From IMG/VR virus record IMGVR_UViG_3300028034_000004, positions 1-56,448 of that record: a stretch of 56,448 bases of DNA. The stretch is one strand, 5' to 3'. Position 1 is the stretch's first letter. Each line of letters starts with the position of its first letter. A model generated the notes under the pieces. That model did not search any database and had not been told where the DNA came from. It worked only from the letters and a program-made list of their open reading frames with translations. This stretch comes from a virus. Shown piece after piece: positions 1 through 56,448 of the stretch. A program made the position numbers and the translations under genes.

Positions 1-3000
1 AGTATTATTAATTAATTCCTTATTAAACGCACCCGGTTCGGCTGTAGACTTAGCTCTATCAATCATACCTTTACGAGCACCATACATTGTAGTCCAATAA
101 TCAGCTGTATCAATACCTTCACCATATGATTTAGTTACAGGCACTGGTACGATTTCGTTTTTATTGTCAGCTAGAATACCCGGACCACCTAAAATCTGTC
201 TTACATTGTGTTCGTTACCACGAGCACCTGAACGCTGCATTACTACAAAGGCGTTGTCTGGGTTGTCATCGGTGATTTGTTTATAGACTTTCTTTTCAGC
301 TTCATTCATTATTTTAGCAATTTCTTTTTGAGCCTGTTCTTTGGGTTTCTTTCTCGCTTTCTCTACTTTCTTTTTGGCTGCGTCATAGATTTTATCTTTC
401 TTTTTCTTATCAATATCCAAATCAGAGATACCTACAGTAAAGCCACGCTTGTAGACATGTTCGTTACCTAAATTTTTAAGTTCATTTGCGATGTCTGCCA
501 ACTTGGAATTATCGAATTCCTCGTCTTCCCCAAGTTCGCTAAACATTTTCTTTAGGTAACCTTTATCTATGGCTTTATCATATTTGCGGTACTTTTTGGG
601 CAACACTTGGTTAACAATGATCTTACCAATCGTAATTATGTCACCATTAACTTTGATAGGATCTTCTTTGGACCACTTTTCTTTATTCTTTTTAGCTTCA
701 CGATATGCCTTCAAAGCTTCTGACTTAGATGAATACTCTCCTTTAAGTTCCTTCTTGTCCGGGTTTTTGGTTAGATAATACAATCCTAGAATCTGTTCGT
801 GTCCGGGAGTGTACATAAAGTTATTATGGCCCGGTCTGAATAAGTTTTTAGAAGGTAGCATTTTTTCTAAGGCTTCTTCTTTGGCTTCTTTGGATACAGG
901 TACGTGTACTGCCATGGTGTCATATACAACAAGACCACTGGCTAAAGTAAATGTCCAGACGTCGGGGACTGTTATATCATAAGCAGTTGTTTCTTTGGTA
1001 TATTCCTCAATCTTAGTTATTCTAGCCCATGTTACAGTTTCATCTTCGACTATTTCTTTCCACTTTTTCATAAGACCTTCTCCAAAGAATTCATCACCGA
1101 GTTTTTTGATTGCTCTTTTAGCAACTAATCTCGAAGTATAACCTTTTTTCATAGTGTTTGAAATAGGTGCATAGATTTTTCTTTCTTTAGAACCTACCGC
1201 ACTTCTTATTTTTTGCCCTAATTTTTCTGGTAAGGGTACTAAGTCATATCTAGAAGATGCCACTGCATCTGTTTTTAATTTAGATAAAGCTTCTTTTCTA
1301 TTTTCAGTAACTATTAATAGGTCATCTTTTACATTTTCCATTGTCACTGATGACATTGATACGTTTTGGTATTCCATATCATTTTGTTCATAAATGGTTA
1401 CATTAGATTTAAGCCCTAGTGATTTACAGAGCAGCTGCACTTGTTTAGATAATTCTAGCGACTTAGTATGATAAGAAAATTGAACCTGTTTTTTCTTTTT
1501 TGCTTTAGCTTTCACTTCTGTGATTGAACCATCAGTATCAAGTAATCCAGATAGTAAACCTAATCTGAACTCTTTGGATGTATTCATAAACCAAGAAGGT
1601 AAATGCTTATTTTCAGCACCATGTCCGAATAAATCGTAGAACATTTTAGCGATGTTACCTTCGCTAAATTCAGTCACTATCGACATACAATCATGACCTT
1701 CCCAGGTATGCGGCTTTTCATAAGTGTTAAAATTAATTTCTTCATTTAGCCAACTTGAAATTATTTCTTTCCACTTATTTATTAAAGGTTCACTTGAATT
1801 AGAAAGTTGAATTTTATTAATTAGTTTACCTTTACTAAGAGTAGCATTGCCATCACCAATGAAGGCACCAAATATATATCCGGTCTCTTTATTCAATGGT
1901 ATTTCTTTTTTTAACCTTGAATTGTAGCCGGCATTAACATAAGAATCATTAATCGGTGTAATAACATCAATAGGGTCTTCCGGTTCTTCTATCTCTGTAA
2001 CTACTGGCATCATATCGTTAATCTCGCCGACTGATTTTTTTATTTTTAATTCATCATTAATTACTGTTAATGAGTGATCGTCAGATACTAAATAATCATT
2101 CAGTCTGTTAGTTCTGATCTTTCTCATTTTCAGGTTTTTGTGAATGTGGAACTTACTCACCGGCATCCACTTTTTGTTTCCTTCTTCATCCATAGCCAGA
2201 ACAGTTACACCGTCTGGAACGTCGTATATTTCAGTATTATCCTTCACTTCCTTACTTTCTTCTATTCTCGGGAATTTCTTTAAATGAATGTTCCCTGAAA
2301 CAAACTCTCCATCAACAATTAATTCTCCGATGTGTCCTACCATTTTATCTTCCCCTTTATAGTTTGATACATACATCATATCACTTAAAGGGTATTCAGT
2401 CAATGGGGATTTTGATTTTTTCTTCATTTTTTCTTTGTTCCATTCCATAAAACCTTCATCAAGCCCGATAGAACAGACATCTAGTGCACAGTCGCCATCA
2501 AAATCTGCATTAAAACCACCTGTAACCAGTGAAGGTAATTGAATCGACTTACCTTCTATCAACTTTGGTTTGAAAGCCATTGTGGAGAACTTATGAAGTG
2601 AAGGTGCCCTGTTTAATATTACCGGTGTTTCCTCGGCAACTTCTTTTAACATCTTCTTTGCGGTTTCACTTCGTTTCTCCCAGTGCTCATCTCTGGCTTC
2701 AGCTCCTGGTATAGCCGCTTCCTGTGTTAACTTTCTAATGACCTGCGGCTTAAAGATATTCCAGGCCATTTCCTCTGGTAGACCTATCGTATCAATATCT
2801 AAGTCCGGTCCAGCCACAATAATACTTCTACCGGTCAAATCCTGACGTTTCCTCATGACTCTGTTTTGGAAGAAAGCATTTTTAGGCTGTGTTCCGGAAG
2901 TACCACCAATTTCTCTTAGGATACCCTTCTTACCTCGCCTTACGGCATCATTGGTGATAGGGTCTGATAAACCCTGTACCGCTTCCATCGACTTAAAGAG

Positions 3001-6000
3001 TTCCTTTCTCATATCCCCAATTTCCTTCTCATTAAGCAATCCTAATTCTTTATCTTGTTTCAGGGCTTTATTAACAAGGATGGTATGCTTATAGAGTTCA
3101 TTGATATCGGAAACATTTAAGCTGCCATTCGGTAATTCATACACTGGTCTGAACTTTGGCGGAAGTATCGGCATTTTAGTCAGAACATAATCTTCTGGTC
3201 TTTTATCCGTTTTCTTTAATGCTTTAAGATATCTTATTCTTTTGTGCAGCCTATCTTTTTTTGGAGCTGACTTTGTTTTTTTCGCTTCTTCTTTGGCTTC
3301 TTTAATTGCTTCATCAATATCTACTTGAGATAAAGCATCTTTAATTGCTTCACCACCGGTTTTTCCATTTAACTTCTCATCACCTGCTAAGACATTGTTA
3401 AATTTTTTGTTGGTGATGCCCAGAATGGAAACTATAGCGTTTTTAAAGACGGGATTAGGTATTGGTTCCTCTAAATTAATATGTGACCATTTACCCTTAT
3501 CCTCGGTGTCTAAACCACCGGTAATATCCGGATCAAAGAGTCCACCTTTTTCTTCTTTTAAGTCTTTAGCTCTTACAATAGTAGCATCATTAATCTCACC
3601 TGCTGACATTTCCTCAATGTCCTTATCGGTCATTGCCATCAGTTGATAATGTTTTTCGCCTTTTTTGACATTAACCCCGAGACCTTTTAATTCATCAATG
3701 AATTTATCGAATACAAATGGCGTCTCAAGCTTAGGTAAAGGTGCACCCACCTGGAAACTACGCCAGAATTCATCATTGCGTTGACCCTTAAGTGTAGACA
3801 TTTCTTTGAGGTTGTGTTTGGCACCGTGAGCAAGAAGTGTATAATTAGTCAAAATATCCATTGACTGTCCTGATGATTTACCACCTTGTATTGGCTGTTC
3901 GTTTTCATCATATCCTTCACCGACACCTCTGGCTGAGAATTTCTTTTTAGTTTGATGTTTTAGTTTTAAGAAATACTGTTTACCGGTAAAAATCGGATTT
4001 TCTAATTCCCCTTCGGTAGGGTCGATTATCTTTTCCTTTTCACTTAAACCGTGCTTTTTTAAGTCTTTTTTAATTTTATCCAAATAATCTTCACCAGAGA
4101 AATTATTAATTTTATATGGCTTACCAGTTTTATCTGCAATTTTACCTGCTGCAGTTTCAAGTAACTGGCTCGGGTTCATTCTCGAAGGCACCGTATGAGG
4201 GTTCAAGATTATTTCAACCGGTTTACCATCTTCATTGTGTGGTGCCTCGTTATCTGGAATAATCTTAGAGATAGTACCTTTATTCCCATAGCGACCTACT
4301 ATTTTATCTCCTTCTTTTGCTTTTTCTTCAGTTTCTACAATAATTTTAATCAGATTACCATTACGGACAACCTCATTAACTTCACCTTCGTTCTCATTAT
4401 CCCACTCAATCGTAAAAGGAGCCTGATCGGGAGCTAAGTTTTTGTGAATATTCTTTAAAAGGTAATCTGTTTCAGTTAAGTTTTTCTTTCGCAAGGCAAC
4501 GAGTAACTTATCACCTTTTTTGACTAACGCTCCTTTTTTAATTACACCTTCATCGTCCATTTTTTGGGCATTATCTGTTTTAAGTTCTCTAGGAAAAATT
4601 ATATTAAATCTTTCTTTATCCATTGTCGTATTGGTATCTTTTTCAAACTCGAAGGTATATAAATGTTCTGACCTCATCTTTTCGGCTGCACTATCTGAAA
4701 TTACAAGTCCATCTTCAAATGTGTAGCCTTTATATGGCATAAAGGCTACATTCAAATTAGTACCTAATGCCATTGTTCCATCTTTAGTAAAGTTTGAATC
4801 AGCTAAGAGTTCGCCTTTTTGAACTTTATCCCCCACTTCGACTTTAATTTCATGTGTAACCATTGAGGACCCACCAAGTGGAAACTTATCGTAAGTATCT
4901 ATTTCTATTTCATCCCCGTTAGATTTTTTAATGGTTAGTGGATCTGTTGAAGTAATTTCACCAGCAACAGGGGCTTTAATGGCATTGTTATTGCCGAGAG
5001 ACTCCTCAAAGGTGGAACCGTCTTCTGTTACTGCTGACTGTACCAGAGGGGCTTCTCTGTTCTTTAAAGATAATGCCTGTTCCTGCATCTTACCACCCAT
5101 CATTGCTCTGTTACCCTGAGTGTTTTGCAAAAATGGAATAAGGTTAGTTGTGTGGTCAAACATACTCTTATCAGAGAGTAGTATATAATCTACTTTAGAA
5201 GAGTCAACCTCATTAACTTCCTTTTTATCCATTACCTTAACCGTTTTATTTTTAAACTTCTTTTTCTTTTTATCATACTGGTCCGGAAAGGCAACAGTTG
5301 ATTCACTCATTTGTTTTGGTGATATCTTTTCGACTTCTTTGGTTTTGGCATTGATTACCCTGGTCTTTAATTCTCCATCCTCAATGTCAGTAGCGACACC
5401 AAGATGAAGGTTAGCACCAATCTTTTGTGACTCTGGTGTATGTACTGGATCTAAGAACCCAAATTGAGAAGGATTAATATTAATCATATCATCAGATAAT
5501 TGGTTGGGGGAACTTATTCCACCCTCGCCCATGATAGTTACTTTTCTGTAATTACCTAACGCCGCCAATGGGTTGGTTATTTCAGTAGCTGCAGTAATAT
5601 CGGAAGATGTGAAAAAAGATTTAATCGGTTCATTAAACAAATTAGGAGAAACTATCTTTTTAATTTCTTCGTGATTATCTACATTGTATTCTACATTTCT
5701 TTTTATTTTATCTACCGACTTATCAATTCTCTCTGACAGATGATCCTCAACTGACATAAATTTCTTAAACACTAAAGAATCTCTGTCATCTTCTTCCTCT
5801 TTATTCTGCATTACTTTTATAAGTTTTTGAGCAGCATGTAATATTAAATCAGCATTCACTCTTTCAAAACTCTTACCTAAAGTAATTTCTGTGGTCTCTT
5901 TATCCATTTCAGCTTCATTGAAATATGTTTTTATATCTTCTTTTGCTTTATCTAAATTGGTGTGATCTGAATAAACTATCTTTTTGGCGAAGTTCTTGAC

Positions 6001-6606
6001 AGCTTTCTTTGTCCTGTGTTCTTTTTCCCGTCTATTCGTGTCGAGGATCTCTTTCCCAAGGAATTGTTCCATATAACTATCTTTGATACCCATACCTTTT
6101 AAGAAGGCATATAAGGATATATTAGAACTCCTGGCGGAAATGTATAATATTTGATCTTCGGGGTCCATCTTGATTTTGAACCCTGGTTTGTTACCAACAT
6201 TGATTTGAGTCTGTAATTCGCCGTTGTTAGCAAACTTTGTGTATACTCCAGCTTTTAACCGCAGCTGATTTGATGCTTGATATTCATTACCATCAACAAG
6301 ATAAGTGTATCTCTGGGTTAGTGCTGGAAGTCTCATTATCTTAACTGTCTTATCATCAATTTTTTCACCAGTTAGATTATCCCAAAGTGTTAAATGGGCT
6401 CTGACTGGAAGAGTTAGACTTCTATTTTTAAGTTTTATTTCCTTTTGTTTCTTTAGAGAATGCAAAGCTTTGGTAGAACCAAACTTTAATTCCTCTAATT
6501 TAAGGGTATGTTTTTTACCTTTGACCGGAAATATCTTAGCAACAGACTGGTCTAATTTCTCTTCAATTTTATTTGTTATCTTTTGTATCTCTTCTTCTGG
6601 AAACAT
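1..6606 (-). CDS. Fused beta-beta' RNA polymerase with intein (3' end outside window)
   Basis: DNA-directed RNA polymerase, both large bacterial-type subunits in one uninterrupted frame; 2,202 residues are visible (about 1,678 without the intein). Beta signatures: SQFGFLDPVHTPE near residue 384, YTFEDGLVIS near 632, GRYGNKG and NPHTVPSRMN near 770-800, and a beta C-terminus ending near 950. Beta' signatures follow with no stop: GKWSHINLEEP near 1035, MPILPPKFRPV, DLTGRSIIVAGP, ILNRAPSLHKF, NADFDGD at 1366-1372, and after the intein MAVHVP and the bridge-helix/trigger-loop segment GARKGMIDRA near 2175. Start ATG at 6606 follows AAAGGAGG. No alpha subunit gene is seen. It should transcribe phage genes, probably with the sigma-like factors at 11233 and 35180. 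Fused rpoB-rpoC genes are known in a few bacteria (Helicobacter, Wolbachia); best-known phage enzymes of this class are split or single-subunit. The function is clear; whether alpha or omega are needed is not. Confidence 0.93.
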   Translation of the reverse strand, partial: MFPEEEIQKITNKIEEKLDQSVAKIFPVKGKKHTLKLEELKFGSTKALHSLKKQKEIKLKNRSLTLPVRAHLTLWDNLTGEKIDDKTVKIMRLPALTQRYTYLVDGNEYQASNQLRLKAGVYTKFANNGELQTQINVGNKPGFKIKMDPEDQILYISARSSNISLYAFLKGMGIKDSYMEQFLGKEILDTNRREKEHRTKKAVKNFAKKIVYSDHTNLDKAKEDIKTYFNEAEMDKETTEITLGKSFERVNADLILHAAQKLIKVMQNKEEEDDRDSLVFKKFMSVEDHLSERIDKSVDKIKRNVEYNVDNHEEIKKIVSPNLFNEPIKSFFTSSDITAATEITNPLAALGNYRKVTIMGEGGISSPNQLSDDMININPSQFGFLDPVHTPESQKIGANLHLGVATDIEDGELKTRVINAKTKEVEKISPKQMSESTVAFPDQYDKKKKKFKNKTVKVMDKKEVNEVDSSKVDYILLSDKSMFDHTTNLIPFLQNTQGNRAMMGGKMQEQALSLKNREAPLVQSAVTEDGSTFEESLGNNNAIKAPVAGEITSTDPLTIKKSNGDEIEIDTYDKFPLGGSSMVTHEIKVEVGDKVQKGELLADSNFTKDGTMALGTNLNVAFMPYKGYTFEDGLVISDSAAEKMRSEHLYTFEFEKDTNTTMDKERFNIIFPRELKTDNAQKMDDEGVIKKGALVKKGDKLLVALRKKNLTETDYLLKNIHKNLAPDQAPFTIEWDNENEGEVNEVVRNGNLIKIIVETEEKAKEGDKIVGRYGNKGTISKIIPDNEAPHNEDGKPVEIILNPHTVPSRMNPSQLLETAAGKIADKTGKPYKINNFSGEDYLDKIKKDLKKHGLSEKEKIIDPTEGELENPIFTGKQYFLKLKHQTKKKFSARGVGEGYDENEQPIQGGKSSGQSMDILTNYTLLAHGAKHNLKEMSTLKGQRNDEFWRSFQVGAPLPKLETPFVFDKFIDELKGLGVNVKKGEKHYQLMAMTDKDIEEMSAGEINDATIVRAKDLKEEKGGLFDPDITGGLDTEDKGKWSHINLEEPIPNPVFKNAIVSILGITNKKFNNVLAGDEKLNGKTGGEAIKDALSQVDIDEAIKEAKEEAKKTKSAPKKDRLHKRIRYLKALKKTDKRPEDYVLTKMPILPPKFRPVYELPNGSLNVSDINELYKHTILVNKALKQDKELGLLNEKEIGDMRKELFKSMEAVQGLSDPITNDAVRRGKKGILREIGGTSGTQPKNAFFQNRVMRKRQDLTGRSIIVAGPDLDIDTIGLPEEMAWNIFKPQVIRKLTQEAAIPGAEARDEHWEKRSETAKKMLKEVAEETPVILNRAPSLHKFSTMAFKPKLIEGKSIQLPSLVTGGFNADFDGDCALDVCSIGLDEGFMEWNKEKMKKKSKSPLTEYPLSDMMYVSNYKGEDKMVGHIGELIVDGEFVSGNIHLKKFPRIEESKEVKDNTEIYDVPDGVTVLAMDEEGNKKWMPVSKFHIHKNLKMRKIRTNRLNDYLVSDDHSLTVINDELKIKKSVGEINDMMPVVTEIEEPEDPIDVITPINDSYVNAGYNSRLKKEIPLNKETGYIFGAFIGDGNATLSKGKLINKIQLSNSSEPLINKWKEIISSWLNEEINFNTYEKPHTWEGHDCMSIVTEFSEGNIAKMFYDLFGHGAENKHLPSWFMNTSKEFRLGLLSGLLDTDGSITEVKAKAKKKKQVQFSYHTKSLELSKQVQLLCKSLGLKSNVTIYEQNDMEYQNVSMSSVTMENVKDDLLIVTENRKEALSKLKTDAVASSRYDLVPLPEKLGQKIRSAVGSKERKIYAPISNTMKKGYTSRLVAKRAIKKLGDEFFGEGLMKKWKEIVEDETVTWARITKIEEYTKETTAYDITVPDVWTFTLASGLVVYDTMAVHVPVSKEAKEEALEKMLPSKNLFRPGHNNFMYTPGHEQILGLYYLTKNPDKKELKGEYSSKSEALKAYREAKKNKEKWSKEDPIKVNGDIITIGKIIVNQVLPKKYRKYDKAIDKGYLKKMFSELGEDEEFDNSKLADIANELKNLGNEHVYKRGFTVGISDLDIDKKKKDKIYDAAKKKVEKARKKPKEQAQKEIAKIMNEAEKKVYKQITDDNPDNAFVVMQRSGARGNEHNVRQILGGPGILADNKNEIVPVPVTKSYGEGIDTADYWTTMYGARKGMIDRAKSTAEPGAFNKELINNT
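919..2490 (-). other. LAGLIDADG intein inside the polymerase catalytic loop
   Basis: An in-frame 524-residue insertion (residues 1373-1896) lies between NADFDGD and MAVHVP. It starts with Cys1 (CALDVCSIG). The first downstream extein residue is Thr, where beta' normally has Gln, which fits the Cys/Ser/Thr rule for splicing. Splicing block B is LNDYLVSDDHSL (intein residue about 137). A homing-endonuclease domain has both dodecapeptide motifs, GYIFGAFIGDGN (about 205) and LLSGLLDTDGS (about 315), each with its catalytic Asp. The C-terminal blocks read AYDITVPDVWTFTLASGLVV then Tyr-Asp|Thr: the usual His-Asn end is replaced by Tyr-Asp, and the usual block F His by Trp. Either this is a non-canonical splicer or splicing is slow. 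About 100 extra residues separate Cys1 from the usual beta-strand after block A (TEIYDVPDGV). Confidence 0.9.
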
Positions 6607-6706
6607 TTCAAACCTCCTTTGAAATAACTTCTTATTTTGCATTATAAGAATAGCGTAGGGAAACCTACCTATACTTAATTATATCTTAAAAAAGGAGGCA
6701 AAACAA
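6607..6706. promoter_or_regulatory. Divergent promoter region
   Basis: The 100 bases separate the leftward polymerase gene from the rightward small-gene cluster. On the plus strand TTGAAA (6619-6624) and TATAAG (6643-6648) are 18 bases apart, a plausible sigma-70-type promoter. On the minus strand TATAAT (6646-6641) overlaps it. The 20-base block starting at the plus-strand TATAAG (6643-6662) matches 17 of 20 bases of 11861-11880, and a shorter version TTAAGTATAGGTAGG lies on the minus strand at 6678-6664. These may be promoter elements or an operator. Start sites are not proven. Confidence 0.55.
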
Positions 6707-6976
6707 ATGGAAATAAAAGTGAATAAAATATTAGGTAAAGAAAGATTCGAAAATAGAAACGAATTAAATCAAATGGAAATGATAGGTATTCAAAACTTTT
6801 TCAATGGTGAGTTGGCAAGAGGTAATTTAATTTATACCGATAATTATCTCTATCCAGAACAAGTAGCTAAAATTAAAGGTCACGAGATAATCAATCTATT
6901 TATGTACAGGGATTCACTTTATGTGACGGCTATTGATACTGAAACCGAAGAAGAAATATATTACAAAATGAATTAG
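6707..6976 (+). CDS. Small unknown protein, first gene of the rightward cluster
   Basis: 89 residues, family not recognised. The start ATG follows AAAGGAGG. The protein is mixed charged, with a Tyr-rich middle (IYTDNYLYPEQ) and an acidic C-terminus (TETEEEIYYKMN). No membrane segment, signal peptide or metal motif is visible. It is followed after 10 bases by another small gene, so both are probably on one transcript from the promoter at 6607-6706. As the first gene next to the polymerase it may be early and host-directed, but that is inference from position only. Confidence 0.7.
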   Translation: MEIKVNKILGKERFENRNELNQMEMIGIQNFFNGELARGNLIYTDNYLYPEQVAKIKGHEIINLFMYRDSLYVTAIDTETEEEIYYKMN

Positions 6977-6986
6977 GAGGACACCA

Positions 6987-7292
6987 ATGAAAGTAACTAA
7001 AATTGATTTCAAAAAAGGGAAGGAACTTTACACCAATAGAGATGAAGTTGGTCCACCGTTTACTGATGAAGTAAAAGAGTTAGTATTTTTTGATTATTTA
7101 ACCCCTGACGTCGCCGATAAAATATTTACTCATTTACATGTTCACAATAACTTCCTTTGTGGTGCTGCTCATTATGTGAAGTTTCACGGTAATGTTTTAA
7201 AGAAAGCGTTCAAAAAAGATGACATAATATATTTTCTAACCGGTGACAAGAACAATCCTTACCAAAATATCTTTTTCAAAGTGGAGGAATAA
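6987..7292 (+). CDS. Small unknown protein
   Basis: 101 residues, not recognised. The start ATG has TAGGAGG just upstream. The N-terminus (MKVTKIDFKKGKELYTNRDE) loosely resembles that of the preceding product (MEIKVNKILGKERFENRNE), so the two may be distant paralogues. The middle holds a His-rich stretch, FTHLHVHNNFLCGAAHY, but no standard metal site. It lies two bases ahead of the next gene, so it is translated from the same message. Confidence 0.7.
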   Translation: MKVTKIDFKKGKELYTNRDEVGPPFTDEVKELVFFDYLTPDVADKIFTHLHVHNNFLCGAAHYVKFHGNVLKKAFKKDDIIYFLTGDKNNPYQNIFFKVEE

Positions 7293-7294
7293 AA

Positions 7295-7771
7295 ATGAAT
7301 ATTATGAGAGCTAGAACAAAAATTCCAAAGGATATATTTAAAGAAGGAGACTGGGTATATGGATATTATTTCGAAGATGTTGATAACCATTATATAAAAG
7401 TCCCTTATGGCGACGAAAACGGAGAAGGTCCTATCGTTAAAACAGTTGATGTAATTATTGACCCAGATACTTTAGGAAAATGCACCGGCATTAAAGGTTA
7501 CAAAGGGAGATTAATTTTCGAAGGTCATATGATAGCCGGCCATGTTGATTTGAGAAAATACGAAGAAAAAATTGTTCCAAGAATATTGGATTTAAAATCG
7601 GAAAAAGTGGAAAGCGCCGTCGTAGAAGGCATAGTAAGGTATGATGATGAACTTAAAGCATTTATGTTTGATAGCAGCGCAAAACCGAGATTTCTCTGGG
7701 AGGTAAAACAACCTATAACTATTATCGCTGACGACCCTAACTCGGCTATCCCCGACGATGACCTTTTTTAA
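7295..7771 (+). CDS. YopX-like protein
   Basis: 158 residues. The N-terminal half has the YopX pattern: a KEGDWVYGYYF opening and then the block IIDPDTLGKCTGIKGYKGR followed by LIFEGHMI, matching the family form 'DPETVGQYTGLKDKNGKKIYEGD'. YopX-type proteins are small and common in phages and mobile elements of Firmicutes; their role is not established. Family members are usually near 120-150 residues, so this is close to full length. The C-terminal part (about 100-158) ends in a strongly acidic tail, PNSAIPDDDLF. Start ATG follows GTGGAGG. No regulatory motif is visible. Confidence 0.75.
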   Translation: MNIMRARTKIPKDIFKEGDWVYGYYFEDVDNHYIKVPYGDENGEGPIVKTVDVIIDPDTLGKCTGIKGYKGRLIFEGHMIAGHVDLRKYEEKIVPRILDLKSEKVESAVVEGIVRYDDELKAFMFDSSAKPRFLWEVKQPITIIADDPNSAIPDDDLF

Positions 7772-7810
7772 TGTTTAAAATAATGATATAATAAAAGAGG
7801 GTGATATAAA

Positions 7811-8293
7811 ATGAATTTCGATTTAGGTTTAATAGATAAAGATAATCTTTCTGAAGAAGAAAAGAAAAACTTAACACCTTATCAACAGGTAGAAGCAGCT
7901 AAAGATATTTATGGTTGGCCTTTCAAAAGATTAAGAGGAATAGATAAATTAGTTGCTTTATTCAAAAAATACTTCTTTACAACTTTCGGCAGCGATGATT
8001 TGGACCCGGAATATGGTTCTTATGTGAAACAAATGATTGGTAGATCATACAGCAACTTAGAAGAAATAGCTGATGATTTACAAAATGAAGTAGAAAGAGT
8101 TGAAGAACAAATACTTAGAGTTCAAACCGAAAGTTTTTTCGAAATACCAGCTGCTGAAAGATTAAAAGCGATAGAGTTGGAATCAATTTATGAAGATAAT
8201 AGTTCTTCAATGTGGAGAGTTAATGCTAGATATAAATTAATTAACTTCGAGGGGGATGAGTATGAAGGAGAGTTACTTCCAACAGAAAGTTAA
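7811..8293 (+). CDS. Unknown soluble protein
   Basis: 160 residues, not recognised. The start ATG follows AGAGGGTGATATAAA. The N-terminus is acidic and helical (LSEEEKKNLTPYQQVEAAKD), the middle basic (WPFKRLRGIDKLVALFKKYF), and the region from about 75 to 110 should form a long charged helix. A TATAAT box lies about 20 bases upstream (7786-7791), without a clear -35, so this gene may have its own promoter. Its 3' end overlaps the start of the nuclease gene, which points to coupled translation. Confidence 0.65.
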   Translation: MNFDLGLIDKDNLSEEEKKNLTPYQQVEAAKDIYGWPFKRLRGIDKLVALFKKYFFTTFGSDDLDPEYGSYVKQMIGRSYSNLEEIADDLQNEVERVEEQILRVQTESFFEIPAAERLKAIELESIYEDNSSSMWRVNARYKLINFEGDEYEGELLPTES

Positions 8294-8645
8294 AGATGCT
8301 TTCAGCAGGGATGGCTTTATGGTATTGAATCTATCGGATAGCTTCACCGGAGGTATCCCTGATACATACCTTTTAAAAGATGGAGTTAGTTACTGGCTCG
8401 AATTAAAGGTAACAAATAAAAAGCCGGGTCAAATAGTCCATTTAGATGATAGAAAAGCATCTGGTCGAGGGTTTACAAGAGAGCAGGCATTGAAGTTATA
8501 TCAGTTAAAAAAGAAAGGGGCGCAAGCTCATGGTGTTATTTATTTAGCACATGATAAAGTTGCTCTAAAGATACCACCAGAAAGAATGGAAGAGTCGCAT
8601 CAATATGAAGATCTAATAAAAGAATTTGAAGAATTTATCATTTAA
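8262..8645 (+). CDS. VRR-NUC / PD-(D/E)XK-type nuclease
   Basis: 127 residues from the ATG at 8262; an ATG two codons earlier is too close to the GAGGGGG ribosome site. The motif GIPDTYLLKDGVSYWLELKV is the PD-(D/E)XK core: the Asp of IPD and the E-x-K of ELK. The N-terminal YFQQKVKDAF helix and the later EQALKLYQLKKKGAQAHGV segment also fit VRR-NUC domains, which occur alone in many phages as small nucleases of the Holliday-junction-resolvase fold. Probable role: DNA processing or recombination. The gene overlaps its upstream neighbour and ends at a strong terminator. Confidence 0.8.
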   Translation: MKESYFQQKVKDAFSRDGFMVLNLSDSFTGGIPDTYLLKDGVSYWLELKVTNKKPGQIVHLDDRKASGRGFTREQALKLYQLKKKGAQAHGVIYLAHDKVALKIPPERMEESHQYEDLIKEFEEFII

Positions 8646-8666
8646 CGCCCTATTAGGGCGTTTTTT
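8644..8666 (+). terminator. Rho-independent terminator
   Basis: Stem AACGCCC / GGGCGTT with loop TATTA, followed by six T. It overlaps the stop codon of the nuclease gene, so it should end or attenuate the first rightward transcript. Confidence 0.85.
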
Positions 8667-8679
8667 ATTGGAGGTGTAT

Positions 8680-8814
8680 ATGTTATTTTTTGAATGTGAT
8701 TGTGGGTATAAGGGCAAAGCGGTATTTAATGATGAGATTAGTGGCTGCCCTAATTGTGGAAAGTCAGTTAAAAAGTTAAAAATAATATTTCAAAGGAGTG
8801 GTAAAAGTGACTAA
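8680..8814 (+). CDS. Small zinc-ribbon protein
   Basis: 44 residues. The start ATG at 8680 has GGAGGTG at the right distance. A CxCG pair near the N-terminus (FECDCGYKG) and a CPNCG pair near residue 29 make a typical four-Cys zinc ribbon. The C-terminus is basic (VKKLKIIFQRSGKSD). Such minimal zinc ribbons in phages often bind nucleic acid or a polymerase; no partner can be named here. It overlaps the next gene slightly. Confidence 0.7.
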   Translation: MLFFECDCGYKGKAVFNDEISGCPNCGKSVKKLKIIFQRSGKSD

Positions 8815-9574
8815 CATCATAGAACTAGAAGTAGGTAAACATTTTATAACAGACACAGATAAAGGTGTTATCTTTATGAAAGCGAACTCTGAATTTAGTG
8901 TAGATATGAATAATCTTGAATATCCAGGAGGCTTTGTTTCTAACAATAAATTTAAAGGGTTGGAAATTGAAGAGGTATATATTGAATACGCAGAAAGAGA
9001 AGTTAACGCCAGAACTTACTTTGATAGAATGAAAGACGGTGCCTTCTTTAAATTTTATCGAAAAGGCGCTCTTTATAAAAAACTGCAAAAAGATCTCGTT
9101 TTAAACGTAAAAAGCGGAAAAACTTTCAGAAAGAATAAAGACGGGATAGACTTTGAATATGCAAACGGTGTAGAGGTCGAAGTCAAGAAAATGAAACCAG
9201 GGGAAATACCAGTGAAGTTTGAAGAAATAATCATAGGTGACGTCTTTGGATTCCACGATAACGTATTCATTAGAGTTGAAGGGAATAAAGTTATTTCCCC
9301 TTATAGCAGCTTTGAAATGTCGAGCGATTTTAATTCCGATACAGAAGTAATTAAATATGAAAAAGCCGAACTGGAAAATTATAGTATTGAGGATATTAAC
9401 TTTATCAAGTTAGAACCCGGAGATATATTCACGCTAAAGCAAAGTTCCGGTAAGATAATAAAAGGACAGGATAAGTATTACTTCTTTGAAACCGGCGAAG
9501 TTATTGACTTAAAAAGAATAGAACCTGTAAGTGTTGACTTGTTAGAGAACCCCGATATAGTAGCTTATAAGTAA
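8807..9574 (+). CDS. Repeat protein of small beta-domain units
   Basis: 255 residues starting at GTG 8807, eight bases after AAAGGAG (an earlier in-frame GTG overlaps the ribosome site). The protein is built from about four units of 40-60 residues, each with a turn such as LEVGKHF, MKDGAFF, IIIGDVFGF or LEPGDIFTL, then a strand pair and a segment ending in 'N/S-x-x-x-G-x-x'. This is the general form 'L-x-x-G-D-x-F ... v-K ... n-l-x-x-G' seen in many small phage proteins of unknown role. The next gene has the same units, so the two are paralogues. No catalytic residues are obvious. Confidence 0.7.
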   Translation: MTNIIELEVGKHFITDTDKGVIFMKANSEFSVDMNNLEYPGGFVSNNKFKGLEIEEVYIEYAEREVNARTYFDRMKDGAFFKFYRKGALYKKLQKDLVLNVKSGKTFRKNKDGIDFEYANGVEVEVKKMKPGEIPVKFEEIIIGDVFGFHDNVFIRVEGNKVISPYSSFEMSSDFNSDTEVIKYEKAELENYSIEDINFIKLEPGDIFTLKQSSGKIIKGQDKYYFFETGEVIDLKRIEPVSVDLLENPDIVAYK

Positions 9575-9587
9575 TTTTTTTATTTTA

Positions 9588-9595
9588 AGGTCCAC
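9588..9595 (+). repeat. Isolated GGTCCACC site
   Basis: The 8-mer GGTCCACC with flanks TTTTAA and AAT lies just upstream of the ribosome site of the gene at 9613. The same 8-mer with nearly the same flanks occurs in the noncoding region near 18040. It could be an operator. Confidence 0.4.
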
Positions 9596-9612
9596 CAATA
9601 GGAGGTAATAAA

Positions 9613-10362
9613 ATGAACATTGATTTAGAGATGAAAAGAGTAAAGAATTTCAAGGCTGGTGATTTTTTATCGATAGATGGTGATTATTATATCAAAATGA
9701 AAAACATCATAATGAACGATGAAATAGTTCCTGTATATGGTTATAAGCAAATGCTTAAGAATGCCAAAGCTCAAAAGGTAACTTATGATATAATTGATTC
9801 TAAAAAGATTGAATATCATGAATTAATGATTGGCGACATTTTTAAGATAAACAAAATGTCAAAAACACTATATAAATGTTTCGATAATTCATTTTTGAAT
9901 TTAAGGTCCATGAAATACCATAAACTAAAAGAAATTAATTTGGGTGATGTGTTTAAAGTAAAGTTAAAATTTAAAGAAGCCGAACAAAAATTGTCTAAAA
10001 TAAGATATTTAGATGGTGGTAGTATATTTATATGCGATGAGAAAAAGTGTATAGTGGCAAAAAAAGGTGCCAGAACTAAATATGTTGACTTGTTGACTGG
10101 TATGAATTTAAATATAGACGCAAGTTCCCCTGTAAGAGATATCACAGATGAGGTCAAAATAACTTTCAATACAAGTTGTAGAAAAAAATACGAAGAATTA
10201 AATCCTGGCATGGTCTTTGAATTAATCGGCGGAGAAGGCTTATTTATGAAAAAACCTCATGATATCTTAAATTTAAATACCGGCCGTATTATTTCTGATG
10301 AAGATTTACCTTTATATGAAATAATCTATGTAAATGCCAAACTAAAAGGGGAGATAAAATGA
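9613..10362 (+). CDS. Repeat protein of small beta-domain units, paralogue of upstream gene
   Basis: 249 residues. The start ATG follows AGGAGG. The repeat units resemble those of the preceding gene: FKAGDFLSI, LMIGDIFKI, INLGDVFKV and LNPGMVFELI, with segments such as YKCFDNSFLNLRSMKYHKL and KYVDLLTGMNLN between them. A Cys pair (ICDEKKC) near residue 140 is isolated and unlikely to bind metal alone. The stop overlaps the next start (ATGA), so translation is coupled. Function unknown. Confidence 0.7.
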   Translation: MNIDLEMKRVKNFKAGDFLSIDGDYYIKMKNIIMNDEIVPVYGYKQMLKNAKAQKVTYDIIDSKKIEYHELMIGDIFKINKMSKTLYKCFDNSFLNLRSMKYHKLKEINLGDVFKVKLKFKEAEQKLSKIRYLDGGSIFICDEKKCIVAKKGARTKYVDLLTGMNLNIDASSPVRDITDEVKITFNTSCRKKYEELNPGMVFELIGGEGLFMKKPHDILNLNTGRIISDEDLPLYEIIYVNAKLKGEIK

Positions 10363-11222
10363 AAGCACATTTTTACTGCACCAGTTATAATAATTTAAGA
10401 ATTAAAACTGATATAGAATTCGAAGTGCCCTATGGATATAATCAATATGTTAGAAAAAACAATGATAAAACTTATCCATATACCATTACCAATTACAATG
10501 CTTTTTTAGAGTTAATCGATATCAATGGTATCGAAGAAAAGGGAATAGAATTATACGGACTCAAAGAATTTTACGGTCACGAAGATAACTTTGGCAAATT
10601 GAACAAAGACTTTCTTTCTAACTGGAATAAATTTAAACCCCTTAAAAGGTATCGTTTAAATAAAGGCCACAGTGAGAATATGTTTGGGATACATATGTTG
10701 GCTTGGGAAAGTGTTCTGGTGATGTTTGATGGAGGTTTTTATTTCGACAATATCACACCAGAAGAATTAAAGGTACTCATTAAGAGCACGAATGGAGTAG
10801 TTAAAGAAAAAGCCGAAAAACTACTTGAAGTGTTGGGTATGGAGGAAGAGGAAATCGAGGAAGCCAGAGAAACTGTAAGGTTCTACGAAAAGAGAATGCA
10901 ATATATCGTAGACGATCACAGCGAAGAAATACTAAATGAATTTGATGGCAAATTGTACGATTATGATGGGGATAAAATAATGCCGTATGATATTAAAACA
11001 GGTTTAGATTGCGGTTTCTTACACGCTTATTCTGAGAACAAATTATATAATGAAGCCAAAGAAATAGTTGTTCTCTATGACGATGAAGCCGATTGGATGA
11101 ATTTGAGATTGCCTTATTCGCCACAGTCAGTAACTTTAAAGAAAAAAGTTTTTGGGAAAGTTAAAGAAGTCGTCAATGATTTCATTGGTGAGGAATTGTA
11201 TTGTAAAACAGTATTAGACTAG
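10359..11222 (+). CDS. Unknown protein
   Basis: 287 residues, family not recognised. The start ATG follows AGGGGAG and overlaps the previous stop. The N-terminal third is rich in Tyr and Asn (VPYGYNQYVRKNNDKTYPY), and the middle has an acidic helix (LGMEEEEIEEARETVRFYEK). The C-terminus contains a Trp/Asp-rich patch (DDEADWMNLRLPYSPQS). No membrane segment, nucleotide-binding loop or metal motif was found. It lies directly before a sigma-like factor. Confidence 0.65.
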   Translation: MKAHFYCTSYNNLRIKTDIEFEVPYGYNQYVRKNNDKTYPYTITNYNAFLELIDINGIEEKGIELYGLKEFYGHEDNFGKLNKDFLSNWNKFKPLKRYRLNKGHSENMFGIHMLAWESVLVMFDGGFYFDNITPEELKVLIKSTNGVVKEKAEKLLEVLGMEEEEIEEARETVRFYEKRMQYIVDDHSEEILNEFDGKLYDYDGDKIMPYDIKTGLDCGFLHAYSENKLYNEAKEIVVLYDDEADWMNLRLPYSPQSVTLKKKVFGKVKEVVNDFIGEELYCKTVLD

Positions 11223-11232
11223 GAGGGTTATG

Positions 11233-11832
11233 ATGACAGGGATGGAAGCGTTGGAAAAGTATTATTATACTAAAGAAGAGAAATACTTTGAATATGGGAT
11301 CGAAGATACCATGGATATTATAATGAATAAATTGAAACAATATAACATTTACACCAGGGTAGAAGAATTTGTTCAAGAAGTTAAATTGAAAGTTTGGAAA
11401 GCGTTTACTTTTAATTATGATCCAAGCAGATCGGGAGTCTATACTTTCTTTGTTAATGTTTGTGACAATGCGATAGTTCAATATTTAAAGAGAATAAATA
11501 GATTCAAAAGGGTGGCTCTTTTGGAAGCTGTATCTTTAAATGAAACCATAGATGATGAAACCGAAACAGAGTTTATTGAATTGCTCCAGGAAGACGAAGA
11601 CCTTGAATATAAGGTTGTTAATTCAATTGAGTACGAAAGGTTAAAAAAGGTTTTCGTTTCGATGCTCACCCCAATGGAGAAAAATATATTCGAAATCCTA
11701 ATTGAGGATCACAACAGCCAGGCAGATTATAAATTAATTATGGAAGAGACTGGTTATAGAGCAAAACAGATAGATAACGCTTTGTGGAGAATCAGAAAAA
11801 AAGCCGAGAACGCAACGTTCTTAAAGGATTGA
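11233..11832 (+). CDS. Sigma-70-family-like factor
   Basis: 199 residues from ATG 11233, six bases after AGGAGG (ATG 11230 is also possible). Residues about 40-90 match sigma region 2: an E-x-V-K-x-K-V-W-K-A-F helix, then FNYDPSRSGVYTFFVNVCDN and AIVQYLKRINRFKRVALLE, equivalent to the core-binding and -10 recognition helices. Residues about 140-195 match region 4, a helix-turn-helix: LTPMEKNIFEILIEDH, then MEETGYRAKQIDNALWRIRKK. It likely guides the phage-encoded or host polymerase to phage promoters. The family level (ECF or SigI-like) is uncertain. A promoter-like element lies directly downstream of it. Confidence 0.75.
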   Translation: MTGMEALEKYYYTKEEKYFEYGIEDTMDIIMNKLKQYNIYTRVEEFVQEVKLKVWKAFTFNYDPSRSGVYTFFVNVCDNAIVQYLKRINRFKRVALLEAVSLNETIDDETETEFIELLQEDEDLEYKVVNSIEYERLKKVFVSMLTPMEKNIFEILIEDHNSQADYKLIMEETGYRAKQIDNALWRIRKKAENATFLKD

Positions 11833-11844
11833 AATTGTGAAATT

Positions 11845-11880
11845 TTGGTACTGTTTCTTGTATAAGTATAGTGAAGGGAA
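11845..11880 (+). promoter_or_regulatory. Promoter candidate sharing a 20-base block with 6643-6662
   Basis: TTGGTA (11845-11850) and TATAGT (11867-11872) are 16 bases apart. The block TATAAGTATAGTGAAGGGAA (11861-11880) matches 17 of 20 bases of the block in the divergent region at 6643. It drives the small membrane-protein genes that follow. Confidence 0.5.
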
Positions 11881-11924
11881 GAAAATATCCCTCAAAAAAT
11901 CTATTAAATAGGAGTGGAAATATT

Positions 11925-12155
11925 ATGGAAAAAGAAAACAAAACAACTATGAATCAGGCAAAAGACGATGTTAAACAAGGTGTTAATGCTGCTCGCGAAG
12001 ATATCGCTAAAGCTTCAATGACAACTAAGCAAAAGGTCATGATTGGAACTACAGTTGTAGCAGCTGCTGGTGCAGGTTTTGCAGCTGGCTATGTTGTTGG
12101 TAAACGCAAGAAGAAAGACTCACAAGAAAACATAGAAACAAAAGAACTGGATTAA
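11925..12155 (+). CDS. Small YtxH-like membrane protein
   Basis: 76 residues from ATG 11925, which has AGGAG upstream; an earlier in-frame ATG (11871) has no ribosome site and lies in the promoter block. A charged amphipathic N-terminus (KDDVKQGVNAAREDIAKAS) precedes one membrane segment, GTTVVAAAGAGFAAGYVVG, and then a Lys-rich tail (KRKKKDSQEN). This layout resembles small Gly/Ala-rich YtxH-type membrane proteins. Role unknown; a host-membrane effector is possible. Confidence 0.65.
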   Translation: MEKENKTTMNQAKDDVKQGVNAAREDIAKASMTTKQKVMIGTTVVAAAGAGFAAGYVVGKRKKKDSQENIETKELD

Positions 12156-12171
12156 TTCCAGTTCTTTTTTT
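12142..12171 (+). terminator. Rho-independent terminator
   Basis: Stem AAGAACTGG / CCAGTTCTT with loop ATTAATT, followed by a T run. It overlaps the stop of the preceding small gene. Confidence 0.85.
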
Positions 12172-12192
12172 GCTGTAAAAAAAGGAGGGATA

Positions 12193-12336
12193 ATGATGGA
12201 AGAAAAAAAGCCAAATAAAAAAGACTTTACAATATGGTCCGGTCTAGTATTTACTCTAGGCGTGCTTGTGGGATCCGGAGCCACAAGCTGGATTGCAACT
12301 AGACCTCGCCGTAAGATAAAAAAGGATGATAAATAA
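12193..12336 (+). CDS. Tiny single-pass membrane protein
   Basis: 47 residues, MMEEKKPNKK start. AAAGGAGGG lies just upstream. One membrane segment (FTIWSGLVFTLGVLVGSGA) is followed by a basic tail (RPRRKIKKDDK). It resembles the previous small membrane protein in layout but not in detail. Its stop overlaps the next tiny frame by one base (TAATG). Unknown function. Confidence 0.6.
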   Translation: MMEEKKPNKKDFTIWSGLVFTLGVLVGSGATSWIATRPRRKIKKDDK

Positions 12337-12407
12337 TGGAAAGAATTGTTTACGGTTGGGGAGAATCGATCAAGGAAATTTTAGACGAACTAATAAAAAC
12401 TGTTTAA
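12336..12407 (+). CDS. 23-residue micro-ORF
   Basis: Reads MERIVYGWGESIKEILDELI plus three residues. The ATG overlaps the previous stop (TAATG) and AAGGATG lies about ten bases upstream, so translation is plausible. It would form one amphipathic helix. It could be a genuine tiny protein or a coupling device for the next gene; there is no proof either way. Confidence 0.4.
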   Translation: MERIVYGWGESIKEILDELIKTV

Positions 12408-12419
12408 GGATGTGGTAAT

Positions 12420-12656
12420 ATGCCAAATTGGTGGGATGGAGCAGCAAGCTCCAAATCTAGTAAATACAGCAAAAGTTATAATTATAGTGACAATAACATT
12501 GAAGATGCTGCAGAAGATTTAAAAGAAGAAATAAATGATGACTCCGCAGTTTTGGTACCACTTTTCACTGCTGCTGGACTAGCATTAAAAGGTATTGCAG
12601 AAAAAATGGGTGACTCCATTGTTGAAGTTATAGAATGGAGGTGGCCACATGAGTGA
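12420..12656 (+). CDS. Small unknown protein with WWDG start
   Basis: 78 residues. Starts MPNWWDGAASSKSSKYSKS, a Ser/Lys/Tyr-rich segment, then an acidic stretch and a hydrophobic segment, AVLVPLFTAAGLALKGIAEK, which may associate with membrane. It shares the opening W-D-G-x-x-S motif with the next gene, so the two may be distant paralogues. The 3' end overlaps the next start by eight bases. The ribosome site is weak (AAGGATG). Confidence 0.6.
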   Translation: MPNWWDGAASSKSSKYSKSYNYSDNNIEDAAEDLKEEINDDSAVLVPLFTAAGLALKGIAEKMGDSIVEVIEWRWPHE

Positions 12657-12915
12657 TGAATTTTGGGACGGACCAAGTAGTGGTGGAGACGATTGGGATG
12701 ACTTCGATTTTTCTGCTGATGAAGATTTTTCTGCTGATGAAGATTTCGAGATAGACTATGAAGTAGAAGACGTAGTCTATGAAGATAAAAATGACGCCAC
12801 CTTAAAAAGGAGACGTCTGGCCAAAAAAGCTGGGTTCTATTCTATTGGGGTATTGCTTCTCGGGGTTGGGAATGCTCTAATAAAAAGAGCCCGTAAATGG
12901 AAGAAAAGGGATTAA
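12649..12915 (+). CDS. Small acidic membrane protein
   Basis: 88 residues. The first half is very acidic (FWDGPSSGGDDWDDFDF) and contains a tandem copy of the six-residue unit FSADED. The second half is basic (LKRRRLAKKAG), then one membrane segment, FYSIGVLLLGVGNALIK, and a KRARKWKKRD tail. GGAGG lies just upstream within the previous gene. The strict charge split suggests the acidic half stays on one side of the membrane. Function unknown. Confidence 0.65.
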   Translation: MSDEFWDGPSSGGDDWDDFDFSADEDFSADEDFEIDYEVEDVVYEDKNDATLKRRRLAKKAGFYSIGVLLLGVGNALIKRARKWKKRD

Positions 12916-12932
12916 TCCCTTTTCTTTTTTTT
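12901..12932. terminator. Two-way terminator between convergent genes
   Basis: Stem AAGAAAAGGGAT / ATCCCTTTTCTT flanked by an A run on the left and a T run on the right, so it works for both the rightward cluster and the leftward structural operon. It overlaps both 3' ends. Confidence 0.85.
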
Positions 12933-13220
12933 AGCCCTTATTTTTTCTTCGGTTCTATCAAAGAGTTCATTCCCTAATTCCTGTCCAATATTATAAGAAG
13001 CCGTTCCTAAACCAAGCATTGCTGGTAAAGCTTTTTGTGGAAAATCTTTGATATGCTTCCTGTGGAAACCAAATCTATCCATTACATTGGCTGTATTACC
13101 GAAGTCTTTAAGTAATGGTTGGCTAGAATTAAGCAACATTCCAGCCCCAGTACCTAAAGCAGCGCCTCTGCTGCCTTCAAGCAATACATCTTTAAGAAGT
13201 TCTTTGTTCGTTCTTGGCAT
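12912..13220 (-). CDS. Unknown Gly/Ala-containing protein
   Basis: 102 residues. The start ATG follows GGAGGTGG. A Gly/Ala segment (GSRGAALGTGAGMLLN) and a second weakly hydrophobic one (ALPAMLGLGTASYNIG) alternate with charged helices, and the C-terminus is Lys-rich (AKKKKRD). This resembles the internal head proteins near 54-55 kb in style but lacks their K-x-A-S motif. It is the last gene of the long leftward block. Confidence 0.55.
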   Translation of the reverse strand: MPRTNKELLKDVLLEGSRGAALGTGAGMLLNSSQPLLKDFGNTANVMDRFGFHRKHIKDFPQKALPAMLGLGTASYNIGQELGNELFDRTEEKIRAKKKKRD

Positions 13221-13440
13221 AGTCCACCTCCGGTTCTTCCCATTTTAAAAGAATTGTTATGTTGGAATGTTTATCTGTATACTTATCTTCATCATGTATT
13301 TTCCAACCATCTTTTTTATCAATTATGCAGCGTTGATTGATTCTTTGATACATCATAATATCTGTTTCATCCTGCATATCAAACACTTTCACCCTTAATT
13401 TAGTGTCGCTGTCTTTAGAAAAGAAATCGAATCCATTCAC
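13192..13440 (-). CDS. Small unknown protein
   Basis: 82 residues from the GTG at 13440, eight bases after GGAGG; a longer frame to 13509 would run deep into the upstream gene. The GTG overlaps the upstream stop (GTGA). Mixed beta-rich sequence (DTKLRVKVFDMQDETD), Asp/Lys-rich middle, Trp-Glu-Glu-Pro near the end. Not recognised. Its 3' end overlaps the next start. Confidence 0.55.
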   Translation of the reverse strand: MNGFDFFSKDSDTKLRVKVFDMQDETDIMMYQRINQRCIIDKKDGWKIHDEDKYTDKHSNITILLKWEEPEVDYAKNEQRTS

Positions 13441-13766
13441 ATCAAATACCTCCAAATGAAATATAGTATGATTATATGGAAGACCTGATCTATTACAAAT
13501 ACCAACCACATTGGAGCTTCTTTGTCTCTTTTTATATATTTAATCCACCAGATTGTCGGTTTCCTGGTATCAATAAAAAAGTGAGTAAAGAATATTATAG
13601 CCGCTATTAACCAGAAGTTTGGATAACCCCAGACTGGTATTAATACAATAAGAGAATACGTTAAAGCATGTACGAATAAGTATCTATAGTCACTTGTTTT
13701 CTTTTTTGCCCACTCAGCTGGTTGAAATAACCAATCACCTAATAGGTGGTATATTAGTAGTCTCAT
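13437..13766 (-). CDS. DUF3307-like membrane protein
   Basis: 109 residues with about three membrane segments (residues about 30-48, 48-65 and 88-107). The N-terminus HLLGDWLFQPAEWAKKK and the following FVHALTYSLIVLIPVW match the DUF3307 pattern 'H-l-l-x-D-f-l-x-Q-p ... K ... l-x-H-x-l-x-Y'. The family is frequent in phages of Firmicutes and has no proven role. The gene overlaps both neighbours by four bases, so it is translated as part of a coupled set. Confidence 0.7.
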   Translation of the reverse strand: MRLLIYHLLGDWLFQPAEWAKKKTSDYRYLFVHALTYSLIVLIPVWGYPNFWLIAAIIFFTHFFIDTRKPTIWWIKYIKRDKEAPMWLVFVIDQVFHIIILYFIWRYLM

Positions 13767-14065
13767 TTGGCAGCCTCTTTAATCATATTTCCTAATGCAG
13801 ATGCTTTCTTTCTCATATGAACTCTGTACAATTTATCTAAGTGTCTTTTACCTTCTGGTGTAACCATTTCGGAAGTTAACTTAAATTCTCTTGGTAGACG
13901 GTTTTTATATACCCATTTACGACCTTCCTGTGTAAGAAGGTGCTGTTCATTCAAATTTTCTAGAACCTGCTCAAATGCCTCTCTCAGCTCTTTCTCGTTC
14001 TTTTTGGATCTACCTGATTTAAGTCGTGATTGAATACTATCATAAATTGTTGGTTTATCTGACAT
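13763..14065 (-). CDS. Small basic protein with K-x-A-S motif
   Basis: 100 residues, not recognised. Helical and highly charged (RLKSGRSKKNEKELREAFEQ). Near the C-terminus RKKASALGN carries the K-x-A-S motif shared with many head-module proteins, which hints that it is packaged in the head or processed with them. It lies directly after the portal gene and overlaps the next gene by four bases. Confidence 0.6.
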   Translation of the reverse strand: MSDKPTIYDSIQSRLKSGRSKKNEKELREAFEQVLENLNEQHLLTQEGRKWVYKNRLPREFKLTSEMVTPEGKRHLDKLYRVHMRKKASALGNMIKEAAK

Positions 14066-14076
14066 TTATCTCACCC

Positions 14077-16077
14077 CTATATTGTAATATTATCCCGTCT
14101 CGGTGGTGCTTTTTCGGGATTTGGTCGCATATCAACCTGTGGGTCCAATTCTTCTCCATTAGTTTGTGGGTCACCTTGTGGTCTGGGTTGAGTTGCACCC
14201 TGTTCTAATTCTTGATACTTCTCCATAATTAATTGAGCCATCTGTGGCATCTCTTGTTTCATTCTTTGCATAATTTGTTCTTTTTCTTCATCTGACATAG
14301 TAACTAATTCTTTTGCATATTTATAAGCCATATCTTCTGGATCTTGCGGAACTTGAGCACCTTCTGCATCTTGCTGCTGAGCCATTGCTTGTTCCATTGC
14401 TTGTTCTTCCTCAATCATTTGAATATAGTTATCCCATAAACCTCCAACATTGGTAGGTGGTTTATCGTTGGCGCCTTTTTCTTGATCTTCGGCCGCTTTC
14501 TGCTGACCTGTAATTCCTGCACGAGTAACTAACTCCTGGACTTTACCCTGAATTGTACCCTGTTCTAATCCTTTGAGTTTAAATAACTCTAGCTTATCTT
14601 TGTAATCTTTTATAGTTTGTTTTAACTCAGAGTCGCTATCTAATCCGGCCACTTCTTTTAAGAAGGTAGAGTCAGATACCTTATCCATCTGATTAAGTTG
14701 CTGTAAGAGTTGTTTTCTCTGAACATCATCAGCCATTTTAAACTCCTGCATCTTAACTTTGTAAGGTTTAACCCCTAAAAAGGTTGCTAACTTAGGTATG
14801 ATAAATTCATTAATCATTTCAAGTAGAGATTCTCTATAAACTAAGAAATGATTTTCTAACATTCTAAGTGAGATAGAAGAACCCGACCATGTGAGTCCGC
14901 CGAACACAAATTCTTGCGGGGCTCCCATACCGTTAATGATGTTTTCGGACACCATTCTCATCTCTTGATTAAGTAATAACATTTTGCCGTCACCGGAAAC
15001 TTTTTGAGTTCCAAGAGGTACCGGCATAATAGGTATGTAATTAGGATCTCTTTTCCACTTTCTGATCTCTTCTTCTACATTTGTTTTCCAACTACCCAGA
15101 CCAGTTCTTCTGTGTGGGGCGGCGTTAGATTGGTTATCCCCTGGAAATAATATTCTAAGCGGCACCAAATGTTCCATAGCGATCTGCTGTTGCGCTTTTC
15201 TTAAAACCTGTAGGTGGAACATATCTTGCATTACAGGCAATATAAGTGGCATGCCCCATTCCATATCATTGTCGGAAACATCCGCTCTTTTGGAATGGTA
15301 GATGTTTGAATTTTTCATTTTAACAGCTTTGCTTTCCTTCAAAGCTTCAAAATAAATTTTTGGGGCGGTCATTAAAGTGTCTTCATCTTTTCCAACAATC
15401 TTTTTCTTTAATTTGTTTGGAATGTTATAATAATACTTATGTTGGCCTGTAATTTCATTATATTCAATATCAAAATGTTCTGGGTTGTGCCTTATAATAT
15501 TAACTTTCTTTAATTGTTTAACTGTATTATCTTCGACTTTAAACTTAACATTACTGCCACAACTTGGACAGACCCCTTTGAATTCATAATTTATAAAGTC
15601 CAAGTCATGCTTTTTTCCGATACCGCCAAAGTCTTCTAACTGATTTTTGGTGTCACAGCTTGGGCAGACAAACATTCTTTTGAAAGGAAAGTACATAGAA
15701 ATCAAAGCATTGCCATAAGTGAAAAAATCAAGGCCATACTTAATTAAAAAATCTTTTAATTTAATTCTTTTATCTAAAGCATCTTTCAATTTTTTAGAAC
15801 CTTTTTCGTCTTGGATTTCTTCTGGCATCTCGTGAATTAAGTCAGTGATTGGATACTCTGACAGTTTATAGATTGTAGTAGATACCAATCCCATAGTTTT
15901 ATAGTAATGTCTACACCACTTAAAAAGTTCTTTAACACTTCTTGGAAAGTAAAATTTAGATAAGTCAAAGAACGGTGATGGATAAGGCATTGGTTTTTTG
16001 ATTTTACCCTGGGTGTGATTGGTCTTACTCCCGGGTAACATGTCGACTCTTTCTCCTGTTAATAAGCTCGTTGGCAT
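14077..16077 (-). CDS. Portal protein with zinc-finger insertion
   Basis: 666 residues from ATG 16077, which is nine bases after TAGGAG (a TTG three codons earlier is less likely). The fold order fits portal proteins: an N-terminal helical region, a central domain, and the conserved-looking segment GMGAPQEFVFGGLTWSGSSI followed by a long stem helix (LENHFLVYRESLLEMINEF). Residues about 135-185 hold two CPSC knuckles, a four-Cys zinc site not found in most portals. The C-terminal 120 residues are Gln/Glu-rich (MEQAMAQQQDAEGAQVPQ). The portal forms the dodecameric DNA gate at the capsid vertex. It lies more than 30 kb from the capsid genes, on the far side of the lysis cassette. Confidence 0.8.
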   Translation of the reverse strand: MPTSLLTGERVDMLPGSKTNHTQGKIKKPMPYPSPFFDLSKFYFPRSVKELFKWCRHYYKTMGLVSTTIYKLSEYPITDLIHEMPEEIQDEKGSKKLKDALDKRIKLKDFLIKYGLDFFTYGNALISMYFPFKRMFVCPSCDTKNQLEDFGGIGKKHDLDFINYEFKGVCPSCGSNVKFKVEDNTVKQLKKVNIIRHNPEHFDIEYNEITGQHKYYYNIPNKLKKKIVGKDEDTLMTAPKIYFEALKESKAVKMKNSNIYHSKRADVSDNDMEWGMPLILPVMQDMFHLQVLRKAQQQIAMEHLVPLRILFPGDNQSNAAPHRRTGLGSWKTNVEEEIRKWKRDPNYIPIMPVPLGTQKVSGDGKMLLLNQEMRMVSENIINGMGAPQEFVFGGLTWSGSSISLRMLENHFLVYRESLLEMINEFIIPKLATFLGVKPYKVKMQEFKMADDVQRKQLLQQLNQMDKVSDSTFLKEVAGLDSDSELKQTIKDYKDKLELFKLKGLEQGTIQGKVQELVTRAGITGQQKAAEDQEKGANDKPPTNVGGLWDNYIQMIEEEQAMEQAMAQQQDAEGAQVPQDPEDMAYKYAKELVTMSDEEKEQIMQRMKQEMPQMAQLIMEKYQELEQGATQPRPQGDPQTNGEELDPQVDMRPNPEKAPPRRDNITI

Positions 16078-16078
16078 A

Positions 16079-16660
16079 TTAATCAACTCCTAATAATACA
16101 TCAGAATATTTCTTTATATAAAATAAACTCTTGATCTGATTTGAAAAAATAGATTCTTCGGTTTCAGCAACCTTACCTGCTGTCTTATCATCTTTAGGTA
16201 GCTTGCTCCAAATTTCCTCAACTTTATCTTTTAGCTTTCCACCGTCAATATGATCATTGACATTCTCAATGTACGGACAATGAAAAATGTTGGCTTGATT
16301 ATAACTTGCCACGATGTAATTGGTGACCTCTTCATTAAATTCCACAGGTGCAATTCTTTCAAAAAAATCTATCGCCACTTGTATTTCATGAGGTTCAGCA
16401 TGTTCTATTTCGGTAAACTCTGGAACAATACCATTAAAAGCGAGAACTATTTTTTCAAAAATCCTAAAATCATTAAAGTAAAAACCTTCGCCGTCCTTAA
16501 ACGCATTTAGTGCAGTCTGGATGGCCATAACTTGATTAAAGAGAACCTCATCTTCACCGATGACCTCACCTTCGATTTCTAGTTCCCTTATAGTTTCTGG
16601 TTCAAAATCTCTCCATCCGTTAATATCTTCGAGGTTATTGTAAAGCTCTATTAGATTCAT
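16079..16660 (-). CDS. Unknown acidic protein next to portal
   Basis: 193 residues, acidic, no recognised family. The start ATG follows GAGGTG and overlaps the upstream stop (ATGA). The sequence is helical with a Phe/Asn-rich middle (DGEGFYFNDFRIFEKIV). One CPYIENVNDHIDGG segment has Cys and His but not in a metal pattern. Gene order suggests a portal-associated or packaging role, but this is inference. Confidence 0.6.
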   Translation of the reverse strand: MNLIELYNNLEDINGWRDFEPETIRELEIEGEVIGEDEVLFNQVMAIQTALNAFKDGEGFYFNDFRIFEKIVLAFNGIVPEFTEIEHAEPHEIQVAIDFFERIAPVEFNEEVTNYIVASYNQANIFHCPYIENVNDHIDGGKLKDKVEEIWSKLPKDDKTAGKVAETEESIFSNQIKSLFYIKKYSDVLLGVD

Positions 16661-17697
16661 TGTTTCACCTCGTCAATGATATTATCTATAATAGTCTGAT
16701 GAGGATTAGGTAGAGATTCATAAATAGTCTGTGGGTCCTGACATAAATCATTAACCATATATTCGTCAAAGTTTTCTTTTAATTTATTTTTCATCGCATT
16801 TTTTTTGCTCGGGTCACTAAGTAATCTTTGTAATTCAGAAACTCTATCTACTGATGCTGTCTTTTCTTTTTCTTCGAAAGCCAGCATAAAGGCGTTCTTT
16901 TCGACAGAGAATTTCTTTTCTGCGTTAGTTAATAATTCTTCGTTATTGAAGTTACCTGTATCAACATTGTTTTCAGCATCTAATTTGTCAATTACGGCTG
17001 CTGCTTCTTTAATTTTAGCTTCACCATCTTTTAATTTTTCCACCAATCTCATATAAGGTGCCTGTGCTTCTTTGGTTAGGTGTCTAACTTTAAATTTCAT
17101 ATCCCTTTCAAGGTTAGGATTTATTTTAGCTTCTTTTTCCATTAACCCAAACTTTTCTTTCTTTTCTTTGATTGATGCTGCTAACTTTTCTTTAGTTTCA
17201 TCATCAAGATTATCTTTGATTTCATCAAACTTTGCTGCAGCGACTTTAGTGTGATATTCATCTGGCATTGGAAACTTGCGAATTTTTTTGCCATCTTCTT
17301 CGTACACTAGACCAAAGTCATCATCTGAAATTGACGCTTTCTTTTCCCTGGTGAAATCACTAACCACATAATTATCTGCACCAATATCAAAATGTTCCAA
17401 TTTGGAAGGTACATCGACATCGTATTTAATACATGCTTCTTTAATTCTTGGAGCAGCTACGTTGGTTATTTCCTCTGGTAAATCTTCAATCCCTAACAAT
17501 AAATAAAGTAATGAAAGTATTGTTGACTTCTTATCGCAAATCGGAAACTTACGGTGTTTTCTTTTCTTTTTAATTATTACTGCAAAATCTTTGTCCGGTA
17601 ATTCGTGGACGTCTTCTCGCTTTCTGATAATTATACCTCTGTTGGCTAATTTCTCGAGATATTTATTTTCTGTATCGTCATACTGGTCTATAAACAT
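16657..17697 (-). CDS. Unknown head-associated protein with K-x-A-S motifs
   Basis: 346 residues from ATG 17697, which follows AAGGGGGG; an ATG 11 codons upstream has no ribosome site. The N-terminal third is compact (residues about 1-110, with Lys-rich IIKKKRKHRKF). Then comes REKKASISDDD, a long charged coiled-coil-like region (LDDETKEKLAASIKEKKEK), a second motif KEKTASVDRV, and a helical C-terminus. The two K-x-A-S motifs link it to the capsid-module proteins near 50-56 kb. It is the first gene downstream of the hairpin-rich noncoding region. Possibly a scaffold or internal head protein. Confidence 0.6.
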   Translation of the reverse strand: MFIDQYDDTENKYLEKLANRGIIIRKREDVHELPDKDFAVIIKKKRKHRKFPICDKKSTILSLLYLLLGIEDLPEEITNVAAPRIKEACIKYDVDVPSKLEHFDIGADNYVVSDFTREKKASISDDDFGLVYEEDGKKIRKFPMPDEYHTKVAAAKFDEIKDNLDDETKEKLAASIKEKKEKFGLMEKEAKINPNLERDMKFKVRHLTKEAQAPYMRLVEKLKDGEAKIKEAAAVIDKLDAENNVDTGNFNNEELLTNAEKKFSVEKNAFMLAFEEKEKTASVDRVSELQRLLSDPSKKNAMKNKLKENFDEYMVNDLCQDPQTIYESLPNPHQTIIDNIIDEVKQ

Positions 17698-17786
17698 TTG
17701 AATGCCCCCCTTAAAGAGTTTTAATTCCATATTATAATTATATATGAATACCGGTCGCAGAGCAAATTTATTGATTAGTGGATCGG

Positions 17787-17814
17787 GGTGGACCTCTCTA
17801 TATCAAGGTCCACC
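17787..17814. repeat. GGTGGACC hairpin 1
   Basis: GGTGGACC at 17787-17794 and its exact reverse complement GGTCCACC at 17807-17814, separated by 12 bases. There is no T run, so it is not a terminator. Confidence 0.7.
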
Positions 17815-17994
17815 AAGCGTCATCGCTGTCATATCAAGGATAAGTGGATCAGTGGACCTTAATTGAGCTATATTGATAAATACACAAGTGTGTGTGCATA
17901 CAAACAGGTATAATAGACTAAATTACCTTACACTATATTATATATAATGTTACTATTTATATATATATACACTAGGTCATAGATGATTTTATAA

Positions 17995-18008
17995 ATGTGT
18001 GCACACAT
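17995..18008. repeat. 14-base perfect palindrome
   Basis: ATGTGTGCACACAT, a perfect palindrome. A related half, GTGTGTGCATAC, lies near 17888-17900. It is a likely dimeric protein-binding site. Confidence 0.5.
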
Positions 18009-18082
18009 CTTTTTATATTTATTGATATCTCCACTTTTAGGTCCACCAATCCACTTAATGCCGACACAACAGGGATAACAAA

Positions 18083-18112
18083 GGGTGGACCCTCATATAA
18101 CGAGGTCCACCC
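18083..18112. repeat. GGTGGACC hairpin 2
   Basis: GGGTGGACC at 18083-18091 and GGTCCACCC at 18104-18112, again with a 12-base spacer. The stem is nine base pairs, and GTCCACCC follows at 18122-18129. Confidence 0.7.
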
Positions 18113-18134
18113 TGATCCACTAGTCCACCCTATT

Positions 18135-18617
18135 TTAACTAATTATTTCTAGTTTATCGCACTTTGCAATGTCTCTTGGTTTAATATCGCCCAAATACAT
18201 ATCCGGAACTAAATCAATATCAATCTCGTTATAAACAATATCAATAAGTTCAGAACAAATTATATAATTGGGATTATTAAACATATTTTTACCTTTAAAT
18301 AAACCAGAAAATAAATAGCCAAATATTTGAGGTAAATCATATTTATTTCCTATACTTTCTAACATTGGTTTGAAAATTTTTTCTTTTTGGATAGAGTTTA
18401 ATCCACCTTTAATTCTCAGGACATCATATTTATCTGGTATCTCATTTAAGTGAATTATATGAACTCCACTCCAAAGATGTGATTCAATCAACAGATTAGA
18501 ATCTTCATGAATAACCATTGCCACATGAGTATAAGGAGATTCAGTAAACCAAGATATCCCTTTATCAATTATATGTTCACCCTTTTCTAATATAATATCG
18601 CCGGTTTCAAGTTTCAT
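18135..18617 (-). CDS. Permuted papain-like (YiiX/YebB-type) hydrolase
   Basis: 160 residues. The opening LETGDIILEKG, then SPYTHVAMVIHED with His31, and the later NYIICSELIDIVYNE with the Cys fit permuted NlpC/P60-like enzymes of the YiiX/YebB group, where His comes first and Cys later. Such enzymes cut amide or thioester bonds in peptidoglycan or lipids. It overlaps the endolysin gene by 11 bases, so a cell-wall role in lysis is likely. No signal peptide. Alternative: an effector acting on host lipids. Confidence 0.7.
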   Translation of the reverse strand: MKLETGDIILEKGEHIIDKGISWFTESPYTHVAMVIHEDSNLLIESHLWSGVHIIHLNEIPDKYDVLRIKGGLNSIQKEKIFKPMLESIGNKYDLPQIFGYLFSGLFKGKNMFNNPNYIICSELIDIVYNEIDIDLVPDMYLGDIKPRDIAKCDKLEIIS

Positions 18618-19344
18618 TTATCCACCCCATTAATCTATCAACGATTACTGCCATCTCACCTCTGGTTACTGGATCTCCTGGCCTAAAGTTTTTGGTCTCG
18701 CTAAAGATACCAGCTTTCATGGTTCTTTCAATTTCTTCTTTGGCCCAGTGGTTTTCGTAATCTGTAGTTCTACCATCATATGCTCTCAAGCCTTTGAGGA
18801 TTGCTTTAATTAATTTTCTTTGGTATTGCCTATCATTTAGTAGTCTTTCTTCCTCAACGTTGGTAATGAACCCAAATTCGATTAATATGGCAGGCATATC
18901 AGTGTCATTTAATACATAAAGGTTATCTCTTGATTTAATACCTCTGTCTGGAGTGTCTGTCACTGCAATTAATTCTTTTTGAACTGCTGCAGCTAGTTTT
19001 TTACCTTCTTTTGAATCCGGGTGGTATAATGTTTCAATACCTTTAGCTGATTCAGCAACAGCTGCATTGCAGTGAAAAGAAATAAATACATCAACTTTTT
19101 CTTTATTAGCTATGTTGCATCTTTTTCCTAAAGTTATGTACTTATCTTCTGTTCTTGTTGGAAATACTTCATATTCTTTTTTTGCTTCTTCAATAAAAAG
19201 TTTTCCTAGTTCTAAGTTAATATCGCTTTCCTCTGAATAAATATCATCTTCATAAATCTCGTCATCTAAGGCTTTATCTTTGGGGTCTACTGCCCCTGGA
19301 TCGCTTCCGCCGTGTCCAGAATCTTGTGCTATTTTATTTATCAT
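18607..19344 (-). CDS. Endolysin: N-acetylmuramoyl-L-alanine amidase with SLH domain
   Basis: 245 residues. Residues about 5-190 are an Amidase_3 zinc amidase: DSGHGGSDPGA with the first His, the NLELGKLF segment with the metal Glu, FISFHCNAA with the second His, and AILIEFGFITN with the catalytic Glu. Residues about 198-245 form one S-layer-homology module (HWAKEEIERTMKAGIF, then FRPGDPVTRGEMAVIVDRLM). It cleaves the bond between muramic acid and L-Ala in host peptidoglycan; the SLH module should anchor it to the secondary cell-wall polymer, so the host likely has an S-layer. No signal peptide, so export needs a holin; its start overlaps the holin stop (ATGA). Confidence 0.92.
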   Translation of the reverse strand: MINKIAQDSGHGGSDPGAVDPKDKALDDEIYEDDIYSEESDINLELGKLFIEEAKKEYEVFPTRTEDKYITLGKRCNIANKEKVDVFISFHCNAAVAESAKGIETLYHPDSKEGKKLAAAVQKELIAVTDTPDRGIKSRDNLYVLNDTDMPAILIEFGFITNVEEERLLNDRQYQRKLIKAILKGLRAYDGRTTDYENHWAKEEIERTMKAGIFSETKNFRPGDPVTRGEMAVIVDRLMGWINET

Positions 19345-19664
19345 CTTTTATCACCTTTCACTGAAAAATTTATCCCTTTTAACCTATTAACAAAATCCAT
19401 TACCTTTTCAATTCCTGCTCCCCCTGCGATTCCTGAAACCGCATAATTAAAAGCTATTGACTCCGAAACCCCAGTCATTAACATACCGGCAAACCCTCCC
19501 ATAATACCGTTATAAATGAGGAAAGGAATTATTTTATCCCTTGGGATTTCTTTATCAGAAATACCTTTCAATAGACCAGCTGCACTTCCAATGAAACCAA
19601 CCAAAAAATAATTAGAATAGTTAATTATGTCTATTTTAACAATCAATTCTAAGATCTGGTCCAT
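19341..19664 (-). CDS. Holin candidate
   Basis: 107 residues with about three hydrophobic segments: NYFLVGFIGSAAGLLKGI, IIPFLIYNGIMGGFAGMLM and the Gly/Ala-rich AFNYAVSGIAGGAGIEKVM. A basic tail follows (NRLKGINFSVKGDKR). This size and layout fit phage holins, and it sits directly before the endolysin with a four-base overlap. It would form the membrane lesions that release the endolysin. AGGAGG lies somewhat far (about 12 bases) from the ATG. Confidence 0.75.
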   Translation of the reverse strand: MDQILELIVKIDIINYSNYFLVGFIGSAAGLLKGISDKEIPRDKIIPFLIYNGIMGGFAGMLMTGVSESIAFNYAVSGIAGGAGIEKVMDFVNRLKGINFSVKGDKR

Positions 19665-19686
19665 AGGGGGTATAAACCTCCTAACA

Positions 19687-20622
19687 TTATTTGTTTTTTT
19701 CGAGGATTGCTATATAGTAAGATATAATGATTATGCTAGAAATTAGAATAAATATTAACAGCATATATAAAATCTTGGTTATTGCAATCTTTTTGTTGAT
19801 TTCCCTAAAAACGCCAGTATAACTTCTTAAAACATTTTCTTTATTTGTTCTTAAGATTAGAACCCATCTGTGATTTTCATTTTCTATTCCCCACATACTA
19901 TCAGGTACATCATTAAAGCCCAATGAACCAGGGGGTATTGTTATCCACTCCAAAAGTTGTGTTTGCCCTGATTTGAGTTGCCAACTATAATGATCTTCTG
20001 CATTTGTTGAATTACCAGCTTTTATCTTGTTTAATATTTTGTTTACATTAGTCAAGTTAGTATAAGTGATATATCTATTTATTATTTTGAAAACATCTGG
20101 ATAATCAGTTTTTATTTTATTTAATTCATCAATGGTTATTTTATTATCTAATGTATATTGATTATATTTAAAATCATCATTTAAAATATTTAAAACAGTT
20201 TTTTGGGGTATAATTTCATTTTCTAGAGTTCGGTTATTCAATATATCAATTTTTTTTAAAGTCCCCCAATAACTATCGTACAATATTTTACCATCTGGGG
20301 AAATCCTGATAAGTAACAATTCCCCAAATTCTTCATTTTTTAATACCGATACATGTTGATTAATAATTCTTAAAATGTTTTTGTCATTAGTTACATCAAT
20401 ATTTTCTTCGTTTACATAATATAATATACTGTCTGAGGTTGATCTCAACACTTTTCTCATTTTTTCTCTATGATTATCCAATAGATTTTGTTGAATATTT
20501 TTTATCAGAATTTGAGTCTCTATTACCCAATTGGTGATTACATTAGAACCTATAAACGTTCCAAACGCCAATACAACCATAACAATTATTGCAAACGTTG
20601 TTCGTTTCATCTTACTCATCAC
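19687..20622 (-). CDS. Orphan sensor-like membrane protein (Cache-type layout)
   Basis: 311 residues. One membrane segment near the N-terminus (TFAIIVMVVLAFGTFIGSNVI), a large outside domain (residues about 30-280) and a second segment at the C-terminus (ILYMLLIFILISSIIIISYY), ending after six more residues. The phrase LLLIRISPDGKILYDSYWG and the long N-terminal helix are typical of Cache-type sensor domains of chemoreceptors and histidine kinases, but no HAMP, kinase or signalling domain follows. It lies within the lysis cassette. Possible roles: sensing at the membrane to time lysis, or blocking superinfection. The start may be GTG 20622 or ATG 20619. Confidence 0.65.
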   Translation of the reverse strand: MMSKMKRTTFAIIVMVVLAFGTFIGSNVITNWVIETQILIKNIQQNLLDNHREKMRKVLRSTSDSILYYVNEENIDVTNDKNILRIINQHVSVLKNEEFGELLLIRISPDGKILYDSYWGTLKKIDILNNRTLENEIIPQKTVLNILNDDFKYNQYTLDNKITIDELNKIKTDYPDVFKIINRYITYTNLTNVNKILNKIKAGNSTNAEDHYSWQLKSGQTQLLEWITIPPGSLGFNDVPDSMWGIENENHRWVLILRTNKENVLRSYTGVFREINKKIAITKILYMLLIFILISSIIIISYYIAILEKNK

Positions 20623-20791
20623 CCGCTTGATCTTCCTTCATTACTTCTTTTATTTTATTTAATTCATCAATTCTGTTTTCTAAACCAAAAATTTTCTTTT
20701 CTATCCTCACCAACTGATTTCTCACTTTATAATTCATTTGTTTTGAGGTTTCTAATTCTTCTGTTAACTCTTCTATCCTTTCATCAATCAA
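20612..20791 (-). CDS. Small coiled-coil protein
   Basis: 59 residues from TTG 20791, which is preceded by AAGGAGGGG; the frame is open 14 codons further upstream but those overlap the previous gene. Nearly the whole protein is heptad-like (MIDERIEELTEELETSKQMN, then RNQLVRIEKKIFGLENRIDE), so it should form a coiled coil. It overlaps the orphan sensor gene start. It may be a cytoplasmic partner of one of the lysis membrane proteins. Confidence 0.6.
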   Translation of the reverse strand: MIDERIEELTEELETSKQMNYKVRNQLVRIEKKIFGLENRIDELNKIKEVMKEDQAGDE

Positions 20792-20804
20792 TTGATCCCC
20801 CTCC

Positions 20805-20951
20805 TTAAAATTTCTTTTCGAATTCGAATCCAAATGAAGTACCTTCTTTTTCTTTTATAACTCCCAAAGTAAAGTCACCTTTTTTAAGTTTCATTGCTGG
20901 TCCATCTTTGGAGAGGCCGGCTGAAACATCGCCGACCTCGACCAGCTTCAT
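20805..20951 (-). CDS. 48-residue small protein
   Basis: Starts MKLVEVGDVSAGLSKDGPAM and ends in FGFEFEKKF. The ATG overlaps the stop of the previous holin-like gene by one base (TAATG), so it is probably translated by coupling. Basic and beta-like; no family recognised. Its stop lies within the ribosome site of the next coiled-coil gene. Confidence 0.6.
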   Translation of the reverse strand: MKLVEVGDVSAGLSKDGPAMKLKKGDFTLGVIKEKEGTSFGFEFEKKF

Positions 20952-21394
20952 TATTTTGGGTCTGATATCCTGGCAATTTCTTTTCTAATATCGGATTTTT
21001 CATATAATTTAGCTTCAAGATAATCAGCAACCCATTTATCAAAGTTGTCTGTCTGTGATTTTATCATATTAATACTTTCATTTGAAAGAGTATTAATAAA
21101 CACTTGTTTAGCTTTAGTGAGGGCATCACGCTTTTCATTATCAGTTAACTTTCCATCTTTACTTGCCTCTCTTATTTTCTTAACAAATGTCTGCTCAACT
21201 GAATTAATTGATTTATCGGCTATTACTTCGGCTTCGTCTAATGCTGTGAATAAAGCCTGTCTAACGGACTCATCTTTTATTTCTTTAGATTTAACCTTCA
21301 AATAATTAATTCCAAAACCTATCAAGATAGTAATCAAAACACCTATAATACTTATTCCACCTTCGATTAAAGCACTTTCTAATTGTACTGGCAT
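20951..21394 (-). CDS. LLH-type holin candidate
   Basis: 147 residues. One N-terminal membrane segment (GGISIIGVLITILIGFGINY) followed by a long charged helical domain. The layout and phrases such as RQALFTALDEAEVIADKSIN and KDGKLTDNEKRDALTKAKQ resemble the phage holin LLH family. The start ATG follows AAAGGAGGAG. If correct, the cassette has two holin candidates, with this one possibly the pore former and the protein at 19341 its partner, or the reverse. Confidence 0.7.
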   Translation of the reverse strand: MPVQLESALIEGGISIIGVLITILIGFGINYLKVKSKEIKDESVRQALFTALDEAEVIADKSINSVEQTFVKKIREASKDGKLTDNEKRDALTKAKQVFINTLSNESINMIKSQTDNFDKWVADYLEAKLYEKSDIRKEIARISDPK

Positions 21395-21423
21395 ACGTAT
21401 CTCCTCCTTTTAATTTTAGTATA

Positions 21424-23052
21424 TCACTTTTTAATCATTTCATAAAATCTGAGAGCAGCTTTACCATCAATTTTTCCAATAGAACATTGTTGGATAGTTG
21501 GAACTATAGATTCGTTGGTTATCTTTTTGTTATAAACAGGGTCGAATTGACAATGTCCTAATTTACAACCTTTGCATATTGGCTCTAATTCTCCATTGAA
21601 AAAACCTTCATCAATATCTTCATATTTATTTTTTAATGAAGGATCCAGATAACTAATTTCATTTTCAATAAATTTTTCGTTGAAAAAGTTATTATTCTGA
21701 TATAAAATATCATCAATAACATTTATATGAAAGACCCCTTCTTTTTGCATAAGGTCTATTATCTTATTTAACTGTTTATCGTACTCATTTAAATTTTTAT
21801 CAGACCAACCAGCTGTATCTTTAAATCTAAATTGAAAATGATAAATATTTTTCTTGAGCCCTTCTAAAACAATATTATATAATTTTGAAACATTATTAAT
21901 TGAAATTTCTATCATCATCTTTATTTTAGCATTTGTCTCAAGTTCAAAATCAGGAATTGAATCAACTAGTATCACAGCATTTTCTTTAATATCAATCTTT
22001 TTAGGATTAACTAATAAAGGTAGAGTTTCCCCTTTTTTTATATATTTCATAACTTTAGTCTCCTTTTTTATTTCTTTTAATCTTTCCCAGTGTTTAAAGG
22101 CTTTTTCAATCATCATTTTAATTAATTTACAATAATTTGCTTGAATTTTCTTTTTAGGTCCATCAATATTTTCATAAAGGAATGAATCATTACCCCAACA
22201 GTTGCAACAATATGCCTCATACTTACATTTATTACATTTATTCCAATTAACATGTTCGTGACTCCTTTCCCCTTTAGCATACTTATATCTGGTACAGTTA
22301 AATTTTTTTCCAGTGGTGCCAACGTAACTTGCATCTTCAAGATCACAAACTATATCATTAATGTATCCTGGCTCATCAAGTCTATATCTTTCTAATTTTA
22401 TTTTTTCTATTTCATCAAGGTGGTCAATTATAAAATTATTAATTTTGTCTAACTCTTTGCTCAAGTTCTCTCTATATTTCTTTGTAAACCCTAAATCATC
22501 TAAATTTAAATAAATTGAAAAATTTCTAAAACCTAAACTATAAAGAAATTTAATATTATCATATGTTTTATTAAGATATTCTTTATCAATAACTGCAGAA
22601 ACTCCCAATTTAATTTTGGTATTATTTTTTATCCATTCATAATTTTTAATAACGTTTTCAAAATTGCCGCCTTTTTTCTTTTGTTCGAATATATCTTTTG
22701 GACCATCTAAAGAGATATCTATAGAAATTATATCTTCATATTTTTTATAGGTTTTTTTCATTCTGTCATCCAATAAAGAAAGATTAGTAGTCATATTAAT
22801 ACTTATGTTTCTTCTATTTTTGATAGCGTTACATTTATTCAATATATATTCAACTAATTCAAAATTTAATATAGGCTCTCCCCCAAAAAGTGTAAAAGAA
22901 ATAAGTTCATCTTTTTTAGTTTTTTTTAGAGACTCCTTAAATAAATCGTCAAAAACTTCTTTCGACATCATTCCTTTTTTATTGATGTGTTCACAATAGT
23001 CACAATTGTAATTGCATTCTTCGGTCAAAAATAAAGTATAAAGTTGGTTCAT
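21424..23052 (-). CDS. Radical-SAM SPASM enzyme C (peptide maturase type)
   Basis: 542 residues. The radical-SAM 4Fe-4S motif C-x3-C-x2-C is at Cys13, Cys17 and Cys20 (EECNYNCDYCEH). GGEP follows (LFGGEPILNF), then ISIDISLDGPKDIFE, as in SPASM-type enzymes. A Cys-rich SPASM-like region holds KKFNCTRYKYA, NKCNKCKYEAYCCNCWG and NYCKLIKMM (residues about 245-310). The C-terminal 220 residues form an extra domain that ends with another cluster (ICKGCKLGHCQFDP, then QQCSIGK). It would bind several iron-sulphur clusters and act on peptide substrates, most likely the CXXX-repeat tails at 24966 and 25326. The start overlaps the previous stop (TAATG). The DNA seems more AT-rich than the capsid genes. 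Confidence 0.85.
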   Translation of the reverse strand: MNQLYTLFLTEECNYNCDYCEHINKKGMMSKEVFDDLFKESLKKTKKDELISFTLFGGEPILNFELVEYILNKCNAIKNRRNISINMTTNLSLLDDRMKKTYKKYEDIISIDISLDGPKDIFEQKKKGGNFENVIKNYEWIKNNTKIKLGVSAVIDKEYLNKTYDNIKFLYSLGFRNFSIYLNLDDLGFTKKYRENLSKELDKINNFIIDHLDEIEKIKLERYRLDEPGYINDIVCDLEDASYVGTTGKKFNCTRYKYAKGERSHEHVNWNKCNKCKYEAYCCNCWGNDSFLYENIDGPKKKIQANYCKLIKMMIEKAFKHWERLKEIKKETKVMKYIKKGETLPLLVNPKKIDIKENAVILVDSIPDFELETNAKIKMMIEISINNVSKLYNIVLEGLKKNIYHFQFRFKDTAGWSDKNLNEYDKQLNKIIDLMQKEGVFHINVIDDILYQNNNFFNEKFIENEISYLDPSLKNKYEDIDEGFFNGELEPICKGCKLGHCQFDPVYNKKITNESIVPTIQQCSIGKIDGKAALRFYEMIKK

Positions 23053-23948
23053 TATATCTCCCTCACTAAGTCAAAATATTTTTGAATAAAATTAGGACGA
23101 TTTATTTTTTCTTTAAAAATACTCCCATTGGCTTCTCTATTTTCTAATAAACATGTAAAACTAACACCTGCTATATTGAAAGGTCTTCTTTTGTTTTCAT
23201 CAATTCCATCATAAATATTGCCAAGTCTATTCTCCGGATAGTCATAATTTACACAAGGATAGATATCTCCCCTTTCATTAATCATTAAATGATTTTTGCA
23301 TTCGCAAAAACCTTTGGTTTCTATATTGAGGATTTGTTTTAAATTTTTATATTGCATACATTTTTTTCTGAAATAATTTTCAAATTTATCCCAATCAAGT
23401 TCTTCATCCCAATCAATTCCATTTGCAATTAATATATCATACCCCGGATAAATATTTTCTTTAATAAAATCTATAATTCTATCTAAACTAAAAATAGTAG
23501 AAGGAGTAACTACAGTATTCACTCTTGTAATGAAGTGCCTAAAAAACCAAAGGTTATTCATTACTTTATCAAAGGAATTGTTTCTGTTAGCATCTTGTAT
23601 ATCTTTTGGTCCATCAAAACTTAAAATGATGCTTATTCTGTCTTTGTTTTTTAAAAATATTTCCTGTATTTTTTGATTTAATACTGTTCCGTTGGTTATT
23701 ATTTTTAATTTAATTTCAGGAAAATTTTCCGCAAATATATTTATTATTTTCGGATTTAACAAAGGTTCCCCTCCGGTAAACAGTATCCTGTCGAAGTTTT
23801 CATCTGAACTCTTTATAAATTTTGATATATTCTGCGCCATATCAGATGACATCTTTATTTTCTCAGCTGGTAGGTCACAATAAGAACAATTTAAATTACA
23901 ATTTTTGGTTGGTTTAATAAATAATGTGTATCCATCCAATTCCCTCAC
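23052..23948 (-). CDS. Radical-SAM enzyme B (short SPASM/twitch type)
   Basis: 298 residues. C-x3-C-x2-C at Cys17, Cys21 and Cys24 (KNCNLNCSYCDL). GGEP motif in LFTGGEPLLNP, then ISIILSFDGPKDIQDANR. The C-terminal part has only a reduced Cys set (GFCECKNHLMINERGDIYPC), so probably one auxiliary cluster rather than two. It also shows the NRLGNIYDGI phrase typical of SPASM proteins. It sits between the helical protein and enzyme C and is translationally coupled to C. Probable role: a second maturase in the same pathway. Start GTG 23948; a TTG three codons on is possible. Confidence 0.83.
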   Translation of the reverse strand: MRELDGYTLFIKPTKNCNLNCSYCDLPAEKIKMSSDMAQNISKFIKSSDENFDRILFTGGEPLLNPKIINIFAENFPEIKLKIITNGTVLNQKIQEIFLKNKDRISIILSFDGPKDIQDANRNNSFDKVMNNLWFFRHFITRVNTVVTPSTIFSLDRIIDFIKENIYPGYDILIANGIDWDEELDWDKFENYFRKKCMQYKNLKQILNIETKGFCECKNHLMINERGDIYPCVNYDYPENRLGNIYDGIDENKRRPFNIAGVSFTCLLENREANGSIFKEKINRPNFIQKYFDLVREI

Positions 23949-23951
23949 CCT

Positions 23952-24950
23952 TTAGTATTTGTAATCTTCTATTTTATCAATTTCATTTAATATTTCTTCA
24001 AGGTTAAAATCACCTTTACCATAAGAAGAAATATAGTCAATCATAACAAATAAAAATGCTTTCTTCGATCTTGAATCATCATCTTCATAATGTTCTTCCC
24101 AATATTTTTTAGATATTTCTCTGAAATTGGAATCAATTCTTGAAGGATAATTAACATTCAAATAATCAAAATAAGATTCTAATACATATCCTTTAAATTT
24201 CGTGTTATTGTATAATTTCATAAAATAATCTTCTAAATCTATATAACCGCTATTTACAGCCATTTTAGCAGCAGAATACATAGTAATTCTTCCGTAATTA
24301 TCTATTGATCCTTCTTTTTCTAATTTTTCAGTGGCATCAATTATTTCCTCCATGAGAAGGTCTATTTTTTCGGTATCTTCGTCCGCGAGTGCTTTCTGCA
24401 ATCTTATTTCAGTAACCTGCAGTAATATATCATAATGATCATAATTAAATCTTGTTGTTATTTTATCAAAATTTAAATTATCAACAATATATTCTTTATC
24501 CTCTTTTAGTTTTTCTAATTCATCAAAATATTTTTGATTATCTTCTAAATTAGAAGATAAAATAAAGTTTCCAAGATAGGTCATGGCATGCATTTTATCT
24601 TTTATATCATTTGCATTTTTTGCCTTTTTAAAAAGATTATCAATAGCTTCTTTTTTGGATATTTTAGAAACCATTACATTTAAAATATCAAGGGTTATGT
24701 TTATTGAATCATATTTTAAAATTTTAGAATAATCATTATTAATTCTTTCTACCAAAGAATTAATAAATTTAAAAGATGATTCTTCTAATAAGAAAATTCG
24801 AAGAGCGCTTGATAATAATCTAACTGCGTTTTCTTCATCCATTTTACTATCCAATATTTTGTCGACTTTTTTGAAAAAACCGTTTAAATTTTCTTCTTGA
24901 ATATTTTTGACTAAGTAATTAACATTTTCATTAATTTTATCAATTTCCAT
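23952..24950 (-). CDS. Helical accessory protein of the radical-SAM cluster
   Basis: 332 residues, almost entirely predicted helical and acidic, with repeat-like helix pairs (e.g. NAVRLLSSALRIFLLEE, KIDLLMEEIIDATEKLEKEG). TPR-like or HEAT-like packing is possible, but no clear consensus is present. It contains no Cys, no membrane segment and no catalytic motif. It lies between the short CXXX protein and radical-SAM enzyme B and ends three bases before B begins. By position it could present the precursor to the enzymes or link it to tail assembly. The start ATG follows AAGGGGGA. Confidence 0.65.
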   Translation of the reverse strand: MEIDKINENVNYLVKNIQEENLNGFFKKVDKILDSKMDEENAVRLLSSALRIFLLEESSFKFINSLVERINNDYSKILKYDSINITLDILNVMVSKISKKEAIDNLFKKAKNANDIKDKMHAMTYLGNFILSSNLEDNQKYFDELEKLKEDKEYIVDNLNFDKITTRFNYDHYDILLQVTEIRLQKALADEDTEKIDLLMEEIIDATEKLEKEGSIDNYGRITMYSAAKMAVNSGYIDLEDYFMKLYNNTKFKGYVLESYFDYLNVNYPSRIDSNFREISKKYWEEHYEDDDSRSKKAFLFVMIDYISSYGKGDFNLEEILNEIDKIEDYKY

Positions 24951-24957
24951 TTTTATT

Positions 24958-25000
24958 CCCCCTTAAAACCATCTACCATCACACCCATCACAACCACCAG
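24958..25000. repeat. 43-base direct repeat, copy 1
   Basis: Identical to 25318-25360. It covers the ribosome site of the downstream gene, the stop codon and the shared C-terminal codons for GGCDGCDGRWF. Confidence 0.9.
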
Positions 25001-25310
25001 CACAAGTTCCTCTACAAGACCCAGAACATGATCCTGTACAGCTAATACATGTTGAAGAACACGTTCCACCACACCCTTCACATAATCCAGCACAAGTTCC
25101 ATTACACCCACTATCAGTTCCCACATCTGGTTTACTAACAAAGAAATTGGTTCTATTCCTTAAGTCATAAAAATGGCTAGATTTTATTATTACTTTATTA
25201 TCTTTTAAATTAACATCATCTAACCAGGAATAAGGCTCTATCAAATCTAAACTATTTCGATAATCATTTATTATACTTCCTAAAATTAAATCTTCCTTTT
25301 GTACTCCCAA
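24963..25310 (-). CDS. Short CXXX-repeat protein (putative radical-SAM substrate)
   Basis: 115 residues from TTG 25310, which follows AAGGGGGTG. Residues 1-67 are an ordinary acidic/aromatic leader-like domain (NDYRNSLDLIEPYSWLDDVN). Residues 68-115 hold 12 Cys in 48 residues, mostly spaced every fourth residue with Gly, Ser and Thr between (CNGTCAGLCEGCGGTC at the start), and end in GGCDGCDGRWF. The same end is found on the propeller protein upstream. Families of Cys-X-X-X repeat radical-SAM targets with dedicated maturases are known in bacteria; this fits them in pattern. No Cys lies in the leader. Alternatives: a metal-binding or disulphide-rich tip that the enzymes do not touch. Confidence 0.75.
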   Translation of the reverse strand: MGVQKEDLILGSIINDYRNSLDLIEPYSWLDDVNLKDNKVIIKSSHFYDLRNRTNFFVSKPDVGTDSGCNGTCAGLCEGCGGTCSSTCISCTGSCSGSCRGTCAGGCDGCDGRWF

Positions 25311-25317
25311 TTGAACA

Positions 25318-25360
25318 CCCCCTTAAAACCATCTACCATCACACCCATCACAACCACCAG
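25318..25360. repeat. 43-base direct repeat, copy 2
   Basis: Perfect copy of 24958-25000, 360 bases away. Recombination between the two would delete the short CXXX gene cleanly or amplify it. Confidence 0.9.
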
Positions 25361-26873
25361 AGCAACTACCATAACATGTTCCGGTACAACCGCCTTTACA
25401 TGTCCCAGCACAATTTCCGACACAATTACCACCACAAGTGCCACTACATCCTTGACATAAACTAGCACATCCCGAGTTACATCCATCACTTGGCACATTT
25501 CTTCGTATCATCTCATCATCGATATAACTTATTATTTCATTAGTGTGTAATGCTTTTATAAGAGTTTCTTTAGCAATCAAATCATCTGTAAATTCTATCG
25601 TTTTAACTACATTATCTATTTTTGAGATATTTATTGTTCCTGCATGATCTGAAACTATTGGTTGATCAGCTGTTATAATAAATTCTAAAGTATTATTCCC
25701 GAAAATTAATTCACTATATTGGATTGTTTCGTTAATTAAAATTGGAGCGTCGCTTAAAAAAGTTACATTTTTATAACTGGTTCCATTTAAAAATATTTCA
25801 TATGCTATTTTTATTGGTTCTGCATTGATTTCTCTTAAGTACCCGCTAACATCAACATTCATAGGGTTTACAGATTCAACATTTGTAGGACTTACAGTTA
25901 TATCAGTTAATTCAATTCGAGGAACATAAGTATAAGTATCTTCTCCAATATATTCCGGAACATTTGATACCTGACCATAGTCATCTCTTCCCCAAGCAAA
26001 ATTTATTAAAGTTCCATTTTTTAGACTACCATCTGTGGTCATTGCTAAAGCATGGTTATATCCGGCATCAACTTCTGAAAAAATAAGTTCTGGATGATCT
26101 GGATAATCTGGATAATCTAATATTTGATTATAATTATCTCTTCCCCAAGCTTCTAATTTTCCGTCTGATTTCAATCCAACTGTAAAATTCTGACCCGAAT
26201 CTAAATCTGTAAAATTATTTAAATAAGGTGTATTAGTAACCTGACCATAAGTATCATCTCCAAAGGAAATTATAACCCCATCTTCTCGGAGTGCAGCGCC
26301 GTGTGATTCTCCGGCTGATATTTTACTATAATTATTTCCAGTGGGTGTATCAATCCCAACCCCTTTTAAGGTGCCATCATACATTAAAAGGAGAACAAAA
26401 TTGTGGCCAGCTTCCACATCTATTATACCACCGTGAACGGGTAGATCATTTAAGATTGGATTATCCCCAATACCTTTTATGTGACCGCTTTCGTCAAGAC
26501 CCACTCCAAAATCACTGCTTGCTGTTATTTTGACAAAATTATTATCAGGTGGAATATTAGATATTAAACCCCAACTAGTTATAGAACCACCAGATAAAGC
26601 TAATGAAAATTCATCCCCGGCAGCAATTTGTTCAAATGTTCCACTCGGGGTATTCGTTATCAATCCATTAGCATCGTTACCAACAGTTTCTAAATGACCA
26701 TCAAAATATCTAACAGTTGTATGATTGTTACCTGCAGCTAGATGATTTTCGAAATCAGTAGAATTAAGTGACAATTGAGGAGGTATTTCTAAAGTTGAAT
26801 CAAAATCAACATTTCCATCAATATAATTTATAACATTAATGTCGATTGAAGAATTAAGATCATTGGTTGGCAT
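25323..26873 (-). CDS. RCC1-type propeller tail fibre with CXXX-repeat tip
   Basis: 516 residues. Residues about 45-330 are RCC1-like propeller repeats, with recurring AAGDEFSLAL, SAGESHGAALREDG and DAGYNHALAMTTDG plus 'W-G-x-D-x-x-x-Q' blades (AWGRDNYNQILDYPD). Residues about 335-460 look like an immunoglobulin-like beta domain. Residues 464-516 are a Gly/Ser/Thr tail with 13 Cys, mostly every fourth residue (CNSGCASLCQGCSGTC at the start), ending GGCDGCDGRWF. The N-terminus (TNDLNSSIDINVINYIDGN) resembles that of the tail protein at 45594. Gene position next to a tail fibre suggests a receptor-binding protein whose C-terminal tip is a radical-SAM substrate. Start ATG overlaps the enzyme A stop region; GGAGG upstream. 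Confidence 0.78.
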   Translation of the reverse strand: MPTNDLNSSIDINVINYIDGNVDFDSTLEIPPQLSLNSTDFENHLAAGNNHTTVRYFDGHLETVGNDANGLITNTPSGTFEQIAAGDEFSLALSGGSITSWGLISNIPPDNNFVKITASSDFGVGLDESGHIKGIGDNPILNDLPVHGGIIDVEAGHNFVLLLMYDGTLKGVGIDTPTGNNYSKISAGESHGAALREDGVIISFGDDTYGQVTNTPYLNNFTDLDSGQNFTVGLKSDGKLEAWGRDNYNQILDYPDYPDHPELIFSEVDAGYNHALAMTTDGSLKNGTLINFAWGRDDYGQVSNVPEYIGEDTYTYVPRIELTDITVSPTNVESVNPMNVDVSGYLREINAEPIKIAYEIFLNGTSYKNVTFLSDAPILINETIQYSELIFGNNTLEFIITADQPIVSDHAGTINISKIDNVVKTIEFTDDLIAKETLIKALHTNEIISYIDDEMIRRNVPSDGCNSGCASLCQGCSGTCGGNCVGNCAGTCKGGCTGTCYGSCSGGCDGCDGRWF

Positions 26874-27993
26874 TTTCTACCTCCTCAATTTTTTCAAAGA
26901 AATATTTGTTTGCTTTATACTGTGCTTCAACCATATCACAAAACATTCCTTCTCTTCTAAAAATAGAACCGCTGACATCATAATTGTAGGCGGTACACCA
27001 GGAGCACATTTTTTTATATTCACATTCATTACATTTCTTTTTGTATTCTCCTTGAATTGTTTGAAGATTAACATATTCAAATGGTTTTAATTTATTTTGA
27101 TCTATCCCATTATAAATGTCTCCTATTGCTAAATTATCCCTTTGCGATAATGTTTGAAACCTATGACAGGGATATAATTCTCCATTAATTCCTATTGAAA
27201 TCATGCTTGTTCCCGAGCCACACCAATTTCTATATTTTAAATCTTCGCCGTCACTATTATAAAGATGAGTAAAATAACCGACATAAATATCTTCGTAAAG
27301 CCCCGTATCTATTAAATAATCAGCTAATTTAATTAATTGATTTTTAAAAATTTCTGGATCATCCTCAGTCCAAACATTTTCAAAAACATTGTTTATTTCT
27401 ATTCTATCAAGACCTAAATCTATCAAATGTTTAACACTTTCAAAAAGATAAGGAAGGGTATCATGATTTACCGTAGCTTTTATATTATTCCAAGGGAAGG
27501 TTTTTCTCCACCAATCAAAATCTTCCATTATTTTATCATAAGACCCATTTCCTTCTACTGTTTTACGATTTAAATCATGAGCTATTTTAGAACCATCTAA
27601 ACTTATTCCTACGCTTAATTTATTTCTATTTCGTTTTAAAATTTCTTTTATTTTGTCGGTAAATAAAGTTCCATTTGTTGTTATCGAATAAATTCTATTA
27701 TTTTTCCAAGGATGGTCCAAATCAATTAGCTTCTCATCTATGTATTTTATTATATCATACATTAAGTCAAACTCAACTAAAGGTTCTCCTCCAATAAATT
27801 CGAAAATTCCCTTATCATGTTTAACCGGTTTGTTTAATATATAATCAACTGCATCTTTGGCAACATCCAAATCCATCGTAATGTGTTTTTTGTTTTCCTC
27901 ATAACAATAAGTACATCTTAAATTACATTTTTCGGTAATCATAAATGAAACTGTTTGTGCAATTGGATTATCTTTTGGTTTTTTATATCTCAT
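26860..27993 (-). CDS. Radical-SAM SPASM enzyme A (peptide maturase type)
   Basis: 377 residues. C-x3-C-x2-C at Cys23, Cys27 and Cys30 (EKCNLRCTYCYEE), GGEP in FIGGEPLVEF, and SVGISLDGSKIAHDLNRK. A complete SPASM domain follows: NWCGSGTSMISIGINGELYP with Cys-His after it (CHRF), then KKCNECEYKKMCSWCTAYN and FCDMVEA. This is the textbook seven-Cys arrangement binding two auxiliary clusters, as in sactipeptide, ranthipeptide and quinohaemoprotein maturases. The gene lies directly upstream of the propeller-CXXX gene and overlaps it by 14 bases, so that protein is its most likely substrate. The start ATG follows AAGGGGAG. Confidence 0.88.
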   Translation of the reverse strand: MRYKKPKDNPIAQTVSFMITEKCNLRCTYCYEENKKHITMDLDVAKDAVDYILNKPVKHDKGIFEFIGGEPLVEFDLMYDIIKYIDEKLIDLDHPWKNNRIYSITTNGTLFTDKIKEILKRNRNKLSVGISLDGSKIAHDLNRKTVEGNGSYDKIMEDFDWWRKTFPWNNIKATVNHDTLPYLFESVKHLIDLGLDRIEINNVFENVWTEDDPEIFKNQLIKLADYLIDTGLYEDIYVGYFTHLYNSDGEDLKYRNWCGSGTSMISIGINGELYPCHRFQTLSQRDNLAIGDIYNGIDQNKLKPFEYVNLQTIQGEYKKKCNECEYKKMCSWCTAYNYDVSGSIFRREGMFCDMVEAQYKANKYFFEKIEEVENANQ

Positions 27994-28004
27994 TTTATCT
28001 CCCC

Positions 28005-28454
28005 TTAAAAGTTATCCAGTTTCTCCAACAAAAGGCCAATTTCTTCGTTTATCTTTTCTTTTATGAAATCGGGAGCTTGATAATTTAATAAAGTTTCTAA
28101 TTTATTTTTCATTAACATATGTTTTACCATTTTTCTTTCTTCATTTTTAATCAAGTCATCAATAATGTTTAGTGACTTATTTATATCTTTATTAAAATGA
28201 TAATTAAATAAAAATATTTGATAATAAAAATCACTTACCTCTTCTGAAAGGATAAATAAATATTTATTGGAGTTTTCTTTAGATTCTATTTTTCTAAAAA
28301 GAACATCAAGTGGACCCATTAAACCTTCAATCCATTCAAATTTATCATAAACTGCTTCTATTTTTTCTGACCATTTTCTAAAATCGTTTAAATCATCTTT
28401 TTCAATGGCGAGTATAAGCCTTGCTTTCAATATTGTTTTATCTTTAGATAACAT
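28005..28454 (-). CDS. Small helical accessory protein
   Basis: 149 residues from ATG 28454, preceded by AGGAGGG; the frame stays open into the upstream fibre gene but that part is not needed. All-helical and charged (LILAIEKDDLNDFRKWSEKI), no Cys in the accepted frame, no membrane segment. It heads the radical-SAM cluster and resembles, in character only, the larger helical protein at 23952. Each CXXX-repeat protein thus has a helical partner and at least one radical-SAM enzyme nearby. A chaperone or precursor-binding role is inferred. Confidence 0.6.
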   Translation of the reverse strand: MLSKDKTILKARLILAIEKDDLNDFRKWSEKIEAVYDKFEWIEGLMGPLDVLFRKIESKENSNKYLFILSEEVSDFYYQIFLFNYHFNKDINKSLNIIDDLIKNEERKMVKHMLMKNKLETLLNYQAPDFIKEKINEEIGLLLEKLDNF

Positions 28455-28464
28455 TTGTTCCCTC

Positions 28465-29532
28465 CTAACAATTTTGTACAAACATCCATATTCTTTTTTC
28501 TTCACCTTCAGCAAGTGGTTCTAAAGCTTTACCTATTATAGTTCCTGGGACATTATCTTTTGATTTTCTTGCAAACCCTTTTTTAGAAGAAGTTTCTAAT
28601 TGGTCCATTGTTTCGATTGGTCCTATAGCTTTTACTTTTACTCTTCCGCATAAACCTTGTGGTGCATATTTTTTTAAATTTTCTTTTTCAGATACATTCT
28701 CCCCTCCAATATAAATTCCATAAGTATCAGAATAAACACCCATTACTCTTTTATCACCTGCTTCTGTGCAGGCTTTAACGCCGTCATTATCCCAAATTAA
28801 AACATCACCTGGTTCTACATCTTCGTTCTTTGGCATAAACTCAGCTAGGTCATTATAAACTGCTCTAGATATTTTAGCGTCATTATCTAAGATTTGATAT
28901 TTAACACCACCGGTATCATATTTAAATAACTGTGCTTGAGGACCTAAAGTAGTGTCTCCTTCAACAGCATTTATTTCAAATACTGGGTCATCATTATTAT
29001 TATATATACTTAAAGCAAACTCATCATTATCTGCATCACCGGTTTTGATTAGCATACCACCAGCATCGGTACCTGTTGTTTGTAATAAAAATCCATAATT
29101 ACCTCCTGCCCCGCTGTTACCGGTAGTAAAAGAATATTGTTTACCTGGTGTTATCACTTCAAGGTTATCTTCTAAACCAACTTTACTTTTGAGATTAGTA
29201 TCTCCATACACGGTTAAATCACCATCGGCTTGAATATAACTATTGCTTCTTATATGACCTACAGCTGTTATATAATCAGAAAATTCCCCAAAACCACCGA
29301 ATGTTGAATCGCCACTAATATCTAAATTACCCGTCGCAGCTACATTGGCATTAATTTGTAAGTCATTTTCTATAACGGGATCAGCTAACCATTCTTCCCA
29401 AATTTCTGTATTATGTAGTGTATTTTCCCACAATCTTTGAAGTGGTCGGTTAGCAACACCGGCAACTACATTTTCGGTTAAATCTATTAATTCTATTTCA
29501 TCTATTGTTCTATGAAATGGTGTACTAGGCAT
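28465..29532 (-). CDS. Tail fibre with C-terminal chaperone-like domain
   Basis: 355 residues. The N-terminal part (about 1-60) has a Trp-rich attachment-like region (NTEIWEEWLADPVIENDLQI). Residues about 60-200 are beta-rich fibre repeats (ATGNLDISGDSTFGGFGEF). The C-terminal 140 residues (YNDLAEFMPKNEDVEPGDVL, MGVYSDTYGIYIGGE, GRVKVKAIGPI, PGTIIGKALEPL) match the conserved module at the end of many Firmicutes phage fibres, related to intramolecular chaperone or Peptidase_G2-type domains. It probably forms trimeric fibres for host binding. The start ATG follows AAAGGAGG. Confidence 0.8.
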   Translation of the reverse strand: MPSTPFHRTIDEIELIDLTENVVAGVANRPLQRLWENTLHNTEIWEEWLADPVIENDLQINANVAATGNLDISGDSTFGGFGEFSDYITAVGHIRSNSYIQADGDLTVYGDTNLKSKVGLEDNLEVITPGKQYSFTTGNSGAGGNYGFLLQTTGTDAGGMLIKTGDADNDEFALSIYNNNDDPVFEINAVEGDTTLGPQAQLFKYDTGGVKYQILDNDAKISRAVYNDLAEFMPKNEDVEPGDVLIWDNDGVKACTEAGDKRVMGVYSDTYGIYIGGENVSEKENLKKYAPQGLCGRVKVKAIGPIETMDQLETSSKKGFARKSKDNVPGTIIGKALEPLAEGEEKRIWMFVQNC

Positions 29533-29545
29533 CTATTTACCTCCT

Positions 29546-30076
29546 TTAATAAGCTATCGACCACTTGAAATAAACATCCCAAGTTTCTTTTTTAAGTATT
29601 GATTCAAAACATTTTGTGGCAATTGATTCTCCGGAAATACTCTTCAGTGTAGCCCGGGAAAAAGTCTTACCATTACCTTCTGACTTTTGGATATGTACTC
29701 TAAATACAGCAATATTGGGTTGAACTTCAGATATATCTTTTTGGTCAATTAAATGTGAATAAAAATCAGGGTTACTTGTTGATACTTCAGTTGAGCCATT
29801 GGGGGTAATAATTAATTCACTACCATCTTGTAAAATGTTTGAACCTTCATTATCTAACCAAATGCTGTTTGGGATTAAGTCCTCAGCCATTCTGTTACCA
29901 CTGTCATTATAATAACCATCATTATCTACAGCCATATTAGCAGCGTTGATTCGATAGTTATCTAATATAACATTACTGTCTGCGGTATGTAATTGCCAAG
30001 GTCCACCATCTTTTCTAACAAAAATTTCTAGGAATCCAGCGACACCTTTTTCTAAAACTGTATCTTTCATTTCCAT
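29546..30076 (-). CDS. Tail/baseplate protein of unknown type
   Basis: 176 residues from ATG 30076, which follows AGAGGTG (GTG 30085 overlaps the ribosome site). Mixed alpha/beta (LEKGVAGFLEIFVRKDGGPW, SNVILDNYRINAANMAVDN), no recognised domain. It lies between the large baseplate protein and the tail fibre and could be a fibre adaptor; this is positional inference. Confidence 0.55.
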   Translation of the reverse strand: MEMKDTVLEKGVAGFLEIFVRKDGGPWQLHTADSNVILDNYRINAANMAVDNDGYYNDSGNRMAEDLIPNSIWLDNEGSNILQDGSELIITPNGSTEVSTSNPDFYSHLIDQKDISEVQPNIAVFRVHIQKSEGNGKTFSRATLKSISGESIATKCFESILKKETWDVYFKWSIAY

Positions 30077-30090
30077 CCATTTCACCTCTT

Positions 30091-31626
30091 TTAATAATTT
30101 CTTAAAGTTTTTAAAAGGACATCATTTTCGTGAACTTCTATTACTAATTGTTCTCCCATGTTATCGTATTTTATTTCTCCATCAAATTGATAATATCTAT
30201 CCTGTAAAGCATAAGTGTGATGAAATTCTGGTACAGGACCCCAGTTGACTGGCCTGTCTGCAATTTCTGCTTCAGCTTCTTTCTCAAACCACGGGTCGTG
30301 GAGTTTCCCTCTTTCATCTTCATAGTCAGTGGCTTGGGCGTTATCTATTTTATGTTTGGCTCCATCGTCACCTTCCCCATAGTCATCACCGTCACCTTGA
30401 TCATAATTGCCATCATCACCATTTCCGCCATCGGGGTTTTCTGGTTCGAAGTCATCATAATTGCCACTATCTTCATCACCGCCAGGGTCATAAGGATCAC
30501 CACCACCGGGTCCGATTCCACCTTCACCACCACCACCATAATCATTGTCGTCAGTATTAGTAACTAAAAATAGTTCGAAGGTCATATATTGCGGACTTAT
30601 TCTGGTTAAAAAATCATATAATATCGAAAGGTTTCTTGATTGGTTACCAAAAGCTCTACCAGTAACCTCGATGAAAGCTGTGGAATTTTTTTCGATATCA
30701 ATGTCGCTGTCGAAATAATTCATCGGCTTCCACCAGCCCGGGTGAGTTAAATAATCTTTTACTTCTATTCCCTGCACTAAAAAATTAAACGGAGGGACTT
30801 TATCCCCAACCCCGTTAACCGGTATCTTGTTATAATCTTCATCTTCATAGTGTTCTATCAGCTTAAAATCGGGTTTGTAGTACCATTCTTCTCCTGTCGA
30901 TAGTTTTACATGCCCGGGCTCCCAAACTTCAATTGTGGACTCCTGAGCCATCGTCATCGGCAAATCATAAAATAGGTATAATCCCATTTTAATGTTTTCA
31001 ATAGTCGGCCCATTAACTAGAACATACCACATAGCAACTGTCATATTATAATATTTTCTAGAATATTTATTAAGGCCGAAAACACCTTTATTTAGTCCAA
31101 CCAATTCTCCGAATGTTTCATAAACTAATGGGTTGTGAACATAATAGTTCTCAACCCAAATTTCCAAAACATCATCTTCTATATACCCATTGAATATATC
31201 AACTTCTAAAGGATTATTATTTAAATCCCTGAATTCAATGGGATTATAAGGTTCTTCACCGTTAAAGGGTTTATCCGTGACGGTTATTTTATATTCCATC
31301 TCAAAACCATACTGATTTTCTAACTTCAATGGTTTTAAATTGTTATCAAACACATTATAATTATTATCTTCAAAGACCTCAATTGAAGTTAACACATCTT
31401 CAAAATCGGTCATTAAATGAAATTGTCCATCAATTATTTTAAATTTAATTTTTTTCCATTTTTTCTTTATTTCGTAAGGGACAGTTTTAATAGACTTAGA
31501 ATAGTTAACCGCTTCAATAGCTACTTTTTGTTCTTCCGCTAAATCCTCATAACTCCCCCAAATGGTTTCAATTACTTCTTTATAATCGTATGTATCCCAA
31601 TAATCCCCTAATTTATCAAAACTCAT
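30091..31626 (-). CDS. Baseplate protein with Gly/Asp-rich linker
   Basis: 511 residues. The N-terminal 350 residues are structured (DYWDTYDYKEVIETIWGSYE; VLVNGPTIENIKMGLYLFYD) and resemble baseplate wedge proteins in general. Residues about 360-430 form a low-complexity Gly/Asp/Pro linker (GGGGEGGIGPGGGDPYDPGG). A beta-rich C-terminal domain follows (DRYYQFDGEIKYDNMGEQLV). Probably joins the wedge to fibres. It follows the J-like wedge gene by two bases. Confidence 0.6.
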   Translation of the reverse strand: MSFDKLGDYWDTYDYKEVIETIWGSYEDLAEEQKVAIEAVNYSKSIKTVPYEIKKKWKKIKFKIIDGQFHLMTDFEDVLTSIEVFEDNNYNVFDNNLKPLKLENQYGFEMEYKITVTDKPFNGEEPYNPIEFRDLNNNPLEVDIFNGYIEDDVLEIWVENYYVHNPLVYETFGELVGLNKGVFGLNKYSRKYYNMTVAMWYVLVNGPTIENIKMGLYLFYDLPMTMAQESTIEVWEPGHVKLSTGEEWYYKPDFKLIEHYEDEDYNKIPVNGVGDKVPPFNFLVQGIEVKDYLTHPGWWKPMNYFDSDIDIEKNSTAFIEVTGRAFGNQSRNLSILYDFLTRISPQYMTFELFLVTNTDDNDYGGGGEGGIGPGGGDPYDPGGDEDSGNYDDFEPENPDGGNGDDGNYDQGDGDDYGEGDDGAKHKIDNAQATDYEDERGKLHDPWFEKEAEAEIADRPVNWGPVPEFHHTYALQDRYYQFDGEIKYDNMGEQLVIEVHENDVLLKTLRNY

Positions 31627-31628
31627 TT

Positions 31629-33398
31629 TTATACACCTTCTTCTTTGGCTACCGAAACTTTAGGCACCATTGTTTGATAAGGTAATATTTTATATTCATC
31701 TTCGATCGGAATATATTCATCGGTGCTCCCTATACCGTTTGGCGATTGGCAACTAAATGAAATATTATAAGCCGATGAATCCATCATATTCCCATTGGAG
31801 AAGACCATTATTCTCCCCTCTTGATAATCTATTTGATAATCGATGTTCCTTTTAAATACTGTTATACCATCAGTTACAGTCTCGGTGTTATAGAGGATTT
31901 TAAAATATGGTAAATCTACATATGTATCATAATTACTATTAAATGAAATTGGATTATCCAAAGTTATATAAGGTGTATCCAACTCCAAAGTCATTGGCAA
32001 CTTTACTTTTTCTACATTTTCTGCATAAAGTGTACTTATGAGATCTGAAACCTCAAATATTCGCCGCATCGGTTCACCATAATTTGAATATTCACTACTC
32101 GCTCTTGTTTCATTATAATGATAATATTTGATAAAATAATTTATTTTTTCCTGTAATTCCAATTCTTCAATTTCTCCTCTATAATATATTATACCATAAA
32201 GGGGGAGCAATTCAAAGTGGCGAATTAGGGGATCTCCAACGGGCATTCGGTTCTTAGGATCATTAATAAACTTTTGCATTTGAGGTATCGCTGGACTTGC
32301 TAAAGCTCTAATTCTTATATCCGAGACCACATTTTCATAAGTAGTCCCCGTAAAATCTAAAATTGATTTTTGTCTTACGGAATTTTCAGTAAAGAGTGAT
32401 TGAATGAAATCAACTCCATTTATTGTACCAGTCACTTCACCATCGGAAGTTAATGCAGAAACTTCTAAAGCTCTAACAATAACCATATCTATAGGTTCAC
32501 CTTGGCTGTTTTTGGCGGTATATGTATGACCGTTTTCAAACATTTCCGTACCTAGATCGCCGATGCTAAAGCCAAAGTTAACAGTTGGATCTTCTGTTTT
32601 AGTTATGTCAAATTCATATTCTGCTAAGTCATTATTTTCAACCCAAATATCATGCATGTTACCTACTCGGTATTCTTTATTGTTGATTACTTCAATTTCT
32701 CTGCGCATTAATTCATCACCAGTTCTAATTGGAAAAATATTAATTATTGTGCTGGCAAATTTATTTTTTAAAACCGACTTAATGGCCGGTTCATTAGAAA
32801 GATTTCTGACTGATATGCTATCCTGCACTCTCTCATATGTTTTCTCGGGAGGTTCCACACCAGCTCCATTATTAAATCCATAAGGATTACTTATTTGCAC
32901 GGCTCTACTTTCTATAATAGGATTTAAACAGGTAGTTATAGCTTTCGGGTCTATATTATACTCATCAGATTTTTCTTCCGCTATAACCTCTAATTCGTGA
33001 TAATAATACATACCTTCAGAATAATTAGCCATTTCAGTTGAAGTTATTTGGGTGTCTTTGATTGCACTAAATCTTAAATCGTTATCGGTGGCAAAACCTG
33101 TGCCTTCTTTAACTGTTAAATCCGTCGGTGAATCAAAATAAACCCTAACCGCTCCTTGGGCATATTCTCCCGAAGAAACATCTACAAAAAAATTGCCAGC
33201 AAACATTTCTTGGTCGTCTTTTTCTAATTCATTGAAGTTTAAAAAGGATAACTTTTTTGGGAGATTGTCAATTTCTATTTTTATTGGCTCGTTAAGCTGC
33301 AAATATTTTTTGGTGAAAAGATCGTCAACTGTGTTGTTTAAGGTGACATCAACTCCTATGTCGTTTAAATCCCTTCTTACTTTTTCTTTAAAATCCAT
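31629..33398 (-). CDS. Baseplate wedge protein (J/gp6-like)
   Basis: 589 residues. The segment from about 85 to 200 follows the Baseplate_J pattern: a region of beta strands with NFFVDVSSGEYAQGAVRVYF, then GTGFATDNDLRFSAI, an NP-x-GF-NNGAGVE segment (ISNPYGFNNGAGVEPPEKTY), and the RVQDSISVRNLSNEPAI helix. Such proteins form the wedge ring of contractile tails (P2 gpJ, T4 gp6). The start ATG follows AGGAGG. Confidence 0.75.
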   Translation of the reverse strand: MDFKEKVRRDLNDIGVDVTLNNTVDDLFTKKYLQLNEPIKIEIDNLPKKLSFLNFNELEKDDQEMFAGNFFVDVSSGEYAQGAVRVYFDSPTDLTVKEGTGFATDNDLRFSAIKDTQITSTEMANYSEGMYYYHELEVIAEEKSDEYNIDPKAITTCLNPIIESRAVQISNPYGFNNGAGVEPPEKTYERVQDSISVRNLSNEPAIKSVLKNKFASTIINIFPIRTGDELMRREIEVINNKEYRVGNMHDIWVENNDLAEYEFDITKTEDPTVNFGFSIGDLGTEMFENGHTYTAKNSQGEPIDMVIVRALEVSALTSDGEVTGTINGVDFIQSLFTENSVRQKSILDFTGTTYENVVSDIRIRALASPAIPQMQKFINDPKNRMPVGDPLIRHFELLPLYGIIYYRGEIEELELQEKINYFIKYYHYNETRASSEYSNYGEPMRRIFEVSDLISTLYAENVEKVKLPMTLELDTPYITLDNPISFNSNYDTYVDLPYFKILYNTETVTDGITVFKRNIDYQIDYQEGRIMVFSNGNMMDSSAYNISFSCQSPNGIGSTDEYIPIEDEYKILPYQTMVPKVSVAKEEGV

Positions 33399-33400
33399 TA

Positions 33401-35167
33401 CTAAACCTCCTTGATATTTGTTTTAAATATTCTATTCATTTCTTCCATTTCTTCTATTTCATCTATTTTGTTTTGAATACCTTCTTTTAAAATTTCGGAT
33501 GTATCATTTTGTAGTCGGTGCTTTCTTTCATTTTCAACCATCACCATTTTTCTTATTTCGACGCCGATGCTTTTAGTGACATCGTTAGCTTCGTTTAAAC
33601 AGGCTAAATCATTTAATAACTGCTGGGTGGTGCTTGCATCTTCTTCATCTAAATCTAAAGCTCCACCAAAGTCGCCAGCTTCTATTAATTCACTCATGTG
33701 ATCTAACCCTAGATAATCAGCCATCATAACCACTCCCGAAACCATCGTTGTTGTTTCGTGAGTAATATTTAAGGCTTGCTCTAATGCATTAACCGGTGTC
33801 TCCTGTTCGAATGTATTTAACCTATTGACTATTATGTTTTTGAAACTTGTTGCAGCATTTAAAAATTCATTAAATACCTGCAGCAAATCTTTTGTGACCT
33901 CTCCCCCTTCTGATAATAATTGCAGGACGAGATAAACCTCGTTATATCTTTTCATTAGTTCACTCCAATAAGGGGCGGAAATTGTTGTGTATGCTTGAAT
34001 GACATCATCTATTAGTGGAGCATAAATATTTTCATAAGCTAACAAGGCGTTGCCGTCAGTCGACGTTATCTCATTTAACTTCTCAATAACAACTCCAATT
34101 AAATTGGACCATGTGCCTTTATTTAATTTAGAAAAATTGGCATTGAGCTCCCAATCATCAAAATTATTAGCTGAAACAGTTGATGCTATTAAAGGAAAAT
34201 CTACATCGATGGGTTGGGTTACTTTTGTTTGAATATAATCGTCTATAGCTTTTTTTAATGCATCTGAACCTTGATACCTGTTTAAATTTTTCATTAAAGG
34301 ATTAACACTATATGCCCAATCTTCAAACATCATTTTGTCTGCTGTATCTAAATTAGATATTGCTTCTCTAATTAATCTTAGACTTCCCATCATATCATTA
34401 ATCGAATCCTTAAAATTTTCACCAACTTCGTTAAAAAAATCAGATAAATTTTTGAATTCGCCAGAGGACGGTCCTGTTAATCTATCTACCGCCTCTTCTA
34501 TTTGTTCCCACAAATTCAAAAGTTTAACTAAATTTGATATGATACTCTCATTTTGAGGATCATCTAAAATATTTTTTGCATTTTCTAATTTATATTTTAA
34601 ATTATTGATGGTGTTAGCTGTTAAATCTTCAGTTATATTTTTGTTATAAATATCACTTTCTAATCTTATTAAAGTGGTTTTGACTTCTCCTATATCACGA
34701 CCTACCCTCGGTACATCATAGTTCATTAAATCATTCAATTCATACTGTTGCATTTCCTTAAAATTTTCAGCTGAAAGGTTAGTCCAATTATATGTTAATT
34801 CATTAATAATTTCTTCTAAGTATTGAATTAATATATCTATCGTCTCTAATTCACTTTGAAAAAACTCCTTTAAACGATTTACTTCTTTAACTAACACCGT
34901 TCCAAAAGCGCTAGGGTTTATCAAAGCTATATAAGAAATCGTATTTTTTAGTGTTTCAAATTCTAAATCATCACCTATCATATCCTCTATCTCACTGGCT
35001 CCAGCATCCATTAGAACACCAATTACAATATTTTTAACTTTACCCCAGGTGCCATTTTGTGACGCTTCAATTGTGGCATTTAATTGTTGCAGGTAATCTA
35101 AACTTTCTTTTTGATTATCTATCATACTTTGAAATTCTTTACTTGCATTTTCTAAAGAACAAGCCAT
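33401..35167 (-). CDS. Large helical tail protein, unknown
   Basis: 588 residues, nearly all helical with long acidic stretches (FQSELETIDILIQYLEEIIN; LGLDHMSELIEAGDFGGALD). No Cys-based motif, one mildly hydrophobic segment near residue 45 (IVIGVLMDAGASEI). It lies between the sigma factor and the J-like wedge in a dense tail operon, so a baseplate or tail-interior role is likely. Not recognised. Start ATG with GGGAGG upstream. Confidence 0.6.
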   Translation of the reverse strand: MACSLENASKEFQSMIDNQKESLDYLQQLNATIEASQNGTWGKVKNIVIGVLMDAGASEIEDMIGDDLEFETLKNTISYIALINPSAFGTVLVKEVNRLKEFFQSELETIDILIQYLEEIINELTYNWTNLSAENFKEMQQYELNDLMNYDVPRVGRDIGEVKTTLIRLESDIYNKNITEDLTANTINNLKYKLENAKNILDDPQNESIISNLVKLLNLWEQIEEAVDRLTGPSSGEFKNLSDFFNEVGENFKDSINDMMGSLRLIREAISNLDTADKMMFEDWAYSVNPLMKNLNRYQGSDALKKAIDDYIQTKVTQPIDVDFPLIASTVSANNFDDWELNANFSKLNKGTWSNLIGVVIEKLNEITSTDGNALLAYENIYAPLIDDVIQAYTTISAPYWSELMKRYNEVYLVLQLLSEGGEVTKDLLQVFNEFLNAATSFKNIIVNRLNTFEQETPVNALEQALNITHETTTMVSGVVMMADYLGLDHMSELIEAGDFGGALDLDEEDASTTQQLLNDLACLNEANDVTKSIGVEIRKMVMVENERKHRLQNDTSEILKEGIQNKIDEIEEMEEMNRIFKTNIKEV

Positions 35168-35179
35168 TTAAAAACCTCC

Positions 35180-35911
35180 CTATAAATATTTCTTAATCTT
35201 TTTCATTAACGATTTTCTTCTTCTAGACACTGTGGCTGGTGACACCCCGACTGCGTCGGCGACTTTCTTTGCTGAGTCTAATTTTGGTTTACCGCCAAAA
35301 CCAGTTAAATATTCGAAAATCAATCTTTCTTCACCGGTTAAAGTCTGATAAACCATCATTAAAGTATCCATTCTTTTTGGGTCCTCAGCCATATCAATGG
35401 AAAGTCCAGCTTCCATTAAATTAGAACCTGTTAATTCTTTCCTCAATTCTTTTTCCATACGCTGCACTTCGGCTAAATCCCAGTTCATTTCTTCTGCCAT
35501 TTCTTGAGCATTGGGTTCTCTACCTTTTCTGATTTCTAAGTCTTCTTTAGTTTTAACATAATTATCTATCTGGGTTGCTCTGTTTTGTGGTATTCTAGCG
35601 ACATCCTTATAATTTTTAACATAATTTCCAACAGATTTTAAATAGTTAGTTACAAATGTCGATAGTTTAGTTCCATAAGAAGGATCATATCTATCTATAG
35701 CTTCTTTAAATGCCTTACGACCTTCACTTTCGACGGCAACCATTGGTATTCCATAATTTCTATAGTTGTTAGTCTTATTGTGGATAATTCCTTTCATTTC
35801 TTGATACAATTCTCTAGCTTTCTGTTTGGCCATGTATTCGTTGCCGGCATCTTTTGCTCTTTTATATTCTCTCCAAATTTTTAAATCTTTATCGCTTTGA
35901 TTAATTGGCAT
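35180..35911 (-). CDS. RNA polymerase sigma factor inside the baseplate operon
   Basis: 243 residues from ATG 35911, which has AAGGAGGG upstream; a longer frame to 35950 lacks a ribosome site. Residues about 65-115 match sigma region 2 (GRKAFKEAIDRYDPSYGTKL then STFVTNYLKSVGNYVKNY and VARIPQNR). Residues about 135-160 match region 3 (GREPNAQEMAEEMNWDLAEV). Residues about 190-243 are a region 4 helix-turn-helix (LTGEERLIFEYLTGFGG; KKVADAVGVSPATVSRRRKS). It presumably directs late transcription with the fused phage polymerase or the host enzyme. The setting between the hub and other tail genes is unusual; it would be co-expressed with its own regulon. Confidence 0.88.
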   Translation of the reverse strand: MPINQSDKDLKIWREYKRAKDAGNEYMAKQKARELYQEMKGIIHNKTNNYRNYGIPMVAVESEGRKAFKEAIDRYDPSYGTKLSTFVTNYLKSVGNYVKNYKDVARIPQNRATQIDNYVKTKEDLEIRKGREPNAQEMAEEMNWDLAEVQRMEKELRKELTGSNLMEAGLSIDMAEDPKRMDTLMMVYQTLTGEERLIFEYLTGFGGKPKLDSAKKVADAVGVSPATVSRRRKSLMKKIKKYL

Positions 35912-37679
35912 TGTTACCCTCCTTAGCAAACTTTCTCGGGGAAGTCTCATCCATTCTTCCTTTCAACGCTTTAACAGCATTTCTCCTTTGAATTGACACT
36001 GTTTCAGTGATGTCGTTCCCATCAACAGTTCTAGTTGTTTTCAAACTAATATCATAAGGTCCGCCGTATAGTTCCCCATCTCGCATTGTAATGTCTAAAG
36101 CATCTCTATATTCTGTAAATGTTGCTATCTCTCTTTTAAAGTTATTTTGGAATGTTATTCTATCGGTTGTACTATAATAATCTCTTTGTAGTTCTTCGAT
36201 GTTTTCTTTCATAGATACCATGTTCTCACTATCTAAACTTATCTTAGTTTCATACTTATCGAAAGCCCCACCCACATCCATATGTTCCTGATAAGTATTT
36301 TGAATCTCATTTACACCGAACTGGTCGATCGAGTACCATCCTGCAAGCTGTGGAAATTTCTCATTGAATGGTCTAACATGACTCATTGTTAGAGTTGTTG
36401 TTGCATAACCACTGCTCGGGTTAATGTTATGACTTGCAGCCACTAAATATCCAACTAGAGGTATTTCCTTATCGAGTATCAATGCAGGGAACCCGGGAAG
36501 TATATCTGGTTTAAATGCGACCTCCACGCTTAATGGAACTGTTTTATATTTTTCTTTGTAGTATAAATAATTAGTAAAACTTGATTTACTCTTTACCTGT
36601 TGTTCCCAACTACCTTCTGTAAACCCAATAGCGAGCGTTTGGGATAAAGGCAGAGTAGTCTGATAAGGAATAATCCCCTTAAATTTTTCTTCGTCTGTAA
36701 TTGTACTTCCAATGCCATTTTCTGCATCGAAATTTTCTAGTATTTCAGCCGGAGAATAATATCCAGCTGACTTAGTCCCTATTATATCATCTACCAATCT
36801 ATATCTTGTTGGTATTTGGGTTTCGTCTTTTTGATAATTAAAAGAAGTATTCTCGTCCGGGAACACTACATTGCACGCTGGTGGTGTAGTAAATTGCAAA
36901 TTGGGCTTCATCACATAAGAATTCAAGGGATCGCTTTTTGTCATTCCAGGTATTGGCTTTATGTCGTATTGAATAATTTGGGCTACAGAATAAATTAAAT
37001 CAATCACCCTTGTCATTGTTGAGGACTCATTTAAAATTTCACTATAAATATTTTGAATAACTTCGAGTGAGAAAACAGTTTCGGTCAAATCATTTTCTAT
37101 GATATTGAATCGTTCTTTTCCTATTTTGTACTTAGGCACATATTCATCTAAGAAAGCATTTCCACCCATTAAGGTTTCCAATACATGTGTTATGGAGTCG
37201 GTTATAGGTTGACCTTTTCCAAAAGATTCGATAAATTCCGCCATAACCTCTAAACCACCACTAGAAGCCATTTCGGTTTCCTCATATTCTTTGTTTTCAA
37301 ACCTTGAGTCACCATAAAAGACAGATTCTTTTGGTCCATAAACACTGGAGGCATTCATGAAGTCATATATTCTGGCATTATCCATAAACCATTTTACATC
37401 TTTAAACTTTAAAGTCACTGTTCTATCTTTAGGTCTTTTAGAATAACCGTTACCTATGTAAACTCCTTCGCACAGCATTTTCCATTCATCAGTTTTTTTC
37501 TCCTTGTAGACCATCAAACCATTGGTATTTTGTTTTAAATCGAACGCTTCGTGGTAAGGTGGAATATTGATATTAAAGGTAGTTGTATCATTGTGAGATA
37601 TAGTAACTGATCTAAATGGTATTTCTATTCCTTCTAGATATAATTTAAATGATAATCTTTTGAGCTGATAATTATCCAA
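35901..37679 (-). CDS. Baseplate hub protein (gp27/gpD-like candidate)
   Basis: 592 residues from TTG 37679 with GGAGGAGG upstream. Beta-rich N-terminus (LSFKLYLEGIEIPFRSVTIS; YKEKKTDEWKMLCEGVYIGN) and a long central domain with the phrase VPLSVEVAFKPDILPGFPAL then LDKEIPLVGYLVAASHNINP, which resembles the carbohydrate-module-like part of hub proteins of contractile tails. It would form the trimeric hub that joins tube and spike. The start overlaps the upstream stop. Confidence 0.6.
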   Translation of the reverse strand: MDNYQLKRLSFKLYLEGIEIPFRSVTISHNDTTTFNINIPPYHEAFDLKQNTNGLMVYKEKKTDEWKMLCEGVYIGNGYSKRPKDRTVTLKFKDVKWFMDNARIYDFMNASSVYGPKESVFYGDSRFENKEYEETEMASSGGLEVMAEFIESFGKGQPITDSITHVLETLMGGNAFLDEYVPKYKIGKERFNIIENDLTETVFSLEVIQNIYSEILNESSTMTRVIDLIYSVAQIIQYDIKPIPGMTKSDPLNSYVMKPNLQFTTPPACNVVFPDENTSFNYQKDETQIPTRYRLVDDIIGTKSAGYYSPAEILENFDAENGIGSTITDEEKFKGIIPYQTTLPLSQTLAIGFTEGSWEQQVKSKSSFTNYLYYKEKYKTVPLSVEVAFKPDILPGFPALILDKEIPLVGYLVAASHNINPSSGYATTTLTMSHVRPFNEKFPQLAGWYSIDQFGVNEIQNTYQEHMDVGGAFDKYETKISLDSENMVSMKENIEELQRDYYSTTDRITFQNNFKREIATFTEYRDALDITMRDGELYGGPYDISLKTTRTVDGNDITETVSIQRRNAVKALKGRMDETSPRKFAKEGNNAN

Positions 37680-38220
37680 CTGCTGTCCTCCTCCTTTTTT
37701 TTATCACAAAAAATTTAAACGAAACACCAACAACCTTATCATTTTGCGAGTTCTTATCGTAATTCATATTGTACCAGATACCTTTAATTCTTTTATTCGA
37801 ATATATAATAGTCATTTCCATTTCATAATCTAATATAGTGTGCGGTCTGGCAAAGTCGTAGAACTTCTCATAATACTCTAGATCGTTAGTGTTCTCACCT
37901 AACATGTTCTCCTTACCGTCTAAAACGTTAAGCTGATACTGGTGTGTTTCTGCCCCTTCTCCAAAGGCGAAGAACATCGGGTGTTCGTTGGATTCTATAA
38001 CTTGTGTTCTATCTAAGTTATTTTCTGAAATTCTTTGGATATAGAACTTATCTAATTCTATTTCGTAAGGTCCATTTGGTGGAATTTCCCCGTTTTTTAA
38101 TCTTAATAATTCATCAATAATTTTTCTATCAAAATCATTTCTAACATTTTCAATCTTATCATTAGGAATAACTAATTTTATTTTTGCTTTCTCACCTTTA
38201 TTGTTTGAAGTACCTCTCAA
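37672..38220 (-). CDS. Tail protein, unknown
   Basis: 182 residues from TTG 38220, six bases after AGAGGTG (a GTG three codons earlier overlaps the ribosome site). Beta-rich with aromatic patches (NEHPMFFAFGEGAETHQYQL) and a basic tail (KKRRRTAVG). First gene after the terminator/promoter junction at 38241-38292, so it heads the baseplate operon. A tail-completion or tube-initiator role is possible. Confidence 0.6.
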   Translation of the reverse strand: MRGTSNNKGEKAKIKLVIPNDKIENVRNDFDRKIIDELLRLKNGEIPPNGPYEIELDKFYIQRISENNLDRTQVIESNEHPMFFAFGEGAETHQYQLNVLDGKENMLGENTNDLEYYEKFYDFARPHTILDYEMEMTIIYSNKRIKGIWYNMNYDKNSQNDKVVGVSFKFFVIKKRRRTAVG

Positions 38221-38240
38221 TGCGATCACCTCTTTTTTTA

Positions 38241-38269
38241 ATTATATCATTACTAATAAAATAAAACAA
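38241..38269 (-). promoter_or_regulatory. Sigma-70-like promoter for the baseplate operon
   Basis: On the minus strand TTGTTT (38269-38264) and TATAAT (38246-38241) are separated by 17 bases. It sits between the tape-measure terminator and the first baseplate gene. Confidence 0.65.
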
Positions 38270-38274
38270 AAAAA

Positions 38275-38292
38275 AGACCCCCGAAGGGGTCT
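38275..38292 (-). terminator. Rho-independent terminator with UUCG loop
   Basis: On the minus strand AGACCCC-TTCG-GGGGTCT is followed by a run of eight T. The UUCG loop closed by C-G makes a very stable hairpin. It ends the capsid-to-tape-measure transcript. Confidence 0.92.
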
Positions 38293-38297
38293 AAGAA

Positions 38298-41200
38298 TTA
38301 GTTTTCTATGTTTAGGTTCCAAGCTCCGGTATTTAAATTGTTGTAATCTAACCCTTGCTCTATATGTCTATCTAAACCATCTATTGAACTTTCTAACCTT
38401 GATAATGTTTCGTTAACTTCGCCATTAGTTCTTATTATATCCTCATGACTTTTTAGTAACCCTTCTTTGATTACTTCTTCCCATTTTTCAATCCAATCAT
38501 CTTCAGATGCCATATGGTAGGAAGTTTGCCCTTCTTCTACGACTGTGCTTATGAATTCATCAGTTAAAAGTTCATTTAGAAAGGTGTTAAACTGATTAGT
38601 TGTCATGTTTTCTGTGCCAGATAAATCCTGATCTCTAAAAAGAGCGTTACCTTCTAATTCTTTCATCACTTCTTCTCTTGACATTTTACCTGATGTGTAA
38701 TCAAGCCCAGTCGATAAAATAAACTTTTGGTTATCATTTTCTAATGATGATATAAGATCTCTATCAGTTAAACCGTTAGCTGCTGCTTGGTTATCGTACA
38801 ACGACATTATTTCACTTTCTAAGCTGTTATCGGTTTCGGTTATACCTTTTAAAACTTCACCGGCTCGTTTATTACCTCTTGCCATCTGATAAGCATAATC
38901 ACCAGTAAACATTCCTTCGAATATCTCATTAGCATTAATGGCGTGCATTCCACCGCTGTATTCATTTTGGCCTTCAAGGAATTTCATAACGTTCCTGGCA
39001 ACGTTGTCTTTTTGGCGTTGTACTACCTTATCATTTGCTACAGCCGTTGGTGAAAGGTTGCTCATTGCATCGTCATACATACCTTGAGCTTTACCCACAA
39101 GAGACATAAACACTTCTGTCTGTTCGTCAGAATAACCTAGAAAGTCTTTTGCATATTCTTCATATGTATACTGTTGTTCTACCCCATCTTCGCCGGTTAC
39201 TGTTACTTTGTCCGATCCTAAATTTTCAGCAAGTGTGACTGCTGTATTATCTTTAAAACCTTCAGTGAATATATCGGCAGCGGTAGTACCTCTATCTTGC
39301 ATCCAGTTGTAATTTGAAGCACCTTGACCGAGATATGCGGCCAATCTATGTTGGGCCATTACATTTAAATTTTCTCTTTTGTCTCTGAAGTTTTGGGGGT
39401 TCTGATTCAAAGCGTCATTGAATTCGCTCTGCCATTGAGTATCATTACCTGCAATAAACCTGTTGATATCTTGACTGACGCCACCTGCTAAGGATTGTAT
39501 CCCTTCGGTAGATAAATCTAAATCTAAATTAGCTTCCCTTAAATCGAATTCACCGACGGTCCTGACATCCTTTACTTGTTCATTCCAAAATTCCAAAAGA
39601 CCTGCTTTGATGTTATTATATGTTGAACTTACACCAGTTACTTCATCAATTCCTTGTCCGGTTTTGGCAAACCAATTGCTTATTCTTTCCATAACACCAG
39701 ACAAAGAACGTCTTTCTAATTTATCTTCTCTTAATTGTTGCTGTAAAGTTCTTCTAGTTAATTCATTCTGATCTATTACACCGGAAGATTTTATTGCCCC
39801 GGCGATAACTTCTCTCATTTTTTTATCTTCAAGACCTAAGTTTTTCAAGGTGTTTTCAATATCAAAACCTGCACCTTCTAATCCGGTTGTTTCTTGGAAG
39901 CCTTCAATCATACGGCTCATAACCTGTATGAATTCTGGCCCCTCTAACTTTTCAAAATAATTGGCTGCGTTAGTATAATACTCGGCTCTCATCTCTTTAT
40001 TGTTAGCGACTAAACTTGAACCTCTTCCCATAGCTTCTTTTAAAGACATATCTCCAGAAACCATTCTGTCTAACTGTTCTTGATTTATTTCCCCGTCTCC
40101 GTTCAATAAACCAAATAAAGCAGTCTGGAATTCTCCTTTTTGGGTCAAGCTCATCAAAAATTGAGAAGCTCCTGCCGCAGCACCTTCTCTGCCCCCGACT
40201 TCTTGGATGTTCTCTAAGTAAGCTTGGCGTTCATCGCCGCTTAAATTTTGTATTTCTTCTTCAATTGCCAAGGTAGTCATTGTGGAAGTGTCATAACCTA
40301 GTTGTCTACCTAAACCTAACTGTCTGGCTGTTTGAGCCCCTTGCGACCCCATCTGAACTATTTCTCTACCTGTGTAACCAGTCATTCTACCTATAGCATC
40401 ACTCTGTAATAACATTTCGGTTTGGTCGGCGGTTGTATAAAAACCAGACCGTTGCATTTCCCCTAACATTTCAGCCGACTCTTTTAAAGTGGTCTCATAA
40501 ATTCTAGAAATATCTCTCAAGGAACCTGTAACTTTCTCGAATTTATCCTGGAATTCTTCAGCACCTCTGACGTTGTACATCAGATCACCTTCAGTCATTC
40601 CAGCCAAAACTTCATCTAAATCTCCTTGTCGCATATAAAGATTATCTGCCATTTCACCTCTAGTTGCTTGAGCTAATTCAGCTGAATCTCTATAATTTAA
40701 ACCTCTGCCGGTTACAGCATTAGTTGCCATGCCAGGGGTGAATCTATAACTCATCTCCTGGATTGCAGTTTCTGCTTGCCTTTGGTATGCTATCTGATCT
40801 GTGAAATTATCGGCTAATTTTTGAGTTGCTATTGCCCCAGCCATTGGTAAAGCCAGCCCACCAGCAAAACCACCTATAGCCCCTAATGCAGAACCAGCGC
40901 CACCCCCAACAAAATTCAAACCTGTAGCAGCTAAAGAACCAGCCCCGCTCATCCCTATCGAGGACAATCCGGCATTTGCTAAAGTTCCTGCTGCACTAAA
41001 AGCACCAGTACCAATTGCGCTTCCAGCCGCAGAACCAATCCCGCTTGCTGCACTACCTAAAGCTCCAGCTATGCCCATTTTACTTAAAAGCATACCTCCA
41101 CCTAAAGTAGCTGCTGTAGTACCTATTCCAGCCATGGCACCAAAACCACCAGCGGTAGCTTCATTTACAGCTTGGTTGGCTAAATCATAACTCCTTCGTC

Positions 41201-41480
41201 CGGGGTTGTAAGCTCTGCCGTAAGCATCTTGCGAAGCTGACATTTCCCCGAAGGTATAACCGACATCATCATAAACATTCCCTATAGTTTGGGAAGCTGC
41301 AGAAGCAGCAGACATACCTACAGATGAGTTGGCAAATCGATATGCTCCATATCCAACTCCAGCAAAGGCTCCAATTTGTCCTATTTTCTCCAACATTTTT
41401 TTATTTAATAATTTACTTGCAAGTGATTCGGCAGCGTTTTCTACATCGTCGCCAAAATCCCCTCTGAATATATTCTCCAA
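38298..41480 (-). CDS. Tail tape-measure protein
   Basis: 1,060 residues from TTG 41480, preceded by AAGGGGGTG; the largest structural gene and in the usual place after the tail-assembly chaperones. Residues about 30-230 are strongly Gly/Ala-rich and hydrophobic (GTTAATLGGGMLLSKMGIAG; GSAASGIGSAAGSAIGTGAF), as in tape-measure proteins that cross the host membrane. The rest is charged helical sequence. It sets tail length and guides DNA. No lytic transglycosylase or peptidase motif is visible. Confidence 0.8.
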   Translation of the reverse strand: MENIFRGDFGDDVENAAESLASKLLNKKMLEKIGQIGAFAGVGYGAYRFANSSVGMSAASAASQTIGNVYDDVGYTFGEMSASQDAYGRAYNPGRRSYDLANQAVNEATAGGFGAMAGIGTTAATLGGGMLLSKMGIAGALGSAASGIGSAAGSAIGTGAFSAAGTLANAGLSSIGMSGAGSLAATGLNFVGGGAGSALGAIGGFAGGLALPMAGAIATQKLADNFTDQIAYQRQAETAIQEMSYRFTPGMATNAVTGRGLNYRDSAELAQATRGEMADNLYMRQGDLDEVLAGMTEGDLMYNVRGAEEFQDKFEKVTGSLRDISRIYETTLKESAEMLGEMQRSGFYTTADQTEMLLQSDAIGRMTGYTGREIVQMGSQGAQTARQLGLGRQLGYDTSTMTTLAIEEEIQNLSGDERQAYLENIQEVGGREGAAAGASQFLMSLTQKGEFQTALFGLLNGDGEINQEQLDRMVSGDMSLKEAMGRGSSLVANNKEMRAEYYTNAANYFEKLEGPEFIQVMSRMIEGFQETTGLEGAGFDIENTLKNLGLEDKKMREVIAGAIKSSGVIDQNELTRRTLQQQLREDKLERRSLSGVMERISNWFAKTGQGIDEVTGVSSTYNNIKAGLLEFWNEQVKDVRTVGEFDLREANLDLDLSTEGIQSLAGGVSQDINRFIAGNDTQWQSEFNDALNQNPQNFRDKRENLNVMAQHRLAAYLGQGASNYNWMQDRGTTAADIFTEGFKDNTAVTLAENLGSDKVTVTGEDGVEQQYTYEEYAKDFLGYSDEQTEVFMSLVGKAQGMYDDAMSNLSPTAVANDKVVQRQKDNVARNVMKFLEGQNEYSGGMHAINANEIFEGMFTGDYAYQMARGNKRAGEVLKGITETDNSLESEIMSLYDNQAAANGLTDRDLISSLENDNQKFILSTGLDYTSGKMSREEVMKELEGNALFRDQDLSGTENMTTNQFNTFLNELLTDEFISTVVEEGQTSYHMASEDDWIEKWEEVIKEGLLKSHEDIIRTNGEVNETLSRLESSIDGLDRHIEQGLDYNNLNTGAWNLNIEN

Positions 41481-41497
41481 AGGTACACCCCCTTGGG

Positions 41498-41812
41498 TTA
41501 ATTGTCCATTCTTTGATATTGACTTAAATCTATTTCATTACCTGCTAAATCTTCTAGTATCATTTTATTATTTTCCATAAACTCTTCCCGTTTTTCAGCA
41601 ACTTCTGGGAACATTTCTTCAACATATTTTTTAAGTGCTTCTTCAACTTTTCCACCTGCCGCAGCAACGATTTTAGCAACTTCATTTTTGAAATTTATTC
41701 TATTTTCTTTCCTCAACGCTGCAATCAGGTACGCCTCACGAAGGGAATTGTAATCAGGTTCTATACCTTTTAACCTTAATTGGGCTCTAGCCCAACCGTG
41801 AGACGTATTCAT
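41498..41812 (-). CDS. Tail-assembly chaperone, second part (frameshift-reached)
   Basis: 104 residues if started at its own ATG, which overlaps the upstream stop (TAATG). Helical (EALKKYVEEMFPEVAEKREE). It lies in the -1 frame relative to the gene at 41812-42543 and directly downstream of the slippery AAAAAAC, so it is probably made mainly as the tail of a fused G-T type product. The gene sits just before the tape measure, where such chaperones occur in many phages. No clear ribosome site of its own. Confidence 0.7.
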   Translation of the reverse strand: MNTSHGWARAQLRLKGIEPDYNSLREAYLIAALRKENRINFKNEVAKIVAAAGGKVEEALKKYVEEMFPEVAEKREEFMENNKMILEDLAGNEIDLSQYQRMDN

Positions 41813-42543
41813 TAGTTTTTTAGACTCTCTCCGATTTCGGAGGAATCATTTAATTTTTCTCTAATTTCATTTTCTAACTTTTCTGCTCTCTGTAATATAA
41901 ATTTAATTAAGTCAACACTGATCCCTTTGATGTTGTCTTCATTTAATTCATTTCCGTTCACAGTCTCAACCATTTCCAAAATGAATTCATTTTCGTTTAT
42001 ATATTCTAAATGAACATTAGTTTTTACATCTTTTTCTTTGACTTTCTCTTGAATCCTTTTTCCAACCTTTTTATTCTCTTTTACATTTAAAATTTTATAC
42101 CTAATTTTTATTGGTGGAGTCTCTTCATTAAAATTTAACTTAATATTTCTTTGAATCATATCGGTTAAAATGAACTCACCAACCTCCTCATCGGTTAAAG
42201 GTTGTGGTTCAAAACCTTTAAGGTAATCTTCGATATCCGAACTTAATTCTTTGTACTTATCTACTATGAAATTTATTTTAGCCGATGAGAAATTTTCTAT
42301 TTCTTCACCAGTTTTGTTCTCGTTATCAAAAGCAACAAGACACCCCTTAACTATCTCGGTTGCTATGGTGTTGCTGACATAAATCCCGTTCTCTTTTTGT
42401 TCAAAATCATCAAAACTTTTTACAAATTCACCTTCTTTTTCCCAGGTGAATGAAGCTATTGTGAAACTAATATCACCAATTTTATGTTTTCTAATAACTC
42501 TAAAATTATTATGAAATTGCTTAATTTCTTCTTCTGTTAGCAT
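41812..42543 (-). CDS. Tail-assembly chaperone, first part
   Basis: 243 residues. The N-terminal half is mixed alpha/beta (NFRVIRKHKIGDISFTIASF) and the C-terminal part is helical and acidic. It ends in CTA AAA AAC TAA, i.e. at an in-frame slippery heptamer. Its position two genes before the tape measure and after the tube genes is that of gpG-type chaperones. The start overlaps the upstream stop (TAATG) with AAAGGAGAG upstream. Longer than most G proteins, so the identification rests mainly on the slip site and position. Confidence 0.65.
   Translation of the reverse strand: MLTEEEIKQFHNNFRVIRKHKIGDISFTIASFTWEKEGEFVKSFDDFEQKENGIYVSNTIATEIVKGCLVAFDNENKTGEEIENFSSAKINFIVDKYKELSSDIEDYLKGFEPQPLTDEEVGEFILTDMIQRNIKLNFNEETPPIKIRYKILNVKENKKVGKRIQEKVKEKDVKTNVHLEYINENEFILEMVETVNGNELNEDNIKGISVDLIKFILQRAEKLENEIREKLNDSSEIGESLKN
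41815..41821 (-). promoter_or_regulatory. Slippery site for -1 ribosomal frameshift
   Basis: A AAA AAC on the minus strand, in the correct phase with the upstream frame (CTA AAA AAC), directly followed by the stop TAA. A -1 slip reads on into the frame of 41498-41812. Confidence 0.75.
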
Positions 42544-43223
42544 TAGAATCTCTCCTTTAATACCTGTTCAATTCTTAGTATTTTATCCCCTGTATATTTC
42601 CCTAATGGTACTGGTCTCCCAACTTCCATCTGCATATTTTCTGTTAAAACCCTGTTTGATGCGTTCATTTGCAGAACATGAGAACTAATTAAACAGTTCT
42701 CTAAAAAAACCCCTCCATAATCCTGGAGATAGCCATTAGGCATTCTTTGTTTAATGTTAATGAATATCCCTATTGGGTTATCGAATAACTCACTGGTTAA
42801 ATTAACCCAGAAATCACCAGTTCCAGGCATCTTGGAATCATTAATCTTAGAAGCATCTAAATCATTTGCCAAACTTTGCATCATCGATTCATACATCCCT
42901 TGGTATTTGTGATCCAACATATTTGTGTCCTTATAAGCATATCCAATGTATTTCAAAAGAGATGGCCCATCAAAAAGTATCCTGTTAAAACTCGCATTAA
43001 TTCTTGGTTTCCCTGTAACCATTTGATACTCATCATTGCCGTATTCAAAAAACTTTGTTATATTTCTTTGTTGATTTAAAGATAAATCTTGAATTAACCC
43101 CACTGTGATAGCTTTTGAACTTGTATTATCCTCAGTAAGTTTTGGGGGAGCAAAACTTACTGATACATTTGTAGTTGATACATGTTCACTTCCTATATTA
43201 TTTATGTTACCACCTAAATGCAT
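42543..43223 (-). CDS. Tail tube paralogue 2
   Basis: 226 residues. It is clearly related to the next gene upstream along nearly its full length: LSLNQQRNITKFFEYG, RILFDGPSLLKYIG, FWVNLTSELFDNPIGIF and LTENMQMEVGRPVPLGKYTG align with the other protein. The N-terminus differs. One copy is probably the tube proper and the other a tube-like initiator, terminator or second tube layer. The start ATG follows GGGGGAG. Confidence 0.7.
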   Translation of the reverse strand: MHLGGNINNIGSEHVSTTNVSVSFAPPKLTEDNTSSKAITVGLIQDLSLNQQRNITKFFEYGNDEYQMVTGKPRINASFNRILFDGPSLLKYIGYAYKDTNMLDHKYQGMYESMMQSLANDLDASKINDSKMPGTGDFWVNLTSELFDNPIGIFINIKQRMPNGYLQDYGGVFLENCLISSHVLQMNASNRVLTENMQMEVGRPVPLGKYTGDKILRIEQVLKERF

Positions 43224-43246
43224 ATTGTTGCTCCCCCTTGTTTTAT

Positions 43247-44008
43247 TTAATTAGCATTAGTTCCATTTACAGCAGTTGAGGATTCGCCCATCCACTGTGA
43301 ATACTCATCAAACCACTCTGGTGTCATATCGTGAGTAGTTTCCATTATTTCTTTTCTTCTAGCGTAATGATCTTCATGATTAGTACCTCGAGAAAGAGGG
43401 ATTGGAGTTTCAAACTGCATCTGCATGTTCTCCTGCATTAACCAGTTGCCAGCCTGCATATTCATTGAGTGCGACTGTATCTTGGCATTGCTTAGGTAAA
43501 CAGATCCATAAGATGAAGATTGTCCATTCCCAAAGAATTCTCTAAAGTCTAATAATAACCCCATTGGATTCTTAAACATATCACTGGATAAGTTAATCCA
43601 GAAGTTTTTGTCATACCCGGAAGAAACGGCGTTTCTTTTTTGACCCTGGAATATTTCTGAATGTACCTCAGGGGCGCTGTTAGGATTAATACCTTTATTA
43701 AGTAATCCCATACCAGCAATCTTTAAAAGAGAAGGTCCGGAAAATAAAGCTCTAGAAATACTTAAGTTATTTCTAGAAGGACCGTCGGCCCAATATCTTC
43801 TTTCTGACCCAATTTCAAAGATTTCTCTGATCTGTCTCTGTTGATTCATATTTAAATTCTGAACCAACCCACAAACAATTGTGTTTGCTGTTTCGTCAAA
43901 CATTGGTGGTCCAAAAGATATAAGAACTGCTTTCGAACCCAACTGACCGCTACTTTCAGGGTTATCATACTGCTGTACCGCTTTGTTTTTAAAATCCCAA
44001 TTAGCCAT
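43247..44008 (-). CDS. Tail tube protein 1
   Basis: 253 residues, directly downstream of the sheath gene as in other contractile-tail phages. Shared blocks with the following gene include LNMNQQRQIREIFEIG, RALFSGPSLLKIAGMG, FWINLSSDMFKNPMGLLLD and LMQENMQMQFETPIPL. It would form the inner tube that passes DNA. A Ser/Thr/Asn-rich C-terminal tail (GESSTAVNGTNAN) is absent from the paralogue. The start ATG follows AAGGAGG. Confidence 0.75.
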   Translation of the reverse strand: MANWDFKNKAVQQYDNPESSGQLGSKAVLISFGPPMFDETANTIVCGLVQNLNMNQQRQIREIFEIGSERRYWADGPSRNNLSISRALFSGPSLLKIAGMGLLNKGINPNSAPEVHSEIFQGQKRNAVSSGYDKNFWINLSSDMFKNPMGLLLDFREFFGNGQSSSYGSVYLSNAKIQSHSMNMQAGNWLMQENMQMQFETPIPLSRGTNHEDHYARRKEIMETTHDMTPEWFDEYSQWMGESSTAVNGTNAN

Positions 44009-44021
44009 TTAATATACCTCC

Positions 44022-45593
44022 TTAATATACCATCTTAGCAACGATTAAGTCTAGAGGTGATTGAAATTCTACTCTCTGTTCCACATCAACTCTTGCTGCA
44101 TTAGATTCATTTCTATTGATAGCGATTAATTCACCACTATTAATTAATGTTCCTGTCTTAGTATCTATGTACCCGATAGCAGTTTCTTCGATTGTCTCCA
44201 TTACTGAATCGGTAATATTATTAACACCAATTAGAGGATCCAATGTCTTAATAAAACCATAACTGTAGGCATCCTTTGAATATTGAACACTTACCTGTTT
44301 AGTTTCGTTATCAAACATATTGGTAGTCCACTGAGCTCTACAATTAACAGGACCATCTTTTACATCCTGTAAAACCACAAAGATACCGCCATTTGAAATC
44401 TTTCTTAAGTGAGAAGGTTTGAAATACCCTTTCTGATAGAAAACTTCGTTAGCAATACCCGATACAGGATAATTTGTTAGACCCTGCTGTGGAGGTAGAG
44501 ATGCTTTGAAAGCGCAATAAGCTGCAGCTAAGTAATATGCCGGCAACCTCTTTTCTTCTCCATCAATAGTCATCGAAAATTCGTTAAAGAGGACAGTCCC
44601 TCTTTCATTAGAAATTGAAACACCATACTGATGTAGAATGTCAGACTGACCATTTTTAAGTTCAATCTCTGATATTGTATCAGTTGCTGGGTCCAAACTT
44701 TGATATTCCATGACTTCTTCTCTGGTGGGAATTGGTTTGGAAGTCCAGGCAAAACGATACATCTTTTCTTCTGGAACTGACATCGCCGCACAGTGATTAA
44801 TAACTGCTTGATGTGATAATTCATTTGAAGTAAGTAACGCCACCCCATGAACCTGTTTAGGTTCTATTCTCTCTAAAGCGGCACCGATTTCTGTTGCTTC
44901 ATCTACTGTACCACCAACTTGTGTCAAATAGTCTTTGGTTGGTACATAATAATGTGGTGTACTTGGTGCGACTGTTGTTGCTAACCCACCGGCTAAACCA
45001 AGTGGATTGTCTTCATCAGCTTTGCCTAATACAATCTGGGTATCACCTTTTCCTTCAGCTAATAAAACTCGACCTACCAAATCATGTCTTGCAGCACGAT
45101 AATTAATATGTATCTCTGCTCCAATTAACCCGGATAAATCCGGTGAAGCTGCAGTATAATCTACACTTTTAGCAAGCCACTTATCATTAATATCTTGAAA
45201 AGCGGTGAATAAATCACCCACCCCGCTATCGCCAAAATGAACTGTTACATCACTTTCGGTGATAGTTAAAATGGTGTTGGTATCTGAATCTGTTTCTGGG
45301 AGCACCTCTCTTCTACCATCTGTTTTGACTAATTCTACTACAACTGAGTTGGTATCTACTGGATTATCTACATCTGTTAAAGATGGATAAGATAAAGCAA
45401 CACTATCGTTTGTAGTAACATCAAGAGTATCGTTATCTAAAATTGTTCCAGTTGCTGTTACATTATCTTGGTCTGCTATTTGAAACAGTGGACCAATAAT
45501 GCAAGCTGGCATTTCAGGAGCTACCGGCTCTAAAACCTGTGCTTCTCTTTCTTCAACCACATATACTCCTGGATCATTAAAAATTTGAGCCAT
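44022..45593 (-). CDS. Contractile tail sheath protein
   Basis: 523 residues. The N-terminus FNDPGVYVVEEREAQVLEPV and the start of domain 1 (PACIIGPLFQIADQDN) are typical of sheath proteins, and the C-terminus RVDVEQRVEFQSPLDLIVAK matches the conserved sheath end that interlocks with neighbours. The central domain (about 60-300) is variable, as usual. It shows that the virion has a contractile tail. The start ATG follows AGGAGG. Confidence 0.92.
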   Translation of the reverse strand: MAQIFNDPGVYVVEEREAQVLEPVAPEMPACIIGPLFQIADQDNVTATGTILDNDTLDVTTNDSVALSYPSLTDVDNPVDTNSVVVELVKTDGRREVLPETDSDTNTILTITESDVTVHFGDSGVGDLFTAFQDINDKWLAKSVDYTAASPDLSGLIGAEIHINYRAARHDLVGRVLLAEGKGDTQIVLGKADEDNPLGLAGGLATTVAPSTPHYYVPTKDYLTQVGGTVDEATEIGAALERIEPKQVHGVALLTSNELSHQAVINHCAAMSVPEEKMYRFAWTSKPIPTREEVMEYQSLDPATDTISEIELKNGQSDILHQYGVSISNERGTVLFNEFSMTIDGEEKRLPAYYLAAAYCAFKASLPPQQGLTNYPVSGIANEVFYQKGYFKPSHLRKISNGGIFVVLQDVKDGPVNCRAQWTTNMFDNETKQVSVQYSKDAYSYGFIKTLDPLIGVNNITDSVMETIEETAIGYIDTKTGTLINSGELIAINRNESNAARVDVEQRVEFQSPLDLIVAKMVY

Positions 45594-46307
45594 TTAATTT
45601 TCCTCCTTTAAATTTAATTCTATTCCTTCTAAACGATCTCCGAATTGTACACTTGAGTAAGGTAATTTAATGACATATTCTATAGAAGTTTCTGTTCCCC
45701 AAAGTTTTACTTCGGAAGATAAATCTTCGGGCTGTGCTTGAGAGTAACCTAATGCGTGAATATGTGCAATACCTTTTAATCCAATTAAGTGTTTTACAAA
45801 TTTATTGATTGAGACCATACATAAAAAAGCCATATCTTCCGACTCTGATTTAACCGGGGATATACACTTAAGCGATAACCTCCCGGTGTAAATGTCGTCA
45901 GTACCGTGAACAGTGTTAATCATTTTAGAATGTATTGGAAGGAAATTTTCTTCTCCTAACGTTTCCAAAGCTGGTCTAACTCCGGAAATTTTACCTTCTA
46001 CGATTGCTGGTTTGACTCCGTTCTTGTCGGTATTCTCTGGCCAATTATTCCTAATATACATTTCTTCTTTAGGATTTAAATGCCAGTTGCCGGTTTGATA
46101 GTTCTGGTCGAATATTGCTCTCATAAAAACTATTAGAGTATCAGAAACTATTCTACCTGGCCTTTTAGGTGTATTGTATGCTTTATTAATTTGAATAGAC
46201 GATTTAAGTTTGTTTGAACCTAAAGCATTAACCTCTAAATTTGAATTTAGGTCTCCAGTATCTGAATTCCAAATATTAATTGATGAAATTAAATCATTAG
46301 TCGACAT
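45594..46307 (-). CDS. Neck/tail terminator candidate
   Basis: 237 residues from ATG 46307, nine bases after GAGGAGG. Beta-rich (GKISGVRPALETLGEENFLP). Position between the zinc-knuckle neck protein and the sheath is that of tail terminator proteins. The N-terminus (MSTNDLISSINIWNSDTGDL) resembles that of the RCC1 fibre (TNDLNSSIDINVINYIDGN), which may reflect a shared attachment or folding motif. Not recognised by family. Confidence 0.55.
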   Translation of the reverse strand: MSTNDLISSINIWNSDTGDLNSNLEVNALGSNKLKSSIQINKAYNTPKRPGRIVSDTLIVFMRAIFDQNYQTGNWHLNPKEEMYIRNNWPENTDKNGVKPAIVEGKISGVRPALETLGEENFLPIHSKMINTVHGTDDIYTGRLSLKCISPVKSESEDMAFLCMVSINKFVKHLIGLKGIAHIHALGYSQAQPEDLSSEVKLWGTETSIEYVIKLPYSSVQFGDRLEGIELNLKEEN

Positions 46308-47022
46308 CAAAATCTACCTCCTCATCTGGAAGAGGAATTTTGTATTCTGGTCTATGTGACTCTATAGCTTCCAAAGGTACGAATTGTTTTGTTACATACA
46401 TACCCATTCTAGATAAATTTATTCCGGAAACTACTCTGTATCTGACACCTTTGAAAACAAATATATCATTTGGTTTTAAAAGCGGAATATTGGTAGTCCA
46501 AAAAGCTTGAGAAAAACTTTCTGTAGAAACTCTTTCTCTCATCGGTCGTCTATGAATTTGATCTCCTCTGAAATCAACATATAATTTTAAGGGTTTGTAA
46601 TAAGGTTCTTTATATCCAGTACCTAAACAAGTTGGACAATTACTGCGGGTTGACTTCTCATTAACTTCATCCCAGCAGTCCGGACAATGCTCGGCATTCG
46701 TTTTTTTAATAAAAGCGAAGCCATAAGTCCCTCCAGAATGTCGCTCCGATTTAAGGTACCATCTATCCCTTCTTACAATCTCTTTTGCATATCCATTTGG
46801 TATCTGAAACATATGCAGCATAAAATCTTTTATTTTATAATATCTATATCTGTTATCGCTTTGATCGAATTTGTCGATATATTCACCGTCAGACAAATCT
46901 ATGGTATCGATAATTTTAAAACCGTCATGTGGAGCTTCGCTTCTTAAAATATCAGCTGTTTCATTGATTGGGGTCCAATGAAGTTTTGCAGCGCCGGGTC
47001 TAAATGTTACATACCCATTCAT
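46297..47022 (-). CDS. Neck protein with zinc knuckles
   Basis: 241 residues from ATG 47022, whose first base overlaps the previous stop (TAATG). Residues about 112-145 carry two CxxC knuckles (HCPDCWDEV and NCPTCLGTGY), a likely zinc-binding site. The C-terminal part is beta-rich with FVFKGVRYRVVSGINLSRMG. Head-to-tail connector proteins with such zinc insertions are known in some Firmicutes phages. The role is inferred from gene order. Confidence 0.6.
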   Translation of the reverse strand: MNGYVTFRPGAAKLHWTPINETADILRSEAPHDGFKIIDTIDLSDGEYIDKFDQSDNRYRYYKIKDFMLHMFQIPNGYAKEIVRRDRWYLKSERHSGGTYGFAFIKKTNAEHCPDCWDEVNEKSTRSNCPTCLGTGYKEPYYKPLKLYVDFRGDQIHRRPMRERVSTESFSQAFWTTNIPLLKPNDIFVFKGVRYRVVSGINLSRMGMYVTKQFVPLEAIESHRPEYKIPLPDEEVDFDVD

Positions 47023-47468
47023 TACCACATATTCCTTCCGAATTCAGAGTGTATTCCGCCCCAACCGGATTGTACACTGATGGCTTCTTTGAAATCTAAT
47101 AAATCTTGCATCCAGCGTTGGTACATACTCGATGCCATTTGGAAATATTGTTGACCTTTACCTTCCAAACGAACAGAAGTTCCACCCTGGTCCTGATAAG
47201 GCATTTCATTTCTAACTTTAAGCAACCCTTTAGATTGTAAAGCTTCTATGATAGCCCCATCGACAATAAGTAACCAATGAGTTTGGGGGAAGTTGTCTAA
47301 ACCATATGTTGTCGTAGGCGGTTTCATATTGATCCTTGCTAAAGATCTTTTAACATATCTTTCAATTTCTTTAGGAGCATATTCCTCACCGTTATTTCTT
47401 TCTAAAAGTATATGATTAAGTTCAGGATAATCTTGTAAAGTTTCCCTGACCTCAGTAACATAATCCAT
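47022..47468 (-). CDS. Neck/head-completion protein
   Basis: 148 residues. Helical with an aromatic C-terminus (QSGWGGIHSEFGRNMW). The phrase HWLLIVDGAIIEALQSKGLL followed by YFQMASSMYQRW resembles small head-tail connector proteins. Positioned between the acidic linker protein and the zinc-knuckle protein. The start ATG follows GGAGG. Confidence 0.55.
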   Translation of the reverse strand: MDYVTEVRETLQDYPELNHILLERNNGEEYAPKEIERYVKRSLARINMKPPTTTYGLDNFPQTHWLLIVDGAIIEALQSKGLLKVRNEMPYQDQGGTSVRLEGKGQQYFQMASSMYQRWMQDLLDFKEAISVQSGWGGIHSEFGRNMW

Positions 47469-47490
47469 TTTATCAACCTCCCCACTTTAG

Positions 47491-48087
47491 TTATGCTAAT
47501 TCTTCAATAATTAATTTTATTTTGTCGTCTTTGTTAAGCTTAGAATAACCACTGATTTCCTTTTCTTTGCAAAGGTCATCAAGATCGGTTGAAGTGAAAG
47601 CATCATCTAAAGCTTTCTCATCTAATTCAACTTCTTGGCCGTCGAATTCTACTGTGTTGATTTTTACTTCTACAGTTGAATCAACCTCATCTGCAGCATC
47701 TTCTTCAACCTCATCTTTAGCAGCTTCTTCTAAAGTTTTATCGGCTGCTTCTTTAGCAGCGTCTTCAATTTCTTTTTCTTCTTCGGTTGGCTCGTCTACT
47801 GGTTCTTCATCTTCATTGTCGACTGGCTCGTCAACCTTTTTTTTCATCGCCAGTTGTTCTGGTCTGAATCTCTTTTGTCTGACTTTTTTGGGTTCTTCAA
47901 CTTTATCTAAATTAACTATCTTAATTTTACCACCTTTTTCAAGCAACTTCAAACCTTCTGTAAGTGGTGCATCGTCAGTGTTGAAAGTTGGAATATTTGA
48001 TTTATCTTTGTACTTTTCAACGTTCTTAATTGTATACCCCTGCCATGCTGTGAAACCAAAACCTAAGTATTCAATCCTGTAATTCAT
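47491..48087 (-). CDS. Head protein with acidic linker and C-terminal SAP/HeH-like motif
   Basis: 198 residues. Residues 1-60 are a small beta domain (NYRIEYLGFGFTAWQGYTIK). Residues about 65-80 are the block EEPKKVRQKRFRPEQLA, which is repeated in the prohead protease. Residues about 85-145 are very acidic (VDNEDEEPVDEPTEEEKEIE). The last 35 residues (LDDLCKEKEISGYSKLNKDD then KIKLIIEEL) look like a small helix-extended-helix fold of SAP or Rho-N type, which can bind nucleic acid. It is the first gene after the capsid terminator. Likely a head or connector accessory protein. Confidence 0.6.
   Translation of the reverse strand: MNYRIEYLGFGFTAWQGYTIKNVEKYKDKSNIPTFNTDDAPLTEGLKLLEKGGKIKIVNLDKVEEPKKVRQKRFRPEQLAMKKKVDEPVDNEDEEPVDEPTEEEKEIEDAAKEAADKTLEEAAKDEVEEDAADEVDSTVEVKINTVEFDGQEVELDEKALDDAFTSTDLDDLCKEKEISGYSKLNKDDKIKLIIEELA
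47849..47898. repeat. 50-base repeat, copy 1
   Basis: Matches 51878-51927 at 49 of 50 bases, in the same reading frame in both genes; encodes EPKKVRQKRFRPEQLA. Confidence 0.9.
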
Positions 48088-48114
48088 TTTTTTCCTCCTT
48101 TAGATATTAAAATA

Positions 48115-48136
48115 GGCGGGCGAATTTACGCCCGCC
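48115..48136 (-). terminator. Terminator after the major capsid gene
   Basis: Stem GGCGGGCG / CGCCCGCC with a six-base loop; on the minus strand it is followed by TATTTTAATATC, a weak T tract. It probably attenuates rather than stops, which fits high capsid expression. Confidence 0.65.
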
Positions 48137-48175
48137 CTTTGATTAGGATATTATTCTTATATTATTCTATACTAT

Positions 48176-49117
48176 TTATGCTGGGTTCCCGTCGTATAAT
48201 TCTTCAGCACCAGAAAGCACCATTTTACCTACAGCTTTGTAGTTACCTAAGTTGAATCCTGTGTAGTACCAGGAGCTCATTTTCAGTAGGTCTTTATCTT
48301 TCTGCATCCAGAATGTTGGATCTCCCAGAGCAAAAGCACTTCCAAAAAACTGTGGTGAAGTTGCAACGTAAATAACACCTGGTTTAATTACATCACTGTT
48401 ACTTGTAGTGATGAGTCTTTTTCCACCAATTTTAAGTTGCTCTACACCGTCTTCAATTACTCTAGTGATTAATCCCCCGACTTCTGTATGATTCCAGCTA
48501 TAAGCATCGTTTAATGTTGAACGGTGCATAATAACTGTGTCTGACTTCAATCTTTCTGTATCAATCATATTGAAAAGTTTTGTGAAGTCATCCTTTTGGA
48601 AAGTAGAGTTAGTAGATGCAAGATAGTTACCATTAAGTTTAACAGCACTATTAACGATTTTGAAGAAGTAATCATCTTCCTGCTCCTGCATATCTAATAC
48701 TACGTTCTGGCGAATGATGTCAGTGATAGGAATGCGGATGTTCTGCAATTCCATTTCATTTTTTTCAAATACTGGAGAAGCGTACTTTAAAAATGGTATG
48801 ATGAATTTATCACCAGTTATGTATTCTCCGGTAGGTTCACCTCTCATAGTCAGTTTCATAGCATAGGAGTCTGGCTCTCTATCAAGTAACATATACCCTG
48901 TATCAGAGTTATCTTGATCAATCTGATATCTTGGATCCTCAGTTGTTACTCTCTCAAAGCTATCTCCAAAGAAGCGTCTCATGACACCTTCTTCACGGAG
49001 TTTCATTCTTACATAGTTACTACCAGCAACGCTAGCTTCTTTAATTTTGCTAGGGTCTTCAATAATACTCATAAAGTTTTCGTTGAATTGCTCAACGCTA
49101 ATGTTATCGAAATTCAT
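48176..49117 (-). CDS. Major capsid protein (HK97-fold candidate)
   Basis: 313 residues. The order of segments fits HK97-type capsid proteins: N-terminal helix, E-loop-like region, spine helix and a P-domain-like part, with RIPITDIIRQNVVLDMQEQE and the C-terminal SSWYYTGFNLGNYKAVGKMV. It follows a decoration-protein candidate and precedes a terminator, as in many phages. Lys26-Glu-Ala-Ser29 is the K-x-A-S motif also found in other head proteins; cutting there would remove a 28-residue N-terminal arm. The start ATG follows AGGAGG. Confidence 0.8.
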   Translation of the reverse strand: MNFDNISVEQFNENFMSIIEDPSKIKEASVAGSNYVRMKLREEGVMRRFFGDSFERVTTEDPRYQIDQDNSDTGYMLLDREPDSYAMKLTMRGEPTGEYITGDKFIIPFLKYASPVFEKNEMELQNIRIPITDIIRQNVVLDMQEQEDDYFFKIVNSAVKLNGNYLASTNSTFQKDDFTKLFNMIDTERLKSDTVIMHRSTLNDAYSWNHTEVGGLITRVIEDGVEQLKIGGKRLITTSNSDVIKPGVIYVATSPQFFGSAFALGDPTFWMQKDKDLLKMSSWYYTGFNLGNYKAVGKMVLSGAEELYDGNPA

Positions 49118-49144
49118 TTATGTATTCCTCCTTTTAATTTTAAT

Positions 49145-49579
49145 TTAGTATAATTTTTGGATCTCAATATCTTCTGCGTTTACTGATAGAACTTCAGCAA
49201 CAGCCATATCTTCTGTATCTCCACCGGCTGTATCTAATACAGCAAGTTTGCCAGGAGTTGCACCAATTTTCATCTTATCTCCAACACTTGGAGTTCCGTC
49301 AAAATGTTTAGTATAAGCAGTAACGTTACCTCGTGAAATGGTAACTCCGTCAATAGCTTCGTTATCATACTGGAACTTAAGTTCTAACATTGGGAAAGCA
49401 ACTTTAGCGCCGGAAGGAGCGATTACAAACTTACCATTTGCATCCTCGGAAAGATATACCCCATCGTGTAATGCATCAGTATCTACTGTATCAGCAAGCT
49501 GCACAGTATCCCAGTTATTATTTTCACTACCGAATCTTAATTTAAAGTTTTGATCTTCTCTTAACCATTTTGTTTCCAT
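49145..49579 (-). CDS. Capsid decoration protein candidate
   Basis: 144 residues, beta-rich and acidic (NWDTVQLADTVDTDALHDGV; GKLAVLDTAGGDTEDMAVAE). Its size, its place just before the major capsid gene and the beta-barrel-like pattern fit head decoration proteins. The start ATG follows AGGAGG. Identity is not certain. Confidence 0.65.
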   Translation of the reverse strand: METKWLREDQNFKLRFGSENNNWDTVQLADTVDTDALHDGVYLSEDANGKFVIAPSGAKVAFPMLELKFQYDNEAIDGVTISRGNVTAYTKHFDGTPSVGDKMKIGATPGKLAVLDTAGGDTEDMAVAEVLSVNAEDIEIQKLY

Positions 49580-49601
49580 TTAAATTTCCTCCTTTTAAAT
49601 T

Positions 49602-50372
49602 TTATGAATTATTCATTACGAAATCAAAAATGGGGTTCCCTGAATTAGCAGATGCTTTCTTGGAAAGATCCCCTACATCTAATAAAGACTTTTCAGCGAC
49701 CTTATCCATAACTCTCATTTCGACTTCGAATTCCTCTTCATCCATTGAAGCGAATTTTTCTAACTGTTCAGGGATCTCATCAACAGAGATTTGTTCCATC
49801 TTTGCCATTTTAATGAGTTTATTAAAAGCTTTATCCCTTTGTTCATTCTGTCTTTTAATCGAAGCAATCTTTTCTAAACTTTCTTCCTTCTCTCCTTTCA
49901 GTTGTTTGATAACTGATGCGGATTTTTTTAAATCGGAAGCAGTTTTAGTTAGTAATTGGGAGATGTTTGCCACCTTTTCATTTCCCCCTTTCTTGAATTC
50001 TTTCAATACTTTTTGTTTTTCTTTCTTTCGTTTGTTATCAATATGAGCCTTCAACCCTCCTGCAGCAAGCATTGGTATTGCCATTTTTTTTGCAGTTGAT
50101 AAAGGTTTAGCTGCTGAATAATCTTTTGCCTTTTTAAAAGTGTCGCCACCTAAAGCAACATTTTTAGTAGTCTCGAAAGCTTTTCCTATACCAGGAGCAT
50201 TACTTAAGGTTTTACCGAGTGAACGATTTGCATTAGAAATTCCTTTTACTTTATTTAAAACTTGTTGATTGACTTTCCTTTTAGCAATATCTTTAGGTAG
50301 TTTATGTTTAAATTGGTTATACTTTGTTGCCCCAGCCTTTAAAGCACTACCTAATATGCTAGAGTTCCCCAT
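49602..50372 (-). CDS. Scaffold or internal head protein, rich in K-x-A-S motifs
   Basis: 256 residues. The N-terminal half is basic (KLPKDIAKRKVNQQVLNKVK), the middle a predicted coiled coil (LKKSASVIKQLKGEKEESLE), the C-terminus acidic then neutral. Five K-x-A-S motifs occur (TKTASD, KKSASV, EKIASI, EKFASM, SKKASA), more than in any other protein here, as expected if it is cut into pieces during head maturation. Gene position next to the capsid gene supports a scaffold role. Its start overlaps the upstream gene and lacks a clear ribosome site. Confidence 0.6.
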   Translation of the reverse strand: MGNSSILGSALKAGATKYNQFKHKLPKDIAKRKVNQQVLNKVKGISNANRSLGKTLSNAPGIGKAFETTKNVALGGDTFKKAKDYSAAKPLSTAKKMAIPMLAAGGLKAHIDNKRKKEKQKVLKEFKKGGNEKVANISQLLTKTASDLKKSASVIKQLKGEKEESLEKIASIKRQNEQRDKAFNKLIKMAKMEQISVDEIPEQLEKFASMDEEEFEVEMRVMDKVAEKSLLDVGDLSKKASANSGNPIFDFVMNNS

Positions 50373-50757
50373 CTAAGATTTGGCTCGCAATCTTATCTGA
50401 TAGTTCTTCTACCATTTCTTCATTACCTTCTTGGCTGAGGAGTTTTTTTCTAAGTTTATTATATTGCTCGTTGCGGACGCCATTTTTAAGTCCGTTCATA
50501 GCAATTTCTTTTAGGCGTTGTTTTGACTCATCACTGCTCTCTACAAGCATTTTTCCTCCGACACCCTGTTCATTTATTTTATCGACATCTTCCTTGTTTG
50601 CTTCTTTATTAAGTCCGCTGACAACATTGTCTATCTTGGAAGCATTCTTTTCTAATTCAGCAACAAAATTATCAACATCGATATCTTTTTCTTCTACGGA
50701 GGCGGTTTTTTCTTTTTTAATCTGTTTCCACAATTCATCTATTCTTTGTTCGTCCAT
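50359..50757 (-). CDS. Small acidic head protein
   Basis: 132 residues, helical and acidic. Two K-x-A-S motifs (KEKTASVEEK and LEKNASKIDN) near residues 18 and 36. C-terminus ELSDKIASQILDGEL. It lies between two other motif-bearing proteins. Perhaps a scaffold subunit. The start ATG follows AAGGAGGGG. Confidence 0.6.
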   Translation of the reverse strand: MDEQRIDELWKQIKKEKTASVEEKDIDVDNFVAELEKNASKIDNVVSGLNKEANKEDVDKINEQGVGGKMLVESSDESKQRLKEIAMNGLKNGVRNEQYNKLRKKLLSQEGNEEMVEELSDKIASQILDGEL

Positions 50758-50770
50758 TTACTCCCCCTCC

Positions 50771-51238
50771 TTAAACGTTATTTACTTCTTCTCCCTGGTC
50801 TTCGAAAAACATTTGAATCTCTTTAGGAAGTCCATCTAATGTTTCATACTTCTGAAAGTTATTATCTCTAACAACTCTCGGATTAGAAAGCAGTTGGAAA
50901 GAAGCTAACTTTTCAAAAAGCTCTTTCTTTTCTGGTGAAGAAAACTTACCAGAAATAGAAGCAACTTTCTCTTTTTGAGCAGAAGATAACTTTCCTCTTA
51001 ACTCTTCTTCTACTTCTTCACTTTCTTCATCACCATCATCGGCTTCGTTATCTTCTGTTCCTTCAATCATTTCTTCTGGATCTTTTTCAGCTTTTGGTTT
51101 AGTTTTAGCTTTAGCAACCTTTTCTAACGCCCTTGCCATAACTTCTTCAGCTAGAGCATCAACTTCTTCAGAAGCGTTCTTTTCCATTTCTTCTTCTTCA
51201 GCAATTTCATTTACTAAATCTTCAAGTGTACCAGCCAT
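50771..51238 (-). CDS. Acidic head protein
   Basis: 155 residues, strongly acidic (EEVDALAEEVMARALEKVAK; DNEADDGDEESEEVEEELRG), with K-x-A-S motifs MEKNASEEV, KEKVASISG and FEKLASFQL. Acidic, helical and directly downstream of the protease gene: typical of prohead core or scaffold components. The start ATG follows AAGGAGG. Confidence 0.6.
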   Translation of the reverse strand: MAGTLEDLVNEIAEEEEMEKNASEEVDALAEEVMARALEKVAKAKTKPKAEKDPEEMIEGTEDNEADDGDEESEEVEEELRGKLSSAQKEKVASISGKFSSPEKKELFEKLASFQLLSNPRVVRDNNFQKYETLDGLPKEIQMFFEDQGEEVNNV

Positions 51239-51249
51239 AAGGCACCTCC

Positions 51250-53031
51250 TTAGTTAATAATCTTTTTAATAGCAGTTCCGGCCAGCATATCAACACCTCT
51301 ACCCAATGATTGCATCGGGGAAGCGGATGTAACAAATATATTTCCAATATTATTTAATGTATCATATTTTTTGTCAATCTCTTTATATCTATTATACAAC
51401 TGATCGGTATCATTAATCAAATCTGAAGTAGATTTTTTTGGTGATACCATTCGGGCCGCTTCTTTTGTTATAACATTGTCATAATTCATTTGACTTAAAG
51501 CTTTTTTAATGGCAATCCAATCATCTTTTGAATTAGTGGCTCCGATACCTAACATAGCAACTAGGTTGGGGTGCTCTTCAAGGAACTTCATTAACTTGGC
51601 ATCACTGTCAAAACGACCCGCGATATCCGATGCTAAATAAGCAGCAGGTACTCCTGCAAAAACTCGACCACCTAAATTAGATGCGGTCTTTTCAAATTCC
51701 TTACCTGCTCTTTTCATCTCACCTAAACCTTTGACGGCGCCAACACTACCGGCGGTCATTACAGGTAATAACCACGGGTGATCTTTGATCTTCTTATCAA
51801 GACCTTCTGCATTGTAATCGGGGACTTGATTTAAGTATCTGTTGTATAAAAGACTGCCAGCAATTATTCCAGGTGTTGCCAGTTGTTCTGGTCTGAATCT
51901 CTTTTGTCTGACTTCTTTGGGTTCTTCTGCTGCCATCTTAATGAGTCTTGGATATAAATACTCTTTGATTGCTGACCTCTCTTTAACATAAGGTATTCCA
52001 ACTTTAAAGACGTCAAAGTCTAAATCACCAAATAACGGGTTAAACTTTTTGTTGACTTCTCTTTCTGGAATATCTATATTAAGGATAATGTCGTCAAAGT
52101 CATCCGGGTTATGCCCCAACTTATTTAAATATATCCTTTGGAATTCTTCCGGTTTTAAAATGATACCTAAAGTTAAAAGAGAAGTTAATACATCATCAAT
52201 AGGTTTTTCAGAATAAAAATCCAAAACCTTATCGGAAATGTTTTTTTCTCTTTCTTTGATATCAGAAAAACCCCTCATTAATTTAGCCGCAATCTGTCCG
52301 GCATCATTGGAGATAGTTTCACCTGGGATCTCTTTTTCAATATCCGCTTTCTTTTTAAAGCCATTCAATACAGAAGCGACCTTTTTTAATGACTTAGCGG
52401 TCCTGTCCGCACCAATGTAGACAAAACTGATATCAAAAAATCTCGGTTTCTTATTTATCATATAAACTTTTCTGCCGTCAGGCAATACTTCACCTTTATG
52501 ATATTTTATATGATCACAGTAATCGTTGGTAGTCTTGGCGACATTACCACAGATACTGCAAACATCATATGGAACCTTACATCCCATTGAAACATCCCAC
52601 ATCTTATCATTGTCGATGTCTGATGCAATCTTAGGGGCTTTATCCCTATCAATCCTAACAATAAGTTCTACCCTATGCATTCTCGGATTGAAGTGGGCAA
52701 ACATTATATCCCCTTTAGATTTTTTCGGGTCTTTATTTTTATGATGAGTAAATACATATCCGAATTCTTCGAAGGTCTTATAGTGATCTAATATTTCTTG
52801 TTCTTCAAAATAATCAGAGTTAACATTGTCTCCCCAAATCTCACCACTGCTTACAGCAGAAACTAAAACGTAAACGGAGTCTGGGTCAGACTCGATATTA
52901 TCTTCAATGTAGTTTTTAATCTCATCAGAGATTGTACCAGAAGCCACTTTTTCAAGAGAATCAGAAGGGTCGATCTCCTGTAGTGAAAATTCTTCATCGT
53001 TATAATTAAAGTGTATTGTTTTTTCTATCAA
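51250..53031 (-). CDS. Prohead (capsid maturation) protease with C-terminal extension
   Basis: 593 residues from TTG 53031 with AAGGAGGGG upstream. Residues about 50-215 are the protease: VSSGEIWGDNVNSDYFEEQ, FTHHKNKDPKKSKGDI with the catalytic His, HRVELIVRIDRDKAPKIASD, and VSMGCKVPYDVCSICGN with the catalytic Ser, then NDYCDHIKYHKGE (a CxxC...C..H zinc site) and FFDISFVYIGADRTAK. The C-terminal 370 residues add a helical domain, the repeated block EEPKEVRQKRFRPEQLA near residue 380, and a hydrophobic segment. It contains four K-x-A-S motifs itself, so self-cleavage is likely. It would process the scaffold and capsid proteins around it. Confidence 0.78.
   Translation of the reverse strand: MIEKTIHFNYNDEEFSLQEIDPSDSLEKVASGTISDEIKNYIEDNIESDPDSVYVLVSAVSSGEIWGDNVNSDYFEEQEILDHYKTFEEFGYVFTHHKNKDPKKSKGDIMFAHFNPRMHRVELIVRIDRDKAPKIASDIDNDKMWDVSMGCKVPYDVCSICGNVAKTTNDYCDHIKYHKGEVLPDGRKVYMINKKPRFFDISFVYIGADRTAKSLKKVASVLNGFKKKADIEKEIPGETISNDAGQIAAKLMRGFSDIKEREKNISDKVLDFYSEKPIDDVLTSLLTLGIILKPEEFQRIYLNKLGHNPDDFDDIILNIDIPEREVNKKFNPLFGDLDFDVFKVGIPYVKERSAIKEYLYPRLIKMAAEEPKEVRQKRFRPEQLATPGIIAGSLLYNRYLNQVPDYNAEGLDKKIKDHPWLLPVMTAGSVGAVKGLGEMKRAGKEFEKTASNLGGRVFAGVPAAYLASDIAGRFDSDAKLMKFLEEHPNLVAMLGIGATNSKDDWIAIKKALSQMNYDNVITKEAARMVSPKKSTSDLINDTDQLYNRYKEIDKKYDTLNNIGNIFVTSASPMQSLGRGVDMLAGTAIKKIIN
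51878..51927. repeat. 50-base repeat, copy 2
   Basis: One mismatch from 47849-47898; lies within the protease gene and encodes EPKEVRQKRFRPEQLA. Confidence 0.9.
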
Positions 53032-53045
53032 GTTGACCCCTCCTT

Positions 53046-53942
53046 TTATCCATATACTTTTTGTTTAGCTTCTTCGAAAGTCATGTTACTATCTTTCATT
53101 GTTTTGGCTAAGTTAACAATTTGGTTTTTATAAGCCACATTCTCTCTGGCCATATCATATCCTGCAGTACCTAAGTTCTCAGATACATCTCTAGCAGAGT
53201 TAAGAATGTTGTTAACACCAGAAATTATTCTGTCTTCAGCACCGTTATCTCTTCTATTGAAACTATCCTGGATAGAAGTGACATCTTTAATATTATTAAA
53301 GTGCATTGTTCCAGTTCCACCAGCTTCTATTTGTTTCATGAACGATTTGACAGCAATAGGATGCTTGGCTAAATCAGGAGCAGCATCATAAAAGAATTTG
53401 AACTGTTGCTTTGACTCTGGATTATCTTCAAATTCCGGGTACCTTCTAATGAAAGCTTCCCAATATTTTTCTTCCTGGTTATTCAATTTGTTTCTAACAG
53501 CCTGGTATAAATCTCCGCCACCTTTTGCCCCTAAAGAAACTGCACCGGCTCCAGCCATACTCATACCTAACTTCTTGGCGATATCCTTAATCATTTCTCT
53601 ATCCTCAGGGGATATACTCATCATTGATTTAAGTTTATCTTTAGCACTGGCTTTTTTACCCAACATACCTCCGAAACGAGCTTCATCATCTAATTTCTGG
53701 TTCATTCTTTCATAATAACCTTTTTCAGATTTAAGCTTGTCTCTTTGATATTTATTCATTCTGGCATTTTGGATACCTTTTACAAGTAAACCGGCACCCC
53801 CAGCCGCTGCTGCACCTTTAAGTCCTTTTTTCACTGAGGGTTCATTCTTTTTAATATAATTGACGGTGGCATCTGTCGCATCATTTAATCTGCGGAAAAG
53901 TTTTTCGGCTTCTTCGTTTTTTAAATTAAAATCAAAAGCCAT
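53046..53942 (-). CDS. Internal head protein candidate
   Basis: 298 residues. The N-terminal part is charged, then a Gly/Ala segment (GLKGAAAAGGAGLLVKGIQN), LGKKASAKDKL with the K-x-A-S motif, and a second Gly/Ala segment (KLGMSMAGAGAVSLGAKGGG). The C-terminal half is soluble and helical (WEAFIRRYPEFEDNPESKQQ). Gly/Ala-rich segments that could enter membranes suggest a protein carried in the head and ejected with DNA. The start ATG follows AGGAGG. Confidence 0.55.
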   Translation of the reverse strand: MAFDFNLKNEEAEKLFRRLNDATDATVNYIKKNEPSVKKGLKGAAAAGGAGLLVKGIQNARMNKYQRDKLKSEKGYYERMNQKLDDEARFGGMLGKKASAKDKLKSMMSISPEDREMIKDIAKKLGMSMAGAGAVSLGAKGGGDLYQAVRNKLNNQEEKYWEAFIRRYPEFEDNPESKQQFKFFYDAAPDLAKHPIAVKSFMKQIEAGGTGTMHFNNIKDVTSIQDSFNRRDNGAEDRIISGVNNILNSARDVSENLGTAGYDMARENVAYKNQIVNLAKTMKDSNMTFEEAKQKVYG

Positions 53943-53953
53943 TTAGCCACCTC

Positions 53954-54688
53954 CTATTCGATTTCTTCTAATAACTTTTTAGCTTCCTCATCGGACATTC
54001 CTTCGATTGTGCTAACTAAATTACCTAGATCTTCGTTTTCTTCTTGCTCTTCCAATTCTGAAATTTTACCTTTAAGTTCTGGGGAAGACTGCGCAGCTTC
54101 CTTTAAAATCTCGCCAGCTTCCTCTTCTGTGATGGAATCCAGGAAGTTATTAACTTCTGCTTCTTTAATCATCTCTTCGTTATATACACCAATAGCTTCA
54201 TCTAACACTTCTGGCTCGATACCTGTTACAGAAGCAATCTTTTGTAAGCCGTCAATGTAGAGTTCTTCAGCTGATGCTTGTTTTTCTTTTTTCTTACCTA
54301 AAGCTTTATCTGGTCTTAGTGCGCCCATAACTCCGCCAAAAGCGGCGCCTTGTCCGGCTAATCTTTTTAATTGATTGGCCGAAACATTGCCACCGGTCAA
54401 CTTAGTACCTAATGCACCTAATCCAGCTGCACCAGCACCTGTAGAAGCTGCACCAACTAGAGCACCTTTACCTCTTTCTTTTAAAGCTTGTTTCTGTTCA
54501 TCTGATAATTTGTCAGCGAGGGCGGCACCTCCGTAACCTAAACCTAATCCAGCAGCTGCAGCAGTGGCTATTTCCTTTTTAGAAAGTTTGCTATTTATGG
54601 GGGATCCCCCTCCTGGTAAAAGACCCGCAACATTCGGGTTAGCAGCAACTTTTTCCATACCTAATTCTGTAATTCTATTAAAATCCAT
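53954..54688 (-). CDS. Gly/Ala-rich internal head protein
   Basis: 244 residues. N-terminus ITELGMEKVAANPNVAGLLP, then a glycine-zipper region (ATAAAAGLGLGYGGAALADK; GAASTGAGAAGLGALGTKLT), then EKQASAEELYIDGLQKIASV with two K-x-A-S motifs and an acidic helical C-terminus (EEAGEILKEAAQSSPELKGK). It resembles the next two upstream genes in layout. Likely packaged in the head. The start ATG follows AAGGAGG. Confidence 0.6.
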   Translation of the reverse strand: MDFNRITELGMEKVAANPNVAGLLPGGGSPINSKLSKKEIATAAAAGLGLGYGGAALADKLSDEQKQALKERGKGALVGAASTGAGAAGLGALGTKLTGGNVSANQLKRLAGQGAAFGGVMGALRPDKALGKKKEKQASAEELYIDGLQKIASVTGIEPEVLDEAIGVYNEEMIKEAEVNNFLDSITEEEAGEILKEAAQSSPELKGKISELEEQEENEDLGNLVSTIEGMSDEEAKKLLEEIE

Positions 54689-54715
54689 TTATGTATTCCT
54701 CCTTAAAAAGAATTT

Positions 54716-54737
54716 ATGCGAGAGTTACCCCTCGCAT
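54716..54737 (-). terminator. Hairpin between head genes, possible weak terminator
   Basis: Stem ATGCGAG / CTCGCAT with an eight-base loop. On the minus strand a T run starts only five bases beyond the stem, so termination is probably partial. Confidence 0.45.
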
Positions 54738-54745
54738 TTATTTAA

Positions 54746-55387
54746 TTACTCAGTTAAAGCGTCAATGCCAGCTTCAAATAATGCATCAAATGTTTCTTCA
54801 TCTAATCCATAAGCTGCAGCTGTTTTTTGCTTTTCTTTTCTCTTTTTATTAGCATAAGCACCAGCAGCACCTAATCCAGCTAATCCAGCGGCACCTAATC
54901 CAGCTTTACCTTTGTTGTTTTTGAGAGCTTGTAGAGCAGAACTACCAGCGGAACCCAAAGCACCTGCACCAGCTTTAGCAGCGTCGCCAGTAAAGCCGGC
55001 TACATTTTTAGCACCTCTAGCAACACTTCTTCCACCTCTTGCTGCCATATTACCTGGATTTTTAAGAGCTTCTTTTAATGCTGCTTTTGTTCCTACACTT
55101 TCAGGAGCATTTTTAACAAAGTCATAAACACCTTTGCCTGCAACGCCAGCACCTGCAGCACCAGCACCTCCACCAATCAATGCAGCTAATTGTTTCTTAG
55201 ACATTCCGCCATTTTCTTGCTCTTCAGCAGCCTTTTCTAAAAAGTCATGCAGTTCCATAGCATCTACACCATGTACTCCAGCTACCTTTTCTAAAGAATC
55301 AGCATAATCATTAAGACCTTCCTCATAAGCAACCTTTTCTAAACCTGCTTCTAATACCATATTGATTTCTTCTTGTGTTAAATTCAT
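54746..55387 (-). CDS. Tandem paralogue A, Gly/Ala-rich head protein
   Basis: 213 residues. N-terminal domain (LTQEEINMVLEAGLEKVAYE; GLNDYADSLEKVAGVHGVDA; ELHDFLEKAAEE) nearly identical to that of the next gene upstream. A glycine-zipper middle (LIGGGAGAAGAGVAGKGVYD; GAAGLAGLGAAGAYANKKRK) is followed by KQKTAAAYGLDEETFDALFE and a shared end IDALTE. Here the K-x-A-S motif reads K-T-A-A. The start ATG follows AAGGAGG. Confidence 0.65.
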   Translation of the reverse strand: MNLTQEEINMVLEAGLEKVAYEEGLNDYADSLEKVAGVHGVDAMELHDFLEKAAEEQENGGMSKKQLAALIGGGAGAAGAGVAGKGVYDFVKNAPESVGTKAALKEALKNPGNMAARGGRSVARGAKNVAGFTGDAAKAGAGALGSAGSSALQALKNNKGKAGLGAAGLAGLGAAGAYANKKRKEKQKTAAAYGLDEETFDALFEAGIDALTE

Positions 55388-55407
55388 TTTGTATTCCTCC
55401 TTGTTTT

Positions 55408-55857
55408 TTATTCAGTTAAAGCTTCTAAACCTTTTTCAAATAAATAATTTAAAGTGTTGTCATCGATAGATGCTTCTTTTTTCTTTTTCTTCGGTTGGAG
55501 TGCACCTGCCCCCGCCCCTATTAAACTCCCTGCAAGAGAGCCACCTGCTCCAGTTATTGAACTTGCACCGATAGCTTCGCCAACATTAAAATCTGAATCT
55601 TTTAAAGCTGAAACTAACATTGGAACTCCGCCAGCAACTCCGCCAGCAATTCCACCTCTCCGACCCCATTTTTTCCATTTAGGATCTTCAACATCTTCTT
55701 CGGCAACCTTCTCTAAAAAGTCATGTAAATCCACAGCGTCTACACCATGTACCCCAGCAACTTTTTCTAAAGAGTCAGCATAGTCATTAAGTCCTTCTTC
55801 ATAAGCAATCTTTTCCAAACCAGCATTTAAAATCATATCTAATTCTTCCTGAGTCAT
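55408..55857 (-). CDS. Tandem paralogue B, Gly/Ala-rich head protein
   Basis: 149 residues. Shares the N-terminal 50 residues (GLNDYADSLEKVAGVHGVDA; DLHDFLEKVAEE) and the last 20 residues with paralogue A, with a different, shorter glycine-zipper middle (GGIAGGVAGGVPMLVSALKD; GGSLAGSLIGAGAGALQPKK). A K-x-A-S motif, KKKEASIDD, precedes the shared C-terminal helix. The duplicated ends with variable middles suggest domain-wise duplication. The start ATG follows AAAGGAGG. Confidence 0.65.
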   Translation of the reverse strand: MTQEELDMILNAGLEKIAYEEGLNDYADSLEKVAGVHGVDAVDLHDFLEKVAEEDVEDPKWKKWGRRGGIAGGVAGGVPMLVSALKDSDFNVGEAIGASSITGAGGSLAGSLIGAGAGALQPKKKKKEASIDDNTLNYLFEKGLEALTE

Positions 55858-55869
55858 ATGTACCTCCTT

Positions 55870-56448
55870 TTAAGAGTATAATCTAGTTCCGGGGTGCTTT
55901 GACTTTTTCACCTCGAAAGGATTATCTGTTTTTTTATTCTTTATCTTATCATAATGCTTTTTACTTTTGCTTTTGGTCTCGCCTACAAGTGATGCAACTT
56001 CCATAGTTTTAAGTGGGTGTTTAGCCATCTGCAGGGCAATACCAGCAGCTTTTTCTAAACGTTCGTTCAATTCATCTAATCTCGACTTAATTTTACCATA
56101 GCTTGCAACCTTTTGCAAAAACTCATTTTCCTTATCTACAAGAAAATTCACCTCTGATATGTCAGGAATATTTTCTTCTGATGCAGACTTAATTAATTCG
56201 TCTGGTGCACCAGCTTTTTTAATGGAATAAGCAACTATCTTAGGGTTGTTATTTTGCAACTTGGATTTAATCAACTTCACTAAGTGTGGTTTCTTTTCCA
56301 TTAATTTGACTTCTAGATCTGATTTTTCCCTCTGCATATTGCCTATCAATGATTTTAGGTCTTCTATATTAATTGTTTCTTTTTCTTCCTCTTCATCATT
56401 AATTGTATAATAGGAATCATCAAAGCTCAAATCCGGACTTTCAGTTTT
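55870..56448 (-). CDS. Head protein, 5' end outside window
   Basis: 193 residues visible; the frame stays open to the right edge, and the first candidate start (TTG 56430) has no ribosome site, so the true start lies outside. Acidic N-terminal part (TINDEEEEKETINIEDLKSL), a long charged helix region, two K-x-A-S motifs (LIKSASEEN and LQKVASYGK) and a very basic C-terminus (ETKSKSKKHYDKIKNKKTDN) that could bind DNA. Its place at the head of the capsid block and the motifs suggest an internal head or packaging-linked protein. Confidence 0.6.
   Translation of the reverse strand, partial: KTESPDLSFDDSYYTINDEEEEKETINIEDLKSLIGNMQREKSDLEVKLMEKKPHLVKLIKSKLQNNNPKIVAYSIKKAGAPDELIKSASEENIPDISEVNFLVDKENEFLQKVASYGKIKSRLDELNERLEKAAGIALQMAKHPLKTMEVASLVGETKSKSKKHYDKIKNKKTDNPFEVKKSKHPGTRLYS

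Follow-up and report, generated by a model that had tools for sequence, protein, structure and literature searches.

The locus examined here raises the question of what three radical SAM genes are doing in a phage, between a tail-fibre gene and the lysis genes. The window (the whole 56,448-nucleotide stretch of IMG/VR virus record IMGVR_UViG_3300028034_000004 that was analysed) is a contig of a contractile-tailed phage, with a sheath gene at 44022-45593 and a baseplate wedge gene at 31629-33398, and its late genes lie on the minus strand. A sequence-only reading had suggested a RiPP-type system, and the analysis supports it. The answer developed below is that the cluster is quite probably a phage-borne CXXX-repeat (RiPP-type) modification system which acts on tail-associated proteins and not on exported peptides; this reading is supported by the family of the enzyme rSAM1 (TIGR04115-like), by the pairing of enzyme and repeat in viral contigs, and by the position of the genes between tail and lysis functions. 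The enzyme family is already present in NCBIfam, and its phage members are listed in PHROGs as “radical SAM” or “unknown function” (phrog_1802, phrog_6085); literature linking the phage radical SAM and CXXX proteins to each other or to tails was not found in a search that excluded many journals and bioRxiv.

Organization of the locus

Seven co-directional, closely packed minus-strand genes sit between the tail-fibre-like gene and the holin gene, in agreement with the layout first described for the cluster, and the junctions singled out in that description, a 14-nucleotide overlap at 26860-26873 and a TAATG at 23052, are both present. In order of transcription, the module and its borders are as follows.

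28465..29532, minus strand: tail-fibre-like protein directly upstream of the module; weak match to PHROG 36281, with homologues preceding the module elsewhere
28005..28454, minus strand: 149-aa all-helical protein, probable rSAM1 partner (position; no family match)
26860..27993, minus strand: rSAM1, CXXX-repeat radical SAM/SPASM peptide maturase (TIGR04115-like)
25323..26873, minus strand: target 1, RCC1-type propeller, linker domain and C-terminal CXXX tail
24963..25310, minus strand: target 2, 115-aa protein with a CXXX tail (cysteine spacing; similarity to CXXX proteins of other loci)
23952..24950, minus strand: 332-aa all-helical protein, possible adaptor (low-confidence model)
23052..23948, minus strand: rSAM2, PapB-like, with a partial auxiliary cysteine set (PapB model, phrog_1802)
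21424..23052, minus strand: rSAM3, radical SAM core, SPASM-like cysteines and a TIGR04119-like C-terminal part (profile matches)
20951..21394, minus strand: holin, the downstream border of the module (phrog_36209 holin, E=1e-15)
18607-19344, minus strand: endolysin

A second contig, L004, carries the entire cluster at 99.5-100% nucleotide identity with every frame kept; in the comparison of L004 with the window, rSAM3 shows one gap and is one codon longer.

The radical SAM enzymes and their partners

In profile searches, TIGR04115, whose model is named “radical SAM peptide maturase, CXXX-repeat target family”, is by far the best-matching family for rSAM1, and the match covers model positions 1-359 of 359 (E=2e-101; 340.1 bits against a curated cut-off of 350). 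The same family is matched by all 33 of the 33 phage rSAM1 homologues that were sampled, the best of them at E=7e-197. The hallmarks of SPASM peptide maturases are all present in rSAM1, namely the CxxxCxxC motif (C23, C27 and C30), GGEP at position 68, and the auxiliary-cluster cysteines, which form a SPASM set of seven (258, 276, 321, 324, 330, 333 and 352); all of these are invariant in homologues, the seven SPASM cysteines across the 33 phage homologues. The solved structure nearest to rSAM1 is that of CteB (PDB 5wgg, E=3e-29). The enzyme groups with TIGR04115, PapB and the SCIFF maturase, and not with radical SAM families that act on substrates other than peptides, as a peptide-modifying role had led one to expect. 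We know of no experimentally established chemistry for the enzymes of TIGR04115.

One CxxxCxxC (CNLRCTYC, CNLNCSYC, CNYNCDYC) and one GGEP occur in each of the three enzymes, and the extensive SPASM-like cysteine sets originally attributed to two of them are those of rSAM1 and rSAM3, the set of rSAM2 being only partial. rSAM2 matches the PapB model at E=4e-27 (95 bits, cut-off 340) and phrog_1802 at E=2e-26, while rSAM3 matches the HxsB and PapB models, both at about 1e-23. In addition to its SPASM-like set, rSAM3 carries a second, C-terminal cysteine set which matches TIGR04119: its residues 473-541 align with positions 117-185 of that model (4e-11; 43 bits, cut-off 150), and it shares 29% identity over 52 amino acids with the stand-alone TIGR04119 protein of locus L008. 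On these profile matches, rSAM2 and rSAM3 may be placed only loosely among the peptide-modifying radical SAM enzymes.

In about 30 phage loci a protein of ~100 aa directly adjoins rSAM1. TIGR04116 is matched by 6 of the 34 such proteins that were scanned (best 2e-30), and the predicted fold of this small partner, two long helices and a beta hairpin, is confident (pLDDT 95); a comparison of the model with the PDB gave no convincing match (best E 1.3). In the window, in L010 and in L015 the place of the small partner is filled by other proteins, mainly helical as judged from sequence, and TIGR04116 is unmatched by both helical proteins of the window. The 149-aa protein drew no family match in the profile searches; it occupies the position that the small partner has upstream of rSAM1 in other phages, which makes it the probable partner of the enzyme. 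The 332-aa protein, which was seen only in the window phage and in L004, matched no family in the profile searches and nothing in any other phage, and its predicted structure is all-helical at low confidence (pLDDT 60); it could possibly serve as an adaptor.

The CXXX-repeat proteins

The window encodes two proteins that end in Cys-X-X-X repeats, as had been noticed in the translations. Target 1 consists of an RCC1 propeller (Pfam RCC1_2, E=3e-27), a linker domain and a 52-aa tail whose 13 cysteines are spaced 4,4,3,4,4,4,4,4,4,4,4,3, and this tail matches phrog_6085. Target 2 consists of an N-terminal part of 68 aa followed by a 47-aa tail with 12 cysteines. Every cysteine gap in both tails is 3 or 4, and, given the cysteine frequency of the window, the probability of finding 13 cysteines in 52 residues is about 2e-17. 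The two proteins share the ending GGCDGCDGRWF, and the last 42 nucleotides of their genes are identical at 40 of 42 positions. Against the repeat model TIGR04114, target 2 scores 14.2 bits (E=0.046) and target 1 has no match, so that neither reaches the cut-off of 20. Target 2 is similar to CXXX proteins of L015, L007, L010 and L009; close relatives of it among the viral contigs were limited to the sister phage contig.

Both tails of the window start with CxxxCx(G/S)LC, and among 80 CXXX proteins of phages, 39 begin their cysteine run with the more general opening motif CxxxCx(G/S)(L/M/F)C; leucine amounts overall to only about 3% at the unit position that it takes in this motif. It is proposed that this motif may be the entry site for the enzyme.

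The domains joined to the repeats differ among phages. A GDSL hydrolase is fused to the CXXX repeats in L010 (E=6e-26), a Hint module follows them in L015, and L078 has a weak F5/8C match; for the N-terminal parts of the CXXX proteins of L028 and L015, the search for similar annotated tail proteins was negative. Most phages encode the CXXX protein as a stand-alone protein, and its sequence then gives no ground for assuming that it binds receptors.

Co-occurrence of enzyme and repeat

A search of viral contigs with the rSAM1 alignment yielded at least 311 relatives, of which the best 80 were kept, and in 75 of these best 80 a CXXX-repeat ORF lies near the enzyme. The cluster is far from absent in other phages; its absence would have told against the sequence-only reading. 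The 61 non-redundant loci, 0.95 Mb in total, contain 75 CXXX ORFs, 69 of them at most 3 kb from the enzyme, and none on the antisense strand. In bacterial genomes the same search showed that CXXX ORFs accompany TIGR04115-like enzymes, while the internal control, formed by 47 lower-similarity radical SAM loci from genomes (L121-L167), had CXXX ORFs at only two loci, one of which (L159) falls in the TIGR04115-type clade. The reverse search, which used an alignment of CXXX proteins, gave 48 loci, 44 of them with a radical SAM relative; among the four that lack an enzyme, L170 and L195 break off not far beyond the CXXX gene; L196 belongs to the same contig as L082, its enzyme lying just beyond the flank that was taken.

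These counts must be weighed against the explanation that the cysteine tails are virion parts by virtue of disulphides or metal binding, and that the radical SAM enzymes modify something else. Cysteine-rich repeats can form disulphides or bind metals without enzymes. Enzyme and repeat, however, are almost never apart in either direction of search; moreover, TIGR04115 is defined by its CXXX-repeat targets, and among cysteine gaps of up to 8 residues the spacing is fixed at 3 or 4 in 3150 of 3266. This explanation is for these reasons considered improbable, and the CXXX proteins would instead be the substrates of the neighbouring enzymes.

Position between tail and lysis genes

The association with tail genes that the sequence-only reading expected is found across phage loci. 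The commonest PHROG matches among 93 upstream neighbours are tail fibre, tail collar fibre, collagen-like minor tail and tail protein, and among 87 downstream neighbours they are endolysin, amidase and holin. Homologues of the tail-fibre-like protein encoded at 28465-29532 are encoded immediately upstream of the module in L013, L014, L019 and L065 (E 6e-19 to 6e-24), and the tail region of L009 continues, behind a large tail-type protein and one resembling a fibre, with three radical SAM genes and a CXXX gene. The same set of genes recurs in the same tail/lysis place in many unrelated bacterial viruses. Campylobacter phages CP220 and CPt10 have 11-12 radical SAM genes (PMC2853527).

The module is also present in the lytic jumbo phages SPN3US, phiEaH2, CR5, Phobos and pSal-SNUABM-04, where the order is a virion-protein gene, two or three CXXX ORFs, a helper gene and a radical SAM pair. 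Several of these CXXX ORFs are unannotated, mis-started or lie under an antisense annotation (Phobos_167 and 168, pSALSNUABM04_166). In SPN3US the three CXXX ORFs, which are unannotated or mis-started, occupy 5097-6126 of L005, and the radical SAM pair is SPN3US_0163 and 0164. The adjacent gp168-170 are tail fibre/baseplate proteins (PMC5105663, PMC10052503). The main text of three papers on the SPN3US virion names the neighbour gp168 but not gp163-gp167. In six pairs of jumbo-phage ORFs, 20-21 cysteines are retained and none is replaced, with 6-12 synonymous changes of cysteine codons in each pair, although amino-acid differences affect 27-41 of the roughly 130 codons aligned. The retention of every cysteine through synonymous changes, despite so many amino-acid differences, demonstrates strong purifying selection on the target cysteines in jumbo phages. 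The same synonymous changes rule out a separate concern, that the CXXX ORFs are chance reading frames.

In many phages the holin and endolysin genes follow the module directly, which could mean that the CXXX proteins have a part in lysis or in the timing of late genes, for instance by partnering the holin or serving as a spanin-like component. This is very improbable, since the targets have no evident membrane segment or export signal, their propeller, hydrolase and F5/8C-like fusions point to tail proteins, and the module of the jumbo phages comes after virion-protein genes.

Relation to exported CXXX peptides and to known systems

The sequence-only reading had attached weight to the lack of an exporter, and a comparison with bacterial targets bears this out. 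A twin-arginine (Tat) export motif is present in all 24 of the 24 CXXX targets of the Bacteroidota clade and in none of the 80 phage targets. In the rSAM1 tree, a nearly all-viral clade of 60 rows (SH-aLRT 99) is separate from a clade of 22 rows that is almost wholly Bacteroidota (SH-aLRT 100). The viral clade holds five bacterial rows (L107, L108, L110, L117 and L120); the look at prophage context covered L107 and L110, which lie in regions resembling prophage tail genes. In the same tree, the window is placed with L009, L010, L015 and the jumbo phages (support 90, open fork). From the Tat contrast and the separate clades, it seems that one enzyme family serves two ends, exported peptides in cells and tail-locus proteins in phages.

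The same enzyme family being common to the exported Tat-type CXXX peptides of Bacteroidota, the module could alternatively be a cargo RiPP operon whose cysteine proteins are precursors of bacteriocins or signal peptides, made for the benefit of the infected or lysogenic host and unrelated to the virion. A mobile element, L018, has a radical SAM-TIGR04119 fusion near ABC transporter genes, which is in keeping with such cargo. The uniform lack of the export signal in phage targets, the constant tail/lysis position, the presence of the module in lytic jumbo phages and the fusion of targets to RCC1 or GDSL hydrolase domains all speak against cargo, which is judged unlikely, and in favour of modification of tail-associated proteins.

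The closest known system is the CXXX-repeat system of Bacteroidota and Clostridia (TIGR04114 target, TIGR04115 radical SAM, TIGR04116 partner, TIGR04119 maturase). The phage module resembles it in that rSAM1 matches TIGR04115 over its whole length, the targets are CXXX repeats, many phages have a TIGR04116-like partner, and rSAM3 has a TIGR04119-like region. The differences are that no Tat signal is found on the phage targets, which are proteins of the tail locus and in some cases include a propeller, hydrolase or F5/8C-like domain; that the cluster is placed between tail and lysis functions; and that the window proteins score below the curated cut-offs, some narrowly and others by a wide margin. 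With the SCIFF maturase CteB (TIGR03974), its nearest solved structure, rSAM1 has the SPASM domain in common, but its score of 159 bits is well under the cut-off of 425. SCIFF is a short cellular peptide with six cysteines, whereas the window has 12-13 cysteines on tail-locus proteins. The ranthipeptide maturase PapB (freyrasin; NF047865) is matched by all sampled phage rSAM1 proteins and by rSAM2 of the window, and cysteine-based repeats are common to both systems, but the scores of 250 bits (rSAM1) and 95 bits (rSAM2) are under the cut-off of 340. PapB links Cys to Asp/Glu (PMC9413430). The phage repeat units are dominated by Ser, Thr and Gly and are poor in Asp (about 5% or less at each position), and it is therefore unlikely that a PapB-like Cys-Asp bond would be the general one.

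Proposed mechanism and significance

The proposed sequence of events is that, late in infection, the phage would make the RCC1 protein and the small cysteine protein, and that rSAM1, together with its helical partner or partners, would recognize the cysteine tail, probably at its opening motif, and install radical-made bonds along the repeat within the infected cell. If PapB and CteB are a guide, these bonds may be thioethers that join the cysteine sulphur to a nearby residue, and rSAM2 and rSAM3 might contribute further or alternative modifications. The rigid, cross-linked cysteine tails would then become part of the tail or baseplate, a placement for which gene position and fused domains speak. 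There they could immobilize a receptor-binding or enzymatic module or make it stiffer, and so may have a role in adsorption; a stable, rigid tail of this kind would suit a tail tip or an anchor.

There is roughly an even chance that radical-SAM cross-linked Cys-repeat tails are a generally occurring type of tail adhesin or spike element, distributed among phages whose hosts are Clostridia-like or enterobacterial, and that they represent the first example of virions being matured through radical chemistry. The recurrence of the module in unrelated viruses suggests an overlooked and widespread chemical finishing of virus tails. The host range of phages is decided by tail fibres and spikes, and, if the reading is correct, an entire level of tail chemistry has so far gone unnoticed, and tail proteins produced without the radical SAM enzymes would be incomplete. 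SPN3US is a model jumbo phage for which genetics and virion proteomics exist, and since it carries the module, the idea can be tested now.

Variation among CXXX-repeat genes and maturases

Six consecutive CXXX-repeat genes, whose products reach 968 aa, occur in the large gut phage contigs L073 and L082. The CXXX-repeat ORFs of three well-studied jumbo phages are, in GenBank, missing from the annotation, mis-started, or placed under antisense gene calls:

CXXX-repeat ORFs with absent, mis-started or antisense-overlapped GenBank calls
L005:5097-5904, SPN3US
L216:4163-4969, Phobos
L219:4086-5120, pSal-SNUABM-04

In Phass-1, which its record assigns to a code-15 clade, a short Cys-rich ORF (L218:8450-8686) adjoins a related radical SAM gene. 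A 737-aa fusion of the maturase families TIGR04115 and TIGR04119 (L018:7407-9620) is encoded on a mobile element. ABC transporter genes lie close to it, whereas no ORF with a CXXX run was found. At L015:4405-5520 the CXXX repeat is followed by a self-processing Hint module, which might cleave off the modified tail or attach it.

Shared 3' ends of the target genes

In the window, the two target genes agree at 40 of their final 42 nt (24962-25003 and 25322-25363, both minus strand), and this sequence identity suggests that the Cys tail has been passed between tail genes, by exchange or gene conversion.
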